A stretch of DNA of 64,000 nt, from positions 24,475 through 88,474 of the forward strand of contig CATJHO010000145.1 in NCBI GenBank assembly GCA_949740535.1. Reading direction: 5' to 3'. Of the stretch, positions 1 through 64,000 are shown piece after piece. A program made the translations under genes and the position numbers. This DNA comes from an uncultured Lachnospiraceae bacterium. Its GTDB lineage: Bacteria; Bacillota; Clostridia; Lachnospirales; Lachnospiraceae. Below the pieces are notes generated by a model, which did no database searches, was not told the origin of the DNA, and was given only the letters and a program-made list of their open reading frames with translations. Numbering within the stretch: position 1 is the first letter of the stretch; each line of letters starts with the position of its first letter.

Positions 1-2
1 TA

Positions 3-362
3 ACTGAAGCGTATCTGGAAGAATATTTCTCCCAGTATAGTCCCAAAGAGCTGGAAGAACTGGGGTTTGAGGGCGGCGTGTACAATGCTGAAGCCGCGGG
101 AGACATTTACTCGGAAAACATCCTCTTTGAAGGGAGCGATGAGAATGCGCTTCCCCATATGAGAGATGATATACAGACAAAAGCGGCGGCTTACGCCTAC
201 ATGGTATTTAATCTGCTGTGTATGCCCTGCTTTGCGGCCGTAGGCGCCATGAAGCGGGAGTTAAAGACCTGGAAGGAAACGGGCAGGGCCGTGGCTGTGC
301 AGATGGCAGCTGCTTATACTGCAGCCCTTCTGGTAAATATGGTGGGAGGATTGTTTTTGTAA
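3..362 (+). CDS. feoB: Ferrous iron transport protein B, C-terminal fragment (5' truncated by window)
   Basis: Open frame from the window start through 362; C-terminal membrane segment resembles FeoB; followed by a FeoB-associated Cys-rich small protein. Confidence 0.75.
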   Translation, partial: TEAYLEEYFSQYSPKELEELGFEGGVYNAEAAGDIYSENILFEGSDENALPHMRDDIQTKAAAYAYMVFNLLCMPCFAAVGAMKRELKTWKETGRAVAVQMAAAYTAALLVNMVGGLFL

Positions 363-542
363 ACAGTTTATAGTAAAATAAATACAGACAAATCCATGAT
401 AGAAAGGAAAACAGGCGCACTTTGAGGTTTAATTAAATGATCCTGCTTCCCTGGGGAGATATTTGTTTTTCCACCAGATAAGCTTCAGGAGCTGACCGGA
501 CCGTATGTAAATGGAGCGGAGAAAATAAGGAGGTATTGAGAA

Positions 543-701
543 ATGGCAGATGTGATTGTACTTGTTATCGTAGGCCTGTGTCTGGCAGGCAGTATCATAT
601 ATACCGTACGCAATAAGAAGCGGGGCGGTTCAGCCTGCGGATGCGGCTGCTCTGGCTGCAGCGGCTCTGCCTGCTGCGGGAAGAGGGAATCGGATTCCTA
701 G
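543..701 (+). CDS. FeoB-associated Cys-rich small membrane protein (52 aa)
   Basis: Translated by hand: MADVIVLVIVGLCLAGSIIYTVRNKKRGGSACGCGCSGCSGSACCGKRESDS; one TM helix plus Cys-rich tail; RBS aaggagg upstream; next to feoB. Confidence 0.85.
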   Translation: MADVIVLVIVGLCLAGSIIYTVRNKKRGGSACGCGCSGCSGSACCGKRESDS

Positions 702-725
702 CACTTCCCTGCACAGATAATCATG

Positions 726-770
726 AATCCTCTGTATCTGCAGCTCTGGCCGCAGATACAGAGGATTTCT
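726..770 (+). terminator. Intrinsic terminator after the feo genes
   Basis: Perfect 16-bp inverted repeat AATCCTCTGTATCTGC / GCAGATACAGAGGATT followed by tctttt. Confidence 0.85.
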
Positions 771-837
771 TTTACAGTTATATATTTCCTTTTCAGAGAA
801 TACAATAAATAGAAATCAGGTACAGGTTGGTCTGCAC

Positions 838-2067
838 GTGAAGAAGCCATCTACCATTTTATTACTGCTTGGAGTTATTATCTGCCTTTCGCTTAGGGTG
901 TACGGGCAGGGGGCGGAGGAATCGAAGGAGCAGACAGAGATTCCTTCGGAACTGCGGCAGCTGTACGCCCAGTCAGCCGTATTAATGGACGCAGACTCCG
1001 GGCGTGTTTTGTTTGAAAAAAACGGTTATGAACAGAAGCCTATGGCCAGCACTACAAAGATTATGACTTTGATTGTTACGCTGGAAAATGCGAATCTGGA
1101 CGAAATTGTCACAGTATCCCAGTATGCCGCCGGTATGCCGGATGTTCAGCTGGGAATCCGAAGCGGCGAGCAGTACCGTCTGGGAGATCTGCTCTATTCT
1201 CTGATGCTGGAATCCCACAATGATTCTGCAGTGGCTATTGCGGAGCATGTGGGCGGATCGGTTGAGGGGTTTGCGCAAATGATGAATGCCAAGGCCCGTG
1301 ATATCGGCTGTTATCATACATATTTCATCACGCCCAACGGACTGGATGCCGCAGATGAACAGGGAACCCACTCTACCACAGCGGTGGATCTGGCCCGCAT
1401 CATGCGCTACTGCATTACGCAGTCTCCCAGGCAGGAGGAATTTCTTGCCATCACCCGTACCTCTTCCTACAGTTTTGGAGATACCGAGGGACTTCGCAGC
1501 TTTACCGTAGGCAACAAAAATGCCTTTCTGACCATGATGGAAGGGGCCCTTTCCGGCAAAACAGGTTTCACCAACAACGCCGGTTACTGTTATGTGGGAG
1601 CCCTGAAGCGGGAGGACCGCACCTTTATCACAGCCCTTCTGGCCTGTGGCTGGCCAAATAACCGAAGCTACAAATGGAGCGACACCCGGAAGCTTATGAG
1701 CTACGGTTTGGAACATTATACTTACGAGGATGTCTGGCAGGAAACTGCCCTGGGAATGCTTCCGGTAAGAGGCGGAATACCAGAGAGCGGAGATCTGAGC
1801 GAGCAGGCATTTACCAGGCTGCAGCTGGCCGAAGGAACAGAGGAGCATTTGAACCTTCTTCTGTCTGAGGAAGAAGAAATAACCATAGAGACGCAGCTGC
1901 CCGAAGCCGTCACAGCTCCGGTAGAGCCGGGAACCATCATCGGAAACATCCACTATTATCTGGAGGGAGAGCTTATCCGGATCTATCCCGTAACGGCCGT
2001 GGATGCCGTGGAAGCGGTTTCTCCATACTGGTGCCTGAAGCAGACCTTTGGGAAGTATTATTTGTAG
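838..2067 (+). CDS. Serine-type D-alanyl-D-alanine carboxypeptidase (PBP5/DacF-like, peptidase S11)
   Basis: Signal peptide; AVLMDADSGRVLFEKNG...MASTTKIMT (SxxK), SHNDSA, SGKTGFTNNAG (KTG-like) motifs; GTG start. Confidence 0.9.
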   Translation: MKKPSTILLLLGVIICLSLRVYGQGAEESKEQTEIPSELRQLYAQSAVLMDADSGRVLFEKNGYEQKPMASTTKIMTLIVTLENANLDEIVTVSQYAAGMPDVQLGIRSGEQYRLGDLLYSLMLESHNDSAVAIAEHVGGSVEGFAQMMNAKARDIGCYHTYFITPNGLDAADEQGTHSTTAVDLARIMRYCITQSPRQEEFLAITRTSSYSFGDTEGLRSFTVGNKNAFLTMMEGALSGKTGFTNNAGYCYVGALKREDRTFITALLACGWPNNRSYKWSDTRKLMSYGLEHYTYEDVWQETALGMLPVRGGIPESGDLSEQAFTRLQLAEGTEEHLNLLLSEEEEITIETQLPEAVTAPVEPGTIIGNIHYYLEGELIRIYPVTAVDAVEAVSPYWCLKQTFGKYYL

Positions 2068-2105
2068 AAACGAAAGGATGTGTCAGCCTTTTTCACTAAA
2101 ACCCA

Positions 2106-2134
2106 TTGACTTCTTCCTGACTTTGCACTATAAT
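2106..2134 (+). promoter_or_regulatory. Predicted sigma-A promoter of the met leader
   Basis: TTGACT (2106-2111), 17-nt spacer, TATAAT (2129-2134). Confidence 0.8.
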
Positions 2135-2171
2135 CAAAAACAGTTTAAAATTATTGGAAAAGGAGAGCGCC

Positions 2172-2267
2172 ATGAGAAAGAACAGCATCCATGTTATGTG
2201 TTCGATGGAGATGTACATGTGTACCATGTGCATGTTTTGTGATGCTGATTTTCAAAGGGCTTTCTGA
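2172..2267 (+). CDS. Putative Met/Cys-rich leader peptide (31 aa)
   Basis: ATG with strong RBS (aaaaggag); MRKNSIHVMCSMEMYMCTMCMFCDADFQRAF; lies between a consensus promoter and an intrinsic terminator upstream of metQ. Confidence 0.65.
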   Translation: MRKNSIHVMCSMEMYMCTMCMFCDADFQRAF

Positions 2268-2321
2268 CCGTAAGGGAGCGGCTGTTTTTAGCAGCAGCCG
2301 TCAATCAGGTTTGATTGAGAA

Positions 2322-2351
2322 GGGAAGCTTTGCTTGGAAGCTTCCCTTTTT
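2322..2351 (+). terminator. Intrinsic terminator/attenuator between leader peptide and metQ
   Basis: GGGAAGCTT-tgcttgg-AAGCTTCCC followed by TTTTT. Confidence 0.8.
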
Positions 2352-2411
2352 AATATGCGCGGGGCAGCAGTTCCTGCCCCTTGTAATCAATAAAGAAAAG
2401 GAGAATACATT

Positions 2412-3263
2412 ATGAAAAAATTTGTTAAGACACTTGTTACATCTGCGCTGATCCTTGCGCTGGCAGGAGCTTTGACGGCCTGTGGGAAAAGCGGCGGCCT
2501 GACCATTGCCGTTCCCAATGATACCACCAATGAGGCGAGGGCTCTGCTGCTTTTGGAAGAACAGGGATATATTACCCTGAAGGAAGGGGCAGGTATTACC
2601 GCGACGATTCAGGATATTCAGGACAATCCTTACAAGATTACCTTCAAAGAGGTGGAAGCGGCTCAGCTTCCCAATGTGCTGCAGGATGTGGATTATGCAG
2701 TTATTAACTCCAACTATGCCATTGAGGCTGACTTAAATCCCATGACAGACGCCCTGGCCATTGAGGGATCTTCCTCTGCATACAGCAATATTCTGGCAGT
2801 CAGAGAAGGGAATGAGAGCTCAGACGCCATCAAAGCCCTGACAGCAGCTCTGGAGAGCCAGAAGGTGGCAGAGTTCATTGCAGGAACGTATGAGGGAGCC
2901 GTTGTGAGTACAGTGGACAATCCCACTGACGGCACCGATGCGTCTGTAGATTATGCAGCTTTAGCAGGGACTACGATTTCCGTGGCAGCATCTCCCACTC
3001 CCCACGCAGAAATTCTGAAGGTTGCTCAGGAGATTCTGGAAGAGCAGGGCATTACCCTGAAGATCATTGAGTATACTGACTATGTTCAGCCCAACAATGT
3101 GGTGGAGAGCGGGGAATTAGACGCCAACTACTTCCAGCATACCCCCTATCTGGATGATTTCAATGCGGAGAACGGAACCCATCTGGTATCTGCTTCTGCC
3201 ATCCATGTAGAGCCCATTGGTCTTTACGGCGGAAAACAGACCAGCCTGGATGCCATTAAATAA
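2412..3263 (+). CDS. metQ: MetQ/NlpA family methionine ABC transporter substrate-binding lipoprotein
   Basis: Lipobox LTACG; SPTPHAEIL...VQPNNVVESGELDANYFQHTPYL typical of the MetQ family; followed by metN and metI. Confidence 0.92.
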   Translation: MKKFVKTLVTSALILALAGALTACGKSGGLTIAVPNDTTNEARALLLLEEQGYITLKEGAGITATIQDIQDNPYKITFKEVEAAQLPNVLQDVDYAVINSNYAIEADLNPMTDALAIEGSSSAYSNILAVREGNESSDAIKALTAALESQKVAEFIAGTYEGAVVSTVDNPTDGTDASVDYAALAGTTISVAASPTPHAEILKVAQEILEEQGITLKIIEYTDYVQPNNVVESGELDANYFQHTPYLDDFNAENGTHLVSASAIHVEPIGLYGGKQTSLDAIK

Positions 3264-3337
3264 ACGTAAATACATACATAAGAAGGACGGACTGCCGGCA
3301 GAAGCTGTGCCGGCGCTCCCCCTTGTCCGGAGGTTAT

Positions 3338-4351
3338 ATGATTGAGATAAAGGATCTTTCCAAAGAATTTGAGACGGCGGATGGGAAAGTAGAAGCCCTG
3401 AAGCATGTGAACCTGACCATTCAGGACGGCGGCATCTACGGGATCATCGGTATGAGCGGCGCGGGAAAGAGCACGCTGGTCCGCTGTATCAATATGCTGG
3501 AGCGGCCCACAGAAGGCACCGTGCTGATTGACGGATGCGATATGGGAAGCCTCTCGAATGCAGAGCTTCGGAAGGTGCGCCGGGAGGTAACCATGATATT
3601 CCAGGGCTTTAATCTGCTGATGCAGAGAACCTGTCTGAAAAATATCTGTTTTCCCCTGGAACTGGCAGGCATGGACAAGGCGGAGGCAAAAAAGCGTGCG
3701 TTAGAATTGTTGGATGTGGTAGGACTGCCGGACAAAGCCAATGCGTATCCGGCCCAGCTTTCAGGCGGCCAGCAGCAGAGGATAGCCATTGCCCGCGCCC
3801 TGGCCACAGAGCCCAAGGTGCTGCTCTGCGATGAGGCTACCAGCGCCCTGGATCCCAAGACCACCCATTCCATTCTGGAGCTGATCCGGGATATCAATGC
3901 GCGGCTTGGAATTACGGTGATTATTATTACCCATCAGATGAGCGTGGTGGAGGAGATCTGCACCCATGTAGCCATTCTGGATGAGGGGCAGGTAGTGGAG
4001 GAAGGCGCAGTGAGCACCGTATTTTCCAGTCCCAAATCAATGGCTGCCAAGCGGCTGGTATTCCCGGACGGCGCGGATGAGATTATGACAGAGACGCCGG
4101 GAGAACGGCGGATCCGGGTGGTATTCAGCGGGGCCCCTGCAGCCAAGACGCCTCTGATCGCCCGGATGGCTATGGAGGAACAGATTGCGGCCAGTATTCT
4201 GGGGGCTTCCACCCGCAGTATCGGGGATAAGGCTTACGGCAATATGCTGCTGGGAATTACCGGGGATGACGAGATGGTGCACAGAGCCATGACGTATCTT
4301 CGGGGCATTGAGGATATTCTGGTGGAGGAGGTGACGGATCATGTTGGATAA
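3338..4351 (+). CDS. metN: Methionine ABC transporter ATP-binding protein
   Basis: Walker A GMSGAGKST, signature LSGGQQQR, C-terminal NIL-like domain; ATG at 3338 preceded by ggagg. Confidence 0.93.
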   Translation: MIEIKDLSKEFETADGKVEALKHVNLTIQDGGIYGIIGMSGAGKSTLVRCINMLERPTEGTVLIDGCDMGSLSNAELRKVRREVTMIFQGFNLLMQRTCLKNICFPLELAGMDKAEAKKRALELLDVVGLPDKANAYPAQLSGGQQQRIAIARALATEPKVLLCDEATSALDPKTTHSILELIRDINARLGITVIIITHQMSVVEEICTHVAILDEGQVVEEGAVSTVFSSPKSMAAKRLVFPDGADEIMTETPGERRIRVVFSGAPAAKTPLIARMAMEEQIAASILGASTRSIGDKAYGNMLLGITGDDEMVHRAMTYLRGIEDILVEEVTDHVG

Positions 4352-5042
4352 ATTGTTTTCACAGGAGGTTCTGGAGGAAACCCTCTGGATTCTGCAGAAT
4401 GAGATTCCGCTGGCGGTGTGGGAGACGATATATGTGACTGTGCTTGCCACGGCCTTTGCCATTGTGCTGGGACTGCCGCTGGGCGTGCTTCTGACAGCAG
4501 GGGAAAAGGACGGAGTGCTGCCCCTTCCCAAGGGTGTCATGCATGTGCTGAATATTTTTATTAACCTTCTGCGGTCTGTGCCGTTTTTGATTTTGATGAT
4601 CATGGTAGTTCCTCTTACAAGGCTGATTGCAGGGACGGCAGTGGGAACGACAGCCTCCATTGTACCTCTGGTGATTGCGGCCTTTCCCTTTGTGGCCCGC
4701 CTGGTGGAGAGCAGTCTTCGGGAGGTAAATCCCAATATCATTGAGATGGCCCAGAGCATGGGAGCTTCGCCCTTTCAGATCATTGTAAAAGTGCTGATTC
4801 CGGAGAGCGTCCCTTCTCTGATGTCCAATTTTACCATTGCCATTACCACCATTCTGGGATATTCTGCCATGAGCGGAATCATCGGCGGCGGCGGACTGGG
4901 AAAGATCGCCATCAATTACGGATATTACCGTTATAAGTATCTGGTTATGCTGATTGCAGTGGCGCTGCTGATCGTTCTGGTTCAGATTTTCCAGAGCCTG
5001 GGAACCCGTGCGGCTGTGAAGTCAGATAAGCGCTTAAAGTGA
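4341..5042 (+). CDS. metI: Methionine ABC transporter permease
   Basis: BPD-type permease with TM segments; overlaps the metN 3' end. Confidence 0.92.
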   Translation: MLDKLFSQEVLEETLWILQNEIPLAVWETIYVTVLATAFAIVLGLPLGVLLTAGEKDGVLPLPKGVMHVLNIFINLLRSVPFLILMIMVVPLTRLIAGTAVGTTASIVPLVIAAFPFVARLVESSLREVNPNIIEMAQSMGASPFQIIVKVLIPESVPSLMSNFTIAITTILGYSAMSGIIGGGGLGKIAINYGYYRYKYLVMLIAVALLIVLVQIFQSLGTRAAVKSDKRLK

Positions 5043-5145
5043 CGGGACTTTGTGCAATCTGTGTGCCAAAAGGATTACCGGCTGGATCTGTAAAAGCTAT
5101 AATATGAAAACTGGTTTATCGAAGAAAATAATTGACAGAAAATGG

Positions 5146-5182
5146 AAAAGCTGTTATATTTACCACAACAGCTTTTCTTTTT
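5146..5182 (+). terminator. Intrinsic terminator of the metQNI operon
   Basis: AAAAGCTGTT / AACAGCTTTT perfect 10-bp stem followed by ctttttt. Confidence 0.8.
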
Positions 5183-5303
5183 TATTTAAATAGAGTTAGT
5201 TCAATTCTTGATGGTAAGGAAAAGTCTGTGATCAAAATCTGCAGCTGTACCGTTCGGTACTGTTGATTCCAAAGAACAAGACAAAAGGATAAGGAGGAAG
5301 GAG

Positions 5304-5771
5304 ATGAATGGCCTTCAGGCCGTAAAAGCAGGAGTGGTGTTTTTTCTGCTTGCCGTAACAGCGTGGACTGACTTGTGTAAGAGACGGATTCCCAACCGGA
5401 TTCTTGGCGCCGGCCTGCTGTTATGGGCAGTGTTTTTCTTATGGAACTGCATAAAATTAGAAGAAAGAGCATTCGTTTCTATGGGAAGAGAGCTGGCGGG
5501 AAGCCTGCTGCTGGTCTTTGGACTTTGCTGTCTGGCTGTGTTAAGCAGGTATGCCATAGGTTTTGGGGATGTGAAGCTGCTGGGGATTACAGCCCTGTAT
5601 GTTGGAGCCGGACCGGCCTTTTGCAGCCTGTGCTGCGGGCTTCTTATGGCTGGAGGGATGGCGGGCTTTCTGCTGGCAGCAGGGAGAATCAGCCGGAAAG
5701 ACCGGCTTCCTCTGGCGCCTTTCTTTTTCCTTGGATATGTGCTGCAGCTCTTAGGGATAACAGGCAGATAA
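5304..5771 (+). CDS. A24-family prepilin peptidase (type IV leader peptidase-like)
   Basis: TDLCKRRIPN and GFGDVKLL motifs (catalytic Asp residues) in a multi-TM protein. Confidence 0.85.
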   Translation: MNGLQAVKAGVVFFLLAVTAWTDLCKRRIPNRILGAGLLLWAVFFLWNCIKLEERAFVSMGRELAGSLLLVFGLCCLAVLSRYAIGFGDVKLLGITALYVGAGPAFCSLCCGLLMAGGMAGFLLAAGRISRKDRLPLAPFFFLGYVLQLLGITGR

Positions 5772-5790
5772 GAGGACGGGAGGTGGAAAT

Positions 5791-7506
5791 TTGTTAAAGA
5801 CAGGCACAATGATCGGAGGAACGTATAAGATACTGGATCAGATCGGCCAGGGGGGAATGAGCGTGGTTTACCTGGCGATCAATGAGAAGGCCAATAAGAC
5901 CTGGGCGGTCAAGGAACTCCGGCAGGAAGCAGGAATAGGCTCTGGGGCAGTGCGGGAGCGTCTGCTGGCGGAGACGGAGCTTCTGAAGCGTATGCGTCAT
6001 CCAAGGCTTCCCACAATCGTAGATGTGATCGATGAAAAAGGAAACCTGCTGATTGTTATGGATTACATAGAGGGAAATTCCTTAAAAGAGGTTCTGGCCG
6101 CAGAAGGAGCCCAGCCGCAGGAACGGGTGATTGCCTGGGGAAAACAGCTTTGTGAGGTACTTGCGTACCTTCATGGACAGGATCCCCCCATCATTTATCG
6201 GGATATGAAGCCTGCCAATATTATGCTTCAGCCGGATGGGAGCGTAAAACTGATTGATTTTGGGGCAGCCAGAGAGCTGTGCAGTTCTGATGTCCGGGAG
6301 GATACAATTTGTCTGGGAACGCCGGGGTATGCCGCGCCGGAACAGTGGGGCGGCTGCGGCCAGACGGACCCGCGGACGGATATTTACTGTCTGGGAGCAA
6401 CGCTGTTTCATCTGGCCACGGGCCGGGAGCCTGCGGCCGGCTTTGGGGACAGGTTTACAGAAGAGGTTAAGGGACGGGAATTATCGGGCGGTTTTCAGGA
6501 GGTTCTGGAGAAATGTACCAGAAGGGAACCAAAAGAGCGGTTTCAGAATTGTCAGGAGCTTGCCTATGCCCTGGAGCATTATGAGGAGATGGATGAATGC
6601 TGGCGGAAGAACCAGCGGAGGCGGTTTTGGGGATTTGCGGTTACGCTGCTTATGTCCCTGGTTTTCCTGGGCACAGCTTTAGGTGCATGGGGAAGGGAGC
6701 AGAAGCTTGCATGGGAGACCTATGAGGCTTATCTGGAGCGTGCCCTGTCCGCCACAGAGGAAAAGGAACGGATAGATGCGTATGAACAGGCGGTTTCCCT
6801 GAATCCCGGCAGAGAAGAAGGGTATCTGGCTCTCCTGGAGCAGGTGTTTCTGGCGGCAGGAGAGGAAGGGAGTGTTTCTTTCACAAAAGAAGAAGATGCC
6901 TTGTTCAGGAAGCTTTTGAACCGGGAGACTTCTGACGGCCGGACGTTTGAGATGCATTTAAAGGGAAATCCGGCCGGGTATGAACGCCTGGCTTATGCCC
7001 TGGGACTGGCCTATTACTATGATTATGAGGCGGAAGGAAATAAAAACTATGCGGTAAAATGGCTGAACGCCGCGGCAGCATCCCAGACCCTGCCGGAAGC
7101 CTGCCGGGAACGGGCTCTGCGTCTGGGGAAGATTGGGGAATACTACAGCCGGATAGGGCAGAGGAACCGGGCAGGAGATCTGGCGGTTTCTTACAGTGAA
7201 TACTGGGAGGATCTGACTGTACTGGCCAGAGGAAATCTGCTCCAGAAGGACAATGCGGTGACAGCTCTTCGGATGTACCAGGAGCTGGCTTCCCAGATCC
7301 ACAGCCGGACCCTTGAGTTTCGCCAGGCAGGGATTGAGCGGGAAGAATTGGAAGAACAGCTTTTTTTGATTCAAACTCATCTCAGGGAGGATTTTACAGA
7401 GACTGACTGGGAGGAGACCGGGCTTGACAAGATGCGCCGCAGGCTGGAGGAGCTTCTTTTGGAAGCAAAACGTCAGGTGGCGGCTGTCTATGACAAAAAA
7501 GGATAA
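5791..7506 (+). CDS. Membrane-anchored serine/threonine protein kinase with helical C-terminal extracytoplasmic region
   Basis: GQGGMSVVYLA, IIYRDMKPANIM, LIDFGAAR, GTPGYAAPEQW kinase motifs; single TM segment near residue 280; TTG start with RBS aggtgg. Confidence 0.9.
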   Translation: MLKTGTMIGGTYKILDQIGQGGMSVVYLAINEKANKTWAVKELRQEAGIGSGAVRERLLAETELLKRMRHPRLPTIVDVIDEKGNLLIVMDYIEGNSLKEVLAAEGAQPQERVIAWGKQLCEVLAYLHGQDPPIIYRDMKPANIMLQPDGSVKLIDFGAARELCSSDVREDTICLGTPGYAAPEQWGGCGQTDPRTDIYCLGATLFHLATGREPAAGFGDRFTEEVKGRELSGGFQEVLEKCTRREPKERFQNCQELAYALEHYEEMDECWRKNQRRRFWGFAVTLLMSLVFLGTALGAWGREQKLAWETYEAYLERALSATEEKERIDAYEQAVSLNPGREEGYLALLEQVFLAAGEEGSVSFTKEEDALFRKLLNRETSDGRTFEMHLKGNPAGYERLAYALGLAYYYDYEAEGNKNYAVKWLNAAAASQTLPEACRERALRLGKIGEYYSRIGQRNRAGDLAVSYSEYWEDLTVLARGNLLQKDNAVTALRMYQELASQIHSRTLEFRQAGIEREELEEQLFLIQTHLREDFTETDWEETGLDKMRRRLEELLLEAKRQVAAVYDKKG

Positions 7507-7583
7507 GAACCAGAATCAAATGGGAAAGGGAAGAAGATTTAGGGAGATACCGTGACACAGATTATGAAAGAGAGGAGAAACAA

Positions 7584-10500
7584 ATGGGACATGCGGAACA
7601 AATGTTAGGGCTTTATCATAGGATCTGGATTATCAGTGGAATTGCAGGAACTGCGTTTCTTACAATGGCTGTGGGAATGTTTTTCCGGTTCCGGATTTTC
7701 CGGATCTGGAAGAAACGTCACTGGATTTTCCTGCTGGCAGTCGTTGTGCTGGTCTGGCAGGGAAAGACAGGGAGTACGGCAGCTTACGCAAAAGAGAAGG
7801 AACTACAGGAACAAACAGGAGAAAGGGAAACAGGAGAGACAGGAGAAGGGGAAGAAAAAGAACAGCCGGGAGAAAAGAAATCAATGGAACCGGAAGAACA
7901 GAAGCCGGAAAATCAGGAACAGAGAAAAGAACCGGAAGAACAAGGGAGAGAACAAAGGGAAAAACAGGAAGCAGAACAAGAAACGGAGCAGTCCTGGGAC
8001 ACAAAAGTACCTGAGGTCCGCGTCATCTGGAAAAATGAACAGGGAGAAAAATGGAAGGATTTTTACCACACGGGCAGAGAGCTGGTCATGGAGCTGGAGA
8101 TTCGGGAGGAGCACCTTAACAAAGAGCAGACCTGGATTCAGGCAGAGGCCTGTGACGCAGCAGGGAATACCTTGGATATTGAGGAGATTCAAGAGATAAA
8201 CGGAAAAAACTGGGCGCAGTTGATGGTTCTAAGAGAATCCCAGGCGGAGGAACAGTCCAAGGCAGGAGAAGCTCCTTTCTGGGAGCTTCAAGAGGAGGGG
8301 GACAGATACCGCTTCACGCTTTATCTGAAGTCAGAAGCATGTTATCATATTTCTGCCCACATACAGGATACTTCCGGGAATATTCCAAAGGAGGCCGGGG
8401 AAGAGGGCCTTTTGGATCTGGGAAGCTTCTGTCTGGACCGGACAGCTCCGTCAGTTCCGGATGAGACAGGAATCCTCTTAGAGGCAGAACATCAGACCCT
8501 TATGGAGAAGCTTTTGAATAAAATTACTTTTGGTTACTTCTGCCAGCCGGTGCTGAACGTCAAAATCCAGGCCTTTGACAAAATCAGCGGCGTGAAAGGA
8601 ATCACCTATATCTGTGAAGGAATGGGAGGGGATGATGTTTGGGAGCCGTATGAGATAACGGGGACGGCGAAAGCCGGGGAAACGCTTATCTGCAGTGAAA
8701 ATGGCAGCAGGGCCTTCGTGAGCTTCTGCCTTCCTGCCTCTTTTTCGGGAACCATCCGGGCACAGGCATGGGACCAGGCGGGGCACCACATGGAAGAATG
8801 GACAGAGAGTACGGGGATTCTCGTAGAATCAGAGGAAATGCATCAGAGGTCTTCCCGGATCGAATGGTCCCTGCCGGAACATGGAGATAGAAAGGAATAT
8901 TTCTTCCGGGAAGATGTAAATCTGAGTTTTGTGATGGAGGATACCTTTTCCGGGATTCATTCGCTTCGGATTCAGGCAGGAACAGAAGAAGAGGAGCAGG
9001 AGTTTGGAGAGGCAGGACAGGAGCTTTTGACTGTGCGGGAAACGAATGTGGTACTGCCTGCCTCAAAGAATAACCAGAACCAGATTTCGATTTCTGCAGA
9101 GTTTAGGGATTTTGCAGGTTACATTACAAAGCTTACAGAGGCTCCGATCATTCATATCGACACACAGCCGCCCAGGGTAGAGGTGGAATGGCAGAACAAG
9201 GATGTGAGAAATGAAAACTATTTCCGGGAGAATCAGACTGCGCATATCAGGGTGCAGGAGCGGAATTTTCTGCCGGAGAAGACAGAGCTTACGGTTACCG
9301 GAATGGAGCCTGCGGTACTTTCGTGGACCCACCAGGCAGGGGAGGGGTGCAGGGCATCTGCTTCATGGACGGATCGGAACCACGGGGATACCTGTATCTG
9401 GGAAAGTGTTCTGGAGTTTGGGGAGGATGGCAGCTATACCTTTGGATTCTCCTGTGAAGACGCGGCGGGAAACCGGGGAACTTACGGAAAGACGGATGCC
9501 TTTGTCATAGATAAGACACCGCCGGTTCTGGACGTACACTGGGATAATTCTCAGCCTCAAAACGAATGCTATTATGCAAAGAGCCGCAGTGCTGTTGTGG
9601 AGGTGAGGGAGGCAAATCTTGGGCCGGAGGATCTGAAAGTTCATGTGGAGGCTTACCGGGATGGACAGGATAAGGCGCCCCCGTCCATGGGAACTCTGCG
9701 CCAGTGGGAGGAGGGAAGCTGGAGGGCAGGAATTACCTTTGCAGAGGACGGCCGGTTCCGTATGAGAATCCACTGTACGGATTTGGCGGGAAACGAAGCA
9801 GTGTTTTATGAATCGGAGGAATTCGTCATTGACCAGACGCCGCCGGAGGTGGTTTTTGAGAATGTGGCGGACTGTTCTGCCAATCAGGGATCCGTTGCGC
9901 CGATCCTGCATGTGAGAGATGATAATTTCGATCCGGAAAAAACCCACATAAGCTTTGCGGGGAGCAGCAAAACAGGACAGACGCCGGCTTGTGCCAAAAG
10001 CCAGATGGAAAATGGTTTTACCTTATTATGGGGCGATTTTGAGCATCTTCCCCAAAACGATGATCTCTACCGGATTCAGGCTGCTGCAGCGGATCTGGCC
10101 GGAAACACGGTCAAGAAAACCCTGACTTTTTCCGTAAACCGCTTTGGGTCTGTGTATGAACTGGAGGAAGCGACTGCGAAACTGGCAGGTCCCGGAGGGA
10201 GCCGCTATGCCGCTGAGGAGCCGGAGCTTGTGATTACAGAATATAATCCGGATTATCTGGATTATTATCAGATAATCTGCAGCCGGGAGGGAGAGACGGC
10301 AGAGCTTCAGAAGGGAAGAGACTATCAGGTGGAGGAAACGGGGACGGAGGATACCTGGAAAGCCTACCGCTACCGGATCGGAAAAGAGAATTTTCAGAAG
10401 GAGGGGATTTACCGGGTGACTCTCTACTCGGAAGATCGGGCGAAGAATGCTTCCAGCAGCCAGGGGAAGAAGAAAAGTCTGGAGTTTATTGTAGACAAAA

Positions 10501-10919
10501 CCGGGCCGGGCATTGTAATCCATGGAGTAAAAGACCGGGAGCGGATTGCAGGAGACAGTCTGAAGATCCGCGCCGATGTATGGGATACTTTTTTGCTGGA
10601 CCGGGCAGAGATCTATGTAAATGGAAACTGCGTATTATCTGCAGATGCCAGGGTTTTAGAGGAATCAGAAGGGAGTCTGGCCTGCCGGATTTCCGGGTCC
10701 AAAGCATGGCAGACCCTTGTGGTAAAGGCCTGGGATCGGGCGGGGAATATGACAGAGACAGAAACTGTCCGGTTTCTGCTGACGGAGCAGACAGCCTTTT
10801 TGTTTCTTGGGGGTTCTGGAATTGGGAGCATAACTGCCTTTCTTCTGGCAGCAGCTTTCGGACTGTCTGCCCTGATTTGGATACTTAGAAGCAGGTGGAA
10901 AATGGATGAAGGGGAGTAA
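7584..10919 (+). CDS. Large membrane-anchored protein with Glu-rich linker and repeated Ig-like domains
   Basis: N-terminal TM segments, Glu/Gln/Lys-rich low-complexity stretch, at least four IDxTPPxVxVxW-type repeats, C-terminal TM helix followed by basic residues. Confidence 0.75.
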   Translation: MGHAEQMLGLYHRIWIISGIAGTAFLTMAVGMFFRFRIFRIWKKRHWIFLLAVVVLVWQGKTGSTAAYAKEKELQEQTGERETGETGEGEEKEQPGEKKSMEPEEQKPENQEQRKEPEEQGREQREKQEAEQETEQSWDTKVPEVRVIWKNEQGEKWKDFYHTGRELVMELEIREEHLNKEQTWIQAEACDAAGNTLDIEEIQEINGKNWAQLMVLRESQAEEQSKAGEAPFWELQEEGDRYRFTLYLKSEACYHISAHIQDTSGNIPKEAGEEGLLDLGSFCLDRTAPSVPDETGILLEAEHQTLMEKLLNKITFGYFCQPVLNVKIQAFDKISGVKGITYICEGMGGDDVWEPYEITGTAKAGETLICSENGSRAFVSFCLPASFSGTIRAQAWDQAGHHMEEWTESTGILVESEEMHQRSSRIEWSLPEHGDRKEYFFREDVNLSFVMEDTFSGIHSLRIQAGTEEEEQEFGEAGQELLTVRETNVVLPASKNNQNQISISAEFRDFAGYITKLTEAPIIHIDTQPPRVEVEWQNKDVRNENYFRENQTAHIRVQERNFLPEKTELTVTGMEPAVLSWTHQAGEGCRASASWTDRNHGDTCIWESVLEFGEDGSYTFGFSCEDAAGNRGTYGKTDAFVIDKTPPVLDVHWDNSQPQNECYYAKSRSAVVEVREANLGPEDLKVHVEAYRDGQDKAPPSMGTLRQWEEGSWRAGITFAEDGRFRMRIHCTDLAGNEAVFYESEEFVIDQTPPEVVFENVADCSANQGSVAPILHVRDDNFDPEKTHISFAGSSKTGQTPACAKSQMENGFTLLWGDFEHLPQNDDLYRIQAAAADLAGNTVKKTLTFSVNRFGSVYELEEATAKLAGPGGSRYAAEEPELVITEYNPDYLDYYQIICSREGETAELQKGRDYQVEETGTEDTWKAYRYRIGKENFQKEGIYRVTLYSEDRAKNASSSQGKKKSLEFIVDKTGPGIVIHGVKDRERIAGDSLKIRADVWDTFLLDRAEIYVNGNCVLSADARVLEESEGSLACRISGSKAWQTLVVKAWDRAGNMTETETVRFLLTEQTAFLFLGGSGIGSITAFLLAAAFGLSALIWILRSRWKMDEGE

Positions 10920-11118
10920 CAGAACAGTCTGCCCGGCCTGCTGCTTTTTGGATGAGTTTTTCTTGGCAAAAGGGACTGCTTGTACTTGTGAAAGGATTGT
11001 CTGCATGGTATGATACCTTCAGTGGATAAAGTTATGGGAAGATGCTCCTCTTTTGGCAGGGGCGTGTAAGCCCCCAAGAGAGGGGAACTGAGGAAGATGC
11101 AGGGAGAAAGGCCGCAGT

Positions 11119-11955
11119 ATGAGAAAGACTGTCAAATTTGGAACATGGGCTGCTTTGTGCCTTATTGCAGCAGTCCTGTTTTACGGCTGCCAGAAGAAAC
11201 AGCAGCCTCTTAAGGAAGAGCTGAAAATCACTTTTTTCGATGTGGGCAAGGGAGACGCCATTCTTATTGAGACAAAAGATACCCGTATGCTGATTGACAC
11301 CGGATATGACGAGACTGCGTCCGTGATTTTGGATTATCTTGACCGGCAGGGGAGCGGACAATTGGATTATCTGGTGCTGACCCATTTTGATAAGGACCAT
11401 GTGGGCGGTGCAGATAAAGTACTTGAGGCAGTAGATACGGCGTGTATTCTGCAGCCGGACTACGAATCAGACGGCGGCCAGTATCTGGAGTATCAGGAGT
11501 CGCTGGAAGAGGCAGGGCAGAAGCCGGAGCTGGTGACAGAGACCAGAAAGATTTCTTTTGACGGGGTGGAATGTTTGATTTATCCGCCTCAGCAGCAGGA
11601 ATACAAGGAAGAGGATAATGATTTTTCCCTGGTAATCAGCATGACCTATGGAGAACAGAGGTTTTTGTTTGCCGGAGACTGTGAGAAAGAGCGGTTAAAG
11701 GAGCTTCTTGAGCAGACAGAGTTTGAGTTGCAGCACGATCTTTTAAAGGTGCCCCATCATGGAAGAAAGGAGAAGAATTCGGAGGAATTTTTGGAGGCTG
11801 TCTCCCCGGCTGCGGCGGTTATCACCTGCTCCCAGGAGGAGCCCGCAGATGAGAAGATACGCAGGATTCTCAGGCAGACAGGGACCCAGGTGTATACAAC
11901 GGCAGAAGGAACGGTTACCTGCATAAGCGACGGAGAGCAGATGGAGATTTGGTGA
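11119..11955 (+). CDS. ComEC/Rec2-related MBL-fold metallo-hydrolase lipoprotein
   Basis: FFDVGKGDAILIET, LTHFDKDHVGG, LFAGDCE, VPHHGR motifs; N-terminal lipobox. Confidence 0.88.
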   Translation: MRKTVKFGTWAALCLIAAVLFYGCQKKQQPLKEELKITFFDVGKGDAILIETKDTRMLIDTGYDETASVILDYLDRQGSGQLDYLVLTHFDKDHVGGADKVLEAVDTACILQPDYESDGGQYLEYQESLEEAGQKPELVTETRKISFDGVECLIYPPQQQEYKEEDNDFSLVISMTYGEQRFLFAGDCEKERLKELLEQTEFELQHDLLKVPHHGRKEKNSEEFLEAVSPAAAVITCSQEEPADEKIRRILRQTGTQVYTTAEGTVTCISDGEQMEIW

Positions 11956-12066
11956 AAGAGAATAGCCCTTGAAATCCTTGACCGATACGATTAGAATAGA
12001 GAGAGCAGTATGAAAGAACAAAGGGAAAGCCTCTGTTCCGTATTCAGAAATCAGGAGGAGTATATT

Positions 12067-12513
12067 ATGAGTAAAATTGATGAAATCCGTGCAGAAATGA
12101 TGAAAGCCATGAAAAACAAAGAAAAGGAGCGCAAGGAGACCTTGTCCATGCTTCTGGCAGCTTTGAAAAATAAGGCCATTGACAAGCGGGCGGATCTGAC
12201 GCCGGAGGAAGAATATGAGGTCATAAAAAAAGAGATCAGGCAGACCAGAGAGACCATGGATCTGGCCCCTGCGGATCGGACGGATATCAAGGAGCAGTGC
12301 AGGGCCCGTCTGGCCGTATTGTCTGAGTTCGCTCCGGAGGAGATGAGCGAAGAAGCCATCCGGGCGGTGATAAAGGAGGTAATATCCGATCTTGGCCTTA
12401 CAGAGCCGTCCGCGAAGGATAAAGGAAAGATTATGAAAGAACTGATGCCGAAGGTAAAGGGAAAGGCAGACGGCGCCCTGGTAAATAAACTGACAGGAGA
12501 GATCCTTGGTTAG
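12067..12513 (+). CDS. GatB/YqeY domain-containing protein
   Basis: MSKIDEIRAEMMKAMKNKEKERKETLSMLLAALKNKAID matches the YqeY family; RBS aggagg. Confidence 0.9.
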   Translation: MSKIDEIRAEMMKAMKNKEKERKETLSMLLAALKNKAIDKRADLTPEEEYEVIKKEIRQTRETMDLAPADRTDIKEQCRARLAVLSEFAPEEMSEEAIRAVIKEVISDLGLTEPSAKDKGKIMKELMPKVKGKADGALVNKLTGEILG

Positions 12514-13174
12514 GCGGTTACAGGCCTGGCTGTTCCTTGTGCTTTTGACCTTTTTGTGCGGCTGCAGCGCAGGCAGGACCAGCGAGGTGGCGGTGCCGGA
12601 GGAACAAACAGAACAGAGTGAAGAGGCCGTGCCGGAAGAGCCGGAAGCAGTACCGGAGCCCATTGAAGTGGGAACGGAGCCGGGAACAGTTCTGGGAGAA
12701 GAGAAAATTGTGCTGATGCAGGGAGAGGAGGCGCAGACTGTTCCCTATACCCGGATCCAGGGACTTGAGGGCTTTACCATAGCCTACGATCCGGAATATT
12801 TCACCCTGGAGGTTTCCGAGAAGGAGCTTTGTTTCCAAAGTTATGCCTATGGTCCGGAGTCCGAAACGCCGGTGTCTGTGCGCATTACAGAGACGGAGGG
12901 AGCATCCGCACAAGCTCTGGCAGATCAGTATGCAGCTGAGAGCAATCAGGAATGTCTGATGGAAGAGGTTACGGCAGGAGAGGGAGAATATCCGGCTATC
13001 TGGGTCAGCTATTCGGAGGGTATGGATCCGGAAAGCAGGACCTGTGATCTCTATGTAATCCGTTATAATGAAAAGCTTTATGTGGTGCAGATGGACTGCT
13101 TTGTGGAAGGCTATGAAGAGATGGGCGCGGCTCAGGAAAGCCTTCTTTCCACACTGCGCTTTGATGAGGGGTAA
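12506..13174 (+). CDS. Hypothetical lipoprotein
   Basis: Lipobox FLCGCS; overlaps the yqeY-like 3' end; TTG start. Confidence 0.65.
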   Translation: MVRRLQAWLFLVLLTFLCGCSAGRTSEVAVPEEQTEQSEEAVPEEPEAVPEPIEVGTEPGTVLGEEKIVLMQGEEAQTVPYTRIQGLEGFTIAYDPEYFTLEVSEKELCFQSYAYGPESETPVSVRITETEGASAQALADQYAAESNQECLMEEVTAGEGEYPAIWVSYSEGMDPESRTCDLYVIRYNEKLYVVQMDCFVEGYEEMGAAQESLLSTLRFDEG

Positions 13175-13177
13175 GAG

Positions 13178-14098
13178 ATGCATTCACGACAGATAAGAAA
13201 TTCCTTGATATTGCTGCTGACCGCCGTGATCTGGGGCACAGCCTTTGTGGCCCAGAGTGTGGGGATGGATTATGTGGGACCCTTCACGTTCACCTGTGTG
13301 CGGTCCCTGATTGGCGGCGTCGTTCTGATTCCCTGCATTGCGCTTCTGAACCGCCTGGGCGGACAGCCGCAGGTCCGTGCAGAGAAAGGAAAAGACAAGG
13401 AGAACAAGAAGCTGGTTCTGGGCGGTGTCTGCTGCGGCCTGGCGCTGTGTACGGCAAGCTGTTTTCAGCAGTTCGGTATCCTCTACACTTCTGTGGGGAA
13501 AGCCGGGTTTATAACGGCCTTTTATATTATCATTGTTCCGATCCTGGGGCTCTTTTTCGGTAAAAAGTGCGGACCGCTGGTATGGATCGGGGTAGTGCTG
13601 GCATTAGGGGGGCTTTATTTTCTGTGTATGACGGAAAGCCTTTACCTGGGAAGGGGAGATGCGCTGGTATTTATCTGCGCCTGTCTCTTTTCTGTACATA
13701 TTCTGGTGATTGATTACTTTACCCGGTATGTGGACGGGGTAAAAATGTCCTGTATCCAGTTTTTTGTCTGTGGAATTCTCTCCGGCGCCGCCATGCTGGT
13801 GTTTGAAAAGCCGGAGCTTGGACAGCTTCTGGAAGCCTGGAAGCCGATCCTTTATGCAGGCGTTCTCTCCAGCGGCGCCGGATATACCTTACAGATCGTA
13901 GGCCAGAAGGATATGAATCCCACAGTGGCTTCGCTGATTTTAAGTCTGGAATCCGTCGTATCCGTCCTTGCAGGCCTGTTGCTTTTAAACCAGCGCCTGA
14001 CCAGCCGGGAGCTTGCAGGCTGTGTCCTTATGTTTACTGCCATTATACTGGCTCAGCTGCCGCAGAAGAAAAATACAGGCGGGATATCCCCTGGTTGA
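13178..14098 (+). CDS. DMT-superfamily (EamA) transporter
   Basis: Ten-TM type sequence; AVIWGTAFVAQSVGM N-terminus; two EamA-like halves. Confidence 0.9.
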   Translation: MHSRQIRNSLILLLTAVIWGTAFVAQSVGMDYVGPFTFTCVRSLIGGVVLIPCIALLNRLGGQPQVRAEKGKDKENKKLVLGGVCCGLALCTASCFQQFGILYTSVGKAGFITAFYIIIVPILGLFFGKKCGPLVWIGVVLALGGLYFLCMTESLYLGRGDALVFICACLFSVHILVIDYFTRYVDGVKMSCIQFFVCGILSGAAMLVFEKPELGQLLEAWKPILYAGVLSSGAGYTLQIVGQKDMNPTVASLILSLESVVSVLAGLLLLNQRLTSRELAGCVLMFTAIILAQLPQKKNTGGISPG

Positions 14099-14144
14099 AT
14101 TTTCCTGTCCGATCAACTATAATAATTAAAAGGAACAAACGTAC

Positions 14145-15467
14145 ATGAAACTATTATTTATTTCTCTTGGCTGTGATAAAAACCTGGTAGATTCCGAGCA
14201 TATGCTGGGGATTCTGGAAGAGAAGGGCTGCACATTTACGGATGACGAAACAGAAGCAGAGGCCATTGTGATCAATACCTGTTGCTTTATTAACGATGCC
14301 AAGGAAGAAAGCATCCAGACGATACTGGAGATGGCGGAATACCGGAAGGCGGGAAACTGCAGGGCGTTACTTGTCACCGGCTGTCTGGCTCAGCGTTATC
14401 GGGAAGAAATCATAAAAGAGATTCCGGAAGTAGATGCCGTACTGGGAACCACAGCCTTTGATGCCATTGCAGAAATGCTTGCGAACGTCCTGGAAGGGAA
14501 GAAAGAGCTGAAGTTTGAAGATCCGGACCGCCTGGTACAGGGGAGGATGAAGCGTCAGCTGACTACAGGAGGCCACTATGCCCACTTAAAGATTGCAGAG
14601 GGCTGTAATAAGCACTGCACCTACTGCATTATTCCCAGGATCCGTGGAAACTATCGCAGTATTCCCATGGAGCAGCTGATAGAGGAAGCAGAAGTCCTGG
14701 CAGAACAGGGGGTAAAGGAGCTGATTCTGGTTGCCCAGGAGACAACCCTTTACGGTGTGGATCTGTATGGAGAGAAGTGTCTGCCAAAGCTTCTTAGAAG
14801 ACTCTGTAAGATTCATGGAATCCGCTGGATCCGGGTACAATACTGTTACCCGGAGGAAATTACGCAGGAGCTGATTGAGGTCATAAAGTCAGAACCCAAA
14901 ATCTGTCATTATCTGGATCTGCCTATTCAGCATGCATCCGATTCTGTTCTAAAGCGTATGGGCCGGAGGACCACAGGCAGAGATCTGAAGCGGATCATTG
15001 AGATGCTGCGAAAGGAGATTCCTGACATCTGTCTGCGGACTACCCTGATCAGCGGATTTCCGGGAGAGACCGAGGCGGATCATGAGGCATTGATGGATTT
15101 TGTGGATGAACAGGAATTTGACCGTCTGGGGGTATTTCCCTATTCCCAGGAAGAGGATACGCCTGCGGCTCTTATGCCGGATCAGGTGCCTGAGGAAGTC
15201 AAAGAGGAGCGGCGTGCGGCCCTGATGGAGCTGCAGCAGGACATTGTTTTTGACAAAGCCGGGGAGATGACGGGCCGGGAGCTGGAAGTGATGATTGAAG
15301 GCCAGGTGTCCGGGGAAAATGCCTATGTGGGGCGGACCTACCGGGATGCTCCGGATGTGGACGGTTATGTCTTTATTAACACAGAGGAAAATCTGGTGAG
15401 CGGAGATTTTGCAAGGGTACGGATTACAGGCGCCCTGGAATATGATTTGATAGGAGAGCTTTTATGA
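14145..15467 (+). CDS. rimO: Ribosomal protein S12 methylthiotransferase
   Basis: MKLLFISLGCDKNLVDSE; radical SAM motif CNKHCTYCIIPRIRG; TRAM C-terminus. Confidence 0.95.
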   Translation: MKLLFISLGCDKNLVDSEHMLGILEEKGCTFTDDETEAEAIVINTCCFINDAKEESIQTILEMAEYRKAGNCRALLVTGCLAQRYREEIIKEIPEVDAVLGTTAFDAIAEMLANVLEGKKELKFEDPDRLVQGRMKRQLTTGGHYAHLKIAEGCNKHCTYCIIPRIRGNYRSIPMEQLIEEAEVLAEQGVKELILVAQETTLYGVDLYGEKCLPKLLRRLCKIHGIRWIRVQYCYPEEITQELIEVIKSEPKICHYLDLPIQHASDSVLKRMGRRTTGRDLKRIIEMLRKEIPDICLRTTLISGFPGETEADHEALMDFVDEQEFDRLGVFPYSQEEDTPAALMPDQVPEEVKEERRAALMELQQDIVFDKAGEMTGRELEVMIEGQVSGENAYVGRTYRDAPDVDGYVFINTEENLVSGDFARVRITGALEYDLIGELL

Positions 15468-16006
15468 ATCTGCCGAATAAACTGACGGTACTGCGGGTGA
15501 TATTGATTCCCTTTTTCGTCCTGTTTCTGCTGACGGATCTGGGAGGAAGCAATGGGAAATACTATGCGCTGGCTGTTTTTATCATTGCCAGTCTTACGGA
15601 TCTTCTGGATGGAAAGATTGCCAGAAAGTACAATCTGGTGACGAATTTTGGAAAGTTTATGGATCCTCTGGCGGATAAGCTTCTGGTGTGTTCTGCCATG
15701 ATCTGTCTGGTGGAGCTTGGGCGTCTGCCTGCCTGGATTGTGATTATCATCATTGCCAGGGAATTTATTATCAGCGGTTTCCGTCTGGTAGCCTCAGACA
15801 ACGGGGTGGTCATTGCGGCAGGCTGGTGGGGAAAGTTCAAAACCACGTTTCAGATGCTTATGATTATTCTGCTGATTCTGGATCTGGGCGGAGTGTTTGG
15901 AACCATAGAAGCAGCGGTAACCTGCACGGCGCTGCTGCTTACAATTATTTCCCTTGTAGATTATTTGGTGAAAAATAAAGGCGTGCTGCTGGAAGGAGAC
16001 ATCTGA
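15464..16006 (+). CDS. pgsA: CDP-diacylglycerol--glycerol-3-phosphate 3-phosphatidyltransferase
   Basis: MNLPNKLTVLRVILIPFFV; CDP-alcohol phosphotransferase motif DLLDGKIARKYN...GKFMDPLADK. Confidence 0.95.
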   Translation: MNLPNKLTVLRVILIPFFVLFLLTDLGGSNGKYYALAVFIIASLTDLLDGKIARKYNLVTNFGKFMDPLADKLLVCSAMICLVELGRLPAWIVIIIIAREFIISGFRLVASDNGVVIAAGWWGKFKTTFQMLMIILLILDLGGVFGTIEAAVTCTALLLTIISLVDYLVKNKGVLLEGDI

Positions 16007-16007
16007 T

Positions 16008-17258
16008 ATGGTAGTGGAACTGATTTCAGTTGGAACAGAACTTTTACTTGGAAACATTGTGAATACCAATGCGGCATATCTTTCAGAAAAGTGTGCCGAA
16101 CTGGGCCTTTCCCTTTATTACCAGACGGTAGTGGGAGACAATCAAGAACGGCTGGATGAGACTTTAAAGCTGGCTCTTGGGCGCTCGGATGTGGTGATCC
16201 TGGGGGGAGGCCTGGGTCCCACGCAGGATGATTTGACAAAAGAGGCCGCGGCCCGTACGCTTGGAAAACAGCTGGTGGAGGATGCCCATACCCGCAGGCG
16301 CATTGAGGGCTGGTTCCAGACCAGGGGTATTACAGAGATTACAGAAAATAACTGGAAGCAGGCTCTGGTTCCAGAGGGGGCAGTGGTTGTTGACAATGAC
16401 AACGGCACGGCGCCCGGCCTGATTTTGGAGGATAATGGAAAAACAGTAATTCTTCTTCCGGGACCGCCGGGGGAGATGAAGCCTATGTTTGAAAAGGATA
16501 TTTTTCCTTATCTCAATAAAAAGCAGCCGGAAATTATTGTATCGGAGACAATCAAGATCTGCGGCATGGGCGAGAGCCGTGTGGAAAGCATGATTGAAGA
16601 TCTGATTCAGGCCCAGAGCAATCCCACCATTGCCACCTACGCCAAGATCGGAGAAGTCCATCTGCGGCTGACAGCGAAGGCGGAAAATGAGACGGCAGCC
16701 AGGAAACTGATGAAACCCGTGATTCGGGAGCTGAAGGTCCGCTTTGGAGGGCATATTTATACTACAGACGATGCGGTAACGCTGGAGGAGGCAGTGGTTC
16801 AGCTCTTAAAAGAGCAGGAGCTTACGCTGACTACAGTGGAATCCTGTACGGGAGGTCTTTTCACAGGCCGCCTGGTGAATGTACAGGGGGCCTCGGAGGT
16901 ATTGAAGCAGGGATTTATCACCTATTCCAACAAGGCCAAGCGCAAGCTGATCGGTGTGAAGAAGCTGACCCTGAAGGAGTTTGGAGCCGTCAGCAGTAAG
17001 ACTGCCAAGGAGATGGCAAAGGGAGCCATCTTAACCACCGGATCCGATGTGGCTGTTTCCATTACCGGAATTGCAGGTCCGGATGGGGGCACAGATGAAA
17101 AACCTGTGGGACTGGTTTATATTGGGGTTTCAGTGAAGGGTAATATGCGGGTGGAGGAATATCATTTCACCGGAAACCGGATGAAGATTCGGGAGAGTGC
17201 TGTGGTTGCGGCCCTGACACTGCTGCGTACCAGCATTCTGGAGACCATTAAGTTTTAG
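16008..17258 (+). CDS. cinA: CinA family protein (competence/damage-inducible, nicotinamide-nucleotide amidase domain)
   Basis: VELISVGTELLLGNIVNTNAAYLS; C-terminal ESCTGGL...GIAGPDGGT. Confidence 0.95.
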   Translation: MVVELISVGTELLLGNIVNTNAAYLSEKCAELGLSLYYQTVVGDNQERLDETLKLALGRSDVVILGGGLGPTQDDLTKEAAARTLGKQLVEDAHTRRRIEGWFQTRGITEITENNWKQALVPEGAVVVDNDNGTAPGLILEDNGKTVILLPGPPGEMKPMFEKDIFPYLNKKQPEIIVSETIKICGMGESRVESMIEDLIQAQSNPTIATYAKIGEVHLRLTAKAENETAARKLMKPVIRELKVRFGGHIYTTDDAVTLEEAVVQLLKEQELTLTTVESCTGGLFTGRLVNVQGASEVLKQGFITYSNKAKRKLIGVKKLTLKEFGAVSSKTAKEMAKGAILTTGSDVAVSITGIAGPDGGTDEKPVGLVYIGVSVKGNMRVEEYHFTGNRMKIRESAVVAALTLLRTSILETIKF

Positions 17259-17306
17259 CAGCCCTTGGGCAGCACGGTACTGAACAGGGATAAGGAGCGG
17301 TTAATT

Positions 17307-17753
17307 ATGCCGGAACAGAAGAAAACCATACGGATTAAATATTTTACAGATAAAATAGAAAGACTGGCTTATATTGACGGAAAGTCAGACTGGATTGATC
17401 TGCGGTGCGCAGAGGAAGTTATTATGAAGGCCGGGGAATTCCGGCTGATTCCTCTGGGAATTGCCATGGAGCTTCCGGCAGGTTATGAGGCTCATGTGGT
17501 TCCCCGCAGCAGCACCTTTAAAAACTTTGGCATTATTCAGACCAATCATATGGGCATTATTGATGAGACTTACTGTGGGGATCAGGATCAGTGGTTTATG
17601 CCGGCTTATGCCCTGCGGGATACAGAGATTCATATAAACGACCGCATCTGTCAGTTCCGGATTATGGAACATCAGCCAGAGCTTCTGTTTAAAGAGACAA
17701 AAGCGCTTGGAAATGCAGACAGAGGCGGATTTGGCAGTACCGGAAAGGCGTGA
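17307..17753 (+). CDS. dut: dUTP diphosphatase
   Basis: [30 protein letters not shown] and GGFGSTGK dUTPase motifs; ATG at 17307. Confidence 0.85.
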
Positions 17754-17757
17754 GAAT

Positions 17758-19296
17758 ATGCAGATAATAACATTTGCAGCAATTGATATTGGTTCCTACG
17801 AGGTGGGAATGAAGATTCTGGAGCTGGTTCCCAAAAGCGGCATCCGGGAGATTGATTATATACGTCACGGCATTGAGCTTGGAAGAGATGCCTATACCAG
17901 AGGAAAAATCGGCAATGAAATGCTGGAAGAGCTGTGTAAGGTTCTGGAGGATTTCACCCGGATTATGAAAGCGTATCAGGTGGATGATTACCGGGCCTGT
18001 GCCACCAGCGCTATCCGGGAGACCAGCAACTGCCTGCTGATACTGGACAAGATCCGTGTGCGCACGGGTCTGGAGGTAGAGGTTTTAAGCAATTCAGAGC
18101 AGCGGTTCCTGGGCTACAAGTCCATTGCTTCCAATGAAGAGTCTTTCCAGAAAATTATTCAGAAGGGAACAGCCATTGTGGATGTGGGCGGGGGAAGTGT
18201 TCAGATTTCCCTCTTTGACAAGGACGCTCTGGTATCTACACAGAATATGCGTCTGGGAACCATGCGGATTCGGGAGCGCCTGGCAGAGGTGGAGAGCCGT
18301 ACCAATCATTTTGGAGATGTGATCGAAGAAATGATCAACAATGAGCTGAAAAGCTATAAGCGGCTGTACTTAAAGGATCGTGAGATTAAAAACATGATTC
18401 TGGTGGGAGACTATATTACCCAGTTTATGAACCGGAATGGTCAGGGGCACAGTCTGATGCTTGACCGGGAGGAGTATTTTCAGCTGTATCGTGAGATTAT
18501 CACCCGGACTCCCCAGGAGATGGTTCAGAGAATGGGGATGGTTTCGGAGAATGTATCCCTGATTATGCCGGCCATGATCATTTACAAGCGTTTTATTGAA
18601 GAGACCGGGGCCGAAACGATCTGGATTCCGGGCCTTAACCTGGGGGATGGTCTGGCCTATGACTATGCAGAGCGCAAAAAGATTTTTAAATCCAGCCACA
18701 ATTTTGAAAATGATATTGTGGAGGCAGCCAAAAATATTGCCAAGCGTTACCAGAGCAATAAGACCCATCTGGCGGGAACGGAATACCTGGCCCTTACTAT
18801 CTTTGACAAGATGAAGCGGATTCATGGCATGGGAAGACGGGAGCGTCTGCTTCTGCAGATTGCCGTGCTGCTTCATGACTGTGGCAAGTATATCAGTATG
18901 AACCGTACGGCAGAGTGTTCCTATGAGATTGTCATGTCTACGGAGATCATCGGGCTTTCCCACCGGGAGCGTGAGATTATCGCCAGTGCTATCCGGTTTA
19001 ATACGGAAGAATTTGTTTCCTTTGAGGAATTTGCATTTGGCTCCAGTCTGGATCGTCAGGATTATCTTCTGACAGCCAAGATAAGCGCCATTTTACGAGT
19101 GGCCAATTCGATGGACCGCAGCCACAACCAGAAGTTTAAGAATGTAAAAGTTACCTTAAGAGAGCGGGAGCTTCTGGTGGTGGTAGACACGGTGGAGGAC
19201 ATCACCTTAGAGCAGGGGCTGTTTTCCCACAAGGCAGAGTTTTTCGAGACAATTTTCAGTATCCGGCCAGTGATCCGGCAGAAAAGGCAGGTGTAG
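17758..19296 (+). CDS. ppx: Ppx/GppA phosphatase family protein with HD-like C-terminal domain
   Basis: AAIDIGSYEVGMKI, ATSAIRETSN, VDVGGGSVQISLF; HDCGKYISM. Confidence 0.9.
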   Translation: MQIITFAAIDIGSYEVGMKILELVPKSGIREIDYIRHGIELGRDAYTRGKIGNEMLEELCKVLEDFTRIMKAYQVDDYRACATSAIRETSNCLLILDKIRVRTGLEVEVLSNSEQRFLGYKSIASNEESFQKIIQKGTAIVDVGGGSVQISLFDKDALVSTQNMRLGTMRIRERLAEVESRTNHFGDVIEEMINNELKSYKRLYLKDREIKNMILVGDYITQFMNRNGQGHSLMLDREEYFQLYREIITRTPQEMVQRMGMVSENVSLIMPAMIIYKRFIEETGAETIWIPGLNLGDGLAYDYAERKKIFKSSHNFENDIVEAAKNIAKRYQSNKTHLAGTEYLALTIFDKMKRIHGMGRRERLLLQIAVLLHDCGKYISMNRTAECSYEIVMSTEIIGLSHREREIIASAIRFNTEEFVSFEEFAFGSSLDRQDYLLTAKISAILRVANSMDRSHNQKFKNVKVTLRERELLVVVDTVEDITLEQGLFSHKAEFFETIFSIRPVIRQKRQV

Positions 19297-19299
19297 GAG

Positions 19300-21429
19300 A
19301 TGGAGAAGAAAGAATTTACCAAGAGTGAGTATTACCGGAATAGGGAGCTTTCCTGGCTGGCCTTTAATGAGCGGGTGCTCAGCGAGGCCAGAGACAAGAA
19401 TATTCCTCTTTTTGAGCGCCTCAAATTTTTGAGTATTACAGCTTCCAATCTGGATGAATTTTTTATGATCCGGGTGGCGTCCTTGAAGGATATGGTTCAT
19501 GCCAAGTACACCAAGAAAGATATTGCAGGACTTACGCCTCAGGAACAGCTGGATGAGATCATTAAAGTGACCAGAGAAATGGTGGGCGCCCAGTATTCTG
19601 CCTATTCCCGTTCCCTTCTGCCGCTTTTGCGGCAGCATGGGCTCTCGGTGGTGCAGGAGCATGAGGATTTGGACGAGGAGCAGGGCAGATATGCAGATCG
19701 GTATTTCCGGGAAAATGTCTATCCGGTGCTGACGCCCATGGCGGTGGATTCTTCCAGGCCCTTCCCTCTGATCCGCAATAAGTCTTTGAATATCGGCGCT
19801 CTGCTGTCCAAGAAGAACGAGAAGACAGAAGAGCTGGAATTTGCCACGGTACAGGTACCTTCCGTGCTTCCCAGGATTGTGCGTCTGCCGGATGCCAAGG
19901 ATGGGACGAAGGTTGTGATCCTTCTGGAAGAAATCATTGAGCGGAATATGCAGCAACTGTTTTTAAGCTATAACATTGTCTGCGCGCATCCCTATCGTCT
20001 GATGCGCAATGCAGATTTGACCATTGATGAGGATGATGCTTCGGATCTGCTAAAGGAGATTCAGAAACAGCTGAAAAAGCGCCAGTGGGGCGAGGCCATC
20101 CGCCTGGAAGTGGAAGACAAGATGGATAAGCGTCTCTTAAAGCTTCTGCGTAAAGAGCTGAATATCAAGGAAGACTCCATTTTCAAGATCAGCGGCCCTC
20201 TGGACTTAACCTTTTTGATGAAAATGTACGGCATGGATGGTTTTGAGGCTTTGAAGTATCCCAAGCATGTGCCGGCTGCCGTGAAAGAACTTCCGGCAGA
20301 CTGTGATATTTTTGAGGAGCTGCGCAAGGGGGATGTACTGCTTCACCATCCCTACCAAACCTTTGATCCGGTGGTAAAGTTTGTGCGGGATGCGGCGTCA
20401 GATCCCAAGGTGCTGGCCATTAAGCAGACCCTGTACCGGGTCAGCGGCAATTCTCCCATTATCGCGGCTCTGGCCCAGGCAGCGGAGAATGGCAAGCAGG
20501 TGTCGGTTCTGGTGGAGCTGAAGGCCCGGTTTGACGAGGAGAACAACATTCTCTGGGCCAAAATGCTGGAGAAAGCGGGATGCCATGTGATTTATGGCCT
20601 GGTGGGGCTGAAAACCCACAGCAAGATCACGCTGGTAGTGCGCCGGGAGGATGACGGGATCCGCCGGTATGTACACCTGGGAACCGGCAATTACAACGAT
20701 TCCACTGCCAAGCTGTATACCGATCTGGGGTTAATGACCTGTTCGGCGCCTATCGGGGAGGATGCCACGGCGGTCTTTAATATGCTGTCCGGTTATTCAG
20801 AGCCAGTAGGGTGGAATAAGCTTTCCCTGGCGCCTATCTGGTTAAAAGAACGCTTCCTGCAGCTGATCCGCAGAGAGCAGGAGCATGCAGTTATGGGAGA
20901 AAAGGGACATATTATGGCGAAGATGAATTCTCTGTGCGATCCCGATGTGATAGCAGCGCTTTATGAGGCCTCTGCGGCAGGGGTGAAGATTGATCTTCTG
21001 ATTCGCGGAATCTGCTGCCTGAAGGTGGGAATTGCGGGTGTCAGCGAGCATATTTCCGTACGGTCGATTGTAGGGAATTTTCTGGAGCACAGCCGGATCT
21101 TTTACTTTCATAATGGAGGGCAGGAGGAGGTTTACTGCGCCAGCTCTGACTGGATGCCCAGGAATCTGGAGAAGCGGGTGGAGATACTCTTCCCCATTGA
21201 ACAGGAACAGCTGAAAAAGGAAGTGATTCATATTCTGGATATAGAATTTCAGGATAATGTGAAGGCTCATCTGCTGCAGAGTGATGACACCTATGTGAAG
21301 GCAGATCGGAGAGGAAAGGTGTCTGTAAGCTCACAGGATTACTTTGTTGAGGAAGCCAGAGAAAAGGCAAAAACCCAGAGCCAGGGATTTACCGGCCGGG
21401 TGTTTATTCCGGAGGAGCCGATAGAGTAA
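19300..21429 (+). CDS. ppk1: Polyphosphate kinase 1
   Basis: YYRNRELSWLAFNERVL, IRVASLKDM, ELKARFDEENNI, KTHSKITLVVR. Confidence 0.95.
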   Translation: MEKKEFTKSEYYRNRELSWLAFNERVLSEARDKNIPLFERLKFLSITASNLDEFFMIRVASLKDMVHAKYTKKDIAGLTPQEQLDEIIKVTREMVGAQYSAYSRSLLPLLRQHGLSVVQEHEDLDEEQGRYADRYFRENVYPVLTPMAVDSSRPFPLIRNKSLNIGALLSKKNEKTEELEFATVQVPSVLPRIVRLPDAKDGTKVVILLEEIIERNMQQLFLSYNIVCAHPYRLMRNADLTIDEDDASDLLKEIQKQLKKRQWGEAIRLEVEDKMDKRLLKLLRKELNIKEDSIFKISGPLDLTFLMKMYGMDGFEALKYPKHVPAAVKELPADCDIFEELRKGDVLLHHPYQTFDPVVKFVRDAASDPKVLAIKQTLYRVSGNSPIIAALAQAAENGKQVSVLVELKARFDEENNILWAKMLEKAGCHVIYGLVGLKTHSKITLVVRREDDGIRRYVHLGTGNYNDSTAKLYTDLGLMTCSAPIGEDATAVFNMLSGYSEPVGWNKLSLAPIWLKERFLQLIRREQEHAVMGEKGHIMAKMNSLCDPDVIAALYEASAAGVKIDLLIRGICCLKVGIAGVSEHISVRSIVGNFLEHSRIFYFHNGGQEEVYCASSDWMPRNLEKRVEILFPIEQEQLKKEVIHILDIEFQDNVKAHLLQSDDTYVKADRRGKVSVSSQDYFVEEAREKAKTQSQGFTGRVFIPEEPIE

Positions 21430-21448
21430 AGGGGTTGAAATTGACAGC

Positions 21449-23278
21449 ATGAAGCGCATACATTCGCTTCTGATAGGTGTAATAAGCATCATGATACTGG
21501 CGGCTTCCGTTTCCGTTTCGGAAGCGTTCCGGCAGCAAAGGGAGGCGGAAAAAGCCTTTGAGGATAAGTTCTGCCTGGTCTTTGAGGGAGAAAGGATCCG
21601 TCCGTGGGAGCAGGAGGGGACCGTGTATTTTTTCCTGCCCTCTCATTTCACATGGGAAAATACAAGTCTGGAGGTTTTAGACGGCGAACTTCAGATTGAC
21701 GGCGGGGTCGTGAATTCCTCTGATTTTGTGCAGTATGAGACAGACAGAACCTACGACTACTCCTTCACCAGGAAGAAGAAATCCTATGAGGGAAAGCTTA
21801 CCTTTTTACAGTCTGCCAATATTGGAAGCATCTATATTGAGACAGAAAGCGGTTCTATGGATCAGGTAGATCGGGATAAGAAGCACAAGGAACAGGGACA
21901 GATTTTGGTCAAAGACCCAAGGGGAGGTATTTCTTACCGGGGGCCTTTCCTCTCTATAAAAAGCAGGGGAAATTCCACCTGGGAAACAGAAAAGAAATCA
22001 TATTCTTTGAAGCTTCCCAATCCGGTGGATTTTTTCGCTATGGGTGAGGCAGGAAACTGGGTGCTCTTAAGCAATGTGCTGGATGGAAACAAGCTGCAGA
22101 ACAAGCTGTGCTTTGAGATGGCAGAAGAGTTTGGTCTTGCCTATACGCCAAAGGGAGAATGGGTGGATCTCTATCTGAACGGCCGGTATTGGGGAAACTA
22201 TCTTTTGTGTGAAAAGATTGAGGTGGGAGAGAACCGGGTGGAGATTACGGATCTGGAAGAGGAGACAAAGCAGCTGAACGGCCGGCTGCAGGATCTGGAA
22301 ACCTATGATACAGGCACCCGCAAGGGAGTTCTGGCATCTCAGAACCCGGAGGACATCAGCGGCGGTTATCTGATTGAAAAGGACAGCTACTATGACAGTG
22401 TCAGCGGATTTGTGACAGAAGATGGGAATCTCTTTTCCCTTAAATCGCCGCAGTATGCTACGCGGGAACAGATAGATTATGTGGCTGGTTATATTCAGCA
22501 GATTGAGAACCGGATTCTTGCAAAGGATAAGGATTTGTTTCAGTACATTGATCTGGATTCCTTTGTGCGCAGATATCTGCTGGACGAAACCGTGCTGAAT
22601 TACGATTTTGGTGTTACCAGCATGTATTTTTATAAAGATCGGAACAGCCAGATGCTGTATGCAGGGCCGGTATGGGATTATGACACCTGTATGGGGACCG
22701 GCATTTTCAGTACTTCCAAGGTTCTGGCGGCCTTAGATATCCGGGACCATCGGGGAGCGGGGAGTATCAGCTGGTATCCCTGTCTTTATGAAAACGAAAC
22801 CTTTTACCAGGAGACAGTTACGGCTTACCGCCAGTTTGTGAGACCCTATATTTTAAGCATGATAGAGCCAGGCGGGAAGATTGATCAGAGCGCGGAAAGG
22901 ATCCGTTCATCTATCCAAATGGACAAGACCCGCTGGTCTTACCGGGAAATCGGCATTGGGCATTACGAAAGTTTTGATAACAATGTACGGTATATGAAGT
23001 ATTTTCTGGGAAGAAGACTCCGTTTTCTGGATCAGCAGTGGCTGGGTGAGGATAATCGTTATGAGGAAGCAGGAACAGGAGAAATCCACCAGGTAACTTT
23101 TGCAGGTGCGGAAAGAACAGAGGTGGTGGAAGTTCCGGACGGCGAGGTGATGCTGGCAGCTCCGGATCACCTTCTGAAGGAAGGGGAAAAATGGTATAAC
23201 CGGCAGGATCGGAGAGCCTGGAATACAGAACTTCCAATTTATGAAGATATGGTCTTTGAGGCAGGGAGCGGAACATAG
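21449..23278 (+). CDS. CotH kinase family protein (copy 1)
   Basis: IKSRGNSTWETEKKSYSLKL, DLYLNGRYWGNYLLCEKIE, GPVWDYDTCMG: CotH-type motifs; N-terminal signal/TM. Confidence 0.88.
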   Translation: MKRIHSLLIGVISIMILAASVSVSEAFRQQREAEKAFEDKFCLVFEGERIRPWEQEGTVYFFLPSHFTWENTSLEVLDGELQIDGGVVNSSDFVQYETDRTYDYSFTRKKKSYEGKLTFLQSANIGSIYIETESGSMDQVDRDKKHKEQGQILVKDPRGGISYRGPFLSIKSRGNSTWETEKKSYSLKLPNPVDFFAMGEAGNWVLLSNVLDGNKLQNKLCFEMAEEFGLAYTPKGEWVDLYLNGRYWGNYLLCEKIEVGENRVEITDLEEETKQLNGRLQDLETYDTGTRKGVLASQNPEDISGGYLIEKDSYYDSVSGFVTEDGNLFSLKSPQYATREQIDYVAGYIQQIENRILAKDKDLFQYIDLDSFVRRYLLDETVLNYDFGVTSMYFYKDRNSQMLYAGPVWDYDTCMGTGIFSTSKVLAALDIRDHRGAGSISWYPCLYENETFYQETVTAYRQFVRPYILSMIEPGGKIDQSAERIRSSIQMDKTRWSYREIGIGHYESFDNNVRYMKYFLGRRLRFLDQQWLGEDNRYEEAGTGEIHQVTFAGAERTEVVEVPDGEVMLAAPDHLLKEGEKWYNRQDRRAWNTELPIYEDMVFEAGSGT

Positions 23279-23302
23279 GTTAGAAAGAGGGGGAACATAA
23301 GG

Positions 23303-25144
23303 ATGAGGCGGGTATATTCAATTCTCGCAGGATTGGTAAGTGTTGTATTGCTGACTGCTTTTATTCATGTTTCAGAAGCTGAAATGGACAGCGTAGAAGC
23401 TGTGAAGGATCAGGAAGGGGAGTTTTTTCTTGTTTATGAGGAGGTAAACATCCGTCCCTGGGAGAAGGACGGAACCCTTTATTTTTTCCTGCCTTCCTAT
23501 TTCCAGTGGGAGAAGGCGCAGTTTGAGGTTTTGCGGGGAGAACTGGAGATTGCCGGAGAGGCAGTAGAGTCTTTCACAGATACGGTTCCTTATGAATTTG
23601 AAAAGGATTATGAGTACTGTTTTATTCAGAAGGAAAAAGAGAACAGAGGAACCCTGCAGTTTCTGAAATCTGCCAATGTGGGAGCGGTTTACATAGAGAC
23701 TGAGAGCGGCTCAATGGAAGAGGTGGATGCAGATAAGAGGTACCAGGAGCGGGGATTGATACTGGTGAAGGATGAGGAAGGGGAGACGTTCTATGGCGGT
23801 TTTCTGGACACGATAAAAAGCAGAGGGAATTCTACCTGGGGGACAGAGAAAAAATCTTACACTATTAAGCTCGATAAGCCTGCTGATCTGTTTGGTATGG
23901 GGGAGGCCAGGGGCTGGATTCTTTTGAGCAATGTTCTGGAAGGGAGTAAGCTTCACAATAAAATCTGTCTGGAGATGGCAGCGGATTTTGGACTTACCTA
24001 TACGCCGGAAAGTGAATGGGTGGATCTGTATCTGAATGGCTGGTACTGGGGAAATTATCTGGTATGTGAAAAGATTGAAGTGGGGGAAAACCGTGTAGAT
24101 ATCGAAGATCTGGAGGGAGCGACGAAGCAGCTGAATGGCAGCCTGGAAGACCTGGAGGAATTTGATACAGGAGAACAAAAAGGGGTCCTTGCAACACGAA
24201 ACCCCGAAGATATTACGGGAGGGTATATTATCGAGAAAGATGTTCATGATGACAGCATCAGTGATTTTACCACGGATGATGGAAATCTTTTTCAGCTTAA
24301 GTCGCCCCAATATGCCACACAGGAGCAGGTGGCCTACATATCTGATTATATACAGCAGATAGAGGATATGGTTCTTATACAGGATGAGGCTGTGTTTGAC
24401 TATATTGACTTAGACTCCTTTGTGCATCGATATCTGCTGGACGAATTGGTCTGGAACGGAGATTTTGGGATTAACAGTCTGTTTTTTTATAAAGAGCAGA
24501 ACGATTCTGTTCTGTACGCGGGTCCCGTCTGGGATTACGACGGCTGTCTGGGGAGCAGCAGATTTGCGGGGACAAAGGTTCTGCTGGTTCGGGAAATTGA
24601 AAATTACAAAACAGAAATGGAGAAATGCCTGACCTGGTATCCATATCTCTACGAAAACGAACGGTTTTACAAAGAGACTGTGAATACTTATGAGAAAATG
24701 GTAAGACCTTATATCCTGGAATTGATTCAGGAAGAGACAGGAAAAATTGATCGTTATGCAGAGCATATCCGCCAGTCCGTCCGTTTGGATATGATTCGAT
24801 GGTCTTATTCTGACTATCGGGCAGGGCATTATGAAAGTTTTGATAATAATGTCCGTTATGTCAAGTATTTTCTGGCAAGACGCCTTCGTTTTCTGGATCA
24901 GGAATGGCTGGGAGAGGACAACCGCTATGAACCGGAGGGAACAGGAGAATTGCATCAGGTGACTTTTACAGGGCCTGGCGGAACGGAGATCATAGAGGTG
25001 CTGGATGGGGAAGAGATACTGATTACACCGGAACATCTTCTAGGAGAGGGAGAGTGGTGGTGCGATAAGCGGAACGAAGGCGCTTTGTATCCGGAGCTTC
25101 CCGTCTATGAAGATGTCGTATATTATTCTAAGGACGGAATGTAG
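23303..25144 (+). CDS. CotH kinase family protein (copy 2)
   Basis: IKSRGNSTWGTEKKSYTIKL, DLYLNGWYWGNYLVCEKIE, GPVWDYDGCLG; collinear paralog of the preceding gene. Confidence 0.88.
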   Translation: MRRVYSILAGLVSVVLLTAFIHVSEAEMDSVEAVKDQEGEFFLVYEEVNIRPWEKDGTLYFFLPSYFQWEKAQFEVLRGELEIAGEAVESFTDTVPYEFEKDYEYCFIQKEKENRGTLQFLKSANVGAVYIETESGSMEEVDADKRYQERGLILVKDEEGETFYGGFLDTIKSRGNSTWGTEKKSYTIKLDKPADLFGMGEARGWILLSNVLEGSKLHNKICLEMAADFGLTYTPESEWVDLYLNGWYWGNYLVCEKIEVGENRVDIEDLEGATKQLNGSLEDLEEFDTGEQKGVLATRNPEDITGGYIIEKDVHDDSISDFTTDDGNLFQLKSPQYATQEQVAYISDYIQQIEDMVLIQDEAVFDYIDLDSFVHRYLLDELVWNGDFGINSLFFYKEQNDSVLYAGPVWDYDGCLGSSRFAGTKVLLVREIENYKTEMEKCLTWYPYLYENERFYKETVNTYEKMVRPYILELIQEETGKIDRYAEHIRQSVRLDMIRWSYSDYRAGHYESFDNNVRYVKYFLARRLRFLDQEWLGEDNRYEPEGTGELHQVTFTGPGGTEIIEVLDGEEILITPEHLLGEGEWWCDKRNEGALYPELPVYEDVVYYSKDGM

Positions 25145-25222
25145 ACAGAAGCATCAAATCATAGTATACTTATACCAGGTGTACCAAGCCATAGAGATTT
25201 TGAAACAGAGAGGAAATAAAGA

Positions 25223-25681
25223 ATGAAAAAAACGATAAAGCTTATCACAGCTCTGTGTATGATTCTGACACTGGCCGCATGCGGCAGGACGGAAAAGGTT
25301 ACGTATCGCTCCGAGCATGAGGAGAGCAGCGGCCTGAAGCTGACAGACACCATGACATTGACTGCCAAAAAGGATATGGTTCAGGAGATTAAGGATGTGA
25401 TCGAGATTGACATGTCCGGCCTTGATAAGGAAGAGCAGAAAAAGATGGCAGCTGCGTATAATAAACTGGTGGATCAGTATATGGCTGTGGAAGGAGTGGA
25501 ATGTACCAGCATGGCAGGTACAGGGACATATACCATTTCCATTACCATTGATGCAGAGAGTGAAGCTTTGGAGGAGCTGGCATCCAGAGATATGATTGTG
25601 ATTGAAGGCGAAGGAGGAGCTCTTTCTCTGGAGGCGGTAGGAGCATCTTTGGAGGAGAACGGGTATACCAGGGAGGAGTAA
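25223..25681 (+). CDS. YehR/DUF1307-like lipoprotein
   Basis: Lipobox LAACG; TVTYRSEHEESSG-type N-terminus and overall size fit DUF1307 proteins. Confidence 0.65.
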   Translation: MKKTIKLITALCMILTLAACGRTEKVTYRSEHEESSGLKLTDTMTLTAKKDMVQEIKDVIEIDMSGLDKEEQKKMAAAYNKLVDQYMAVEGVECTSMAGTGTYTISITIDAESEALEELASRDMIVIEGEGGALSLEAVGASLEENGYTREE

Positions 25682-25713
25682 TTGCAGAAAATAAGCAAAT
25701 CATCATAAAGGAC

Positions 25714-25778
25714 GGAACGGACACAGCATAAGCCCTCTGGTTTTCCTATATCCAGAGGGCTTATGCTGTGTCCGTTCC
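25714..25778. terminator. Probable bidirectional terminator between convergent genes
   Basis: Perfect 27-bp inverted repeat GGAACGGACACAGCATAAGCCCTCTGG / CCAGAGGGCTTATGCTGTGTCCGTTCC, 11-nt loop, between convergent genes. Confidence 0.7.
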
Positions 25779-25791
25779 TGTTTGCCGGCTG

Positions 25792-26607
25792 TTATAACAT
25801 GAATTTTTCAATGATCTCAGCGATTCCAGAGTGATTGTTATCATGTCTGGTAATGTAGGCACCGTAGGGATACATTTCCGGACGGGAATTTTTCATGACA
25901 CAGGGCAGTTTGACCGCCTGCAGCATGGAGATGTCATTCTCGGCATCTCCGGCTGCCAGGGTGTTTTCATAAGGAATGTTCAGGTACTCGCTGATAAAAC
26001 GGACGCCGCTTCCCTTATTGATGCCTTCCGGAAGGAATTCCAGATAGATATCACAGGAAAAGAACATGTCCAGATGGTTTTTCCTGGCCCAGGGCTCCAT
26101 GTGCTTTCGAAAGTTCTCCAGATTTTCGCGGTTATGAAGATCGATAAAAAGCAGTTTGATGGGATCCTCATCCAGAGCCTTTGCTGCGTCCTCCACAACC
26201 TCATAGGGGAGAATGGTAGAAGCAGAATAATACTTCATTTCCTCTGTGTCGTGTTCGCACAGAGCTCCGGCCTGATTATAGGTCTGAGGATGAAGGTGGA
26301 ACTTATAGGCCTCGTCAAAGGCCTCCCGGATGCAGTCCCGGTGAACCCCCTGATAGAAAATGGTCTCCTTTTTATGGGCGTCATAGATAAGGGCGCCGTT
26401 GGAGGTGATGGCGTAACAGCCGGGAGAGGTCAGACCCAGCCGCTCGATCTGACGGGCAGTGCTCACCAGAGGACGGCCGGTGGTAACTACCACAGCATGA
26501 CCCAGGCTGACAGCTTTGTGAACTGCTTCCAGGTTTTCTGGAGTAATTTCTTTGGAATCGTTCAATAGTGTTCCGTCCAGATCCACAAATAAAATCTTTT
26601 TTTCCAT
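25792..26607 (-). CDS. Cof-type HAD-IIB family hydrolase
   Basis: LFVDLDGTLLNDSKEI, TTGRPL, GDAENDISML motifs. Confidence 0.93.
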   Translation of the reverse strand: MEKKILFVDLDGTLLNDSKEITPENLEAVHKAVSLGHAVVVTTGRPLVSTARQIERLGLTSPGCYAITSNGALIYDAHKKETIFYQGVHRDCIREAFDEAYKFHLHPQTYNQAGALCEHDTEEMKYYSASTILPYEVVEDAAKALDEDPIKLLFIDLHNRENLENFRKHMEPWARKNHLDMFFSCDIYLEFLPEGINKGSGVRFISEYLNIPYENTLAAGDAENDISMLQAVKLPCVMKNSRPEMYPYGAYITRHDNNHSGIAEIIEKFML

Positions 26608-26623
26608 AATAGTAACTCCCTTT

Positions 26624-27589
26624 CTAATCCAGTATTTTTAAGAACCGTTCCCGCAGAATCTCATCCGGGTATTGGCCAAGCATAGCTGTCTGCTCCGGAC
26701 TGATCAGGCCGCCGGCCATCTCAGAGTGTCCGCCGCCGCTGCCGATTCCCGCAAGGGCATCGTGGATCAGGCGGCCGGCATGGACGTCAGCTGTTTCCGA
26801 GCGGACAGAGAGTTTGATGCCGTCTGACCGGCGGCAGAATACCACAGAAACCAGCACCTCTTCCAGAGACAGGAGAAAATCAGACAGAGCCGCGATGAGT
26901 CCGTCAGGACAGGAAAAAGGAATAGAAGCAAATCCTGTCTTGTCATAGAGGGTAATGCTGTTGATGGCAGCACTGTAAGCCCGCAGATCTGTAAGCTCAA
27001 GATTGTTGCGTTCCAGCTCAGAGAGCTTGCCGGAATCACATAGGGGGAAGAGATACGAAAACATCTCAATATCCAGCTGTGTGACTCCACGGGAAAACTG
27101 AAGCGTATCCATGCGGATGCCGTAGAGCAGAGCAGCAGCCGTATTTTCATCCGGCAGGATTCCAAGATTTTTATAGTATTGGGCGATCAAAGTGGCGCAG
27201 GCGCCGGTGATTCGGATATCGGAATAAAGATATTCCGTTTCGATAAAGGCAGGGTGATGGTCGATACATGCGATCTCATCCCCGATGAAATCTGTGATAT
27301 TTCCACTGTTTTTCTGGCTGTCCACACAGATAATGGGATCGGATGCCTGCATCCGGGAATAAAGATGCTCATAAGAAATCATTTGAATGCCAAAGGCATC
27401 CAGCATCTTGGAAGTGCTGAGCTTATCGATACGCCCGGCGTAACAGAGCGTGCTCTCGATTCCCATATGCATAAAAAGACCCTGAAGTCCAAAAGCAGAG
27501 GCAATGGCGTCCGGATCCGGGAAATTGTGGGTCTGGATGTATACATGTTTTCCCTGGCAGAGCTGGACCAGCCGGTTAAAATCTTCCAT
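26624..27589 (-). CDS. DHH family phosphoesterase (NrnA-like)
   Basis: THNFPDPDAIASAFGLQ, CIDHHPA, C-terminal GSGGGHSEMAGG (DHHA1). Confidence 0.88.
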   Translation of the reverse strand: MEDFNRLVQLCQGKHVYIQTHNFPDPDAIASAFGLQGLFMHMGIESTLCYAGRIDKLSTSKMLDAFGIQMISYEHLYSRMQASDPIICVDSQKNSGNITDFIGDEIACIDHHPAFIETEYLYSDIRITGACATLIAQYYKNLGILPDENTAAALLYGIRMDTLQFSRGVTQLDIEMFSYLFPLCDSGKLSELERNNLELTDLRAYSAAINSITLYDKTGFASIPFSCPDGLIAALSDFLLSLEEVLVSVVFCRRSDGIKLSVRSETADVHAGRLIHDALAGIGSGGGHSEMAGGLISPEQTAMLGQYPDEILRERFLKILD

Positions 27590-27781
27590 AAATCCGTAAC
27601 TTCCTTTCTGACGATACATGTGATTTTGGGTATCGGGATCGGCAGACGGCAGTTATAGCCGCCCGTCCCATTCTCGGAATGATTATAACAGAAATTGCAA
27701 AAGAAGTATAGTATTACCGTTTCCAGGTTATCATAAGGGAGACCAAGCAAACCATAAGTAAATTTAGGAGGTACCAGAGCA

Positions 27782-29188
27782 ATGGGTATCAGGCTTTCCG
27801 AGCATTTGGACAAAAATGTAACGAACTTGAATGAAATTTTGAATCTGGACAGTAATTTTGATATTATTCGCAAGGGGATTACCATAGCAGGGAGAGATGC
27901 CTGTATTTATTTTATTGACGGCTTTCTGGAGGAAGCTATTATGGAAAAGCTGCTGGAGTTTTTCTATAAACTGAAGCCGGAAGAACTGCCCATGACAGCC
28001 AGGCAGATGATCGATCACGTGGTGCCCTATGTGGAAGTTACGGCAATTGACGAGGAAGACCTGCTGATTCAAAGCCTGCTCTCCGGCATTACCTGTCTTC
28101 TCATTGACGGATATGATACCTGTATCGGTCTGGACTGCCGTTCTTATCCTATGCGCGGGGTGGATGAACCCTCCAAAGATAAAGCTCTTCGAGGCTCCAA
28201 GGATGGATTTGTGGAGACCGTGGTATTCAATACGGCTCTGATCCGGCGGCGGATTCGAAGTCCCAAGCTGTCCATGGAGATTCTCACAGCAGGAAAAACC
28301 TCCCGGACGGATATTGTGCTCTGCTATATGCAGGATCGAGTGGACCGGAAGCTTCTCAGGGAGATCCGGGGACGGATCAACGCCATTAAGGTGGATGCAC
28401 TGACGATGAATCAGGAGAGCCTGGCGGAATGCATTTATGAACGGAAATGGTTTAATCCCTTTCCCAAGTTTAAGTTTACCGAGCGGCCGGACGCTGCTTC
28501 CGCCGCCATATTGGAGGGAAACATTGTTGTATTGGTGGACAATTCACCTCAGGCGATGGTTGTGCCTACGTCGATTTTTGATATTGTGGAGGAAGCGGAT
28601 GACTATTATTTTCCGCCGGTGACCGGTTCCTATCTGCGGCTGACCCGGTTTCTGATTGCCCTTATAACCCTGCTTTTGACTCCCGTGTTTCTGCTTCTGT
28701 TTCAGAATCCTCAGTGGATTCCGCCCTGGCTTTCCTTTATTCAGATTAAGGAAGCCGTCAACGTGCCTATTGTCTGGCAGTTCCTGATGCTGGAGCTGGC
28801 GATTGACGGTCTGCGGCTGGCCGCCATCAATACACCCAGTATGCTGAGCACACCTCTAAGTGTGGTGGCTGGTATTGTTCTGGGACAGTTTACAGTGGAT
28901 TCCGGATGGTTTAATGCGGAGATTATGATGTATATGGCCTTTGTAGCCATTGCCAACTATACGCAGTCCAGCTACGAATTAAGCTATGCCCTCAAATTCA
29001 TGCGGCTGATTATGCTGGTGCTTACCTCGTTGTTTAATCTCTGGGGATTCTTAGCGGGTCTTCTGATTACCATTACAGCCATTGTGGGGAATAAAACCAT
29101 TGCAGGAAAGAGCTATATTTATCCCTTGCTGCCTCTCAATTTGACACAGCTTAAGAAGCGGTTTCTGCGGCTGCGGCTGAAGGAGTAG
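27782..29188 (+). CDS. spoVAF: Spore germination protein, GerA/SpoVAF family
   Basis: DALTMNQESLAECIYERKWFNPFPKFKFTERPDAASAAILEG and GerA-type TM domain characteristic of SpoVAF. Confidence 0.88.
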   Translation: MGIRLSEHLDKNVTNLNEILNLDSNFDIIRKGITIAGRDACIYFIDGFLEEAIMEKLLEFFYKLKPEELPMTARQMIDHVVPYVEVTAIDEEDLLIQSLLSGITCLLIDGYDTCIGLDCRSYPMRGVDEPSKDKALRGSKDGFVETVVFNTALIRRRIRSPKLSMEILTAGKTSRTDIVLCYMQDRVDRKLLREIRGRINAIKVDALTMNQESLAECIYERKWFNPFPKFKFTERPDAASAAILEGNIVVLVDNSPQAMVVPTSIFDIVEEADDYYFPPVTGSYLRLTRFLIALITLLLTPVFLLLFQNPQWIPPWLSFIQIKEAVNVPIVWQFLMLELAIDGLRLAAINTPSMLSTPLSVVAGIVLGQFTVDSGWFNAEIMMYMAFVAIANYTQSSYELSYALKFMRLIMLVLTSLFNLWGFLAGLLITITAIVGNKTIAGKSYIYPLLPLNLTQLKKRFLRLRLKE

Positions 29189-29300
29189 AAAACGGATTTA
29201 AGTTTCATCCCTTTCTTTTAAATCCACGTTCTTCACAAGTTCATCCTTTTGTGCTATACTAAAAAATAGTGTGAAGAAATACGCGAAAGGGATGATATCA

Positions 29301-32300
29301 ATGGACGAAACCATTAGCTTTTCCATTTTGGAAATTGAAAAAACAAAAGACAAGCAGGCCATCCAGGATGCCTACCGCCGCCTGTTGGTGAAGGTGAACC
29401 CGGAGGATGATCCGGAGGGATTTAAGCGTCTTAGAGAAGCCTATGAGGCGGCAGCTGCATATGCAGACCGTCCGGAGGAACTGAAAAAAGCTCCGGAGAC
29501 GCCGATCGAGCATTGGATTGAACGAGTGAGCCAGGTTTACTTTTCTCTGTCCAGGCGTCTTAATCCGGACTGCTGGGAAGAGCTTTTAAGGGAAGACATC
29601 TGTCTTGATCTGGATACCAGCGTGGAGGCAAGAGATGCGCTGCTGAATTTTCTGGCCGAGAATTACCGGATTAAAACTGAGATTTGGAAAATGCTGGATC
29701 ACACCTTTAACCTTCAGGAGGAGAAGGCGGAGCTTCTGGAGCGGTTTCATCCAAACTTTATTGATTTTGTTATGCATCAGTGTCAAAGCGATGATGACTT
29801 CCCCTATGAGAATTTTGAAGGGGAGGATGATGCAGACTACGATACCTTCCTGTATCATTACTATGAGCTCTGCCGCAGAAATGACAGCGGGGATACAGAG
29901 GGAGCGGACGGAATTCTGGATACCCTGAAGCATCTGCCGGTATCCCATCCCTATTTGATGCTGGAAGAGGCCCGGCTTGAGCGGAACAAGCAGCATATAG
30001 GGGAAGCTTCCGGATGGATCCACGGTCTTCTGGAACTGGTGAAAGACGATATGCGCAGTCTTGCCTATGGCGGAGAGATCTACTGGGAGAACGGGGAGAA
30101 GGAAGAAGCAAGGGAATGCTTTGAAAAGATTCTGAAGGAGTGTCCCACCCACTATATGGCCAACAAGTACCTGGCAAAATATTACCAGGAGCAGGGAGCG
30201 CATGAGAAGGCCAAAGAGTACTGCGTGGAAGCTCTGCGGGTCAGCTCTCAGGAGGATGCGCTGCTGGAGACTATGCGGGATATTAACCAGAGTCTGATGA
30301 AGCTCTACGAAGAGCGGGTGGAAAAAGATGAGGCTTCTGAGGAAGACGTCATGGAGCTTGGCTGGTGTTATCTGCAGAATGATCTTCCCGGAAAGGGCAT
30401 GGAGCTCTTAGAGGGAAGGACCATGGAGGAAAAGCGCAGAGCCGAGTATTACAGCCTTCTTGCCAAATGCTATCTGATGGAACAGCAGTACCAGAAGTCC
30501 GTGGATGCCGCCAGAGCCTGTATTCCCTGTATTGAGGCAGAAGCACAGGCCAGAGATGCGGAAGCTTCCGAGGAAGAGAAGGGAAAACAGCTGGAGCGGA
30601 TTCCGGGACGGATTGCCGGGGCCTGTGAGATTATCGCCAAAGCGATGCATATGCTGGCCAAGGAAGAAAAGCAGACAGAGGAGCAGAATCTCTGCTATGA
30701 GCAGGCATTAGAAGCCGTTGACGAGGCTTTGAAGCAGGAGCCGGGAAACCGGAACTATCGGATAGAAAAAGCACAGATCTTCATGGATCGGGAGGAATAT
30801 CAGAAAGCCATCGACGTATGCGATGAGATGATCGATACGGATCGGAATGATTTTTATGCGTATGTCCTCCGCCAGAAATGCTGCTATGAGATGCACAATG
30901 GACAGGGGGTTGTGGATAATTTCTACAGCGCCAAGGATATTTACGCAGGTTATCCCCAGATTTATGAGCTGGCGGCGGATGTGTTTATCCGGTACAGCCA
31001 GTATGAGGACGCAAAAGGAATTCTCAAACAGGCAGAGGAAGGGGATGTGGGAAGCCCCAAACTGGATCTTCTGCATTTAACCATTGCAAGAGAGACAGCG
31101 GAAAAGGATGAGGAGTTCAAGGCAGCCTATGAGGAAGCCAAGAAGCTGGAGGAGAAGTTTAAGGAGCATCGGGATCAGGTGTCTGACGAGAACCAGGCGG
31201 AGCTTTATTACGAAATGGCCCGCTGCTGCAGAGGTCTGGACCGGCAGAGGGATGCGCTGAAGTACATAGAGAAGGCCTGCAGCCTTCACAGGGATAAGCT
31301 GTACCTGTGGATCCGTGCCAATACGCTGGCGGATTTGAAGGAATACGACAAATCTATGGCTGATTACCAGGAGTGTGAAAAGCAGTACGGGGAAAATGAG
31401 CTGGTTTATGAAAATATGGCCCGCTGTTTTCACAGTATGGGCAAACGCAGCCAGGCAGTGGATTATTACAAAAAGGTTTTGAAGGTCAATGAGGAGAATC
31501 CAAGAGCCAACAGCCGGATTGTGGATATTTATACGGATATTTTAAAGGATACAGGAGATCTCAAATACTACCAGGAGGCGGTTCCCTTTGCCACAAGACA
31601 GCTGGAGCTGGATCCGTGCGCCTATTATTACATAGAACGGGGACTCTTGTATCTGGAAGCAGGCGAATGGGATCTGGCGGAGGCAGATTTCCTGAAAGCA
31701 GCGGAGTTAGAGCCCAACAACACGTATGCCTACAACAATCAGGGCTGTATTTACAAGTATACGGAGCGGTATGAGAAGGCCGTTGAGCTCTTTAAAAAGT
31801 CCATTGAGGTTATGGAGGAAAAGGAAACGATTATTGCTTACAGCAATCTGGGCGGAACCTATGAGCGGATGGGCGACTTTCAGAGAGCTTTGGAGTGGTA
31901 CCAGAAGGGCAGCCAGGCGTTTCCCCAGAACCGCGGGATCCGCAAGGATATCATTCGGGTATACAAGAAAATGGGGCTTCTGGAACGGGCCATGGAAGAG
32001 ATCAAAAACTTCTATGGGGAAGATACCATTGCATGTTATCTGGAGACCGGTGAGGTCTATGTACAGATGAAGCGTTACAGCCGGGCATTGTCTTTGTATC
32101 AGACAGCGAGAAAGAAAGCGGAAAACGACAAGGATGTGTCAGATGCCTGGAGCCACATAGCAGATGTATATCTCTATTATAAGAAGAACCCCAAAAAGGC
32201 CCTGGATATGTATCAGAAGGCCCTGGATTTATCTAACAAGAATGCTTATGGATATGACCGCATCTGCCGCAGTATTATGGAATGTTATTATGAGCTTGGG

Positions 32301-32678
32301 ACACCGGAAAAGGGTATGCCTTTTCAGAAGCTGGCATTAGAATCCATCGGCAGGCGCTTCGGCCATATTGACAAATACTTAAATGATTTTTATTATAGAA
32401 GAAGCCGCCTTTACAATATGGGAGCCATGTACTACTATGCCGGCGACCTGGAGATGGCAAAGAAGTATTTTAACCAGATCGAACAGACTGCCAAATGCCG
32501 CCACTGCAACTATATGGAATGCGAGGACTACTGGGAGGCGATGGGCTTCCTTCGGGAGGAGGAGGGCGATCTTGCAGAGGCTTTGAACTGTTATGAGAAG
32601 GCCTGCCGGGAATCTGTGGCCAATAATTTAAGTATTGCAAAGGTAGAGCTGCTTACAAAGAAACTGAAAAAGCGTTAA
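29301..32678 (+). CDS. J-domain-like protein with extensive TPR repeats
   Basis: N-terminal QAIQDAYRRLLVKVNPEDDPEGFKRLREAYEAA (J-domain-like) followed by many TPR motifs; start could also be 29271 (GTG) or 29292. Confidence 0.8.
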   Translation: MDETISFSILEIEKTKDKQAIQDAYRRLLVKVNPEDDPEGFKRLREAYEAAAAYADRPEELKKAPETPIEHWIERVSQVYFSLSRRLNPDCWEELLREDICLDLDTSVEARDALLNFLAENYRIKTEIWKMLDHTFNLQEEKAELLERFHPNFIDFVMHQCQSDDDFPYENFEGEDDADYDTFLYHYYELCRRNDSGDTEGADGILDTLKHLPVSHPYLMLEEARLERNKQHIGEASGWIHGLLELVKDDMRSLAYGGEIYWENGEKEEARECFEKILKECPTHYMANKYLAKYYQEQGAHEKAKEYCVEALRVSSQEDALLETMRDINQSLMKLYEERVEKDEASEEDVMELGWCYLQNDLPGKGMELLEGRTMEEKRRAEYYSLLAKCYLMEQQYQKSVDAARACIPCIEAEAQARDAEASEEEKGKQLERIPGRIAGACEIIAKAMHMLAKEEKQTEEQNLCYEQALEAVDEALKQEPGNRNYRIEKAQIFMDREEYQKAIDVCDEMIDTDRNDFYAYVLRQKCCYEMHNGQGVVDNFYSAKDIYAGYPQIYELAADVFIRYSQYEDAKGILKQAEEGDVGSPKLDLLHLTIARETAEKDEEFKAAYEEAKKLEEKFKEHRDQVSDENQAELYYEMARCCRGLDRQRDALKYIEKACSLHRDKLYLWIRANTLADLKEYDKSMADYQECEKQYGENELVYENMARCFHSMGKRSQAVDYYKKVLKVNEENPRANSRIVDIYTDILKDTGDLKYYQEAVPFATRQLELDPCAYYYIERGLLYLEAGEWDLAEADFLKAAELEPNNTYAYNNQGCIYKYTERYEKAVELFKKSIEVMEEKETIIAYSNLGGTYERMGDFQRALEWYQKGSQAFPQNRGIRKDIIRVYKKMGLLERAMEEIKNFYGEDTIACYLETGEVYVQMKRYSRALSLYQTARKKAENDKDVSDAWSHIADVYLYYKKNPKKALDMYQKALDLSNKNAYGYDRICRSIMECYYELGTPEKGMPFQKLALESIGRRFGHIDKYLNDFYYRRSRLYNMGAMYYYAGDLEMAKKYFNQIEQTAKCRHCNYMECEDYWEAMGFLREEEGDLAEALNCYEKACRESVANNLSIAKVELLTKKLKKR

Positions 32679-32697
32679 TAGACTAGAGGAATGTAAC

Positions 32698-34389
32698 ATG
32701 ATTATAGGAATTGATTTAGGAACAACAAACAGTCTGGCTGCTTACTTTTCGGAAGACGGACCAAGGATCATTCCCAATCGTCTGGGAAAGAATCTGACTC
32801 CTTCTATCGTAAGTGTAGATGAAAATGATCAGATGTACGTGGGTGAGACAGCCAGAGAGCGGGGGCTTCTCTATCCGGGGACAGCAGCCCAGGTCTTTAA
32901 GCGGAGCATGGGAAGCACCAAAAAGTTTGATCTGGGACACAAGCAGTTTACGGCAGAGGAGCTGTCCTCCTTTGTGCTCCGTTCCCTGAAAGAAGATGCA
33001 GAAACCTTTCTGGGAGAAGAAGTGACGGAGGCAGTGATCAGTGTTCCGGCATATTTTGACGATAAGAGAAGGAAGGCCACCAAGCGGGCCGGAGAACTGG
33101 CCGGATTGAAGGTGGAGCGTATCATCAGCGAGCCTACAGCCGCGGCTATTGCATACGGCCTCTATGAGAAGACCAAGAATACCAAGTTTCTGGTATTCGA
33201 CTTAGGCGGCGGCACCTTCGATGTATCCATTCTGGAGCTGTTTCAGAATATTCTGGAGGTCCGGGCCGTGGCCGGTGACAATTATCTGGGCGGCGAGGAC
33301 TTTACTGGTGTGCTGGAGAAGCTGTTTGTTCAAAAAAAGAAACTGGATTTGGACTCTCTGGATGCCAAGTCAAGAGGAATGATCCATAAGGCGGCAGAGG
33401 AGTGCAAGCTTGGTTTTGCGGACAGTGTGAAATCCCGGTTTGCCTGTACCATAAACGGGCAGATGGAGGAGCTTGAGATTACCCAGAAAGAATATGAAGA
33501 GCAGTGCGAGCCGCTGCTGGATAAAATCCGCAAGCCGGTTCAGAGAAGTCTGGCAGATGCCCATATTAAGCTGTCGGATATTGACGTGGTGGTTCTGGTA
33601 GGCGGCGCTACCAGACTTCAGGTAGTGAAGAACTTTATTATTAAGCTGTTTCGGAAGTTCCCGGACACCTCGGTCCACCCGGACGAGGCAGTAGCTCTGG
33701 GTGCAGCCATTCAGGCGGCTATGAAAGAGCGGAACCAGGCTGTGAAGGAAGTGATTCTCACAGATGTATGTTCCTTTACGCTGGGGACGGAAGTGACGGT
33801 AAACAGAGGAAATGGCCGCTATGAGTCGGGACACTACTGTCCAATCATTGAGCGGAACACGGTGATTCCCGCCAGCCGTACAGAGCGGTTCTATACGCTC
33901 CACGATGACCAGAGTAAGATCACCATCAATATCCTACAGGGAGAGAGCCGTTTTGCTGCCAATAATCTCCTGCTGGGAGAACTGACTGTGAATGTGCCCA
34001 AGAACCGGGCAGGGGAAGAGTCCGTAGATGTGACCTATACCTATGACATCAATTCCATTCTGGAGGTGGAGGTGAAGGTGATCTCCACAGGAGAAGTGCG
34101 CAAGCAGATTATTAAGAGCCAGGAAAATGAAATGACGGATGAGGAAATCCAGGAGCGTATGGAGGAACTTTCCTATCTGAAGATTCACCCCAGAGATCAG
34201 GAGGAGAACAAGCTGCTGCTTCTGCGCAGCGAGCGTCTCTATGAGGAGAGCATGGGAGATATGCGGCGGCTGATTGATATTGAGATCCGTAAATTCGAGG
34301 AGGTTTTAAATACACGGGATCGGGGCAAGATTGAAGAAGCCAGAGAAGAGCTGAAGCAGGCGCTGAAAGAGATAGAGGAGGAATTGTAA
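32698..34389 (+). CDS. Hsp70 family protein (short DnaK/HscC-like)
   Basis: IIGIDLGTTNSLAAYF, VFDLGGGTFDVSIL, VVLVGGATRLQVV; 563 aa. Confidence 0.92.
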   Translation: MIIGIDLGTTNSLAAYFSEDGPRIIPNRLGKNLTPSIVSVDENDQMYVGETARERGLLYPGTAAQVFKRSMGSTKKFDLGHKQFTAEELSSFVLRSLKEDAETFLGEEVTEAVISVPAYFDDKRRKATKRAGELAGLKVERIISEPTAAAIAYGLYEKTKNTKFLVFDLGGGTFDVSILELFQNILEVRAVAGDNYLGGEDFTGVLEKLFVQKKKLDLDSLDAKSRGMIHKAAEECKLGFADSVKSRFACTINGQMEELEITQKEYEEQCEPLLDKIRKPVQRSLADAHIKLSDIDVVVLVGGATRLQVVKNFIIKLFRKFPDTSVHPDEAVALGAAIQAAMKERNQAVKEVILTDVCSFTLGTEVTVNRGNGRYESGHYCPIIERNTVIPASRTERFYTLHDDQSKITINILQGESRFAANNLLLGELTVNVPKNRAGEESVDVTYTYDINSILEVEVKVISTGEVRKQIIKSQENEMTDEEIQERMEELSYLKIHPRDQEENKLLLLRSERLYEESMGDMRRLIDIEIRKFEEVLNTRDRGKIEEAREELKQALKEIEEEL

Positions 34390-34390
34390 A

Positions 34391-34873
34391 ATGTCCATAG
34401 AGATTGTGCGGAAGTATTTTTCCTCTTTTGGCATGGAGGATCGGATCCGGGAGTTTCCTGTGTCCAGCGCTACGGTGGAGCTGGCTGCCGAGGCGGCAGG
34501 CTGCATTCCTGCACGGATTGCCAAGACTCTTTCTTTTAAGATAGGAGAAGAGCCGGTCCTGATTGTGGCTGCAGGAGATGCCAAAATTGATAATCGGAGG
34601 TACAAAGATCAGTTTGGGAAAAAAGCGGTGATGCTGTCGTTAGAAGAGGTGGCGGATTGGATCGGTCATGAGGCAGGCGGCGTGTGTCCCTTTGGGATTC
34701 CGGAGAATGTGGGAGTGTATCTGGATGTGTCGCTGAAGCGGTTTGAGACGGTATTTCCGGCAGCGGGAAGCTCCAACAGCGCCATTGAGCTTACGATAGA
34801 AGAGCTGGAGCGTTATTCCCATGCGGCAGAATGGATTGATGTGTGCAAAGGCTGGCAGGAGCAGGAAGTATGA
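34391..34873 (+). CDS. YbaK/aminoacyl-tRNA deacylase domain protein
   Basis: PARIAKTLSFKIGEEPVLIVAAGDAKIDNRRYKDQFG; GGVCPFGIP. Confidence 0.88.
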   Translation: MSIEIVRKYFSSFGMEDRIREFPVSSATVELAAEAAGCIPARIAKTLSFKIGEEPVLIVAAGDAKIDNRRYKDQFGKKAVMLSLEEVADWIGHEAGGVCPFGIPENVGVYLDVSLKRFETVFPAAGSSNSAIELTIEELERYSHAAEWIDVCKGWQEQEV

Positions 34874-35325
34874 GCCGGTATTTTCCCCTGTTTGTGAATC
34901 TGGAAGGAAAAAAAGTCATTGTCTACGGGGCCGGAGTCATCGGGTCCCGTAGAATTTTGGCTCTTTTGGAATTCGGATGCTGTCTTACTGTTGCGGCGCC
35001 GGAGGCATCCAAAGAGGTGCAGCGGCTTTCAAAGGAAGGCAAGATTATCTGGCAGAAGAAGAAATATGAGTCCGGGGAAATTTCAAGGGATGCATGTTTT
35101 GTGCTGGCAGCCTCCAGTGACCGGGAGGTAAATGCGCAGATTGGCGCAGAGTGCCGGGAAAAGCATATTCCGGTGAACGTAAGCAGCGACAGGGAGCTGT
35201 GTGATTTTTACTTTCCGGGACTGGCGGTGAAGGAAGAGCTGGTAGCAGGTGTCACAGCGGGAGGAAGCGATCATCGAAAGGCACGGGAGGTTACGGAGAA
35301 GATCCGGTCACTGCTTACTTCATGA
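34870..35325 (+). CDS. Precorrin-2 dehydrogenase / siroheme synthase N-terminal-type protein
   Basis: YFPLFVNLEGKKVIVYGAGVIGSRRI, VNVSSDRELCDFYFPG; ATGA overlap with the upstream gene. Confidence 0.85.
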   Translation: MSRYFPLFVNLEGKKVIVYGAGVIGSRRILALLEFGCCLTVAAPEASKEVQRLSKEGKIIWQKKKYESGEISRDACFVLAASSDREVNAQIGAECREKHIPVNVSSDRELCDFYFPGLAVKEELVAGVTAGGSDHRKAREVTEKIRSLLTS

Positions 35326-35496
35326 AGCCCTTAAGCTCTGCCTGATGCCAGGAAGAGACTGGAAAGATCGTTGCTTCTGCGGCAGAGAGTATGCTATACT
35401 TTTAAAAATAAGACATAGAGCCATGCATGGGGAGTGCCCTTATTAAGAGATGGTATGCTGAAAGAAAACGATAAGAGGAAAAGAGGTTTTCATTCT

Positions 35497-36480
35497 ATGG
35501 AAATGAATATCAGGCCCCGCCGCCTGCGGACAGGGGCGGTTCTGCGGAAAATGGTCCGTGAGACCCGGATAGACAAGAGTTCTCTGATCTATCCCATGTT
35601 TATCAAAGAGGGAATCGGAATTGAGGAAGAAATTCCCACTATGCCGGGGCAGTACCGCTACAGCATTGACCGGATGCCCTTTGCGCTGGAGAAGCTTTGG
35701 AAGGCAGGCGTAGGCAGTGTTATGTTTTTTGGAATCCCGGAGCACAAGGATGCCTGCGGCAGCGGCGCCTATGCAGAGGACGGTATTGTACAGAAGGCTT
35801 TCCGGGAAGCTAAGAGGCAGTTTCCAGATCTCTGCTGCATCGGCGATGTGTGTATGTGTGAGTACACTTCCCACGGCCACTGCGGGATTTTAAGTGGCGG
35901 ATATGTGGATAATGACAAGACATTGGATTACCTGGCAAGGATTGCCCTTTCCCAGGTACAGGCCGGTGCAGATATGGTGGCTCCTTCCGATATGATGGAC
36001 GGCCGTGTGGGGGCGATCCGGCGTATGCTGGATCAGAACGGTTATCTGGAAACGCCTATTATGTCTTATGCGGTAAAATACGCTTCCGCCTTTTATGGTC
36101 CCTTCCGGGATGCGGCAGGCAGCGCGCCTGCATTCGGAGACCGCAAATCTTACCAGATGGACTATCACAACAGCCGGGAGGCTCTGAAGGAAGCGCTTCT
36201 GGATGTGGACGAGGGCGCAGACATCATTATGGTAAAACCGGCTATGGCATATGGGGATGTGATTGCAAAGGTAAAGGAACGGATTCATCTTCCTGTGGCG
36301 GCCTACAGTGTCAGCGGAGAGTATGCCTTGATTAAGGGGGCAGCTTCTCTGGGATATGTGGACGAGGCGGCGATGATCTGCGAAGCGGCCGCAGGCGCTT
36401 ACCGGGCGGGCGTGGATCTGTATCTGACCTATTTTGCGCGTGAGATTGCCGGATTTATCGATGAGGGGAGAATTGGATAA
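35497..36480 (+). CDS. hemB: Porphobilinogen synthase (delta-aminolevulinic acid dehydratase)
   Basis: RPRRLRTGAVLRKMVRETRI, GDVCMCEYTSHGHCGI, MVAPSDMMDGRV, MVKPAMAY. Confidence 0.95.
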   Translation: MEMNIRPRRLRTGAVLRKMVRETRIDKSSLIYPMFIKEGIGIEEEIPTMPGQYRYSIDRMPFALEKLWKAGVGSVMFFGIPEHKDACGSGAYAEDGIVQKAFREAKRQFPDLCCIGDVCMCEYTSHGHCGILSGGYVDNDKTLDYLARIALSQVQAGADMVAPSDMMDGRVGAIRRMLDQNGYLETPIMSYAVKYASAFYGPFRDAAGSAPAFGDRKSYQMDYHNSREALKEALLDVDEGADIIMVKPAMAYGDVIAKVKERIHLPVAAYSVSGEYALIKGAASLGYVDEAAMICEAAAGAYRAGVDLYLTYFAREIAGFIDEGRIG

Positions 36481-37757
36481 TGACAAAGTCAGAAATGCTT
36501 TTTGAACGTGCCGTAAAGCGGATTCCCGGCGGTGTCAATTCTCCGGTGCGGGCCTTCGGCTCGGTAGGAGAGACGCCTCGGTTTATCGCTTCGGCAGAAG
36601 GCTCCCATCTGACGGATGTGGACGGCAGGAGGTATCTGGACTATGTAGGATCCTGGGGGCCTATGATTCTGGGACACAGCCATCCGGAGGTGCTTAAAGC
36701 AGTGGAACATGCCTGCAGAAAGGGCCTGAGCTTTGGCGCGGCCACAGAGGCAGAGGTGGAAATGGCAGAGCTTATCTGCAGCATTGTGCCTTCTGTGGAG
36801 ATGGTGCGCATGGTCAATTCCGGCACCGAGGCAGTTATGAGCGCGGTCCGGGCAGCCAGAGGATTTACAGGCAGGGATAAGATCGTAAAGTTTGCAGGCT
36901 GTTACCACGGGCATTCGGATGCCATGCTGGTGAAAGCCGGATCCGGAGTGATGACGGCAGGCGTGCCGGACAGCGCCGGAGTTCCGTCAGGATGTACAAG
37001 GGATACCCTGACAGCTGTCTACAATGATTTGAAGAGCGTGGAAGATCTGTTTGCGGCCTGTGAGGGGGAAATTGCGGCTGTAATTGTGGAACCGGCAGGA
37101 GCCAATATGGGGGTGGTTCTGCCGAAGGATGGTTTTCTTGAAGGACTGCGCCGTATCTGTACAGAGAATGGAAGCCTTCTCATCTTTGACGAGGTTATTA
37201 CAGGATTCCGCTTAAGTCTTTCCGGTGCTCAGGGATACTATGGGATAGAGCCGGATCTGACCACTTTTGGCAAGATTATCGGCGGCGGTATGCCGGTGGG
37301 GGCCTATGGAGGCAGAAGAGACGTGATGGAAATGGCTGCGCCTGCAGGCCCGGTTTACCAGGCGGGAACCTTAAGCGGCAATCCGGCGGCGATGGCGGCA
37401 GGAATGGCTCAGATTCGTATCCTTCGGGATACGCCGGACTTTTATGAGGAGCTTCACAGGAAATCAAATCAGTTGTTTGAGGGAATGAAAGAGATTCTGA
37501 AGGAGGCGGACTGCCCGTATCAGCTCAATCATGTGGGCTCTCTGGGATGCCTGTTCTTTACGAAAGAGCCGGTTTATGATTATGCTTCGGCGAAAACCTC
37601 AGATACAAAAGCCTTTGCCCGCTATTTTTCCCATATGCTGAAGGAAGGAATCTATCTGGCCCCGTCACAGTTTGAGGCCATGTTTGTATCCAGGGCACTT
37701 ACAGAGGAAGAGATACAGGAGACCTTGACGGCTGTCCGGAAGTACTTTTTATCGTGA
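36480..37757 (+). CDS. hemL: Glutamate-1-semialdehyde 2,1-aminomutase
   Basis: IPGGVNSPVRAF, MVNSGTEAVMSAVRAARG, FGKIIGGGMPVGAYGG. Confidence 0.95.
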   Translation: MTKSEMLFERAVKRIPGGVNSPVRAFGSVGETPRFIASAEGSHLTDVDGRRYLDYVGSWGPMILGHSHPEVLKAVEHACRKGLSFGAATEAEVEMAELICSIVPSVEMVRMVNSGTEAVMSAVRAARGFTGRDKIVKFAGCYHGHSDAMLVKAGSGVMTAGVPDSAGVPSGCTRDTLTAVYNDLKSVEDLFAACEGEIAAVIVEPAGANMGVVLPKDGFLEGLRRICTENGSLLIFDEVITGFRLSLSGAQGYYGIEPDLTTFGKIIGGGMPVGAYGGRRDVMEMAAPAGPVYQAGTLSGNPAAMAAGMAQIRILRDTPDFYEELHRKSNQLFEGMKEILKEADCPYQLNHVGSLGCLFFTKEPVYDYASAKTSDTKAFARYFSHMLKEGIYLAPSQFEAMFVSRALTEEEIQETLTAVRKYFLS

Positions 37758-37861
37758 GAGGACTGTGCTTTGGCTGTCCGGTATTGGAAGCATGAATGAA
37801 CGATAGATATATCTGTTTTGTTTAGATTGTTAAAATAACAGGAACTATGGAGGAGAAGAGG

Positions 37862-38911
37862 ATGGACAAGAAAAAGTATGTAGCCTATGTAGGAACCTAT
37901 ACCCACGGCAGCAGCGAGGGAATCCATCTGTTTGATTTGGATGTGGAGGAAGGCCGGATGATTCAGCGGAAGGTGATTCCCATTAATAATCCTTCCTACA
38001 TCAAGCTGTCCCACAATGGAAAGTATCTGTATTCCATTTCCGACGAAGGGGTGCGTTCTTTTATTATCAGGCCGGACGGAGATCTGGAGCCTTTAAACTG
38101 TGCCAGCGTGGAAGGAATGCGGGGCTGTTATCTCTCCACGGATCAGGAAGACCGCTATCTGTTCGTGGGAGGCTGGCATGACGGAAAAGTTACGGTGCTC
38201 CGGCTGAATGAGGACGGAAGCGTAGGGGAGATTACCGATGGCATTTTCCACAAAGGACTGGGCAGTGTGGCGGAGCGGAATTTCCGGCCTCATGTGAACT
38301 GTGTGAATCTGACTCCCGACGGAAAGTATCTCTGTGCAGTGGATCTGGGAACCGATCAGATCAAAATCTACAAATTTGATCAGAGGACTGGCAAGATTTC
38401 GCTGGCAGATCTGCTGATGTGCGAGCTGAATTCTGCTCCCCGGATCATCAAGTTCAGCCGGGACGGACAGTTTGCCTATGCCATCAGCGAACTGAAAAAT
38501 TACATTACTGTGTACAAATACGACGGAAGCGGAAAAAATCCATCCTTTGAGCTGATTCAGACCGTATCCACGTTAAATGATTATCATTCGGCAACCAGCG
38601 CTGCATCGGCCCTGCGGTTTTCCAAGGACGGAAGCAAGGTGCTGTGTACCAACGCAGGAGATAACACGGCCGGGATCTTCCATGTGGATAAGGAGACAGG
38701 ACTGCTGGAGAAGATCTGCATCCTGCCCATCAGCGGAGATTACCCGAAAGCCGGCGATTTCTTTCCGGACAACCGGCATATTATCTCGCTGAATCATGAG
38801 AGTAACAGCATTACCATTTTTGAGATCCATTACGACAAAAAGTATTTCACGATGAAGGGAAAGCCCATTCCCATTGAGACACCCAACTGTATTCTGGTGT
38901 CAGAGCTGTAA
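37862..38911 (+). CDS. Lactonase family protein (6-phosphogluconolactonase-like, 7-bladed propeller)
   Basis: YVAYVGTYTHGSSEGIHLF; RPHVNCVNLTPDGKYL; blade repeats; RBS ggagg before ATG 37862. Confidence 0.85.
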   Translation: MDKKKYVAYVGTYTHGSSEGIHLFDLDVEEGRMIQRKVIPINNPSYIKLSHNGKYLYSISDEGVRSFIIRPDGDLEPLNCASVEGMRGCYLSTDQEDRYLFVGGWHDGKVTVLRLNEDGSVGEITDGIFHKGLGSVAERNFRPHVNCVNLTPDGKYLCAVDLGTDQIKIYKFDQRTGKISLADLLMCELNSAPRIIKFSRDGQFAYAISELKNYITVYKYDGSGKNPSFELIQTVSTLNDYHSATSAASALRFSKDGSKVLCTNAGDNTAGIFHVDKETGLLEKICILPISGDYPKAGDFFPDNRHIISLNHESNSITIFEIHYDKKYFTMKGKPIPIETPNCILVSEL

Positions 38912-38985
38912 CGAAAATTGAATATTGGATGAAAAATAATGCTTGACAGAAAGTGTCTGCATGTGATAAGGTGTATACAAATTTA

Positions 38986-39022
38986 CAAGGTAGTGATTAT
39001 CTTTATTGATAAGCTAGGCTTG
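38986..39022 (+). promoter_or_regulatory. Predicted ribonucleic antiterminator (RAT)-like hairpin upstream of PTS gene
   Basis: CAAG-G-TAG-TGA-TTATC...GATAA-G-CTA-GG-CTTG gives a hairpin with two asymmetric internal loops; its 3' arm overlaps the 5' arm of the following terminator; a BglG-type protein is encoded downstream. Confidence 0.6.
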
Positions 39023-39073
39023 TTTGAGTAGACGATACAAAAAATGTGTTGTCTGTTCAGACAGGCCTTTTTT
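39017..39073 (+). terminator. Conditional terminator in PTS leader
   Basis: GGCTTGTTTGAGTAGAC pairs with GTCTGTTCAGACAGGCC (17 bp including G-U pairs) followed by TTTTTT. Confidence 0.75.
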
Positions 39074-39205
39074 GATCACAAAACGAAATTTTACAAAGAA
39101 TGTCGTTTAAATGAGCAGAAAGGGCCTGAACAGGAAATGTGGAAGGCAGCTGCAGATGTCAAACACAAAAATATGATTACAAAGAAAAAATACTGGAGGA
39201 ACGAC

Positions 39206-41155
39206 ATGGAAAATTATGAAAAACTTGCTAAATTTATAATTGAGCATGTTGGAGGAAGAGAAAATATTGAAAATGTAACACATTGTATGACACGACTTCG
39301 ATTTAAACTTGGGGATGAGTCGAAGGTTATGGAAGAAGTTTTGAAATCTAATAAGGAGATTGTGACTGCACAGGCTTCCGGAGGAAGATATCAGGTGGTA
39401 ATTGGTACACATGTAGGAGATGTATGTGAGGCAGTCCTTCGACAGCTTGGCCAGAGAGCAGATACTAAGGAAGAAGGGGAAAAAGGTTCTTTGCTGAATC
39501 GATTTACAGCGACAATTACCCAGACAATGGTTCCTGTTCTGGGAGTTTTGGGAGCATGTGGTCTTTTGGCTGCAATTCAGGCAGTTCTTGTAGCTTTTGG
39601 AGCGATTGGAGAAGGGGACGGCGCCTATCTTTTTTTCAATGCAATGGGTAATGCGTGCCTGACATTTTTCCCAATCCTGTTGGGGTATACAAGTGCAAAA
39701 GCTTTTAAAATGAATCCCTTTGCAGGTATGATCCTGGGATGTATCCTGGTTTTTCCGAATTTGACAGAGAGCGTTAATTCAGGAGATGTGCTTTATACAC
39801 TGTTTGCAGATACAGGCTTTGCAATGCCGGTATATAAGACTTTCTTTGGAATTCCGATCCTGTTTCCAACGACAGGATATACCTCAACTGTCATACCAAT
39901 TATCTTTGCTACATACTTTGCTTCTGGAATAGAGAGACGCTTTGATAAAGTGGTGCCGAAAGCAGCGAAAATGTATTTTGTACCTTTGTTTACGATTTTA
40001 ATTTCAGGTTTAGTAACCTTGTTGGCGATTGGACCGGTATCAATTGTTTTGACTAATTTGATAAGTATAGTTGTGACTTTCCTTTTGGAAAATTGTCCAA
40101 TCATAGCTTTTATCGTAATTGCATTGATTTATCAGCCGCTGGTTGTTCTGGGACTTCATTGGGCGTTGGTTTCAGTGGGGATTATTGAACTCATGACAGC
40201 AGGAAACAGTTTAATTATATCTTTGATTTGGCCGGCATCTTTTGCTCACTTAGCAGTATGTGCCGCGGTTTATTTCAGGTCAAAGAATCAGAACATGAAA
40301 GAAACAGCTCTTCCGGCGGTGATTTCGGCATGTTTCTGCATTATTGAGCCTTCCATTTATGGCGTAACCCTTCCGGTGAAAAAACGGTTTGGAATCTGCA
40401 TGGCAGCAGGAACTCTGGGAGCTTTGGTTTTTGGTATTGCAAACGCTCCCATCTATTCGATTTCTATGGGTGTCACCGGTTTTGCCGGTTTCATCAGTCC
40501 CAAGACGGGGGATCTCAGCGGAATGCTTGTAAGTTTCCTGGCGGTTGCAGTAACTATGCTGGCAGGATTTGGACTTACCTGGATAACATTCAAACCAGAG
40601 GATGATGGAATTAAAGAAGAGGGACAGGAAAGCGGGAATCAGGTAAAAAAAGAGCGTAGAAGAGAGACGATTTTTTCTCCTATGAAAGGTGTAACGAAAT
40701 CTTTATCAGCAATGCAGGATGAAGCGTTTTCGGAAGGTGCGCTTGGGAAGGGAGTCTGCATAGAGCCAGAGGAAGGAAAAGTGGCGGCTCCCTGTGATGG
40801 GATATTGAGTATGGTATTTCCTGACGGACATGCGGTTGGAATTACGAGTGAGGCTGGTGCGGAAGTGCTGATACATGTGGGAATAAATACCATTCAGCTT
40901 CCGGAAGGGACATTCAGAAAAGAAAAACAGCAGGGAGAACAGGTCAAAAAGGGAGATGTGCTTGTGACCTTTGATCTGGATAAAATAAAGGAGCAGGGAT
41001 ACAATATGGAAACAGCAGTTGTGGTTTCCAATACTTCAGATTATCTGGACATTATTGATGTGGCGGATGGAGAAACAGCCTGTCTGGATGAACTGCTGGT
41101 TACCGTTATTTCTGAAAATGGGAGCGGACGGCAGCCAGAAGCCAAAAACATATAA
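39206..41155 (+). CDS. PTS beta-glucoside-type EIIBCA component
   Basis: EIIB Cys (NVTHCMTRLRF), EIIC membrane domain, EIIA (VLIHVGINTIQLPEGTF); RBS tggagga before ATG 39206. Confidence 0.93.
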   Translation: MENYEKLAKFIIEHVGGRENIENVTHCMTRLRFKLGDESKVMEEVLKSNKEIVTAQASGGRYQVVIGTHVGDVCEAVLRQLGQRADTKEEGEKGSLLNRFTATITQTMVPVLGVLGACGLLAAIQAVLVAFGAIGEGDGAYLFFNAMGNACLTFFPILLGYTSAKAFKMNPFAGMILGCILVFPNLTESVNSGDVLYTLFADTGFAMPVYKTFFGIPILFPTTGYTSTVIPIIFATYFASGIERRFDKVVPKAAKMYFVPLFTILISGLVTLLAIGPVSIVLTNLISIVVTFLLENCPIIAFIVIALIYQPLVVLGLHWALVSVGIIELMTAGNSLIISLIWPASFAHLAVCAAVYFRSKNQNMKETALPAVISACFCIIEPSIYGVTLPVKKRFGICMAAGTLGALVFGIANAPIYSISMGVTGFAGFISPKTGDLSGMLVSFLAVAVTMLAGFGLTWITFKPEDDGIKEEGQESGNQVKKERRRETIFSPMKGVTKSLSAMQDEAFSEGALGKGVCIEPEEGKVAAPCDGILSMVFPDGHAVGITSEAGAEVLIHVGINTIQLPEGTFRKEKQQGEQVKKGDVLVTFDLDKIKEQGYNMETAVVVSNTSDYLDIIDVADGETACLDELLVTVISENGSGRQPEAKNI

Positions 41156-41187
41156 TAGAAACCAGAAAAAATAGGGGAATATGTTGG

Positions 41188-42036
41188 ATGAAGATACGAA
41201 AACTGCTGAATAATAATGCGGCTGTTGTGGTAGACAGACAAGGCAGAGAAAAGGTTGTTACTGGCAAAGGGCTTATCTATGGAAAAAAGACGGGGGACAA
41301 AGTGGATGAGAAAAAGGTAGAAAAAATATTCTACTTATCCTCAGATACACTGAATCTGAAGTTTCAGGAGATCTTAAAAGAGCTGCCATTGGAACAGATT
41401 AACATGGTAAAAAAGATTGTAGATGAAATCAGATTGAATCTTGGAAAGAAACTAAGTGATGCTATTTATGTTTCTTTGGCTGATCATATACATTTTGCTC
41501 TGACAAATTATGAAAAGGGGATTTCCGTAAAAAATAATCTGCTGCCTGATATTATGCGGTTTTATCCGGAAGAGTATGAACTGGGGTGCCGCGGTCTGAA
41601 GATTGTTTTAGAAGAAACAGGGGTAGAATTTGCCAAGGATGAGGCCGGATTTATTGCGCTGCATATTGTAAATGCAGAAACGGAAAGCGGACCGGATACG
41701 CAGAAAGCCTATCGTGCCACCAAAATTATTGAAGAGGTTCTGGAGGTTATTAAGAATTTCTTTGAGATCGAAATAGAGGAAAATTCGTTGGCATATTACC
41801 GTTTTATTAATCATCTGCGCTATTTTTCGCAGCGTATTGTAAGCGGTACAACCTTTTCGGGAGATGACAAGGATCAGGAGCTTTTAGAAGTTCTGGCATT
41901 GAAATATACAGAAGCATATCAGTGCGGCCGGAATATCCAGACATTTATCCGCGCAAATTATGATATGGAGATAGGCTGTGAAGAGCTATTGTATCTGACG
42001 ATTCATATTCAACGTGCTGTTTTTAAAGAAGTGTAA
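41188..42036 (+). CDS. BglG/LicT-family PRD-containing transcription antiterminator
   Basis: MKIRKLLNNNAAVVVDRQGREKVVTGKGLIYGKKTGD (CAT RNA-binding domain) plus two PRDs. Confidence 0.93.
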   Translation: MKIRKLLNNNAAVVVDRQGREKVVTGKGLIYGKKTGDKVDEKKVEKIFYLSSDTLNLKFQEILKELPLEQINMVKKIVDEIRLNLGKKLSDAIYVSLADHIHFALTNYEKGISVKNNLLPDIMRFYPEEYELGCRGLKIVLEETGVEFAKDEAGFIALHIVNAETESGPDTQKAYRATKIIEEVLEVIKNFFEIEIEENSLAYYRFINHLRYFSQRIVSGTTFSGDDKDQELLEVLALKYTEAYQCGRNIQTFIRANYDMEIGCEELLYLTIHIQRAVFKEV

Positions 42037-42052
42037 AGAAAAGGGGAAGAAT

Positions 42053-43051
42053 GTGGACAGACAAGAAAAGAAAAAACGTATCAGAGGAGTTCTGGCAGGG
42101 TGTGCATGCGGCGATGCTATGGGAATGCCTACAGAAGGGATGAGCCGAAAAGATATTGACAGCCTTTTTCCTCAGGGAGTCCGGGAATTTTATGGAGCAA
42201 CGGAGCGGGATATCTTTGGAAGGAAAATGCGAGCGGGCGAAATTACAGATGATACAATTAATACAGTTTTAATTGCACAGATGCTGGCTGATACAGGGGG
42301 GAAGCCCGATACAATGAGATATCTGGATTATCTTCGAAGATGGATGAAAGAAAATCCAGAGAAATGCAGATATGTGGCGGGTCCCAATACCCTGCGGGCT
42401 CTGGATGCTCTGGAAAAGGGGACGCCGCTTGAGCGGGCAGGCATTTTTGGAACAACGAATGGCGCAGCTATGAAAATCGGGCCTGTTGGAATTGTATGTG
42501 ATTATCATGATATGCAGAAGCTGACAGATTGGGTAGAGCAAATATGTAAACCTACACATAATACATCCACAGCAATTGCGGGGGCAGCGGCTGTGGTAGC
42601 ATGTGTCAGTTATGGGATACAAGGGGGAAACAGGCCAGAGGAACTATGGGATATAGCGTTGGAAGCAGCCAGAGCGGGGAGCGAAAGAGGGTATCAGTCT
42701 CCCGCTGTATCCTTGATGAAGCGCATGGAAGCAGTAAGAGCGCTTACGGAGACTGAAGAAAGAGAAACAGTATTGGAACAGCTGAAGAATTATTATGGAA
42801 CTGGCGTAGAGACCATTGAAACGATTCCGGCGGTATTAGCCATTATACAGATTTCTGGCGGAGACGCGTGGAAAGTTTCCTGTATAAGTGCGGAACTTGG
42901 AGGAGATACAGATACGATAGGAGCAATCTCGGCATCCATTTGCGGCGGTATGAAACCAGGACTTCCAGAAGGAGTGGAGGAGATGCTTGAACAAGTAAAT
43001 CATCTAGATTTTGGAGCAATAGCAGAATCCCTTCTGCCTTATGCAGTCTAA
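42053..43051 (+). CDS. ADP-ribosylglycohydrolase family protein
   Basis: RGVLAGCACGDAMGMPTEG, GEITDDTINTVL, GGDTDTIGAISASICGG motifs; GTG start. Confidence 0.9.
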   Translation: MDRQEKKKRIRGVLAGCACGDAMGMPTEGMSRKDIDSLFPQGVREFYGATERDIFGRKMRAGEITDDTINTVLIAQMLADTGGKPDTMRYLDYLRRWMKENPEKCRYVAGPNTLRALDALEKGTPLERAGIFGTTNGAAMKIGPVGIVCDYHDMQKLTDWVEQICKPTHNTSTAIAGAAAVVACVSYGIQGGNRPEELWDIALEAARAGSERGYQSPAVSLMKRMEAVRALTETEERETVLEQLKNYYGTGVETIETIPAVLAIIQISGGDAWKVSCISAELGGDTDTIGAISASICGGMKPGLPEGVEEMLEQVNHLDFGAIAESLLPYAV

Positions 43052-43091
43052 TGTCTGATTTTGTGTGCTTTTTTGGAAAATAAGTCTGATG

Positions 43092-43140
43092 CAGGCATCC
43101 GGCGGTAAAATCGTTTTTGCGATGGGCCGGATGCCTGTTT
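43092..43140 (+). terminator. Intrinsic terminator after ADP-ribosylglycohydrolase gene
   Basis: CAGGCATCCGGC / GCCGGATGCCTG 12-bp stem with inner ATCG/CGAT, followed by ttt. Confidence 0.65.
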
Positions 43141-43306
43141 GAGTTATCAGGATTGTTTGTTGAAAAGTGCAAATATTTACAGGACAGGACTTGAAAAAAG
43201 TCCTGGAAACGCATAAAATAGAGGGTAGAATCGCGCATTGCGATATGGGTGGTAAAAGTTTCCCTATTTATCACTGCGAACACACAATAGAAAAGGAGAA
43301 TAGACT

Positions 43307-43873
43307 ATGAATTTCGTTGTTGAAACATCCGCACGTCACGTACACGTAACACAGGAGGATCTGGAAACCTTATTCGGCAAGGGCTATGAGCTGACCAAGA
43401 AAAAGGATCTTTCCCAGCCGGGCCAGTTTGCCTGCAATGAGAAGGTAACCATCGTGGGACCCAAGAAAGAGATGGCAGCATCTATCTTAGGACCGGTAAG
43501 ACCGGAGACACAGATTGAGCTTTCCCTGACAGACGCCCGTTCTATCGGCGTGACGGCTCCCATCCGGGAGTCCGGCGATGTGGCAGGAAGCGGAGCCTGC
43601 AAGCTGGTGGGACCTGCAGGAGAGGTAGAACTGAAAGAAGGCGTGATCGCCGCAAAGCGTCACATCCATGCAACTCCTGAAGATGCCGAGAAGCTTGGTG
43701 TGAAGGATAAGGACGTGGTATCCGTAAAGATCGACACCGACGGCAGAAGTCTGGTGTTTGGTGATGTCATTGTCCGTGTAAGCCCCAAGTACGCGCTGGC
43801 CATGCACATCGACACCGATGAGTCCAATGCGGCAGGCTGCGCAGGAACCGTATATGGAGAGATCGTAAGATAA
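43307..43873 (+). CDS. pduL: Phosphate propanoyltransferase/phosphotransacylase, PduL family
   Basis: NFVVETSARHVHVTQEDLETLFG; AAKRHIHATPEDAEKLGVKD; MHIDTDESNAAG. Confidence 0.92.
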   Translation: MNFVVETSARHVHVTQEDLETLFGKGYELTKKKDLSQPGQFACNEKVTIVGPKKEMAASILGPVRPETQIELSLTDARSIGVTAPIRESGDVAGSGACKLVGPAGEVELKEGVIAAKRHIHATPEDAEKLGVKDKDVVSVKIDTDGRSLVFGDVIVRVSPKYALAMHIDTDESNAAGCAGTVYGEIVR

Positions 43874-44053
43874 ACGTGTTAGCAATGAGCAGTGCCGCAG
43901 GGCGGCGGTACAGTTCCAACAGGAGTGTGCTTACAGCGGGACTGTGAGGATAAAATACGATAGGGCGGGTGCCCGTGTGCGGGTTATGCAGGCTGCGTGC
44001 CGGCGCTATGGCGGGATTAAGAAATAGAACATTAATAAGGAGAATACATAATC

Positions 44054-45247
44054 ATGAAAATTTTAGTATTGAACTGTGGAAGCTCTTCTTTGAAGTATCA
44101 GCTTATTGATATGGAGAATGAGAGCGTAATGGCAAAGGGACTCTGCGAGAGAATCGGAATTGAGGGTTCTAAGCTGACCCACAAGGCGGGTGACAAGGAA
44201 ATGGCCGTAGAGGAGCCTATGCCCAAGCATACGGAGGCTATTTCTCTGGTTATGAAGGCTCTGGTGGATCCGGAATACGGCGTATTGAAGGATACCAGCG
44301 AGATTTCCGCAGTGGGACACCGGGTACTTCACGGCGGTATGAAGTTTACGGAATCCATCGTGGTAAATGAGGATGTAAAAGCCGTAATCCGTGAATGTTT
44401 TGACTTGGGACCGCTTCACAATCCGGCAAACCTGATGGGAATCGAGGCCTGTGAGGAGGCTATGCCCGGCGTGCCGAACGTGGCAGTGTTTGATACTACT
44501 TTTGGTATGGCTATGGCAGAGAAGGCGTATCTCTATGCCATTCCTCATGAGTACTTTGAGAAATACAGCATCCGCCGTTACGGCTTCCACGGAACCAGCC
44601 ATATGTTCGTATCCGGCGAGGCTCTTAAATTCGCAGGCCTTGACCCGGAGAAGGGGAAAGTTATTGTATGCCATCTGGGCAACGGCGCCAGCATTTCTGC
44701 ATCCATCGGCGGCAGATGTGTGGATACTTCCATGGGCCTGACTCCATTGGAGGGTCTGATCATGGGAACCAGAAGCGGAGATGTGGATCCGGCAGTGCTG
44801 CAGTTTATCTGCAACAAAGAGGGCAAAGATGTAAATGAGATGCTGAACATCTTAAACAAGAAATCCGGTATGCTGGGCATGAGCGGCGGCGTATCCAGCG
44901 ATTTCCGTGACATCGAGAAGGCCAAATCCGAAGGAAACCATCTGGCAGAAGTAGCGCTGGATGCATTCGTTTACCGGGTGGCAAAATACATTGGAGCTTA
45001 CACCGCAGCCATGAACGGCGTGGATGCCATTGCATTTACTGCAGGCGTAGGTGAGAATGATATGAAGACACGCAAAGCCATCTGCAGCTATCTGGGTTAT
45101 CTGGGTGTTGAGATTGATGACAAGGCCAATAACTGCCGTGGAAAGAATCAGATGATTTCTACCGCGGATTCCAAGGTAAAGGTAATGATTCTGCCCACCA
45201 ACGAGGAGCTGGCCATTGCAAGAGAGACTCTGCGGTTGACGAAATAA
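44054..45247 (+). CDS. ackA: Acetate kinase
   Basis: MKILVLNCGSSSLKYQLID; RYGFHGTSHMFVS; GMSGGVSSDFRDI. Confidence 0.97.
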   Translation: MKILVLNCGSSSLKYQLIDMENESVMAKGLCERIGIEGSKLTHKAGDKEMAVEEPMPKHTEAISLVMKALVDPEYGVLKDTSEISAVGHRVLHGGMKFTESIVVNEDVKAVIRECFDLGPLHNPANLMGIEACEEAMPGVPNVAVFDTTFGMAMAEKAYLYAIPHEYFEKYSIRRYGFHGTSHMFVSGEALKFAGLDPEKGKVIVCHLGNGASISASIGGRCVDTSMGLTPLEGLIMGTRSGDVDPAVLQFICNKEGKDVNEMLNILNKKSGMLGMSGGVSSDFRDIEKAKSEGNHLAEVALDAFVYRVAKYIGAYTAAMNGVDAIAFTAGVGENDMKTRKAICSYLGYLGVEIDDKANNCRGKNQMISTADSKVKVMILPTNEELAIARETLRLTK

Positions 45248-45317
45248 TTACACCTTTAGGGCTTGACAAACTCCTTGACAGAAGATATACTATTCTAGTA
45301 TGTGTTAGGAGAGGATT

Positions 45318-45851
45318 ATGCTCATTCATTTAAATGATGTTTTATCCTGTGAGGACAAGGCAGCGGTGAGGACAGCAGACATCGGATTTGAGTCCTTTGA
45401 CTTGGAGCTTGGGAGCTTTCCGATTGTGAAGAAAGAGCCCTTTGAGCTGACTTTGACCAATCTTGGCGGGGAGAAGCTGAAGATTGAGGGAAGTATAAAG
45501 CTTACGGCGGCAGTTCCCTGTGACCGTTGTCTAGAAGAAGTAAAGATACCTTTTGCGCTTGCTGTCAGCAGAGAAGTGGATATGAAGCAGACGGCTGAGG
45601 GGAGGATCGCGGATCTGGATGAAACAGATTTTATCGATGGATACAGCCTGGATACAGACAAGCTTGTCTACAGTGAGATTTTGATGAACTGGCCCATGAA
45701 GACCCTGTGCAGGGAAGACTGCAGGGGGATCTGCAGAAAATGCGGCGCCAATCTCAATCGTGGCAGCTGCAGCTGTGATACACAGGAGCTGGATCCCAGA
45801 ATGGCCGTAATAGCCGAGATATTTAAGAATAGTAATTTAGAGGAGGTGTAA
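45318..45851 (+). CDS. DUF177 (YceD-like) protein
   Basis: PCDRCLEEVKIPF...CREDCRGICRKCGANLNRGSCSCD; upstream of rpmF. Confidence 0.9.
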   Translation: MLIHLNDVLSCEDKAAVRTADIGFESFDLELGSFPIVKKEPFELTLTNLGGEKLKIEGSIKLTAAVPCDRCLEEVKIPFALAVSREVDMKQTAEGRIADLDETDFIDGYSLDTDKLVYSEILMNWPMKTLCREDCRGICRKCGANLNRGSCSCDTQELDPRMAVIAEIFKNSNLEEV

Positions 45852-45854
45852 GCG

Positions 45855-46034
45855 ATGTCTATTTGTCCTAAGAATAAATCTTCCAAGGGAAGAAGAGATA
45901 AGAGAAGAGCAAACTGGAAAATGAGTGCAATGAATCTGGTGAAATGCAGCAAATGCGGCGCACTGATGATGCCTCACAGAGTTTGCAAGGCCTGCGGATC
46001 TTATAATAAGAAAGAAATCATCTCCGTAGATTAA
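45855..46034 (+). CDS. rpmF: 50S ribosomal protein L32 (zinc-binding type)
   Basis: Translated by hand: MSICPKNKSSKGRRDKRRANWKMSAMNLVKCSKCGALMMPHRVCKACGSYNKKEIISVD; RBS aggaggtg. Confidence 0.95.
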   Translation: MSICPKNKSSKGRRDKRRANWKMSAMNLVKCSKCGALMMPHRVCKACGSYNKKEIISVD

Positions 46035-46050
46035 ATTTTAATGCAGGAAG

Positions 46051-46084
46051 AGCTTTCTGGTCTGGCTGATCAGAAAGCTTTTTT
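46051..46084 (+). terminator. Intrinsic terminator after rpmF
   Basis: AGCTTTCTG / CAGAAAGCT followed by ttttt. Confidence 0.8.
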
Positions 46085-46280
46085 ATACTCAGAGGTCTAT
46101 AAGGAAATCAGCTGCTGTACGGCCAAGGGGGCGGCTGGATTCATTAAGTTTATATTGCAATATCAGAAGTGGTTATGATATAATAAAGCAATAAAAACAA
46201 AGTATTCAGACACCTTTTGCGTACCCTTATGAAAGGGGCAGGAGAGGGAAGAAAAGAAAAAAGAAGGAAGGTATATACTC

Positions 46281-47933
46281 ATGCACAAGAGCATCAAAAA
46301 AATGGTTGGAATCCGAGTGGCGGTTGCCCTTGCCGCTGTTCTCTTGTTCAGTGTTATGATGACAGTGAATATTATGCGGATTGATCGTACGCAGACATCC
46401 AGTATTCAGGCAAATGCCTTACTTGACAGGGCTCAGAGCGCGGAGACGGCTCATTATAAATGGTCCAGTAATCTGAGTAATGCATTGTATGCAGGAACGG
46501 AGTTTACGGGAAGCATCGATCCGACTACCTGTGTTCTTGGACAGTGGCTCTATGGAGAAGCCGGTACGGAAGATTCAGAGATTTTGAAACTGCGTTCCCA
46601 GCTGGAGCCTTTACATAAAGAACTGCATGAATCAGCAGTGCAGGTTCTGGAACAGCTGGAAACCAACCCGGAACAGGCACAAAGCTATTATCAGGAAACC
46701 ATACAGTCCAATCTGACCACATTGGTAGGACTTCTGGAACAAGTGGTGGAGCGGGGGACCAAGTTGAATGAAGAAAGCAAGGAAGAGATGGAAGAGACCC
46801 TTGTTATGATGCATGCCACCTCGATTATCGGTCTTTCTCTGTCTTTGATTGCTCTTATCAGTCTGGTGATTTATGTATTGGGTAAGATAGTCAAGCCGCT
46901 GATTATGATTACCAACAAGAGCAAGCCGCTTCAGGATGGACATATAGAACTGGAGATTAACTATCATTCAAGGGATGAGCTGGGTGATCTGGCAGAAACC
47001 CTGGAACGTTCCATGGGACGGATTGGAAGTTATGTAAATGATATTAACCGGATGATGAGCCAATTGTCAGCAGGCAATTTTGATGTGCAGGTTTCGGAGC
47101 CTTATATTGGAGATTTCCGTTCTATTGAAGAGTCTCTTACCAGTTTTACAAGTACCATGTCCTCTGCTCTGGCCAATATCAACGGGGCCCAGCAGAAGGT
47201 ATCAGGAGGAGCAGCCCAGCTGTCAAGCGGCGCCCAGGCTCTGGCTCAGGGAGCAACCGAGCAGGCCAGTGCGGTGGAAGAGCTTTATGCGACATTGGAT
47301 GAGCTGTCCAAGAGCGCAGCCCAGAATGTGAAGGCGGCCTTCAACGCGCAGGAAAATGCCCGTCAGACCGGCGAGCAGGTAAGCATCAGCGAACAGCAGA
47401 TGAAAGAAATGGTAGCGGCCATGGAAGATATTTCAGCGTCATCACGGGAAATTGGAAAGATTATCAAGACTATAGAGGACATTGCGTTCCAGACCAATAT
47501 TCTTGCTTTGAATGCGGCTGTGGAAGCAGCAAGAGCAGGAACCGCAGGAAAAGGCTTTGCGGTAGTATCCAGCGAGGTGCGGAGTCTTGCCACACAGTCC
47601 GACGAGGCAGCCAAGGCTACAAAGGTTCTGATCGAGAACTCTGTTCAGGCAGTGGAGCGGGGCAATCGGATTGTGGGAGAGGTTTCCCAGACCCTGAATA
47701 CAACCCTGGGGCTTGTGATGGAGTCCAACAGCGCTATTGGCAATATTGCGGAAGCTGTCCAGAGAGAAGCGAATTCTATTTCCCAGGTAACGGATGGTAT
47801 CAGCCAGATCTCCTCTGTGGTTCAGACCAATTCGGCCAGCAGTGAGGAATCAGCGGCAGTGAGCAACGAACTGTTTGAGCAGGTACGTCTGCTGCAGGAA
47901 CAGACAAAGAGATTTCAGTTGAAGCAAAGATAA
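46281..47933 (+). CDS. Methyl-accepting chemotaxis protein with N-terminal CZB-like sensor
   Basis: TM-sensor-TM-HAMP architecture; signalling tip IKTIEDIAFQTNILALNAAVEAARAGTAGKGFAVV; CVLGQWLYG plus HKELH in the sensor. Confidence 0.9.
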   Translation: MHKSIKKMVGIRVAVALAAVLLFSVMMTVNIMRIDRTQTSSIQANALLDRAQSAETAHYKWSSNLSNALYAGTEFTGSIDPTTCVLGQWLYGEAGTEDSEILKLRSQLEPLHKELHESAVQVLEQLETNPEQAQSYYQETIQSNLTTLVGLLEQVVERGTKLNEESKEEMEETLVMMHATSIIGLSLSLIALISLVIYVLGKIVKPLIMITNKSKPLQDGHIELEINYHSRDELGDLAETLERSMGRIGSYVNDINRMMSQLSAGNFDVQVSEPYIGDFRSIEESLTSFTSTMSSALANINGAQQKVSGGAAQLSSGAQALAQGATEQASAVEELYATLDELSKSAAQNVKAAFNAQENARQTGEQVSISEQQMKEMVAAMEDISASSREIGKIIKTIEDIAFQTNILALNAAVEAARAGTAGKGFAVVSSEVRSLATQSDEAAKATKVLIENSVQAVERGNRIVGEVSQTLNTTLGLVMESNSAIGNIAEAVQREANSISQVTDGISQISSVVQTNSASSEESAAVSNELFEQVRLLQEQTKRFQLKQR

Positions 47934-47946
47934 AGTGTAAAAAGAG

Positions 47947-47984
47947 GACTGCCGGGGAAGAAATCAATTCCCGGCAGTCTTTTT
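47947..47984 (+). terminator. Intrinsic terminator after chemoreceptor gene
   Basis: GACTGCCGGG / CCCGGCAGTC followed by ttttt. Confidence 0.85.
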
Positions 47985-48124
47985 GTTTATAATTGCCTTG
48001 ACTGGCTGAACGGTATCTAGTATTATGATAAAGGACCTGATTGAGAAGAGGCTTTGCCTGTAACAGGGCAGGCTGCAGGAACTGTTACTGCTGCTTTTCA
48101 TCCAGGGCATTAGGAGGAAGATTC

Positions 48125-49138
48125 ATGCAGGAAATGATTCAGATTGCGGTGGACGCAATGGGTGGTGACAATGCGCCGGACGAGATTGTCAAAGGCGTGA
48201 TGGAAGCCATTGACTTACGGGAAGACATCAAGGTATTTCTTGTAGGAAAAGAGGAACTGATTCGAGAAAAGTTAAAGGGTTATACTTATAGAGAAGGACA
48301 GATCGAGGTTGTTAATGCCACAGAAGTTATTGAGATGGCAGAGCCGCCGGTTTCGGCAATACGTAAGAAGAAAGATTCCTCAATTGTGAAAGCTCTTAAG
48401 ATGGTAAAGGAAGGAAAAGCAGATGCTTTCGTATCTGCCGGAAGTTCTGGAGCGGTTCTGGCTGGCGGCCAGCTTCTGGTGGGGCGTATCAAGGGTGTGG
48501 AACGGCCTCCACTTGCACCTTTAATTCCTACAAAGAACGGAGTCTCTCTGCTGATTGACTGCGGTGCAAATGTGGATGCAAGGGCTTCCCACCTGGTACA
48601 GTTTGCCAAGATGGGATCCATCTATATGGAGCATGTAGTGGGCGTAAAGAAGCCGAGGGTTGCCATTGTGAACATCGGTGCAGAGGAAGAGAAGGGAAAT
48701 GCTCTTGTGAAGGAAACATACCCTCTCTTAAAAGAATGTAAGGATATTCATTTTATCGGAAGCATTGAAGCGCGGGATATTCCGGCAGGAGCGGCAGATG
48801 TGATTGTCTGCGAGGCTTTTGTGGGAAATGTAATTCTGAAGCTGTATGAAGGAATGGGCTCTGTCCTGATTGGAAAAATTAAAGAAGGCATGATGACCAG
48901 CCTGCGCAGTAAGATAGGAGCGCTTCTGGTAAAGCCGGCGTTGAAGGAGACACTGAAATCCTTTGATGCTTCGGAGTATGGCGGTGCGCCGCTGTTGGGT
49001 CTGAATGGTCTTGTTGTAAAGACACATGGGAATTCGAAAGCGCAGGAAGTAAGGAATTCTATTATTCAGTGTGTCACCTTTAAAGAGCAGCAGATTAATG
49101 ATAAGATCAGAGAGAATATTATAAGAGAGGAAGGATAG
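48125..49138 (+). CDS. plsX: Phosphate acyltransferase
   Basis: [33 protein letters not shown] 48125 with RBS aggagga. Confidence 0.94.
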
Positions 49139-49143
49139 GGCGT

Positions 49144-49374
49144 ATGGAATTTGAGAAACTGAAAGGGATTATTGCGGATGTTCTGAATGTGGACGAAGAA
49201 GAGATTACTATGGACACGACGTTTACAGACGATCTGGGCGCAGACTCTTTGGACGTGTATCAGATTATCATGGGACTGGAAGAGGAATTTGATATTGAGA
49301 TTCCTCAGGAAGAGGCAGAGAAGATTGTATCTGTAGGTGACGCAGTCGAGCAGATTAAAAATGCAATTGCCTAG
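49144..49374 (+). CDS. acpP: Acyl carrier protein
   Basis: [15 protein letters not shown] phosphopantetheine site; about 76 aa; downstream of plsX. Confidence 0.95.
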
Positions 49375-49530
49375 GAAAGCGGTACGAGTATAACGAGTTC
49401 CTTGGCTCATAGAGGAATGGGCTGCCACAGGAAGTGATCGGTGAAGCGATGACTTCCAGGGGCAGCTTCTTCCATGTTACCGGGGGAAAAGAGGACAGGG
49501 GAGTACTCTTTCAGATATCAGGAGGCAGCG

Positions 49531-50214
49531 ATGAAATTAGAAGAATTGGAGAAAAAGATTGGTTATCAGTTTCGGGATCCCAAGCTTCTGCAGCAGGCCA
49601 TGCGCCACAGCTCTTTTGCTAACGAGCGCCACATGAGCCGGCTTTTGAACAACGAGCGTCTGGAGTTTTTGGGAGATGCAGTGCTGGAGCTGGCTACCAG
49701 CGAGTTTCTGTATCAGAATTATCCCAAAATGCCGGAGGGAGAGGCTACCCGCACCAGAGCCAGTATCGTGTGTGAGCAGACACTGGCTCTGTGTGCCAGA
49801 GAGCTGGGACTGGGGGGCTTTCTTCTGCTGGGAAAAGGAGAGGAATTGACAGGAGGCAGGGAACGGGACTCTATTACTTCTGACGCCCTGGAGGCTCTTT
49901 TGGGAGCGGTTTACCTGGATGGTGGTTTTGCTAATGCAAAAGAATTTGTAAATCGTTTTATTCTAAATGATATCGAACATAAAAAACTCTTTTATGATAG
50001 CAAGACAATCCTTCAGGAGGAGGTTCAAAGCGAAACCACAGAAAGTTTAAGCTATGAACTGGTAAGAGAAGAAGGCCCGGATCACAATAAGCGGTTTACC
50101 GTCCATGCATGTCTGGGCAGACGGATTATCGGGGAGGGAAGCGGGCGCACGAAGAAAGCAGCAGAACAGGAGGCTGCTTACCGGGCCCTTGTGGAGCGGC
50201 ATAAGAAAAAGTGA
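49531..50214 (+). CDS. rnc: Ribonuclease III
   Basis: NERLEFLGDAVLEL signature; C-terminal dsRBD; ATG 49531 with RBS aggaggc. Confidence 0.95.
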   Translation: MKLEELEKKIGYQFRDPKLLQQAMRHSSFANERHMSRLLNNERLEFLGDAVLELATSEFLYQNYPKMPEGEATRTRASIVCEQTLALCARELGLGGFLLLGKGEELTGGRERDSITSDALEALLGAVYLDGGFANAKEFVNRFILNDIEHKKLFYDSKTILQEEVQSETTESLSYELVREEGPDHNKRFTVHACLGRRIIGEGSGRTKKAAEQEAAYRALVERHKKK

Positions 50215-50225
50215 CGGAGTAAAGC

Positions 50226-53200
50226 ATGTATTTAAAAAGTATTGAGGTGCAGGGATTTAAATCTTTTGCAAATAAAATTGTTTTTGATTTTCATAACGGA
50301 ATTACCGGCATTGTGGGCCCAAATGGCAGCGGCAAGAGCAATGTGGCGGACGCCGTGCGCTGGGTGTTAGGGGAACAGCGGGTGAAGCAGCTTCGGGGCG
50401 GCAGTATGCAGGATGTGATTTTTTCAGGCACCGAGAGCCGCAGACCCTTAAGCTACGCCTATGTTGCCATTACCCTGGATAATGGAGATCATCAGCTGGC
50501 CATTGATTACGAGGAGGTAACGGTGTCACGCCGCCTCTACCGTTCCGGCGAAAGCGAATACCTCATCAATGGAACAGCCTGCCGGCTTAAAGATATCAAT
50601 GAGCTCTTTTATGATACAGGAATCGGAAAAGAAGGGTATTCCATCATCGGCCAGGGACAGATTGACCGGATTCTGAGCCATAAGCCGGAGGAGTCCAGAG
50701 AGCTTTTTGACGAAGCTACCGGAATTGTAAAGTTTAAGCGCAGAAAGAACACAGCCCAGAAAAAGCTGGAGGATGAGAAGCAGAATATTCTGCGTATCAA
50801 TGATATTCTTTCCGAGCTGGAGAAGCAGCTGGGCCCTCTGGAGCGCCAGTCGGAAACAGCGAAGGCTTATTTGAAGAAAAAAGAGACATTAAAGATTTAT
50901 GATGTGAATATGTTTCTTTTAGAGACTGCCCGTCTTCAGGAACAGCTGGATGAGGTGGAGAAGAAGTCGAAAACTGCCCAGGAAGAGCTGGAAGAGACTA
51001 CAAGAGCCTACGAGGGGATTAAACAGGAGCATGCAAAGATTGAGGAAGAGCTGGAAGATCTGAACCGGGATCTGGATGAAACGAAGGAATCCTTTGCCCA
51101 GGCAGGCATGAGCCGCCAGCAGCTGGAAGGGCAGATTGAGCTTCTGAAGGAGCAGATTCATTCGGTCCGGGCTAACGATGAGCATCTGCAGGGCCGTCTG
51201 TCCACCATCGGTACAGATGTGCTGGAGAAAAAAGAGTCCAGAAAGAAGCTCACAGAAGAGCAGAAACGGCTGGATACCCAGCTGAAGGAGATTTCCAGCC
51301 GTTCCAGGGAGGCGTCAGAGAGGCTCAATCAGGTCCGCAGACAGATGGAAGCCCTGAACAGCCGGGTGGAACAGCAGAAAAACGCAATTATCAGTCTCTT
51401 AAATGAGCGGGCTTCTACCAAGGGAAGGCTGCAGCGTTATGATGCCATGCAGGAACAGGCTCAGATTCGAAGAGCCGAGCTTAACAAGAAGCTTTTGGAG
51501 GCCAGAAGCAGCGAGGCGGAACAGAAACGTCTTTATGAGGAGTATGCGGGAAAGCTTCAAACCATTGAGACAGCAATCCTGGATCTCACAGCGGCCCAGA
51601 GAGAGAAAGAGGAGGAGGCGGAGAGCTGCCGAAGGACTCTGGGAAAGCTCAATGAGCAGCTGGAGATTGGACAGACAGCCTTCCATCGGGAATCTTCCAA
51701 ACTGGAATCTCTGCGGAATCTGGCAGAGCGCTACGACGGCTATGGAAACAGCATCCGTAAGGTTATGGAACGTCGGGAACAGACGCCGGGAATCTTGGGG
51801 GTAGTGGCAGATATCATCAAAGTAGAGCAGAAGTATGAAACAGCCATTGAGACAGCTTTAGGAGGCAATATCCAGAATATTGTTACGGATAACGAGGAAA
51901 CAGCCAAGGAACTGATTCACTATCTGAAGAAACATAAGCTGGGCCGGGCGACCTTTCTTCCGCTGACTGCAGTGGGAGGAAGGGATAACTTTCCAAAAAA
52001 GGAAGCCTTAAAAGAAGCAGGTGCATTGGGACTTGCAAGTACATTGGTGCAGGCAGAAGCCAGATATGAAGGTGTTGTCCAGTATCTTCTGGGCAGAGTT
52101 CTGGTGGTGGAAAGCATTGATGCAGCCATTAAAATTGCCCGTAAATACAGTCATTCCCTACATATTGTTACCCTGGAAGGAGAATACTTAAGTCCCGGAG
52201 GCTCTATGACGGGCGGCGCATTCCGCAATTCGAGCAATCTGCTGGGCCGCCGCCGGGAACTGGAAGAGCTGGAAGAAAATGTAAAAAAACTGGAGGAAGA
52301 GATGACAGCAGCCCGTCTGCGCATTGAGGAAGTGAAAGATCAGCGCCGCCGTTTCCGTCAGGAAGCAGAGGAGCTGAACAGCCGCCTGCAGGAACAGTAT
52401 CTCCTTGAGAATACCGTGCAGCTGAACGCAGAACAGGCGAAGACCCGGCTGCAGGAACTGGCTTCCGGTTACGCAGGGCTGACTGCCGAGCTTTCCCAGC
52501 TGGAGGAACAGCTTCAGGATATCAGCCAGAACCGCGCAGCCATCGGCCAGGAGCTGAAAGTCTCCGAAGAGCAGGAAGAGGCTCATGAAAGGGATACCTT
52601 AGAGGCCCAGAAGGAACTGGAAGGAATCCGCCTGGAAGAAGAAAAAAGCGTGCAGGAATGTGAGGGCATTCATCTGGAAGTGGCTGCTATCACCCAGAAG
52701 GTAGAGTTTGTCAATGAAAATGTGGCGCGGATTGACCGGGAGCTGGAGCGCTTCCGTATGGAGGAGGAAACGCTTAAGGCAGGTGTAGTACAGGGCAGCC
52801 GTGATATTCAGGCCAAAGAAGAGGGAATCCTGGCCCTGACGGGTCAGATAGAACAGCTGAATGTAAGAAGCCGGACCCTGGAGCAGAGGACGAAGGACCT
52901 GGCTGAAAAGCGTGAAAATCTTTTAAGCGGCCAGAAAGAGTTCTTTGCCCGCCGGGAAGAGCTTTCCGAGCACCGCAGCCGTCTGGACAAAGAGGCGTTC
53001 CGTCTGAACAGTCAGAGAGAGCGCCTGGAAGAAAGTGCAGAGGCCCAGGCGGATTATATGTGGCAGGAATATGAGCTTACCTACAATTCGGCCCTTCCTC
53101 TGCAAAATAAGGCGTACACGGAGCTGGGAGAGCTGAAAAAGCAGATTTCGGCTTTGAAAGAAGAGATTCGTAAGCTGGGGGATGTGAATGTAAATGCCAT

Positions 53201-53783
53201 AGAGGATTTCAAAAATGTCTCCGAGCGTTATGAATTTATGAACAATCAGCGGAATGATCTGGTGAAAGCGGAAGAAACTCTGAAAGGAATTATAGCAGAG
53301 CTGGATTCCGGTATGCGCCGTCAGTTCAAAGAGCAGTTTGAGCGGATCCGTGTGGAGTTTGACAAAGCCTTCAAGGAGCTCTTCGGCGGCGGAAAGGGAA
53401 CCCTGGAGCTGAATGAAGAGGAGGATATCCTGGAGGCGGGAATCCGGATTATCGCCCAGCCGCCGGGAAAGAAGCTGCAGAATATGATGCAGCTCTCCGG
53501 AGGAGAGAAAGCCCTGACAGCCATTTCACTGCTCTTTGCTATTCAGAACCTTAAGCCTTCGCCTTTCTGTCTGCTGGATGAGATTGAAGCGGCTTTGGAT
53601 GATTCCAATGTGGGACGTTTCTCAAAATATCTTCACAAGTTGACAAAAAATACACAGTTTATTATTATTACTCATAGGAAGGGAACTATGGAGGCGGCAG
53701 ACCGCCTGTATGGCATCACCATGCAGGAAAAAGGCGTATCGGCCCTTGTTTCCGTAAACCTGATAGAAGAAGATTTGACTTAA
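50226..53783 (+). CDS. smc: Chromosome segregation protein SMC
   Basis: [26 protein letters not shown]; hinge; [26 protein letters not shown]. Confidence 0.97.
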
Positions 53784-53800
53784 AATATAAGTTCTAACAC

Positions 53801-54143
53801 TGCGGAACTGGAAGTGTTTAAACAGCAGTCCCCGAAGCATGCCCCAGATAAATTTACAGACGGCTCTTAACGGCTGGGAATTTATCTCCACCAAGGGCAG
53901 GCGCAGGGGCTGCGGAACTGGAATAAATAAAACAGCAGTGCTCAGAAGATTCACAGAAGGATTTACGGACGGTATTGAACGGCCGGAAATTCTTCTGTAA
54001 CAGGGTGGATCGAGGAGCACTGCGGAACTGGAATAAATAAAACAGCAGTGCTCAGAAGATTCACAGAAGGATTTACGGACGGCATTGAACGGCCGGAAAT
54101 TCTTCTATAACAGGGTGGATCGAGGAGCACTGCGGAACTGGAA
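53801..54143 (+). repeat. Tandem array of three 110-bp units bounded by 13-mer TGCGGAACTGGAA; candidate structured RNA
   Basis: 13-mer at 53801, 53911, 54021 and 54131 (exact 110-bp period); units 2 and 3 differ at 2 positions; unit 1 diverged in sequence but keeps the same two-stem fold. Confidence 0.9.
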
Positions 54144-54157
54144 TAGGAGGAATAGGG

Positions 54158-55087
54158 ATGTCGGAAGAGAAAAAAGGATTTTTCAGCAGGCTGGTATCCG
54201 GCCTGGCCAAAACACGAGAAAATATTGTTGCCGGAATCGATAGTATTTTCAGCGGATTTTCGGCGATTGATGATGATTTTTATGAAGAGATAGAAGAACT
54301 TCTGATAATGGGAGATATCGGTATCAACGCCACCAATGCCATAATTCAGGATTTAAAGGCGAAGGTAAAGGAGCAGAAGCTGAAGGAACCTTCCCAGTGC
54401 AAGGAGCTTCTTATTGCAGGGATTAAGGAGCAGATGCAGGTGGGAGAAGTGGCCTATCGATTTGAGGAAGAAAAGTCGGTGGTTCTGGTGATTGGGGTTA
54501 ACGGTGTGGGCAAGACCACTTCCGTAGGCAAGCTTGCAGGGAAACTAAAAGATCAGGGCAAAAAGGTAGTTCTGGCGGCGGCAGATACCTTCCGGGCGGC
54601 AGCGGGAGAACAGCTGACTGAGTGGGCTTCCCGTGCAGGTGTGGATATTATCAGCGGCTGTGAGGGGGCAGATCCGGCATCCGTGGTCTATGACGCCGTC
54701 TGCGCGGCCAAGGCCCGCCATGCGGACGTGCTGCTCTGTGATACAGCGGGAAGACTGCACAACAAGAAAAACCTCATGGAGGAACTGCGGAAAATCAACC
54801 GCATTATTGATCGGGAGTATCCGGATGCCTACCGGGAGACACTGGTGGTTCTGGATGGAACTACAGGACAAAATGCGCTGGAGCAGGCACGGCAGTTTAA
54901 AAGTGTGGTGGATATTACGGGAATTATCCTGACCAAGCTTGACGGTACGGCCAAAGGCGGGATTGCAGTGGCGATTCAGTCGGAGATGGGAATTCCGGTG
55001 AAGTATGTGGGTGTTGGAGAGAGTATTGATGATCTGCAGAAGTTTAAGGCGGATGAGTTTGTGAATGCTTTGTTTCATCAGGCATAG
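54158..55087 (+). CDS. ftsY: Signal recognition particle receptor FtsY
   Basis: GVNGVGKTTSVGKLAGKL; AADTFRAAAGEQL; DTAGRLHNKKNLM; TKLDGTAKGG. Confidence 0.96.
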   Translation: MSEEKKGFFSRLVSGLAKTRENIVAGIDSIFSGFSAIDDDFYEEIEELLIMGDIGINATNAIIQDLKAKVKEQKLKEPSQCKELLIAGIKEQMQVGEVAYRFEEEKSVVLVIGVNGVGKTTSVGKLAGKLKDQGKKVVLAAADTFRAAAGEQLTEWASRAGVDIISGCEGADPASVVYDAVCAAKARHADVLLCDTAGRLHNKKNLMEELRKINRIIDREYPDAYRETLVVLDGTTGQNALEQARQFKSVVDITGIILTKLDGTAKGGIAVAIQSEMGIPVKYVGVGESIDDLQKFKADEFVNALFHQA

Positions 55088-55186
55088 AGCGTGTGGACGG
55101 ACAGGACTGCCGCAGAATACGGCTGGCAGGTTTGGAAGATATTGATGAAAGAGCAGACCGTTATATTTCTTAAGGTGGAAAACTGA

Positions 55187-55447
55187 ATGGTAAATCAAAT
55201 GGATGAAGATCGCAGAAAAGCAAAAAAACTTATCGTTATTTTATTCCTTTCCTGCCTGTGCGCCGCATTTGTGTGCTTCGGGATATCTGCTTATCTGTTG
55301 AGCGCTTATCAGAGGGGAGTATTAACAGGCGGCAGGATTGCTGTCATTTCTAAAATCATTGCGATGACAGGAGTATTTTTTCTGGTATTGGCCTTTGGTA
55401 ATCTGCTGCCTCTTTTTGCCGCACATAAAAAACGTGAACAAATGTAA
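55187..55447 (+). CDS. Hypothetical small membrane protein (two TM helices)
   Basis: 86-aa ORF with two hydrophobic segments. Confidence 0.5.
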   Translation: MVNQMDEDRRKAKKLIVILFLSCLCAAFVCFGISAYLLSAYQRGVLTGGRIAVISKIIAMTGVFFLVLAFGNLLPLFAAHKKREQM

Positions 55448-55476
55448 AAACTGTGATATGCTTTGTACAGAAATAC

Positions 55477-55592
55477 TGCGGAACTGGAAACAGGAGCGTG
55501 GTGAATGGTGCCAGAAGGATTTCCGGACTTATGTTTAAGAGGCCGGAAATGCTTCTAGATAAGGGTACCATAAATGAGCTTCGGAACTGGAA
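55477..55592 (+). repeat. Isolated fourth copy of the 110-bp-family structured unit
   Basis: TGCGGAACTGGAA (55477-55489) ... AGAAGGATTTCCGG / CCGGAAATGCTTCT stem ... TTCGGAACTGGAA (55580-55592), then RBS and ATG. Confidence 0.8.
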
Positions 55593-55606
55593 TGAAAGGA
55601 ATAGAG

Positions 55607-56164
55607 ATGTCAGATTTTTTTGATGAAACGATTATGAGAGATACTTTGGAGAAGTACATACCTGCCGGGGAAACAATGCTGGCAGGCATACATGCAATTG
55701 CAAAGGAAACAAGTGTGATCGGCATATTTGAGAAATGCATCCGCACAGAAAACAGTCTGATTCCCGATGAAAATGGCGGAACAGTGGCATTAAACAAGAA
55801 AAAATTTTCTGCCTACGATATTTACCTTGCGATAACGCAGTCGTCTCTGGTAATTACCGAGTGTGAAAAATACAGCTATTTCTATCAATTTAAAGACGAT
55901 CCGGTTGTGAGTGAATCAGAGATACAAAAGCTTCCGGCAGAGCTTTCTCTGGATGATATTGGAACATGTTATCCCCTGACGGACATTCAAACATGCGATA
56001 TAAAAAAGGGATGGATGGGCTCTGTAAAATGCCACATAAAAATGAAAAACGGAAGTTATTTCAAGCTCCTGCTTCCAAAGCTGGGCGGTCTGGGCGGAGA
56101 CATGCCCCATCACACGAAGTACCGGGAGGCCATTATTGCCCGGCTGGGCGGAGGGAGTGTTTAA
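55607..56164 (+). CDS. Hypothetical protein
   Basis: 185-aa ORF; ATG 55607 preceded by gaaagga; no family recognised with confidence. Confidence 0.7.
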   Translation: MSDFFDETIMRDTLEKYIPAGETMLAGIHAIAKETSVIGIFEKCIRTENSLIPDENGGTVALNKKKFSAYDIYLAITQSSLVITECEKYSYFYQFKDDPVVSESEIQKLPAELSLDDIGTCYPLTDIQTCDIKKGWMGSVKCHIKMKNGSYFKLLLPKLGGLGGDMPHHTKYREAIIARLGGGSV

Positions 56165-56251
56165 ATATTTATAATGACAGAAAGAGAAAAAATAAATACG
56201 TCATTGTGTGAAAGCAATTGTAGAGAGATTAAGAAAAGGAGTAACAAACCA

Positions 56252-57463
56252 ATGATGACATTAGAGAAATTTGAAGAAGCTTCCGAGGCAGTAAAACAGG
56301 TGGCGATTGAGACAAAGCTGCTGTACAGTGCGTATTTCAGCAATCAGACAGGAAATAAGGTTTATCTGAAGCCGGAAAATATGCAGCTGACAGGCGCGTA
56401 CAAGATTCGGGGAGCCTATTACAAAATAAGCACACTGACCGATGAAGAACGGGAAAAAGGTCTGATCACAGCTTCCGCCGGAAATCACGCGCAGGGGGTG
56501 GCTTATGCTGCCAAAGCCTTCGGGGCAAAGGCCGTGATTGTTATGCCTACCACAACACCGCTGATGAAGGTGGAGCGTACCAAGAGCTACGGGGCAGAGG
56601 TTGTGCTCTATGGAGATGTGTACGATGAGGCCTGTGCTCACGCCTATGAACTGGCAGAGAAAGAGGGGTATACCTTTATTCATCCCTTCGATGACCCGGC
56701 TGTAGCTACGGGACAGGGAACCATTGCCATGGAAATTGTAAAAGAGCTTCCCCTGGTTGATTACATTCTGGTTCCCATCGGCGGCGGCGGACTCTGCACA
56801 GGAGTTTCCACTCTGGCCAAAATGCTGAATCCCAATATCAAGGTTATTGGCGTAGAACCTGCAGGAGCAGCCTGTATGAAAGAGTCTCTCAAGAACGGCA
56901 AAGTAACCACGCTGCCTTCCGTCAACACCATTGCAGACGGTACAGCCGTAAAGACGCCGGGAGAGAAGATTTTTCCCTATATTCAGAAAAATCTGGATGA
57001 TATTATCACTGTATCAGACGATGAGCTGATTGTGGCTTTTCTGGATGTAGTGGAGAATCACAAAATGGTGGTAGAGAATTCAGGCCTCCTGACAGTAGCA
57101 GCCTTGAATCACCTGGATGTGAAGAATAAAAAGATCGTGTCCATCTTAAGCGGAGGAAATATGGATATAATCACCATGTCCTCTGTTGTGCAGTTCGGCC
57201 TGCGCCAGCGGGATCGGATCTTCACCGTATCCGTACTGCTCCCGGACAAGCCGGGGGAACTGGTCCGGATTGCGGATCTGATCGCTAAGGAACAGGCAAA
57301 CGTAATCAAACTGGACCACAACCAGTTTGTCAGCACCAATCGAAATGTGGGTGTGGAACTTAGAATTACGGTAGAAGCCTTCGGAACCGAACACAAAAAC
57401 CGGATTTTCAACAAGCTCAAAGATATGGGCTGCCGGCCAAAACTGGTGAACGTAATGATGTGA
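56252..57463 (+). CDS. ilvA: Threonine ammonia-lyase with C-terminal ACT domain
   Basis: KPENMQLTGAYKIRGAYYKI (PLP Lys), SAGNHAQGVAYAA, IGGGGLCTG; ACT-like C-terminus. Confidence 0.9.
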   Translation: MMTLEKFEEASEAVKQVAIETKLLYSAYFSNQTGNKVYLKPENMQLTGAYKIRGAYYKISTLTDEEREKGLITASAGNHAQGVAYAAKAFGAKAVIVMPTTTPLMKVERTKSYGAEVVLYGDVYDEACAHAYELAEKEGYTFIHPFDDPAVATGQGTIAMEIVKELPLVDYILVPIGGGGLCTGVSTLAKMLNPNIKVIGVEPAGAACMKESLKNGKVTTLPSVNTIADGTAVKTPGEKIFPYIQKNLDDIITVSDDELIVAFLDVVENHKMVVENSGLLTVAALNHLDVKNKKIVSILSGGNMDIITMSSVVQFGLRQRDRIFTVSVLLPDKPGELVRIADLIAKEQANVIKLDHNQFVSTNRNVGVELRITVEAFGTEHKNRIFNKLKDMGCRPKLVNVMM

Positions 57464-57620
57464 CGGCAAGAAGTGAGAGGAAATGAAAGGGGATTGAGAT
57501 GGGTGCGGCGCAGAGTCCGGGCCTAAGAGCGGCCGAAGCAGATTTTTTATAAAACCCTCTTCATGCTCTTGCATTCCTTCCCAAAATATAGTACAATACA
57601 CCAAAATCAATACATCATTT

Positions 57621-57734
57621 ATAAGGGAGTAGTTGGCGTCTCCTGGCTTTACGGGTAATCTGCCCGGTCAGGACGTAACAAGATCAACAGCATGGCTTTA
57701 GGAGCCTGGTTTTGTTTGAAACAGCGAGACTTAT
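57621..57734 (+). ncRNA. yybP-ykoY family (Mn2+) riboswitch
   Basis: 5' ATAAGGGAGTAG pairing with 3' AGCGAGACTTAT; internal stem GGCTTTAGGAGCC; directly upstream of mntP. Confidence 0.82.
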
Positions 57735-57766
57735 CTGCAGAGACATTCTGTGGATAGGTCTTTTTT
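57728..57766 (+). terminator. Riboswitch expression-platform terminator
   Basis: GACTTATC...GATAGGTC stem overlapping the riboswitch 3' arm, followed by TTTTTT. Confidence 0.75.
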
Positions 57767-57923
57767 ATATCAGGGAAGGTGTATTCTGTGATTTAAAAAT
57801 TCTGCAGAAATGGCGCTGTGGCACACCGTATGCCTTAAAAACAGCCTGATGCAGGTACGGGAATCCTGCAAAGCAGAATTCTTTTAACAAATCTGGCGAT
57901 ACTACAAAAGGAGGAAAGTAATC

Positions 57924-58508
57924 ATGAGTTTACTGGAATTATTTATCTTGGCAGTCGGGCTGTCCATGGATGCCTTTGCCGTATCCGTCTGTAAGGGATT
58001 AAGTGTGCCCAGGGCGGGAATTTATGAGTGCGGCACAGCTGGATTTTATTTCGGCGGATTTCAGGCTTTGATGCCGCTGCTGGGATTTGTCCTTGGAACA
58101 CAGTTTAAAGCGTATATCGCCAGTATGGATCACTGGATTGCTTTTCTGCTTCTTGGTATTATCGGCATCAATATGATCCGGGAAGCCCAAAATGCAGAAG
58201 AAGAGTGCCAGGTCTGTTCGAAAGGACAGAATCCGTTTTCCTTCAAGTCCATGCTTCCCCTGGCCATTGCCACCAGCATTGATGCTCTGGCGGTGGGAGT
58301 AACCTTTGCTTTCCTGGAGGTGCAGATCCTTTTGGCAGTCACGTTTATCGGCGTTGTCACTTTTCTGTTTTCAGCCGCAGGCATCCGTATAGGCAATCTG
58401 TTCGGAAGCCGCTGGAAAGTAAAGGCAGAGCTGGCGGGCGGAGTGATTCTAATCTGTATGGGGATTAAAATTCTTCTGGAACATCTGGGAATTTTCTCAG
58501 TTATTTAA
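57924..58508 (+). CDS. mntP: Manganese efflux pump MntP
   Basis: LFILAVGLSMDAFAVSVCKG; LAIATSIDALAVGVTF. Confidence 0.95.
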   Translation: MSLLELFILAVGLSMDAFAVSVCKGLSVPRAGIYECGTAGFYFGGFQALMPLLGFVLGTQFKAYIASMDHWIAFLLLGIIGINMIREAQNAEEECQVCSKGQNPFSFKSMLPLAIATSIDALAVGVTFAFLEVQILLAVTFIGVVTFLFSAAGIRIGNLFGSRWKVKAELAGGVILICMGIKILLEHLGIFSVI

Positions 58509-58530
58509 GTTTGAAAGAGGAGGAGAAACT

Positions 58531-61140
58531 ATGAACAGTCACAGTCAAACCACAGCCGGGCTTCTGGCCCAATTAAAAACCACACCGGAAGGCCTTACGG
58601 GCAGTGAGGCGGAGAAACGCCTTCTGGAATATGGAGAAAATCGTATAAAGGGGGAAAAGAAAAAATCACTGCTTCAAAAGTTTCTGGAGCAGTTTCGGGA
58701 TGTGATGGTGCTGATTCTTCTGGCAGCTACGGTAATATCCTTTTTTACAGCCTTGTCTGAAGGAGACAGAACCGCATTTTTTGAACCTTTTCTGATTCTC
58801 CTGATTGTTGTGCTGAATGCATTGATGGGAGTTATACAGGAAAATAAGGCGGAGCGGTCTTTAGAAGCGCTGATGCAGATGACTGCAAACCATGCACGGG
58901 TCATCCGGAACGGGCAGGAACAGCTGATCGATGCAGCAAGGCTGGTGCCCGGTGATGTGATTAAGCTGGAAGCAGGAGATTTCGTTCCGGCAGACGGGCG
59001 CCTGCTGGCTTCTTTCAGCCTGAAATCCGAAGAGTCGGCTTTGACAGGAGAATCCCTTCCGGCAGAAAAGGATGCAAAGGCAGTGCTTCCCGCCGATGCG
59101 CCATTGGGCGATCGAAGCAACTGTATTTATTCTGGCTGCAGCATTGTCTATGGAACGGGGACGGCTCTTGTGACAGAGACCGGAATGGACACGCAGATGG
59201 GGAAAATTGCAGGAATGCTGGAAGGGGAAAGAGAGGTGCAGACACCGCTTCAGGAGAAGCTGGCACAGCTTGGGAAGTATATGGGCGCTTTGGCTCTGGT
59301 GATCTGTGTGGTAATCTTTGTCATGGGGCTTTTGAGCGGTATGCCGGTATTGGAGATCTTTATGACAGCTGTATCTTTGGCTGTGTCGGCCATTCCGGAA
59401 GGGCTTCCGGTTATAGTGACCATTGTCCTTTCTATTGGCGTGGAGCGTATGGCCAGGCAGAATGCCATTGTAAAGAAGCTTCCGGCAGTGGAGACACTGG
59501 GGGCTGCGTCCGTTATCTGTTCTGACAAAACAGGAACGCTCACCCAGAATAAAATGACCCTGATGCAGGTCTATGTGGATGAAGGGAACATAACCGAGGA
59601 AATAAGTACAGAGAATTCTAAAGAGGTTCAAAGGCTGCTGCGCTATGGAGCCCTCTGCTGTAACGGAACAATCCGCCGGGAGGGGGAACAGGAAATCCAT
59701 GTGGGAGATCCCACAGAGACCAGTATTCTTGCAGCCGCATATAAGAATGGAATCCGGCAGGAAGAGCTTCGGGAACAGTATCCTCGTCTGGGGGAGCTTC
59801 CCTTTGATTCGGATCGGAAGCTGATGACAACAATCCAGGAGATAGACGGCACTTTTACGGCAGTTACAAAGGGCGCCTTTGATATGCTTGCTCCCAAATG
59901 CATACAAGGAGATCTGAAAGCCGCAGAAAAGGCGGCAGAGGATATGAGCAGAGAAGCACTCCGGGTGCTGGCTGTTGCTTACCGGGTTTTGGATTCAGTA
60001 CCAGAGAATTTCAGCTGTGAGGAGCTGGAACGGGATATGATTTTCCTGGGGCTGGCTGGGATGATCGATCCCCCAAGAGAGGAGGCCCGGCAGGCGGTGG
60101 AACTTTGCAGGAAAGCTGGAATAAGGCCGGTTATGATTACGGGAGACCATGTGATGACAGCTTCTGCCATTGCCGGGAAGCTTGGGATCCTGGCATCAGG
60201 AGATGAGGCTGTAACCGGAGCGGAGCTTCAGTCCATGACCGATGCAGAATTTGACAGCAGGCTGGAACGGATTTCTGTCTATGCCCGTGTTTCGCCGGAG
60301 GATAAGATCCGTGTGGTAAAGGCGTGGCAGAGAAAAGGGCAGATTGTGTCTATGACAGGAGACGGGGTAAACGATGCTCCGGCTCTGAAAGCGGCGGATA
60401 TTGGATGTGCCATGGGAATCACCGGCACAGATGTGGCCAAGGGGACAGCGGATATGACCCTTCAGGATGACAATTTTGCCACCATTGTAGCTGCCGTCCG
60501 GGAGGGAAGAGGGATTTACAATAATATTCGAAAGACGGTGGGCTTTCTTCTGGGGACCAACATCGGCGAGGTGCTTCTGGTATTTTTTTCCATGCTGTTT
60601 TTTAAAGTTCCGCCCCTGTTATCCATGCAGCTGCTCTGGATCAATCTGGTAACAGACAGTCTTCCGGCGATTGCCTTAGGGATGGAACCAGTGGACGACA
60701 GCGTGATGAATGTGCCGCCAAGGCCAAAGAAGGAAGGAATCTTTGCCGGCGGCCTGGGAATACAGGTGATTCTGCAGGGGATTATGTTTGGAATGCTGGC
60801 TCTTGCGGCCTTCTATATTGGCAGCAGTTCTTCCGGCGGCCTGAAGGCGGGCAGAACCATGGCTTTTCTGGTGCTGGGCTTCAGCCAGATTTTCCATGCC
60901 TTTAATATGCGCTCGGCCAGATCCCTTTTCTCAACCGGGATTTTTACCAATCAAAAGCTGAATCTGGCAGCTCTGGTTTCGGTAATCCTGATGGTCTGCG
61001 TGCTCTTTTTTCCGCCGGTGTCTCATATGTTTGGTTTGACCGTACTGCCTCCTGGGATGTATGGAACAGGATTTGCCATGGCATTTTTTCCGGTAATCAT
61101 GCTGGAGCTGGTGAAGGCCCTGGGACTGACTGCAAAATAA
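58531..61140 (+). CDS. Cation-translocating P-type ATPase (Ca2+/Mn2+ type)
   Basis: CSDKTGTLTQNKMT; ALTGESLPAEKD; MTGDGVNDAPALKAADIG; PEGLP. Confidence 0.93.
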   Translation: MNSHSQTTAGLLAQLKTTPEGLTGSEAEKRLLEYGENRIKGEKKKSLLQKFLEQFRDVMVLILLAATVISFFTALSEGDRTAFFEPFLILLIVVLNALMGVIQENKAERSLEALMQMTANHARVIRNGQEQLIDAARLVPGDVIKLEAGDFVPADGRLLASFSLKSEESALTGESLPAEKDAKAVLPADAPLGDRSNCIYSGCSIVYGTGTALVTETGMDTQMGKIAGMLEGEREVQTPLQEKLAQLGKYMGALALVICVVIFVMGLLSGMPVLEIFMTAVSLAVSAIPEGLPVIVTIVLSIGVERMARQNAIVKKLPAVETLGAASVICSDKTGTLTQNKMTLMQVYVDEGNITEEISTENSKEVQRLLRYGALCCNGTIRREGEQEIHVGDPTETSILAAAYKNGIRQEELREQYPRLGELPFDSDRKLMTTIQEIDGTFTAVTKGAFDMLAPKCIQGDLKAAEKAAEDMSREALRVLAVAYRVLDSVPENFSCEELERDMIFLGLAGMIDPPREEARQAVELCRKAGIRPVMITGDHVMTASAIAGKLGILASGDEAVTGAELQSMTDAEFDSRLERISVYARVSPEDKIRVVKAWQRKGQIVSMTGDGVNDAPALKAADIGCAMGITGTDVAKGTADMTLQDDNFATIVAAVREGRGIYNNIRKTVGFLLGTNIGEVLLVFFSMLFFKVPPLLSMQLLWINLVTDSLPAIALGMEPVDDSVMNVPPRPKKEGIFAGGLGIQVILQGIMFGMLALAAFYIGSSSSGGLKAGRTMAFLVLGFSQIFHAFNMRSARSLFSTGIFTNQKLNLAALVSVILMVCVLFFPPVSHMFGLTVLPPGMYGTGFAMAFFPVIMLELVKALGLTAK

Positions 61141-61246
61141 TAAAGACGGAATTTATACAAAAGACTTGATTATTTGACAGAATCTTGCTAGAATGGTAAA
61201 CGGCATGAAATGGTTTAGAATTATTATATAAAATGGAGGGCTGAAA

Positions 61247-62641
61247 ATGAGTAGTACAGCACAGAGCTTGGCAGGTAAGAGAATTGAGAGCTTACTTGAC
61301 GAGAACAGTTTTGTTGAAATTGGCGGCATGGTGACAGCCAGAAGCACAGATTTCAACATGCAGCAGAAGGAAACTCCGTCCGATGGAGTGATCACCGGAT
61401 ACGGTGTCATTGACGGCAATCTCGTGTATGTGTACAGCCAGGACGCGTCCGTACTGAACGGAACCCTGGGTGAAATGCATGCAAAGAAGATCACGAAGCT
61501 CTATGAGATGGCCTGCAGGATGGGAGCTCCGGTTATCGGTCTGATTGACTGCGCGGGAATCCGTCTTCAGGAGGGCGTGGATGCTTTGAATGGTTTTGGT
61601 GAGATTTACTTACAGCAGACACTGGCTTCCGGCGTGGTTCCGCAGATTGCGGCAGTATTCGGGACCTGCGGCGGCGGACTGGCCGTTGTTCCGGGTCTGG
61701 CTGACTTTACTTTTATGGAGGAGAAGAAGGCAAAGCTCTTTGTAAACTCTCCCAATGCAATTGAGGGAAATGAGATTTCCAAGTGCAACAGCTCATCTGC
61801 GGCATTCCAGGCAGAGGAGGCAGGAAGCGTAGATATCGTTGCGGACGAGGCAGGGGTTCTGGCACAGATCCGCCAGCTGGTTACCATGCTTCCGGCTAAC
61901 AATGAGGATGATGCTCTGGACGAGGAGTGTCTGGATGATCTGAACCGGGTATGTGCGGATCTGGGCAGCGTGGCATATTCAGCTCCCTACATACTTTCCA
62001 GCATTTCTGACGGTAATGTATTCTTTGAGACCAAGGCCGGCTATGCCAAGGATATGGTGACAGGTCTTATCAAATTAAACGGAATGACAGTAGGCGCTGT
62101 GGCCAATAATGATGTGGAGATGACAGCCAGAGGCGCTCAGAAAGCGGCAGACTTCGTGAATTTCTGTGATGCATTCAACATTCCGGTCCTTTCCATTACC
62201 AATGTAACAGGTTACAAGGCTAATATGTGTACCGAGCGCAATATCGCCAAAGCTCTGGCACGGCTTACCTATGCCTTTGCCAATGCGACAGTTCCCAAGG
62301 TAAATGTAATTGCAGGGACTGCTTATGGCAGCGCTTATGTATCCATGAACAGCAAAGGAATCGGCGCAGACATGGTTTACGCATGGACAGGTTCCAAGGT
62401 GGGCATGATGGATGCGAAACTGGCAGCTAAGATCATGTACGCAGATGCAGACGCCGCAGTTCAGAAAGAGAAAGCGGCAGAATACGCAGATCTTCAGAAC
62501 AGCGTGGATGCGGCGGCCAGAAGAGGCTACGTAGACAGCGTGATTGAGCCTCAGGATACAAGAAAATATGTAATCGGCGCATTTGAGATGTTATTCACAA
62601 AGAGAGAGGATCGTCCTGACAAGAAGCACGGAACGGTTTAA
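61247..62641 (+). CDS. Acyl-CoA carboxyltransferase / biotin-dependent decarboxylase alpha subunit (MmdA-like)
   Basis: Carboxyltransferase domain (DCAGIRLQEGVDALNGFGEIYLQ; GTCGGGLAVVPGL); in an operon with OadG-like, biotin carrier and beta-subunit genes. Confidence 0.85.
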   Translation: MSSTAQSLAGKRIESLLDENSFVEIGGMVTARSTDFNMQQKETPSDGVITGYGVIDGNLVYVYSQDASVLNGTLGEMHAKKITKLYEMACRMGAPVIGLIDCAGIRLQEGVDALNGFGEIYLQQTLASGVVPQIAAVFGTCGGGLAVVPGLADFTFMEEKKAKLFVNSPNAIEGNEISKCNSSSAAFQAEEAGSVDIVADEAGVLAQIRQLVTMLPANNEDDALDEECLDDLNRVCADLGSVAYSAPYILSSISDGNVFFETKAGYAKDMVTGLIKLNGMTVGAVANNDVEMTARGAQKAADFVNFCDAFNIPVLSITNVTGYKANMCTERNIAKALARLTYAFANATVPKVNVIAGTAYGSAYVSMNSKGIGADMVYAWTGSKVGMMDAKLAAKIMYADADAAVQKEKAAEYADLQNSVDAAARRGYVDSVIEPQDTRKYVIGAFEMLFTKREDRPDKKHGTV

Positions 62642-62655
62642 GAGGGGTGAATAAT

Positions 62656-63483
62656 ATGAAGAGAAATATGAAAAAATTAGCAGGCCTTTTGGTACTCCTG
62701 GCGGGTATTCTGACTCTGACAGGCTGTGAGCAGAAAGCGGCTCTTCCGAATGAGGATACGTATAAGGCCAAGGCTGATCAGTACGTACAGCTTCTGGCGG
62801 CTATGGACGAGGCGGCGCTTGAAGAGCAGATTGCCGGGTTAGAGGAGAATTTTGAGGATTTTGAGCAGGAAGTGGCTCTGTATCCCTATATCAGTCCCAC
62901 GGGCGCAAAGTTTGATTTTACAGCGGAGGCATATCTGGCTCTGTTTAAATCCTATGCAGGCAACCTGGATGACTTGGGCGCTTACGTAGGTGTCAAGGAG
63001 TATGAGGGCGGTACAGAGAAAGACGGCGAAACCACTTATGATGTGGTGTATGAGTTTGAGAAGCATGACATGCGGCTGTCCCTGGTTTTTGATAAGAATA
63101 ATGTAGTAACGACCGTAACGGCCGATCCCATTTACAGTACCGGTGAAATTCTGGAGAAGGCGGGCATGAATACCCTGCTGGGCATGGGCGTTGTATTTAC
63201 CGTGCTGATTCTGATCAGTCTCATTATTTCCTGCTTTAACTTTATTCCGGCTATTGAGCGGAAGTTCAGCAAAAAGAAAGCAGAAGAGAAGAAAGCGGCG
63301 GTGCCGGCAGCACCGGCAGTACCGGCTCCTGTGGCAGAACCGGCAGCGGCGGAAACGGATGATCTGGCTCTTGTGGCCGTAATTACGGCGGCAGTAGCGG
63401 CTTCTATGGGAACAACTTCCACAGACGGCTTTGTGGTGCGTTCGATCAAGCGCAGAAACAGCCAGAAGTGGAAAAGAGCATAA
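62656..63483 (+). CDS. Lipoprotein-type OadG-like decarboxylase subunit with extracytoplasmic domain
   Basis: Lipobox TLTGCE, about 150-aa extracytoplasmic domain, TM GMGVVFTVLILISLIISCFNFIPAIE typical of OadG, Pro/Ala-rich tail. Confidence 0.75.
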   Translation: MKRNMKKLAGLLVLLAGILTLTGCEQKAALPNEDTYKAKADQYVQLLAAMDEAALEEQIAGLEENFEDFEQEVALYPYISPTGAKFDFTAEAYLALFKSYAGNLDDLGAYVGVKEYEGGTEKDGETTYDVVYEFEKHDMRLSLVFDKNNVVTTVTADPIYSTGEILEKAGMNTLLGMGVVFTVLILISLIISCFNFIPAIERKFSKKKAEEKKAAVPAAPAVPAPVAEPAAAETDDLALVAVITAAVAASMGTTSTDGFVVRSIKRRNSQKWKRA

Positions 63484-63524
63484 TAAATTGTTACACACTA
63501 TTAATTTTAGGAGGAATCAATAAG

Positions 63525-63896
63525 ATGAAAAATTATACTATTACCGTAAATGGCGTGGCATATGATGTAACCGTAGAAGAAGGCGGCGCAGGAAGCGCAG
63601 CAGCGCCTGCAGCAGCTCCCGTGGCAAGACCGGCGGCAGCTCCGGCACCGGCCGCAAAGCCTGCAGCAGCGGCAGCCGCAGGCGGAATTGAAGTGAAGGC
63701 TTCTGTTCCGGGCAAGGTATTCAAGGTTGAGGCTTCCGTGGGCCAGGCAGTGAAGGCTGGCGACAACATTGTGATTCTGGAGGCCATGAAGATGGAAATT
63801 CCGGTTGTAGCTCCTGAGGACGGTACGGTAGCCAGCATCAATGTAAGCGTAGGCGACGCAGTAGAATCCGGCGATTTACTGGCATCCCTGAACTGA
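63525..63896 (+). CDS. Biotin carboxyl carrier (gamma) subunit
   Basis: Biotinylation motif EAMKME; Ala/Pro-rich linker; RBS taggagga. Confidence 0.93.
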   Translation: MKNYTITVNGVAYDVTVEEGGAGSAAAPAAAPVARPAAAPAPAAKPAAAAAAGGIEVKASVPGKVFKVEASVGQAVKAGDNIVILEAMKMEIPVVAPEDGTVASINVSVGDAVESGDLLASLN

Positions 63897-63932
63897 CAAA
63901 ACTGGAACTTCAAAAACAACGGAGGTTAAGAC

Positions 63933-64000
63933 ATGGGATATATATTAGAAACACTGGGAAATCTCATGCATCAGACGGCGTTTTTTAACCTGACCTGGGG
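63933..64000 (+). CDS. Sodium ion-translocating decarboxylase beta subunit (N-terminal fragment, truncated by window)
   Basis: MGYILETLGNLMHQTAFFNLTWG...; RBS ggagg; operon position. Confidence 0.75.
   Translation, partial: MGYILETLGNLMHQTAFFNLTW

Follow-up and report, generated by a model that had tools for sequence, protein, structure and literature searches.

Interspersed repeats of bacteria usually lie 3' of genes, occur in either orientation or are pieces of transposons. BOX elements are modular, with tandem boxB units, and the MIRU of mycobacteria are described as containing small ORFs overlapping the stop and start codons on either side. REP, BIME and REPIN repeats are imperfect palindromes, often present in more than 100 copies per genome, which are probably transcribed and possibly mobilised in trans (PMC3116915, PMC3733652). 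The REPs are 20–40 bp long, carry a GTAG or CGTC tag and tend to lie 3' of coding regions and in the gaps between unidirectional and convergent genes (PMC3733652). The gap between senX3 and regX3 is occupied by MIRU units of 77 bp and 53 bp in varying number, to which separate expression of regX3 is attributed (PMC4213456). BOX, RUP, ERIC, NEMIS and similar elements are short dispersed intergenic repeats present in tens to hundreds of copies, many with predicted RNA folds (PMC2267715).

The array between smc and ftsY analysed here, which lies in a window of 64,000 nt (the whole stretch of DNA that was studied) from an uncultured Lachnospiraceae bacterium, is just one site of an undescribed hairpin family, family 1. 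It resembles the REP/BIME/REPIN repeats and their RAYT (TnpA_REP) system in being an interspersed imperfect palindrome of high copy number. REP dimers, however, are found in both orientations and mainly 3' of genes, whereas family 1 units, which form head-to-tail arrays, are ~103 nt long with three helices and lie only 5' of start codons (83/84 evaluable terminal units). Family 1 lacks a short palindrome tagged GTAG or CGTC and has an AACAG foot and a CGGAACTGGAA tail. Like the MIRU, it places short tandem units in the gap between co-directional operon genes (77/87 arrays; 13/88 are multi-unit). Unlike the MIRU, it has no fixed reading frame and always has a Shine–Dalgarno sequence (SD) between unit and start codon; the MIRU, set apart from family 1 by their description, belong to another phylum, the carriers found here being Lachnospiraceae/Clostridia. 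We know of no conserved three-helix RNA in the MIRU. BOX, RUP, ERIC and NEMIS are likewise dispersed, short, intergenic and foldable, and were compared with family 1 through Rfam and their descriptions; to our knowledge none follows a strict SD-abutting, sense-only rule. The literature searched contained neither the 13-mer TGCGGAACTGGAA nor a description of interspersed intercistronic SD repeats like family 1.

Architecture of the smc–ftsY array

The features of the array and of a second one downstream are listed below, all on the + strand; full units were scored with a covariance model (CM), and remnants, stem and tail were assigned from the letters themselves.

50226–53783, +, smc (predicted from SMC-type motifs and the name given in the original prediction), ORF of 1185 aa, co-directional, upstream
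53801–53813, +, 13-mer TGCGGAACTGGAA, left over from the 3' end of an eroded unit, ahead of unit 1
53821–53923, +, unit 1, hairpin and tail, divergent version, 87.8 bits
53931–54033, +, unit 2, 104.9 bits
54041–54143, +, unit 3, 103.9 bits
54045–54053 and 54125–54133, +, outer stem of unit 3, GCAGTGCTC paired with GAGCACTGC
54133–54143, +, tail of unit 3, CGGAACTGGAA
54144–54150, +, SD of ftsY (TAGGAGG), directly 3' of the tail, an arrangement repeated genome-wide
54158–55087, +, ftsY, the downstream gene, ORF of 309 aa
55477–55489, +, 13-mer 3' remnant ahead of the second array in the window (G000:C145:79951-79963)
55489–55592, +, fourth unit in the window, 76.8 bits

The array begins 17 nt after the smc stop codon, and its position between this stop codon and the ribosome binding site (RBS) of ftsY suggests that it is transcribed. 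The original prediction had placed the 13-mer at 53801, 53911, 54021 and 54131 with a period of 110 nt, as is indeed the case, and had described three exact units. This description is too strong: identity is 98% between units 2 and 3, with the two differences already reported, but only 62% between unit 1 and either of them (its wide divergence had also been recognized), and Tandem Repeats Finder gives 2.1 copies. All three units nevertheless fit one fold in the covariance model, in agreement with the claim of a shared structure. The proposed outer and inner stems of the 'two-stem' RNA both stand, but a third, middle helix lies between them (GATTCAC/GTGGATC in units 2 and 3). The last unit had been said to end 2–3 nt before the RBS, and the analysis supports that it abuts it, the tail ending at 54143 and the SD starting at 54144. 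The fourth unit, absent from the original prediction, ends 14 nt 5' of the ATG at 55607 (a 185-aa ORF ending at 56164). With scores of 77–105 bits the four window units are not chance matches; units 1–3 were among the training sequences of the model and the fourth was not.

Each unit is one long imperfect hairpin of ~103 nt, with outer, middle and inner helices and a conserved tail. Above an A-rich foot (AACAG) stands a variable outer stem, followed by a variable middle stem with a bulge of 6–8 nt on its 3' side and a near-constant inner stem (AGAAGGATTTaCGGaCG ... CGgCCGgAAATnCTTCT), after which the tail CGGAACTGGAA is unpaired. Sequence is most constant in the AACAG foot, in the inner helix and in the tail; stem sequences vary widely between copies with pairing retained, and unit length varies, so that no reading frame is fixed. 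The mean folding z-score against dinucleotide shuffles is −5.4 (69 copies). Predicted accessibility of the tail is 0.65 beside the real hairpin and 0.55 beside shuffled ones. That of the SD is no better beside the real hairpin (0.57 vs 0.55), and a role of the hairpin as an SD-opening device was rejected because of this equality. Tail and apical loop were also inspected by eye for a pseudoknot, and this idea was discarded, since complementarity occurs in single copies only.

In every unit the inner helix (e.g. window 54070–54106) has two A·G mismatches, 3 bp apart, on either side of CGG/CCG; the apical one is G·A in some copies (e.g. loci L050, L047 and L060), so that it appears to swap sides. 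In arrays with a 5' remnant (e.g. 3100–3266 of locus L035) the 5' arm of the unit could bind the 3' arm of the upstream remnant in place of its own, over 13 nt in L035, and this pairing is a possible two-state switch.

Copy number and distribution

The 13-mer TGCGGAACTGGAA has 87 exact matches in the host genome (141 with at most one mismatch) and its reversed control has none. A search with the covariance model, built from 45 units, gave 103 full-length or near full-length copies and one extra partial antisense match that corresponds to the palindromic part. These searches of the host genome with 13-mer and model were the check suggested at the outset, and they do not support a feature specific to smc–ftsY: family 1 makes up ~88 arrays with at least 102 units in this genome, and at the smc–ftsY junction sister species have no unit or have one with very different stems. 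Regulation specific to smc–ftsY was ruled out on the same genome-wide distribution. Nor do they support tandem arrangement as the essence of the feature, because 75/88 arrays have one full unit and 13/88 have two or three.

Among the 16 species sampled in the genus, seven besides the host carry 44–145 copies and eight carry 0–4. Family 1 is found in four of 200 sampled Lachnospiraceae genera, that of the host included, and in an order-level sample of 295 genomes it occurs in the host genome only. Records with tail and SD come from Lachnospiraceae/Clostridia isolates and MAGs (among them 1XD8-76, 1XD21-13, D16-50, IMSAGC_002 and Acetatifactor). The units had been thought not to belong to a known Rfam family, and Rfam 15 indeed gave no match at gathering scores for the whole window, none at E up to 5 for 53700–54200, and none for the sister-species loci. 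Among 2.9 million viral contigs a single 19-mer match was obtained, inside a long ORF and on the opposite strand; it was taken as chance and phage carriage was rejected. Y1 transposase, reverse transcriptase and IS630-type transposase were each considered as mobiliser and set aside, none of them tracking with family 1.

Units are mostly placed directly 5' of Shine–Dalgarno sequences

The 102 host units comprise 83 that precede a start codon, 15 that precede another unit and four others, of which three are at the ends of contigs or fetched stretches and one (L293) is unplaced. On the sense strand, 83 of 84 evaluable terminal units end 9–41 nt (median 14) 5' of a start codon, and a consensus SD starts within 6 nt of the tail in 69 units. 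Upstream, a co-directional gene ends within 160 nt of 77/87 arrays, in places only 0–2 nt from the unit. The units from other species and genera divide into 81 before a start codon, 28 in tandem, five with neither and one at an edge; their loci were partly found with a pattern that contains the SD, which biases this count, with the loci of genomes G028, G212 and G223 free of that bias, and in at least two of the five cases with neither the next unit opens with ATCAG and was missed by the script. The downstream genes, judged from sequence, are diverse (proA, mutS, gyrA/parC-like, glmS, trpS, leuD, lon, ftsY and others), and a dedicated regulon is therefore unlikely. From other genera, 4/68 downstream proteins match the host set at a loose threshold.

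Pairing is maintained by compensatory change

A plain MAFFT alignment of 45 units, not fitted to any structure, contains 18 pairs changed on both sides and 137 double-changed cells, compared with 57 in shuffled alignments and 33–64 when the partner is slid. In the 102-unit alignment, which leans toward the covariance model, 92% of cells are paired and there are 435 double changes vs 140 in shuffles. Comparison of nearest-neighbour copies gives 16 double changes in the inner helix, all of them (16/16) compensating, where 2.0 would be expected by chance. The covariation is thus well above controls, as the original prediction of a selected structured RNA had anticipated.

In DNA, too, G·T (G·U in RNA) is the mildest mismatch. 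In the units G·U exceeds A·C by 144:53 (28:9 on the unfitted alignment), where mutation alone would give approximately equal numbers and a mutation bias of the transcribed strand could add to the excess; the excess therefore indicates that the sense strand is constrained.

Turnover at orthologous junctions

The ftsY orthologues are 89–95% identical in 15/15 other genomes of the genus, and the smc–ftsY junction itself varies. It holds three units in the host (G000), one in G013, G012, G006 and G011, with stems quite different yet paired, a remnant in G005 and none recognizable in G002 or the non-carriers. The gyrA junction is empty in G012 (ATATAATAGGAGAAG) and has a unit in G000 and G005; in G011 it shows the tail alone, and in G013 it holds an unrelated hairpin. 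At leuD the non-carriers G010 and G015 have GGATTATAGGAGG, G000 and G011 a unit and G013 a solo tail. Similar mixed states are found across species at the atpB, trpS, mutS, aspS, rsmE and mrp junctions. Presence/absence polymorphism at orthologous sites, a feature of MITE-type elements, is therefore seen at, for example, ftsY, gyrA, leuD and atpB. These comparisons fit insertion between stop codon and SD, with TA^GGAG as a frequent site; a TA target duplication is possible, the TA target being confounded with stop codons.

A 3' remnant opens about half of the arrays, and in ~20/48 cases its arm equals that of the adjacent unit at 13–16 of 16 positions, a pattern that suggests duplication in local tandem and subsequent erosion from the 5' end. 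The best dispersed pair in the host genome is 90% identical (median 81%). As there is no near-identical dispersed pair, family 1 appears not to have moved recently in the host; with no dispersed pair above 90% and pairing kept, the fold seems to have been upheld at many loci once the units had inserted, and this speaks for an effect on the host message.

A second hairpin family at the same kind of site

The unrelated hairpin at gyrA of G013 recurs as GGTAAAGTCGCAAAGGC..., ending with CTTTAGTGCTGTCGCGCAGCGACTTAnA and followed by TAGGAGG and ATG; its form is GGTAAAGTCGCAAAGG... ...GTCGCGCAGCGACTTAnA-TAGGAGG-ATG (loci L302, L318, L323, L325, L377, L389, L392 and L396–L407). It precedes an SD and start codon in 17/17 evaluable copies, and three more precede another unit. 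Seven species of the genus, all of which also carry family 1, have 6–120 matches per genome, and the host genome has no match. The fold includes a bulge like that of family 1, 7 nt long and likewise on the 3' side, and no Rfam match was obtained for this family. At many loci its copies hardly differ from one another, which indicates recent spread, and such recent spread makes the placement rule look more like targeting than slow sorting.

Other repeats were observed at or near the loci examined. Just after position 315 (+) of host locus L293 is TCGTCCGGTTAAGAAATGTAAAGTGTTAATAAGAAATAC, which resembles the sequence 5' of second-family copies (CCGGTTAAGAAATGTCAA..., ilvD of G012) and, on this resemblance, is a possible second-family relic. 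Further inverted repeats, also long (GGGGCTGCTGCAAAATAAGGCGGCAG...CTGCCGCCTTATTTTGCAGCAGCCCC and GGGGGTTGCTGCAAAATACGGCAG..., which looks related to it), are present at L245, L248, L249 and L250 (3' of ftsY), at L028 and at the U32-peptidase loci L372–L375, in positions common to several species. In three sister species an intergenic tandem repeat of ~50 bp per unit (AAGGAAACACCCTACGGGCATCCCTTTATGCACAAAAACCATGTGCAAATT) lies 5' of rsuA-like genes (L342, L343 and L344) and ends at the RBS of these genes.

Discussion

Family 1 is probably a set of non-autonomous mobile hairpins that are inserted or retained only 5' of the SD and whose fold is kept in the mRNA. The units would have spread as a non-autonomous mobile element, for which the target, or the only site tolerated, would be the boundary 5' of the SD, in the typical case TA^GGAG; local tandem duplication and then erosion would have followed insertion. 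In the mRNA the hairpin would fold out of the path and so bring the upstream stop codon near to the SD. Tail and SD may be left reachable, so that downstream translation would tolerate, or be tuned by, the insertion. The diversity of the downstream genes, the upkeep of the fold and the accessibility of the tail favour a mobile hairpin folded out of the mRNA between stop codon and SD, a last step that we infer. More tentatively, two or more hairpin families, unrelated but sharing hosts, may home to the RBS through strand- and position-specific insertion 5' of the SD (TA^GGAG) by a DNA- or RNA-guided enzyme, each folding out of the mRNA so that translation of the operon continues.

The strict 5' placement on the sense strand, the conserved inner helix and tail, and the pairing still kept in old copies would also be expected of a cis-regulatory leader through which one protein, small RNA or ligand controls the translation of a global regulon of ~90 genes. 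We regard such a leader as unlikely: the downstream genes have no common theme and are hardly shared with other genera, half of the genus lacks family 1 despite having the same genes, and an unrelated second hairpin takes its place at the same sites. Pairing maintained locus by locus, a flush fit between stop codon and SD, and the tandem duplication and erosion seen could also come from an intercistronic stability or processing hairpin (an RNase barrier or substrate) selected purely by the host and spread by recombination rather than transposition. To this we give little credence, because orthologous operon junctions are empty in close relatives and the second family is near-identical at many loci, as after recent spread.

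High copy number, a hairpin and patchy distribution are also shared with REP/REPIN-type DNA repeats, in which a single-stranded DNA hairpin would be kept for a Y1 (HUH) transposase, with the RNA fold as a by-product; a strand-specific target would account for the orientation. This too seems improbable. No Y1 transposase was found in G004, which has 44 copies, or in the host G000, an 84% complete genome with 103 copies, whereas the non-carriers G001, G007 and G015 each have one; the tagged short palindrome is lacking and REP placement relative to genes differs (PMC3733652); and the G·U excess favours RNA, though with the caveat on DNA mismatches given above. A functionless local tandem duplication at smc–ftsY, which units 2 and 3 taken by themselves resemble as a simple recent event, has virtually no probability left and is refuted by the 102 or more divergent copies of a single genome, which show compensatory changes and obey one placement rule.

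Two or more hairpin families thus sit where a bacterial message is most sensitive, in the gap between stop codon and RBS, family 1 at ~90 sites in one genome and always in the sense orientation. Either a mobile element recognizes the RBS, or operon junctions tolerate this fold alone. Family 1 also offers a clean natural data set of compensatory RNA evolution inside single genomes.
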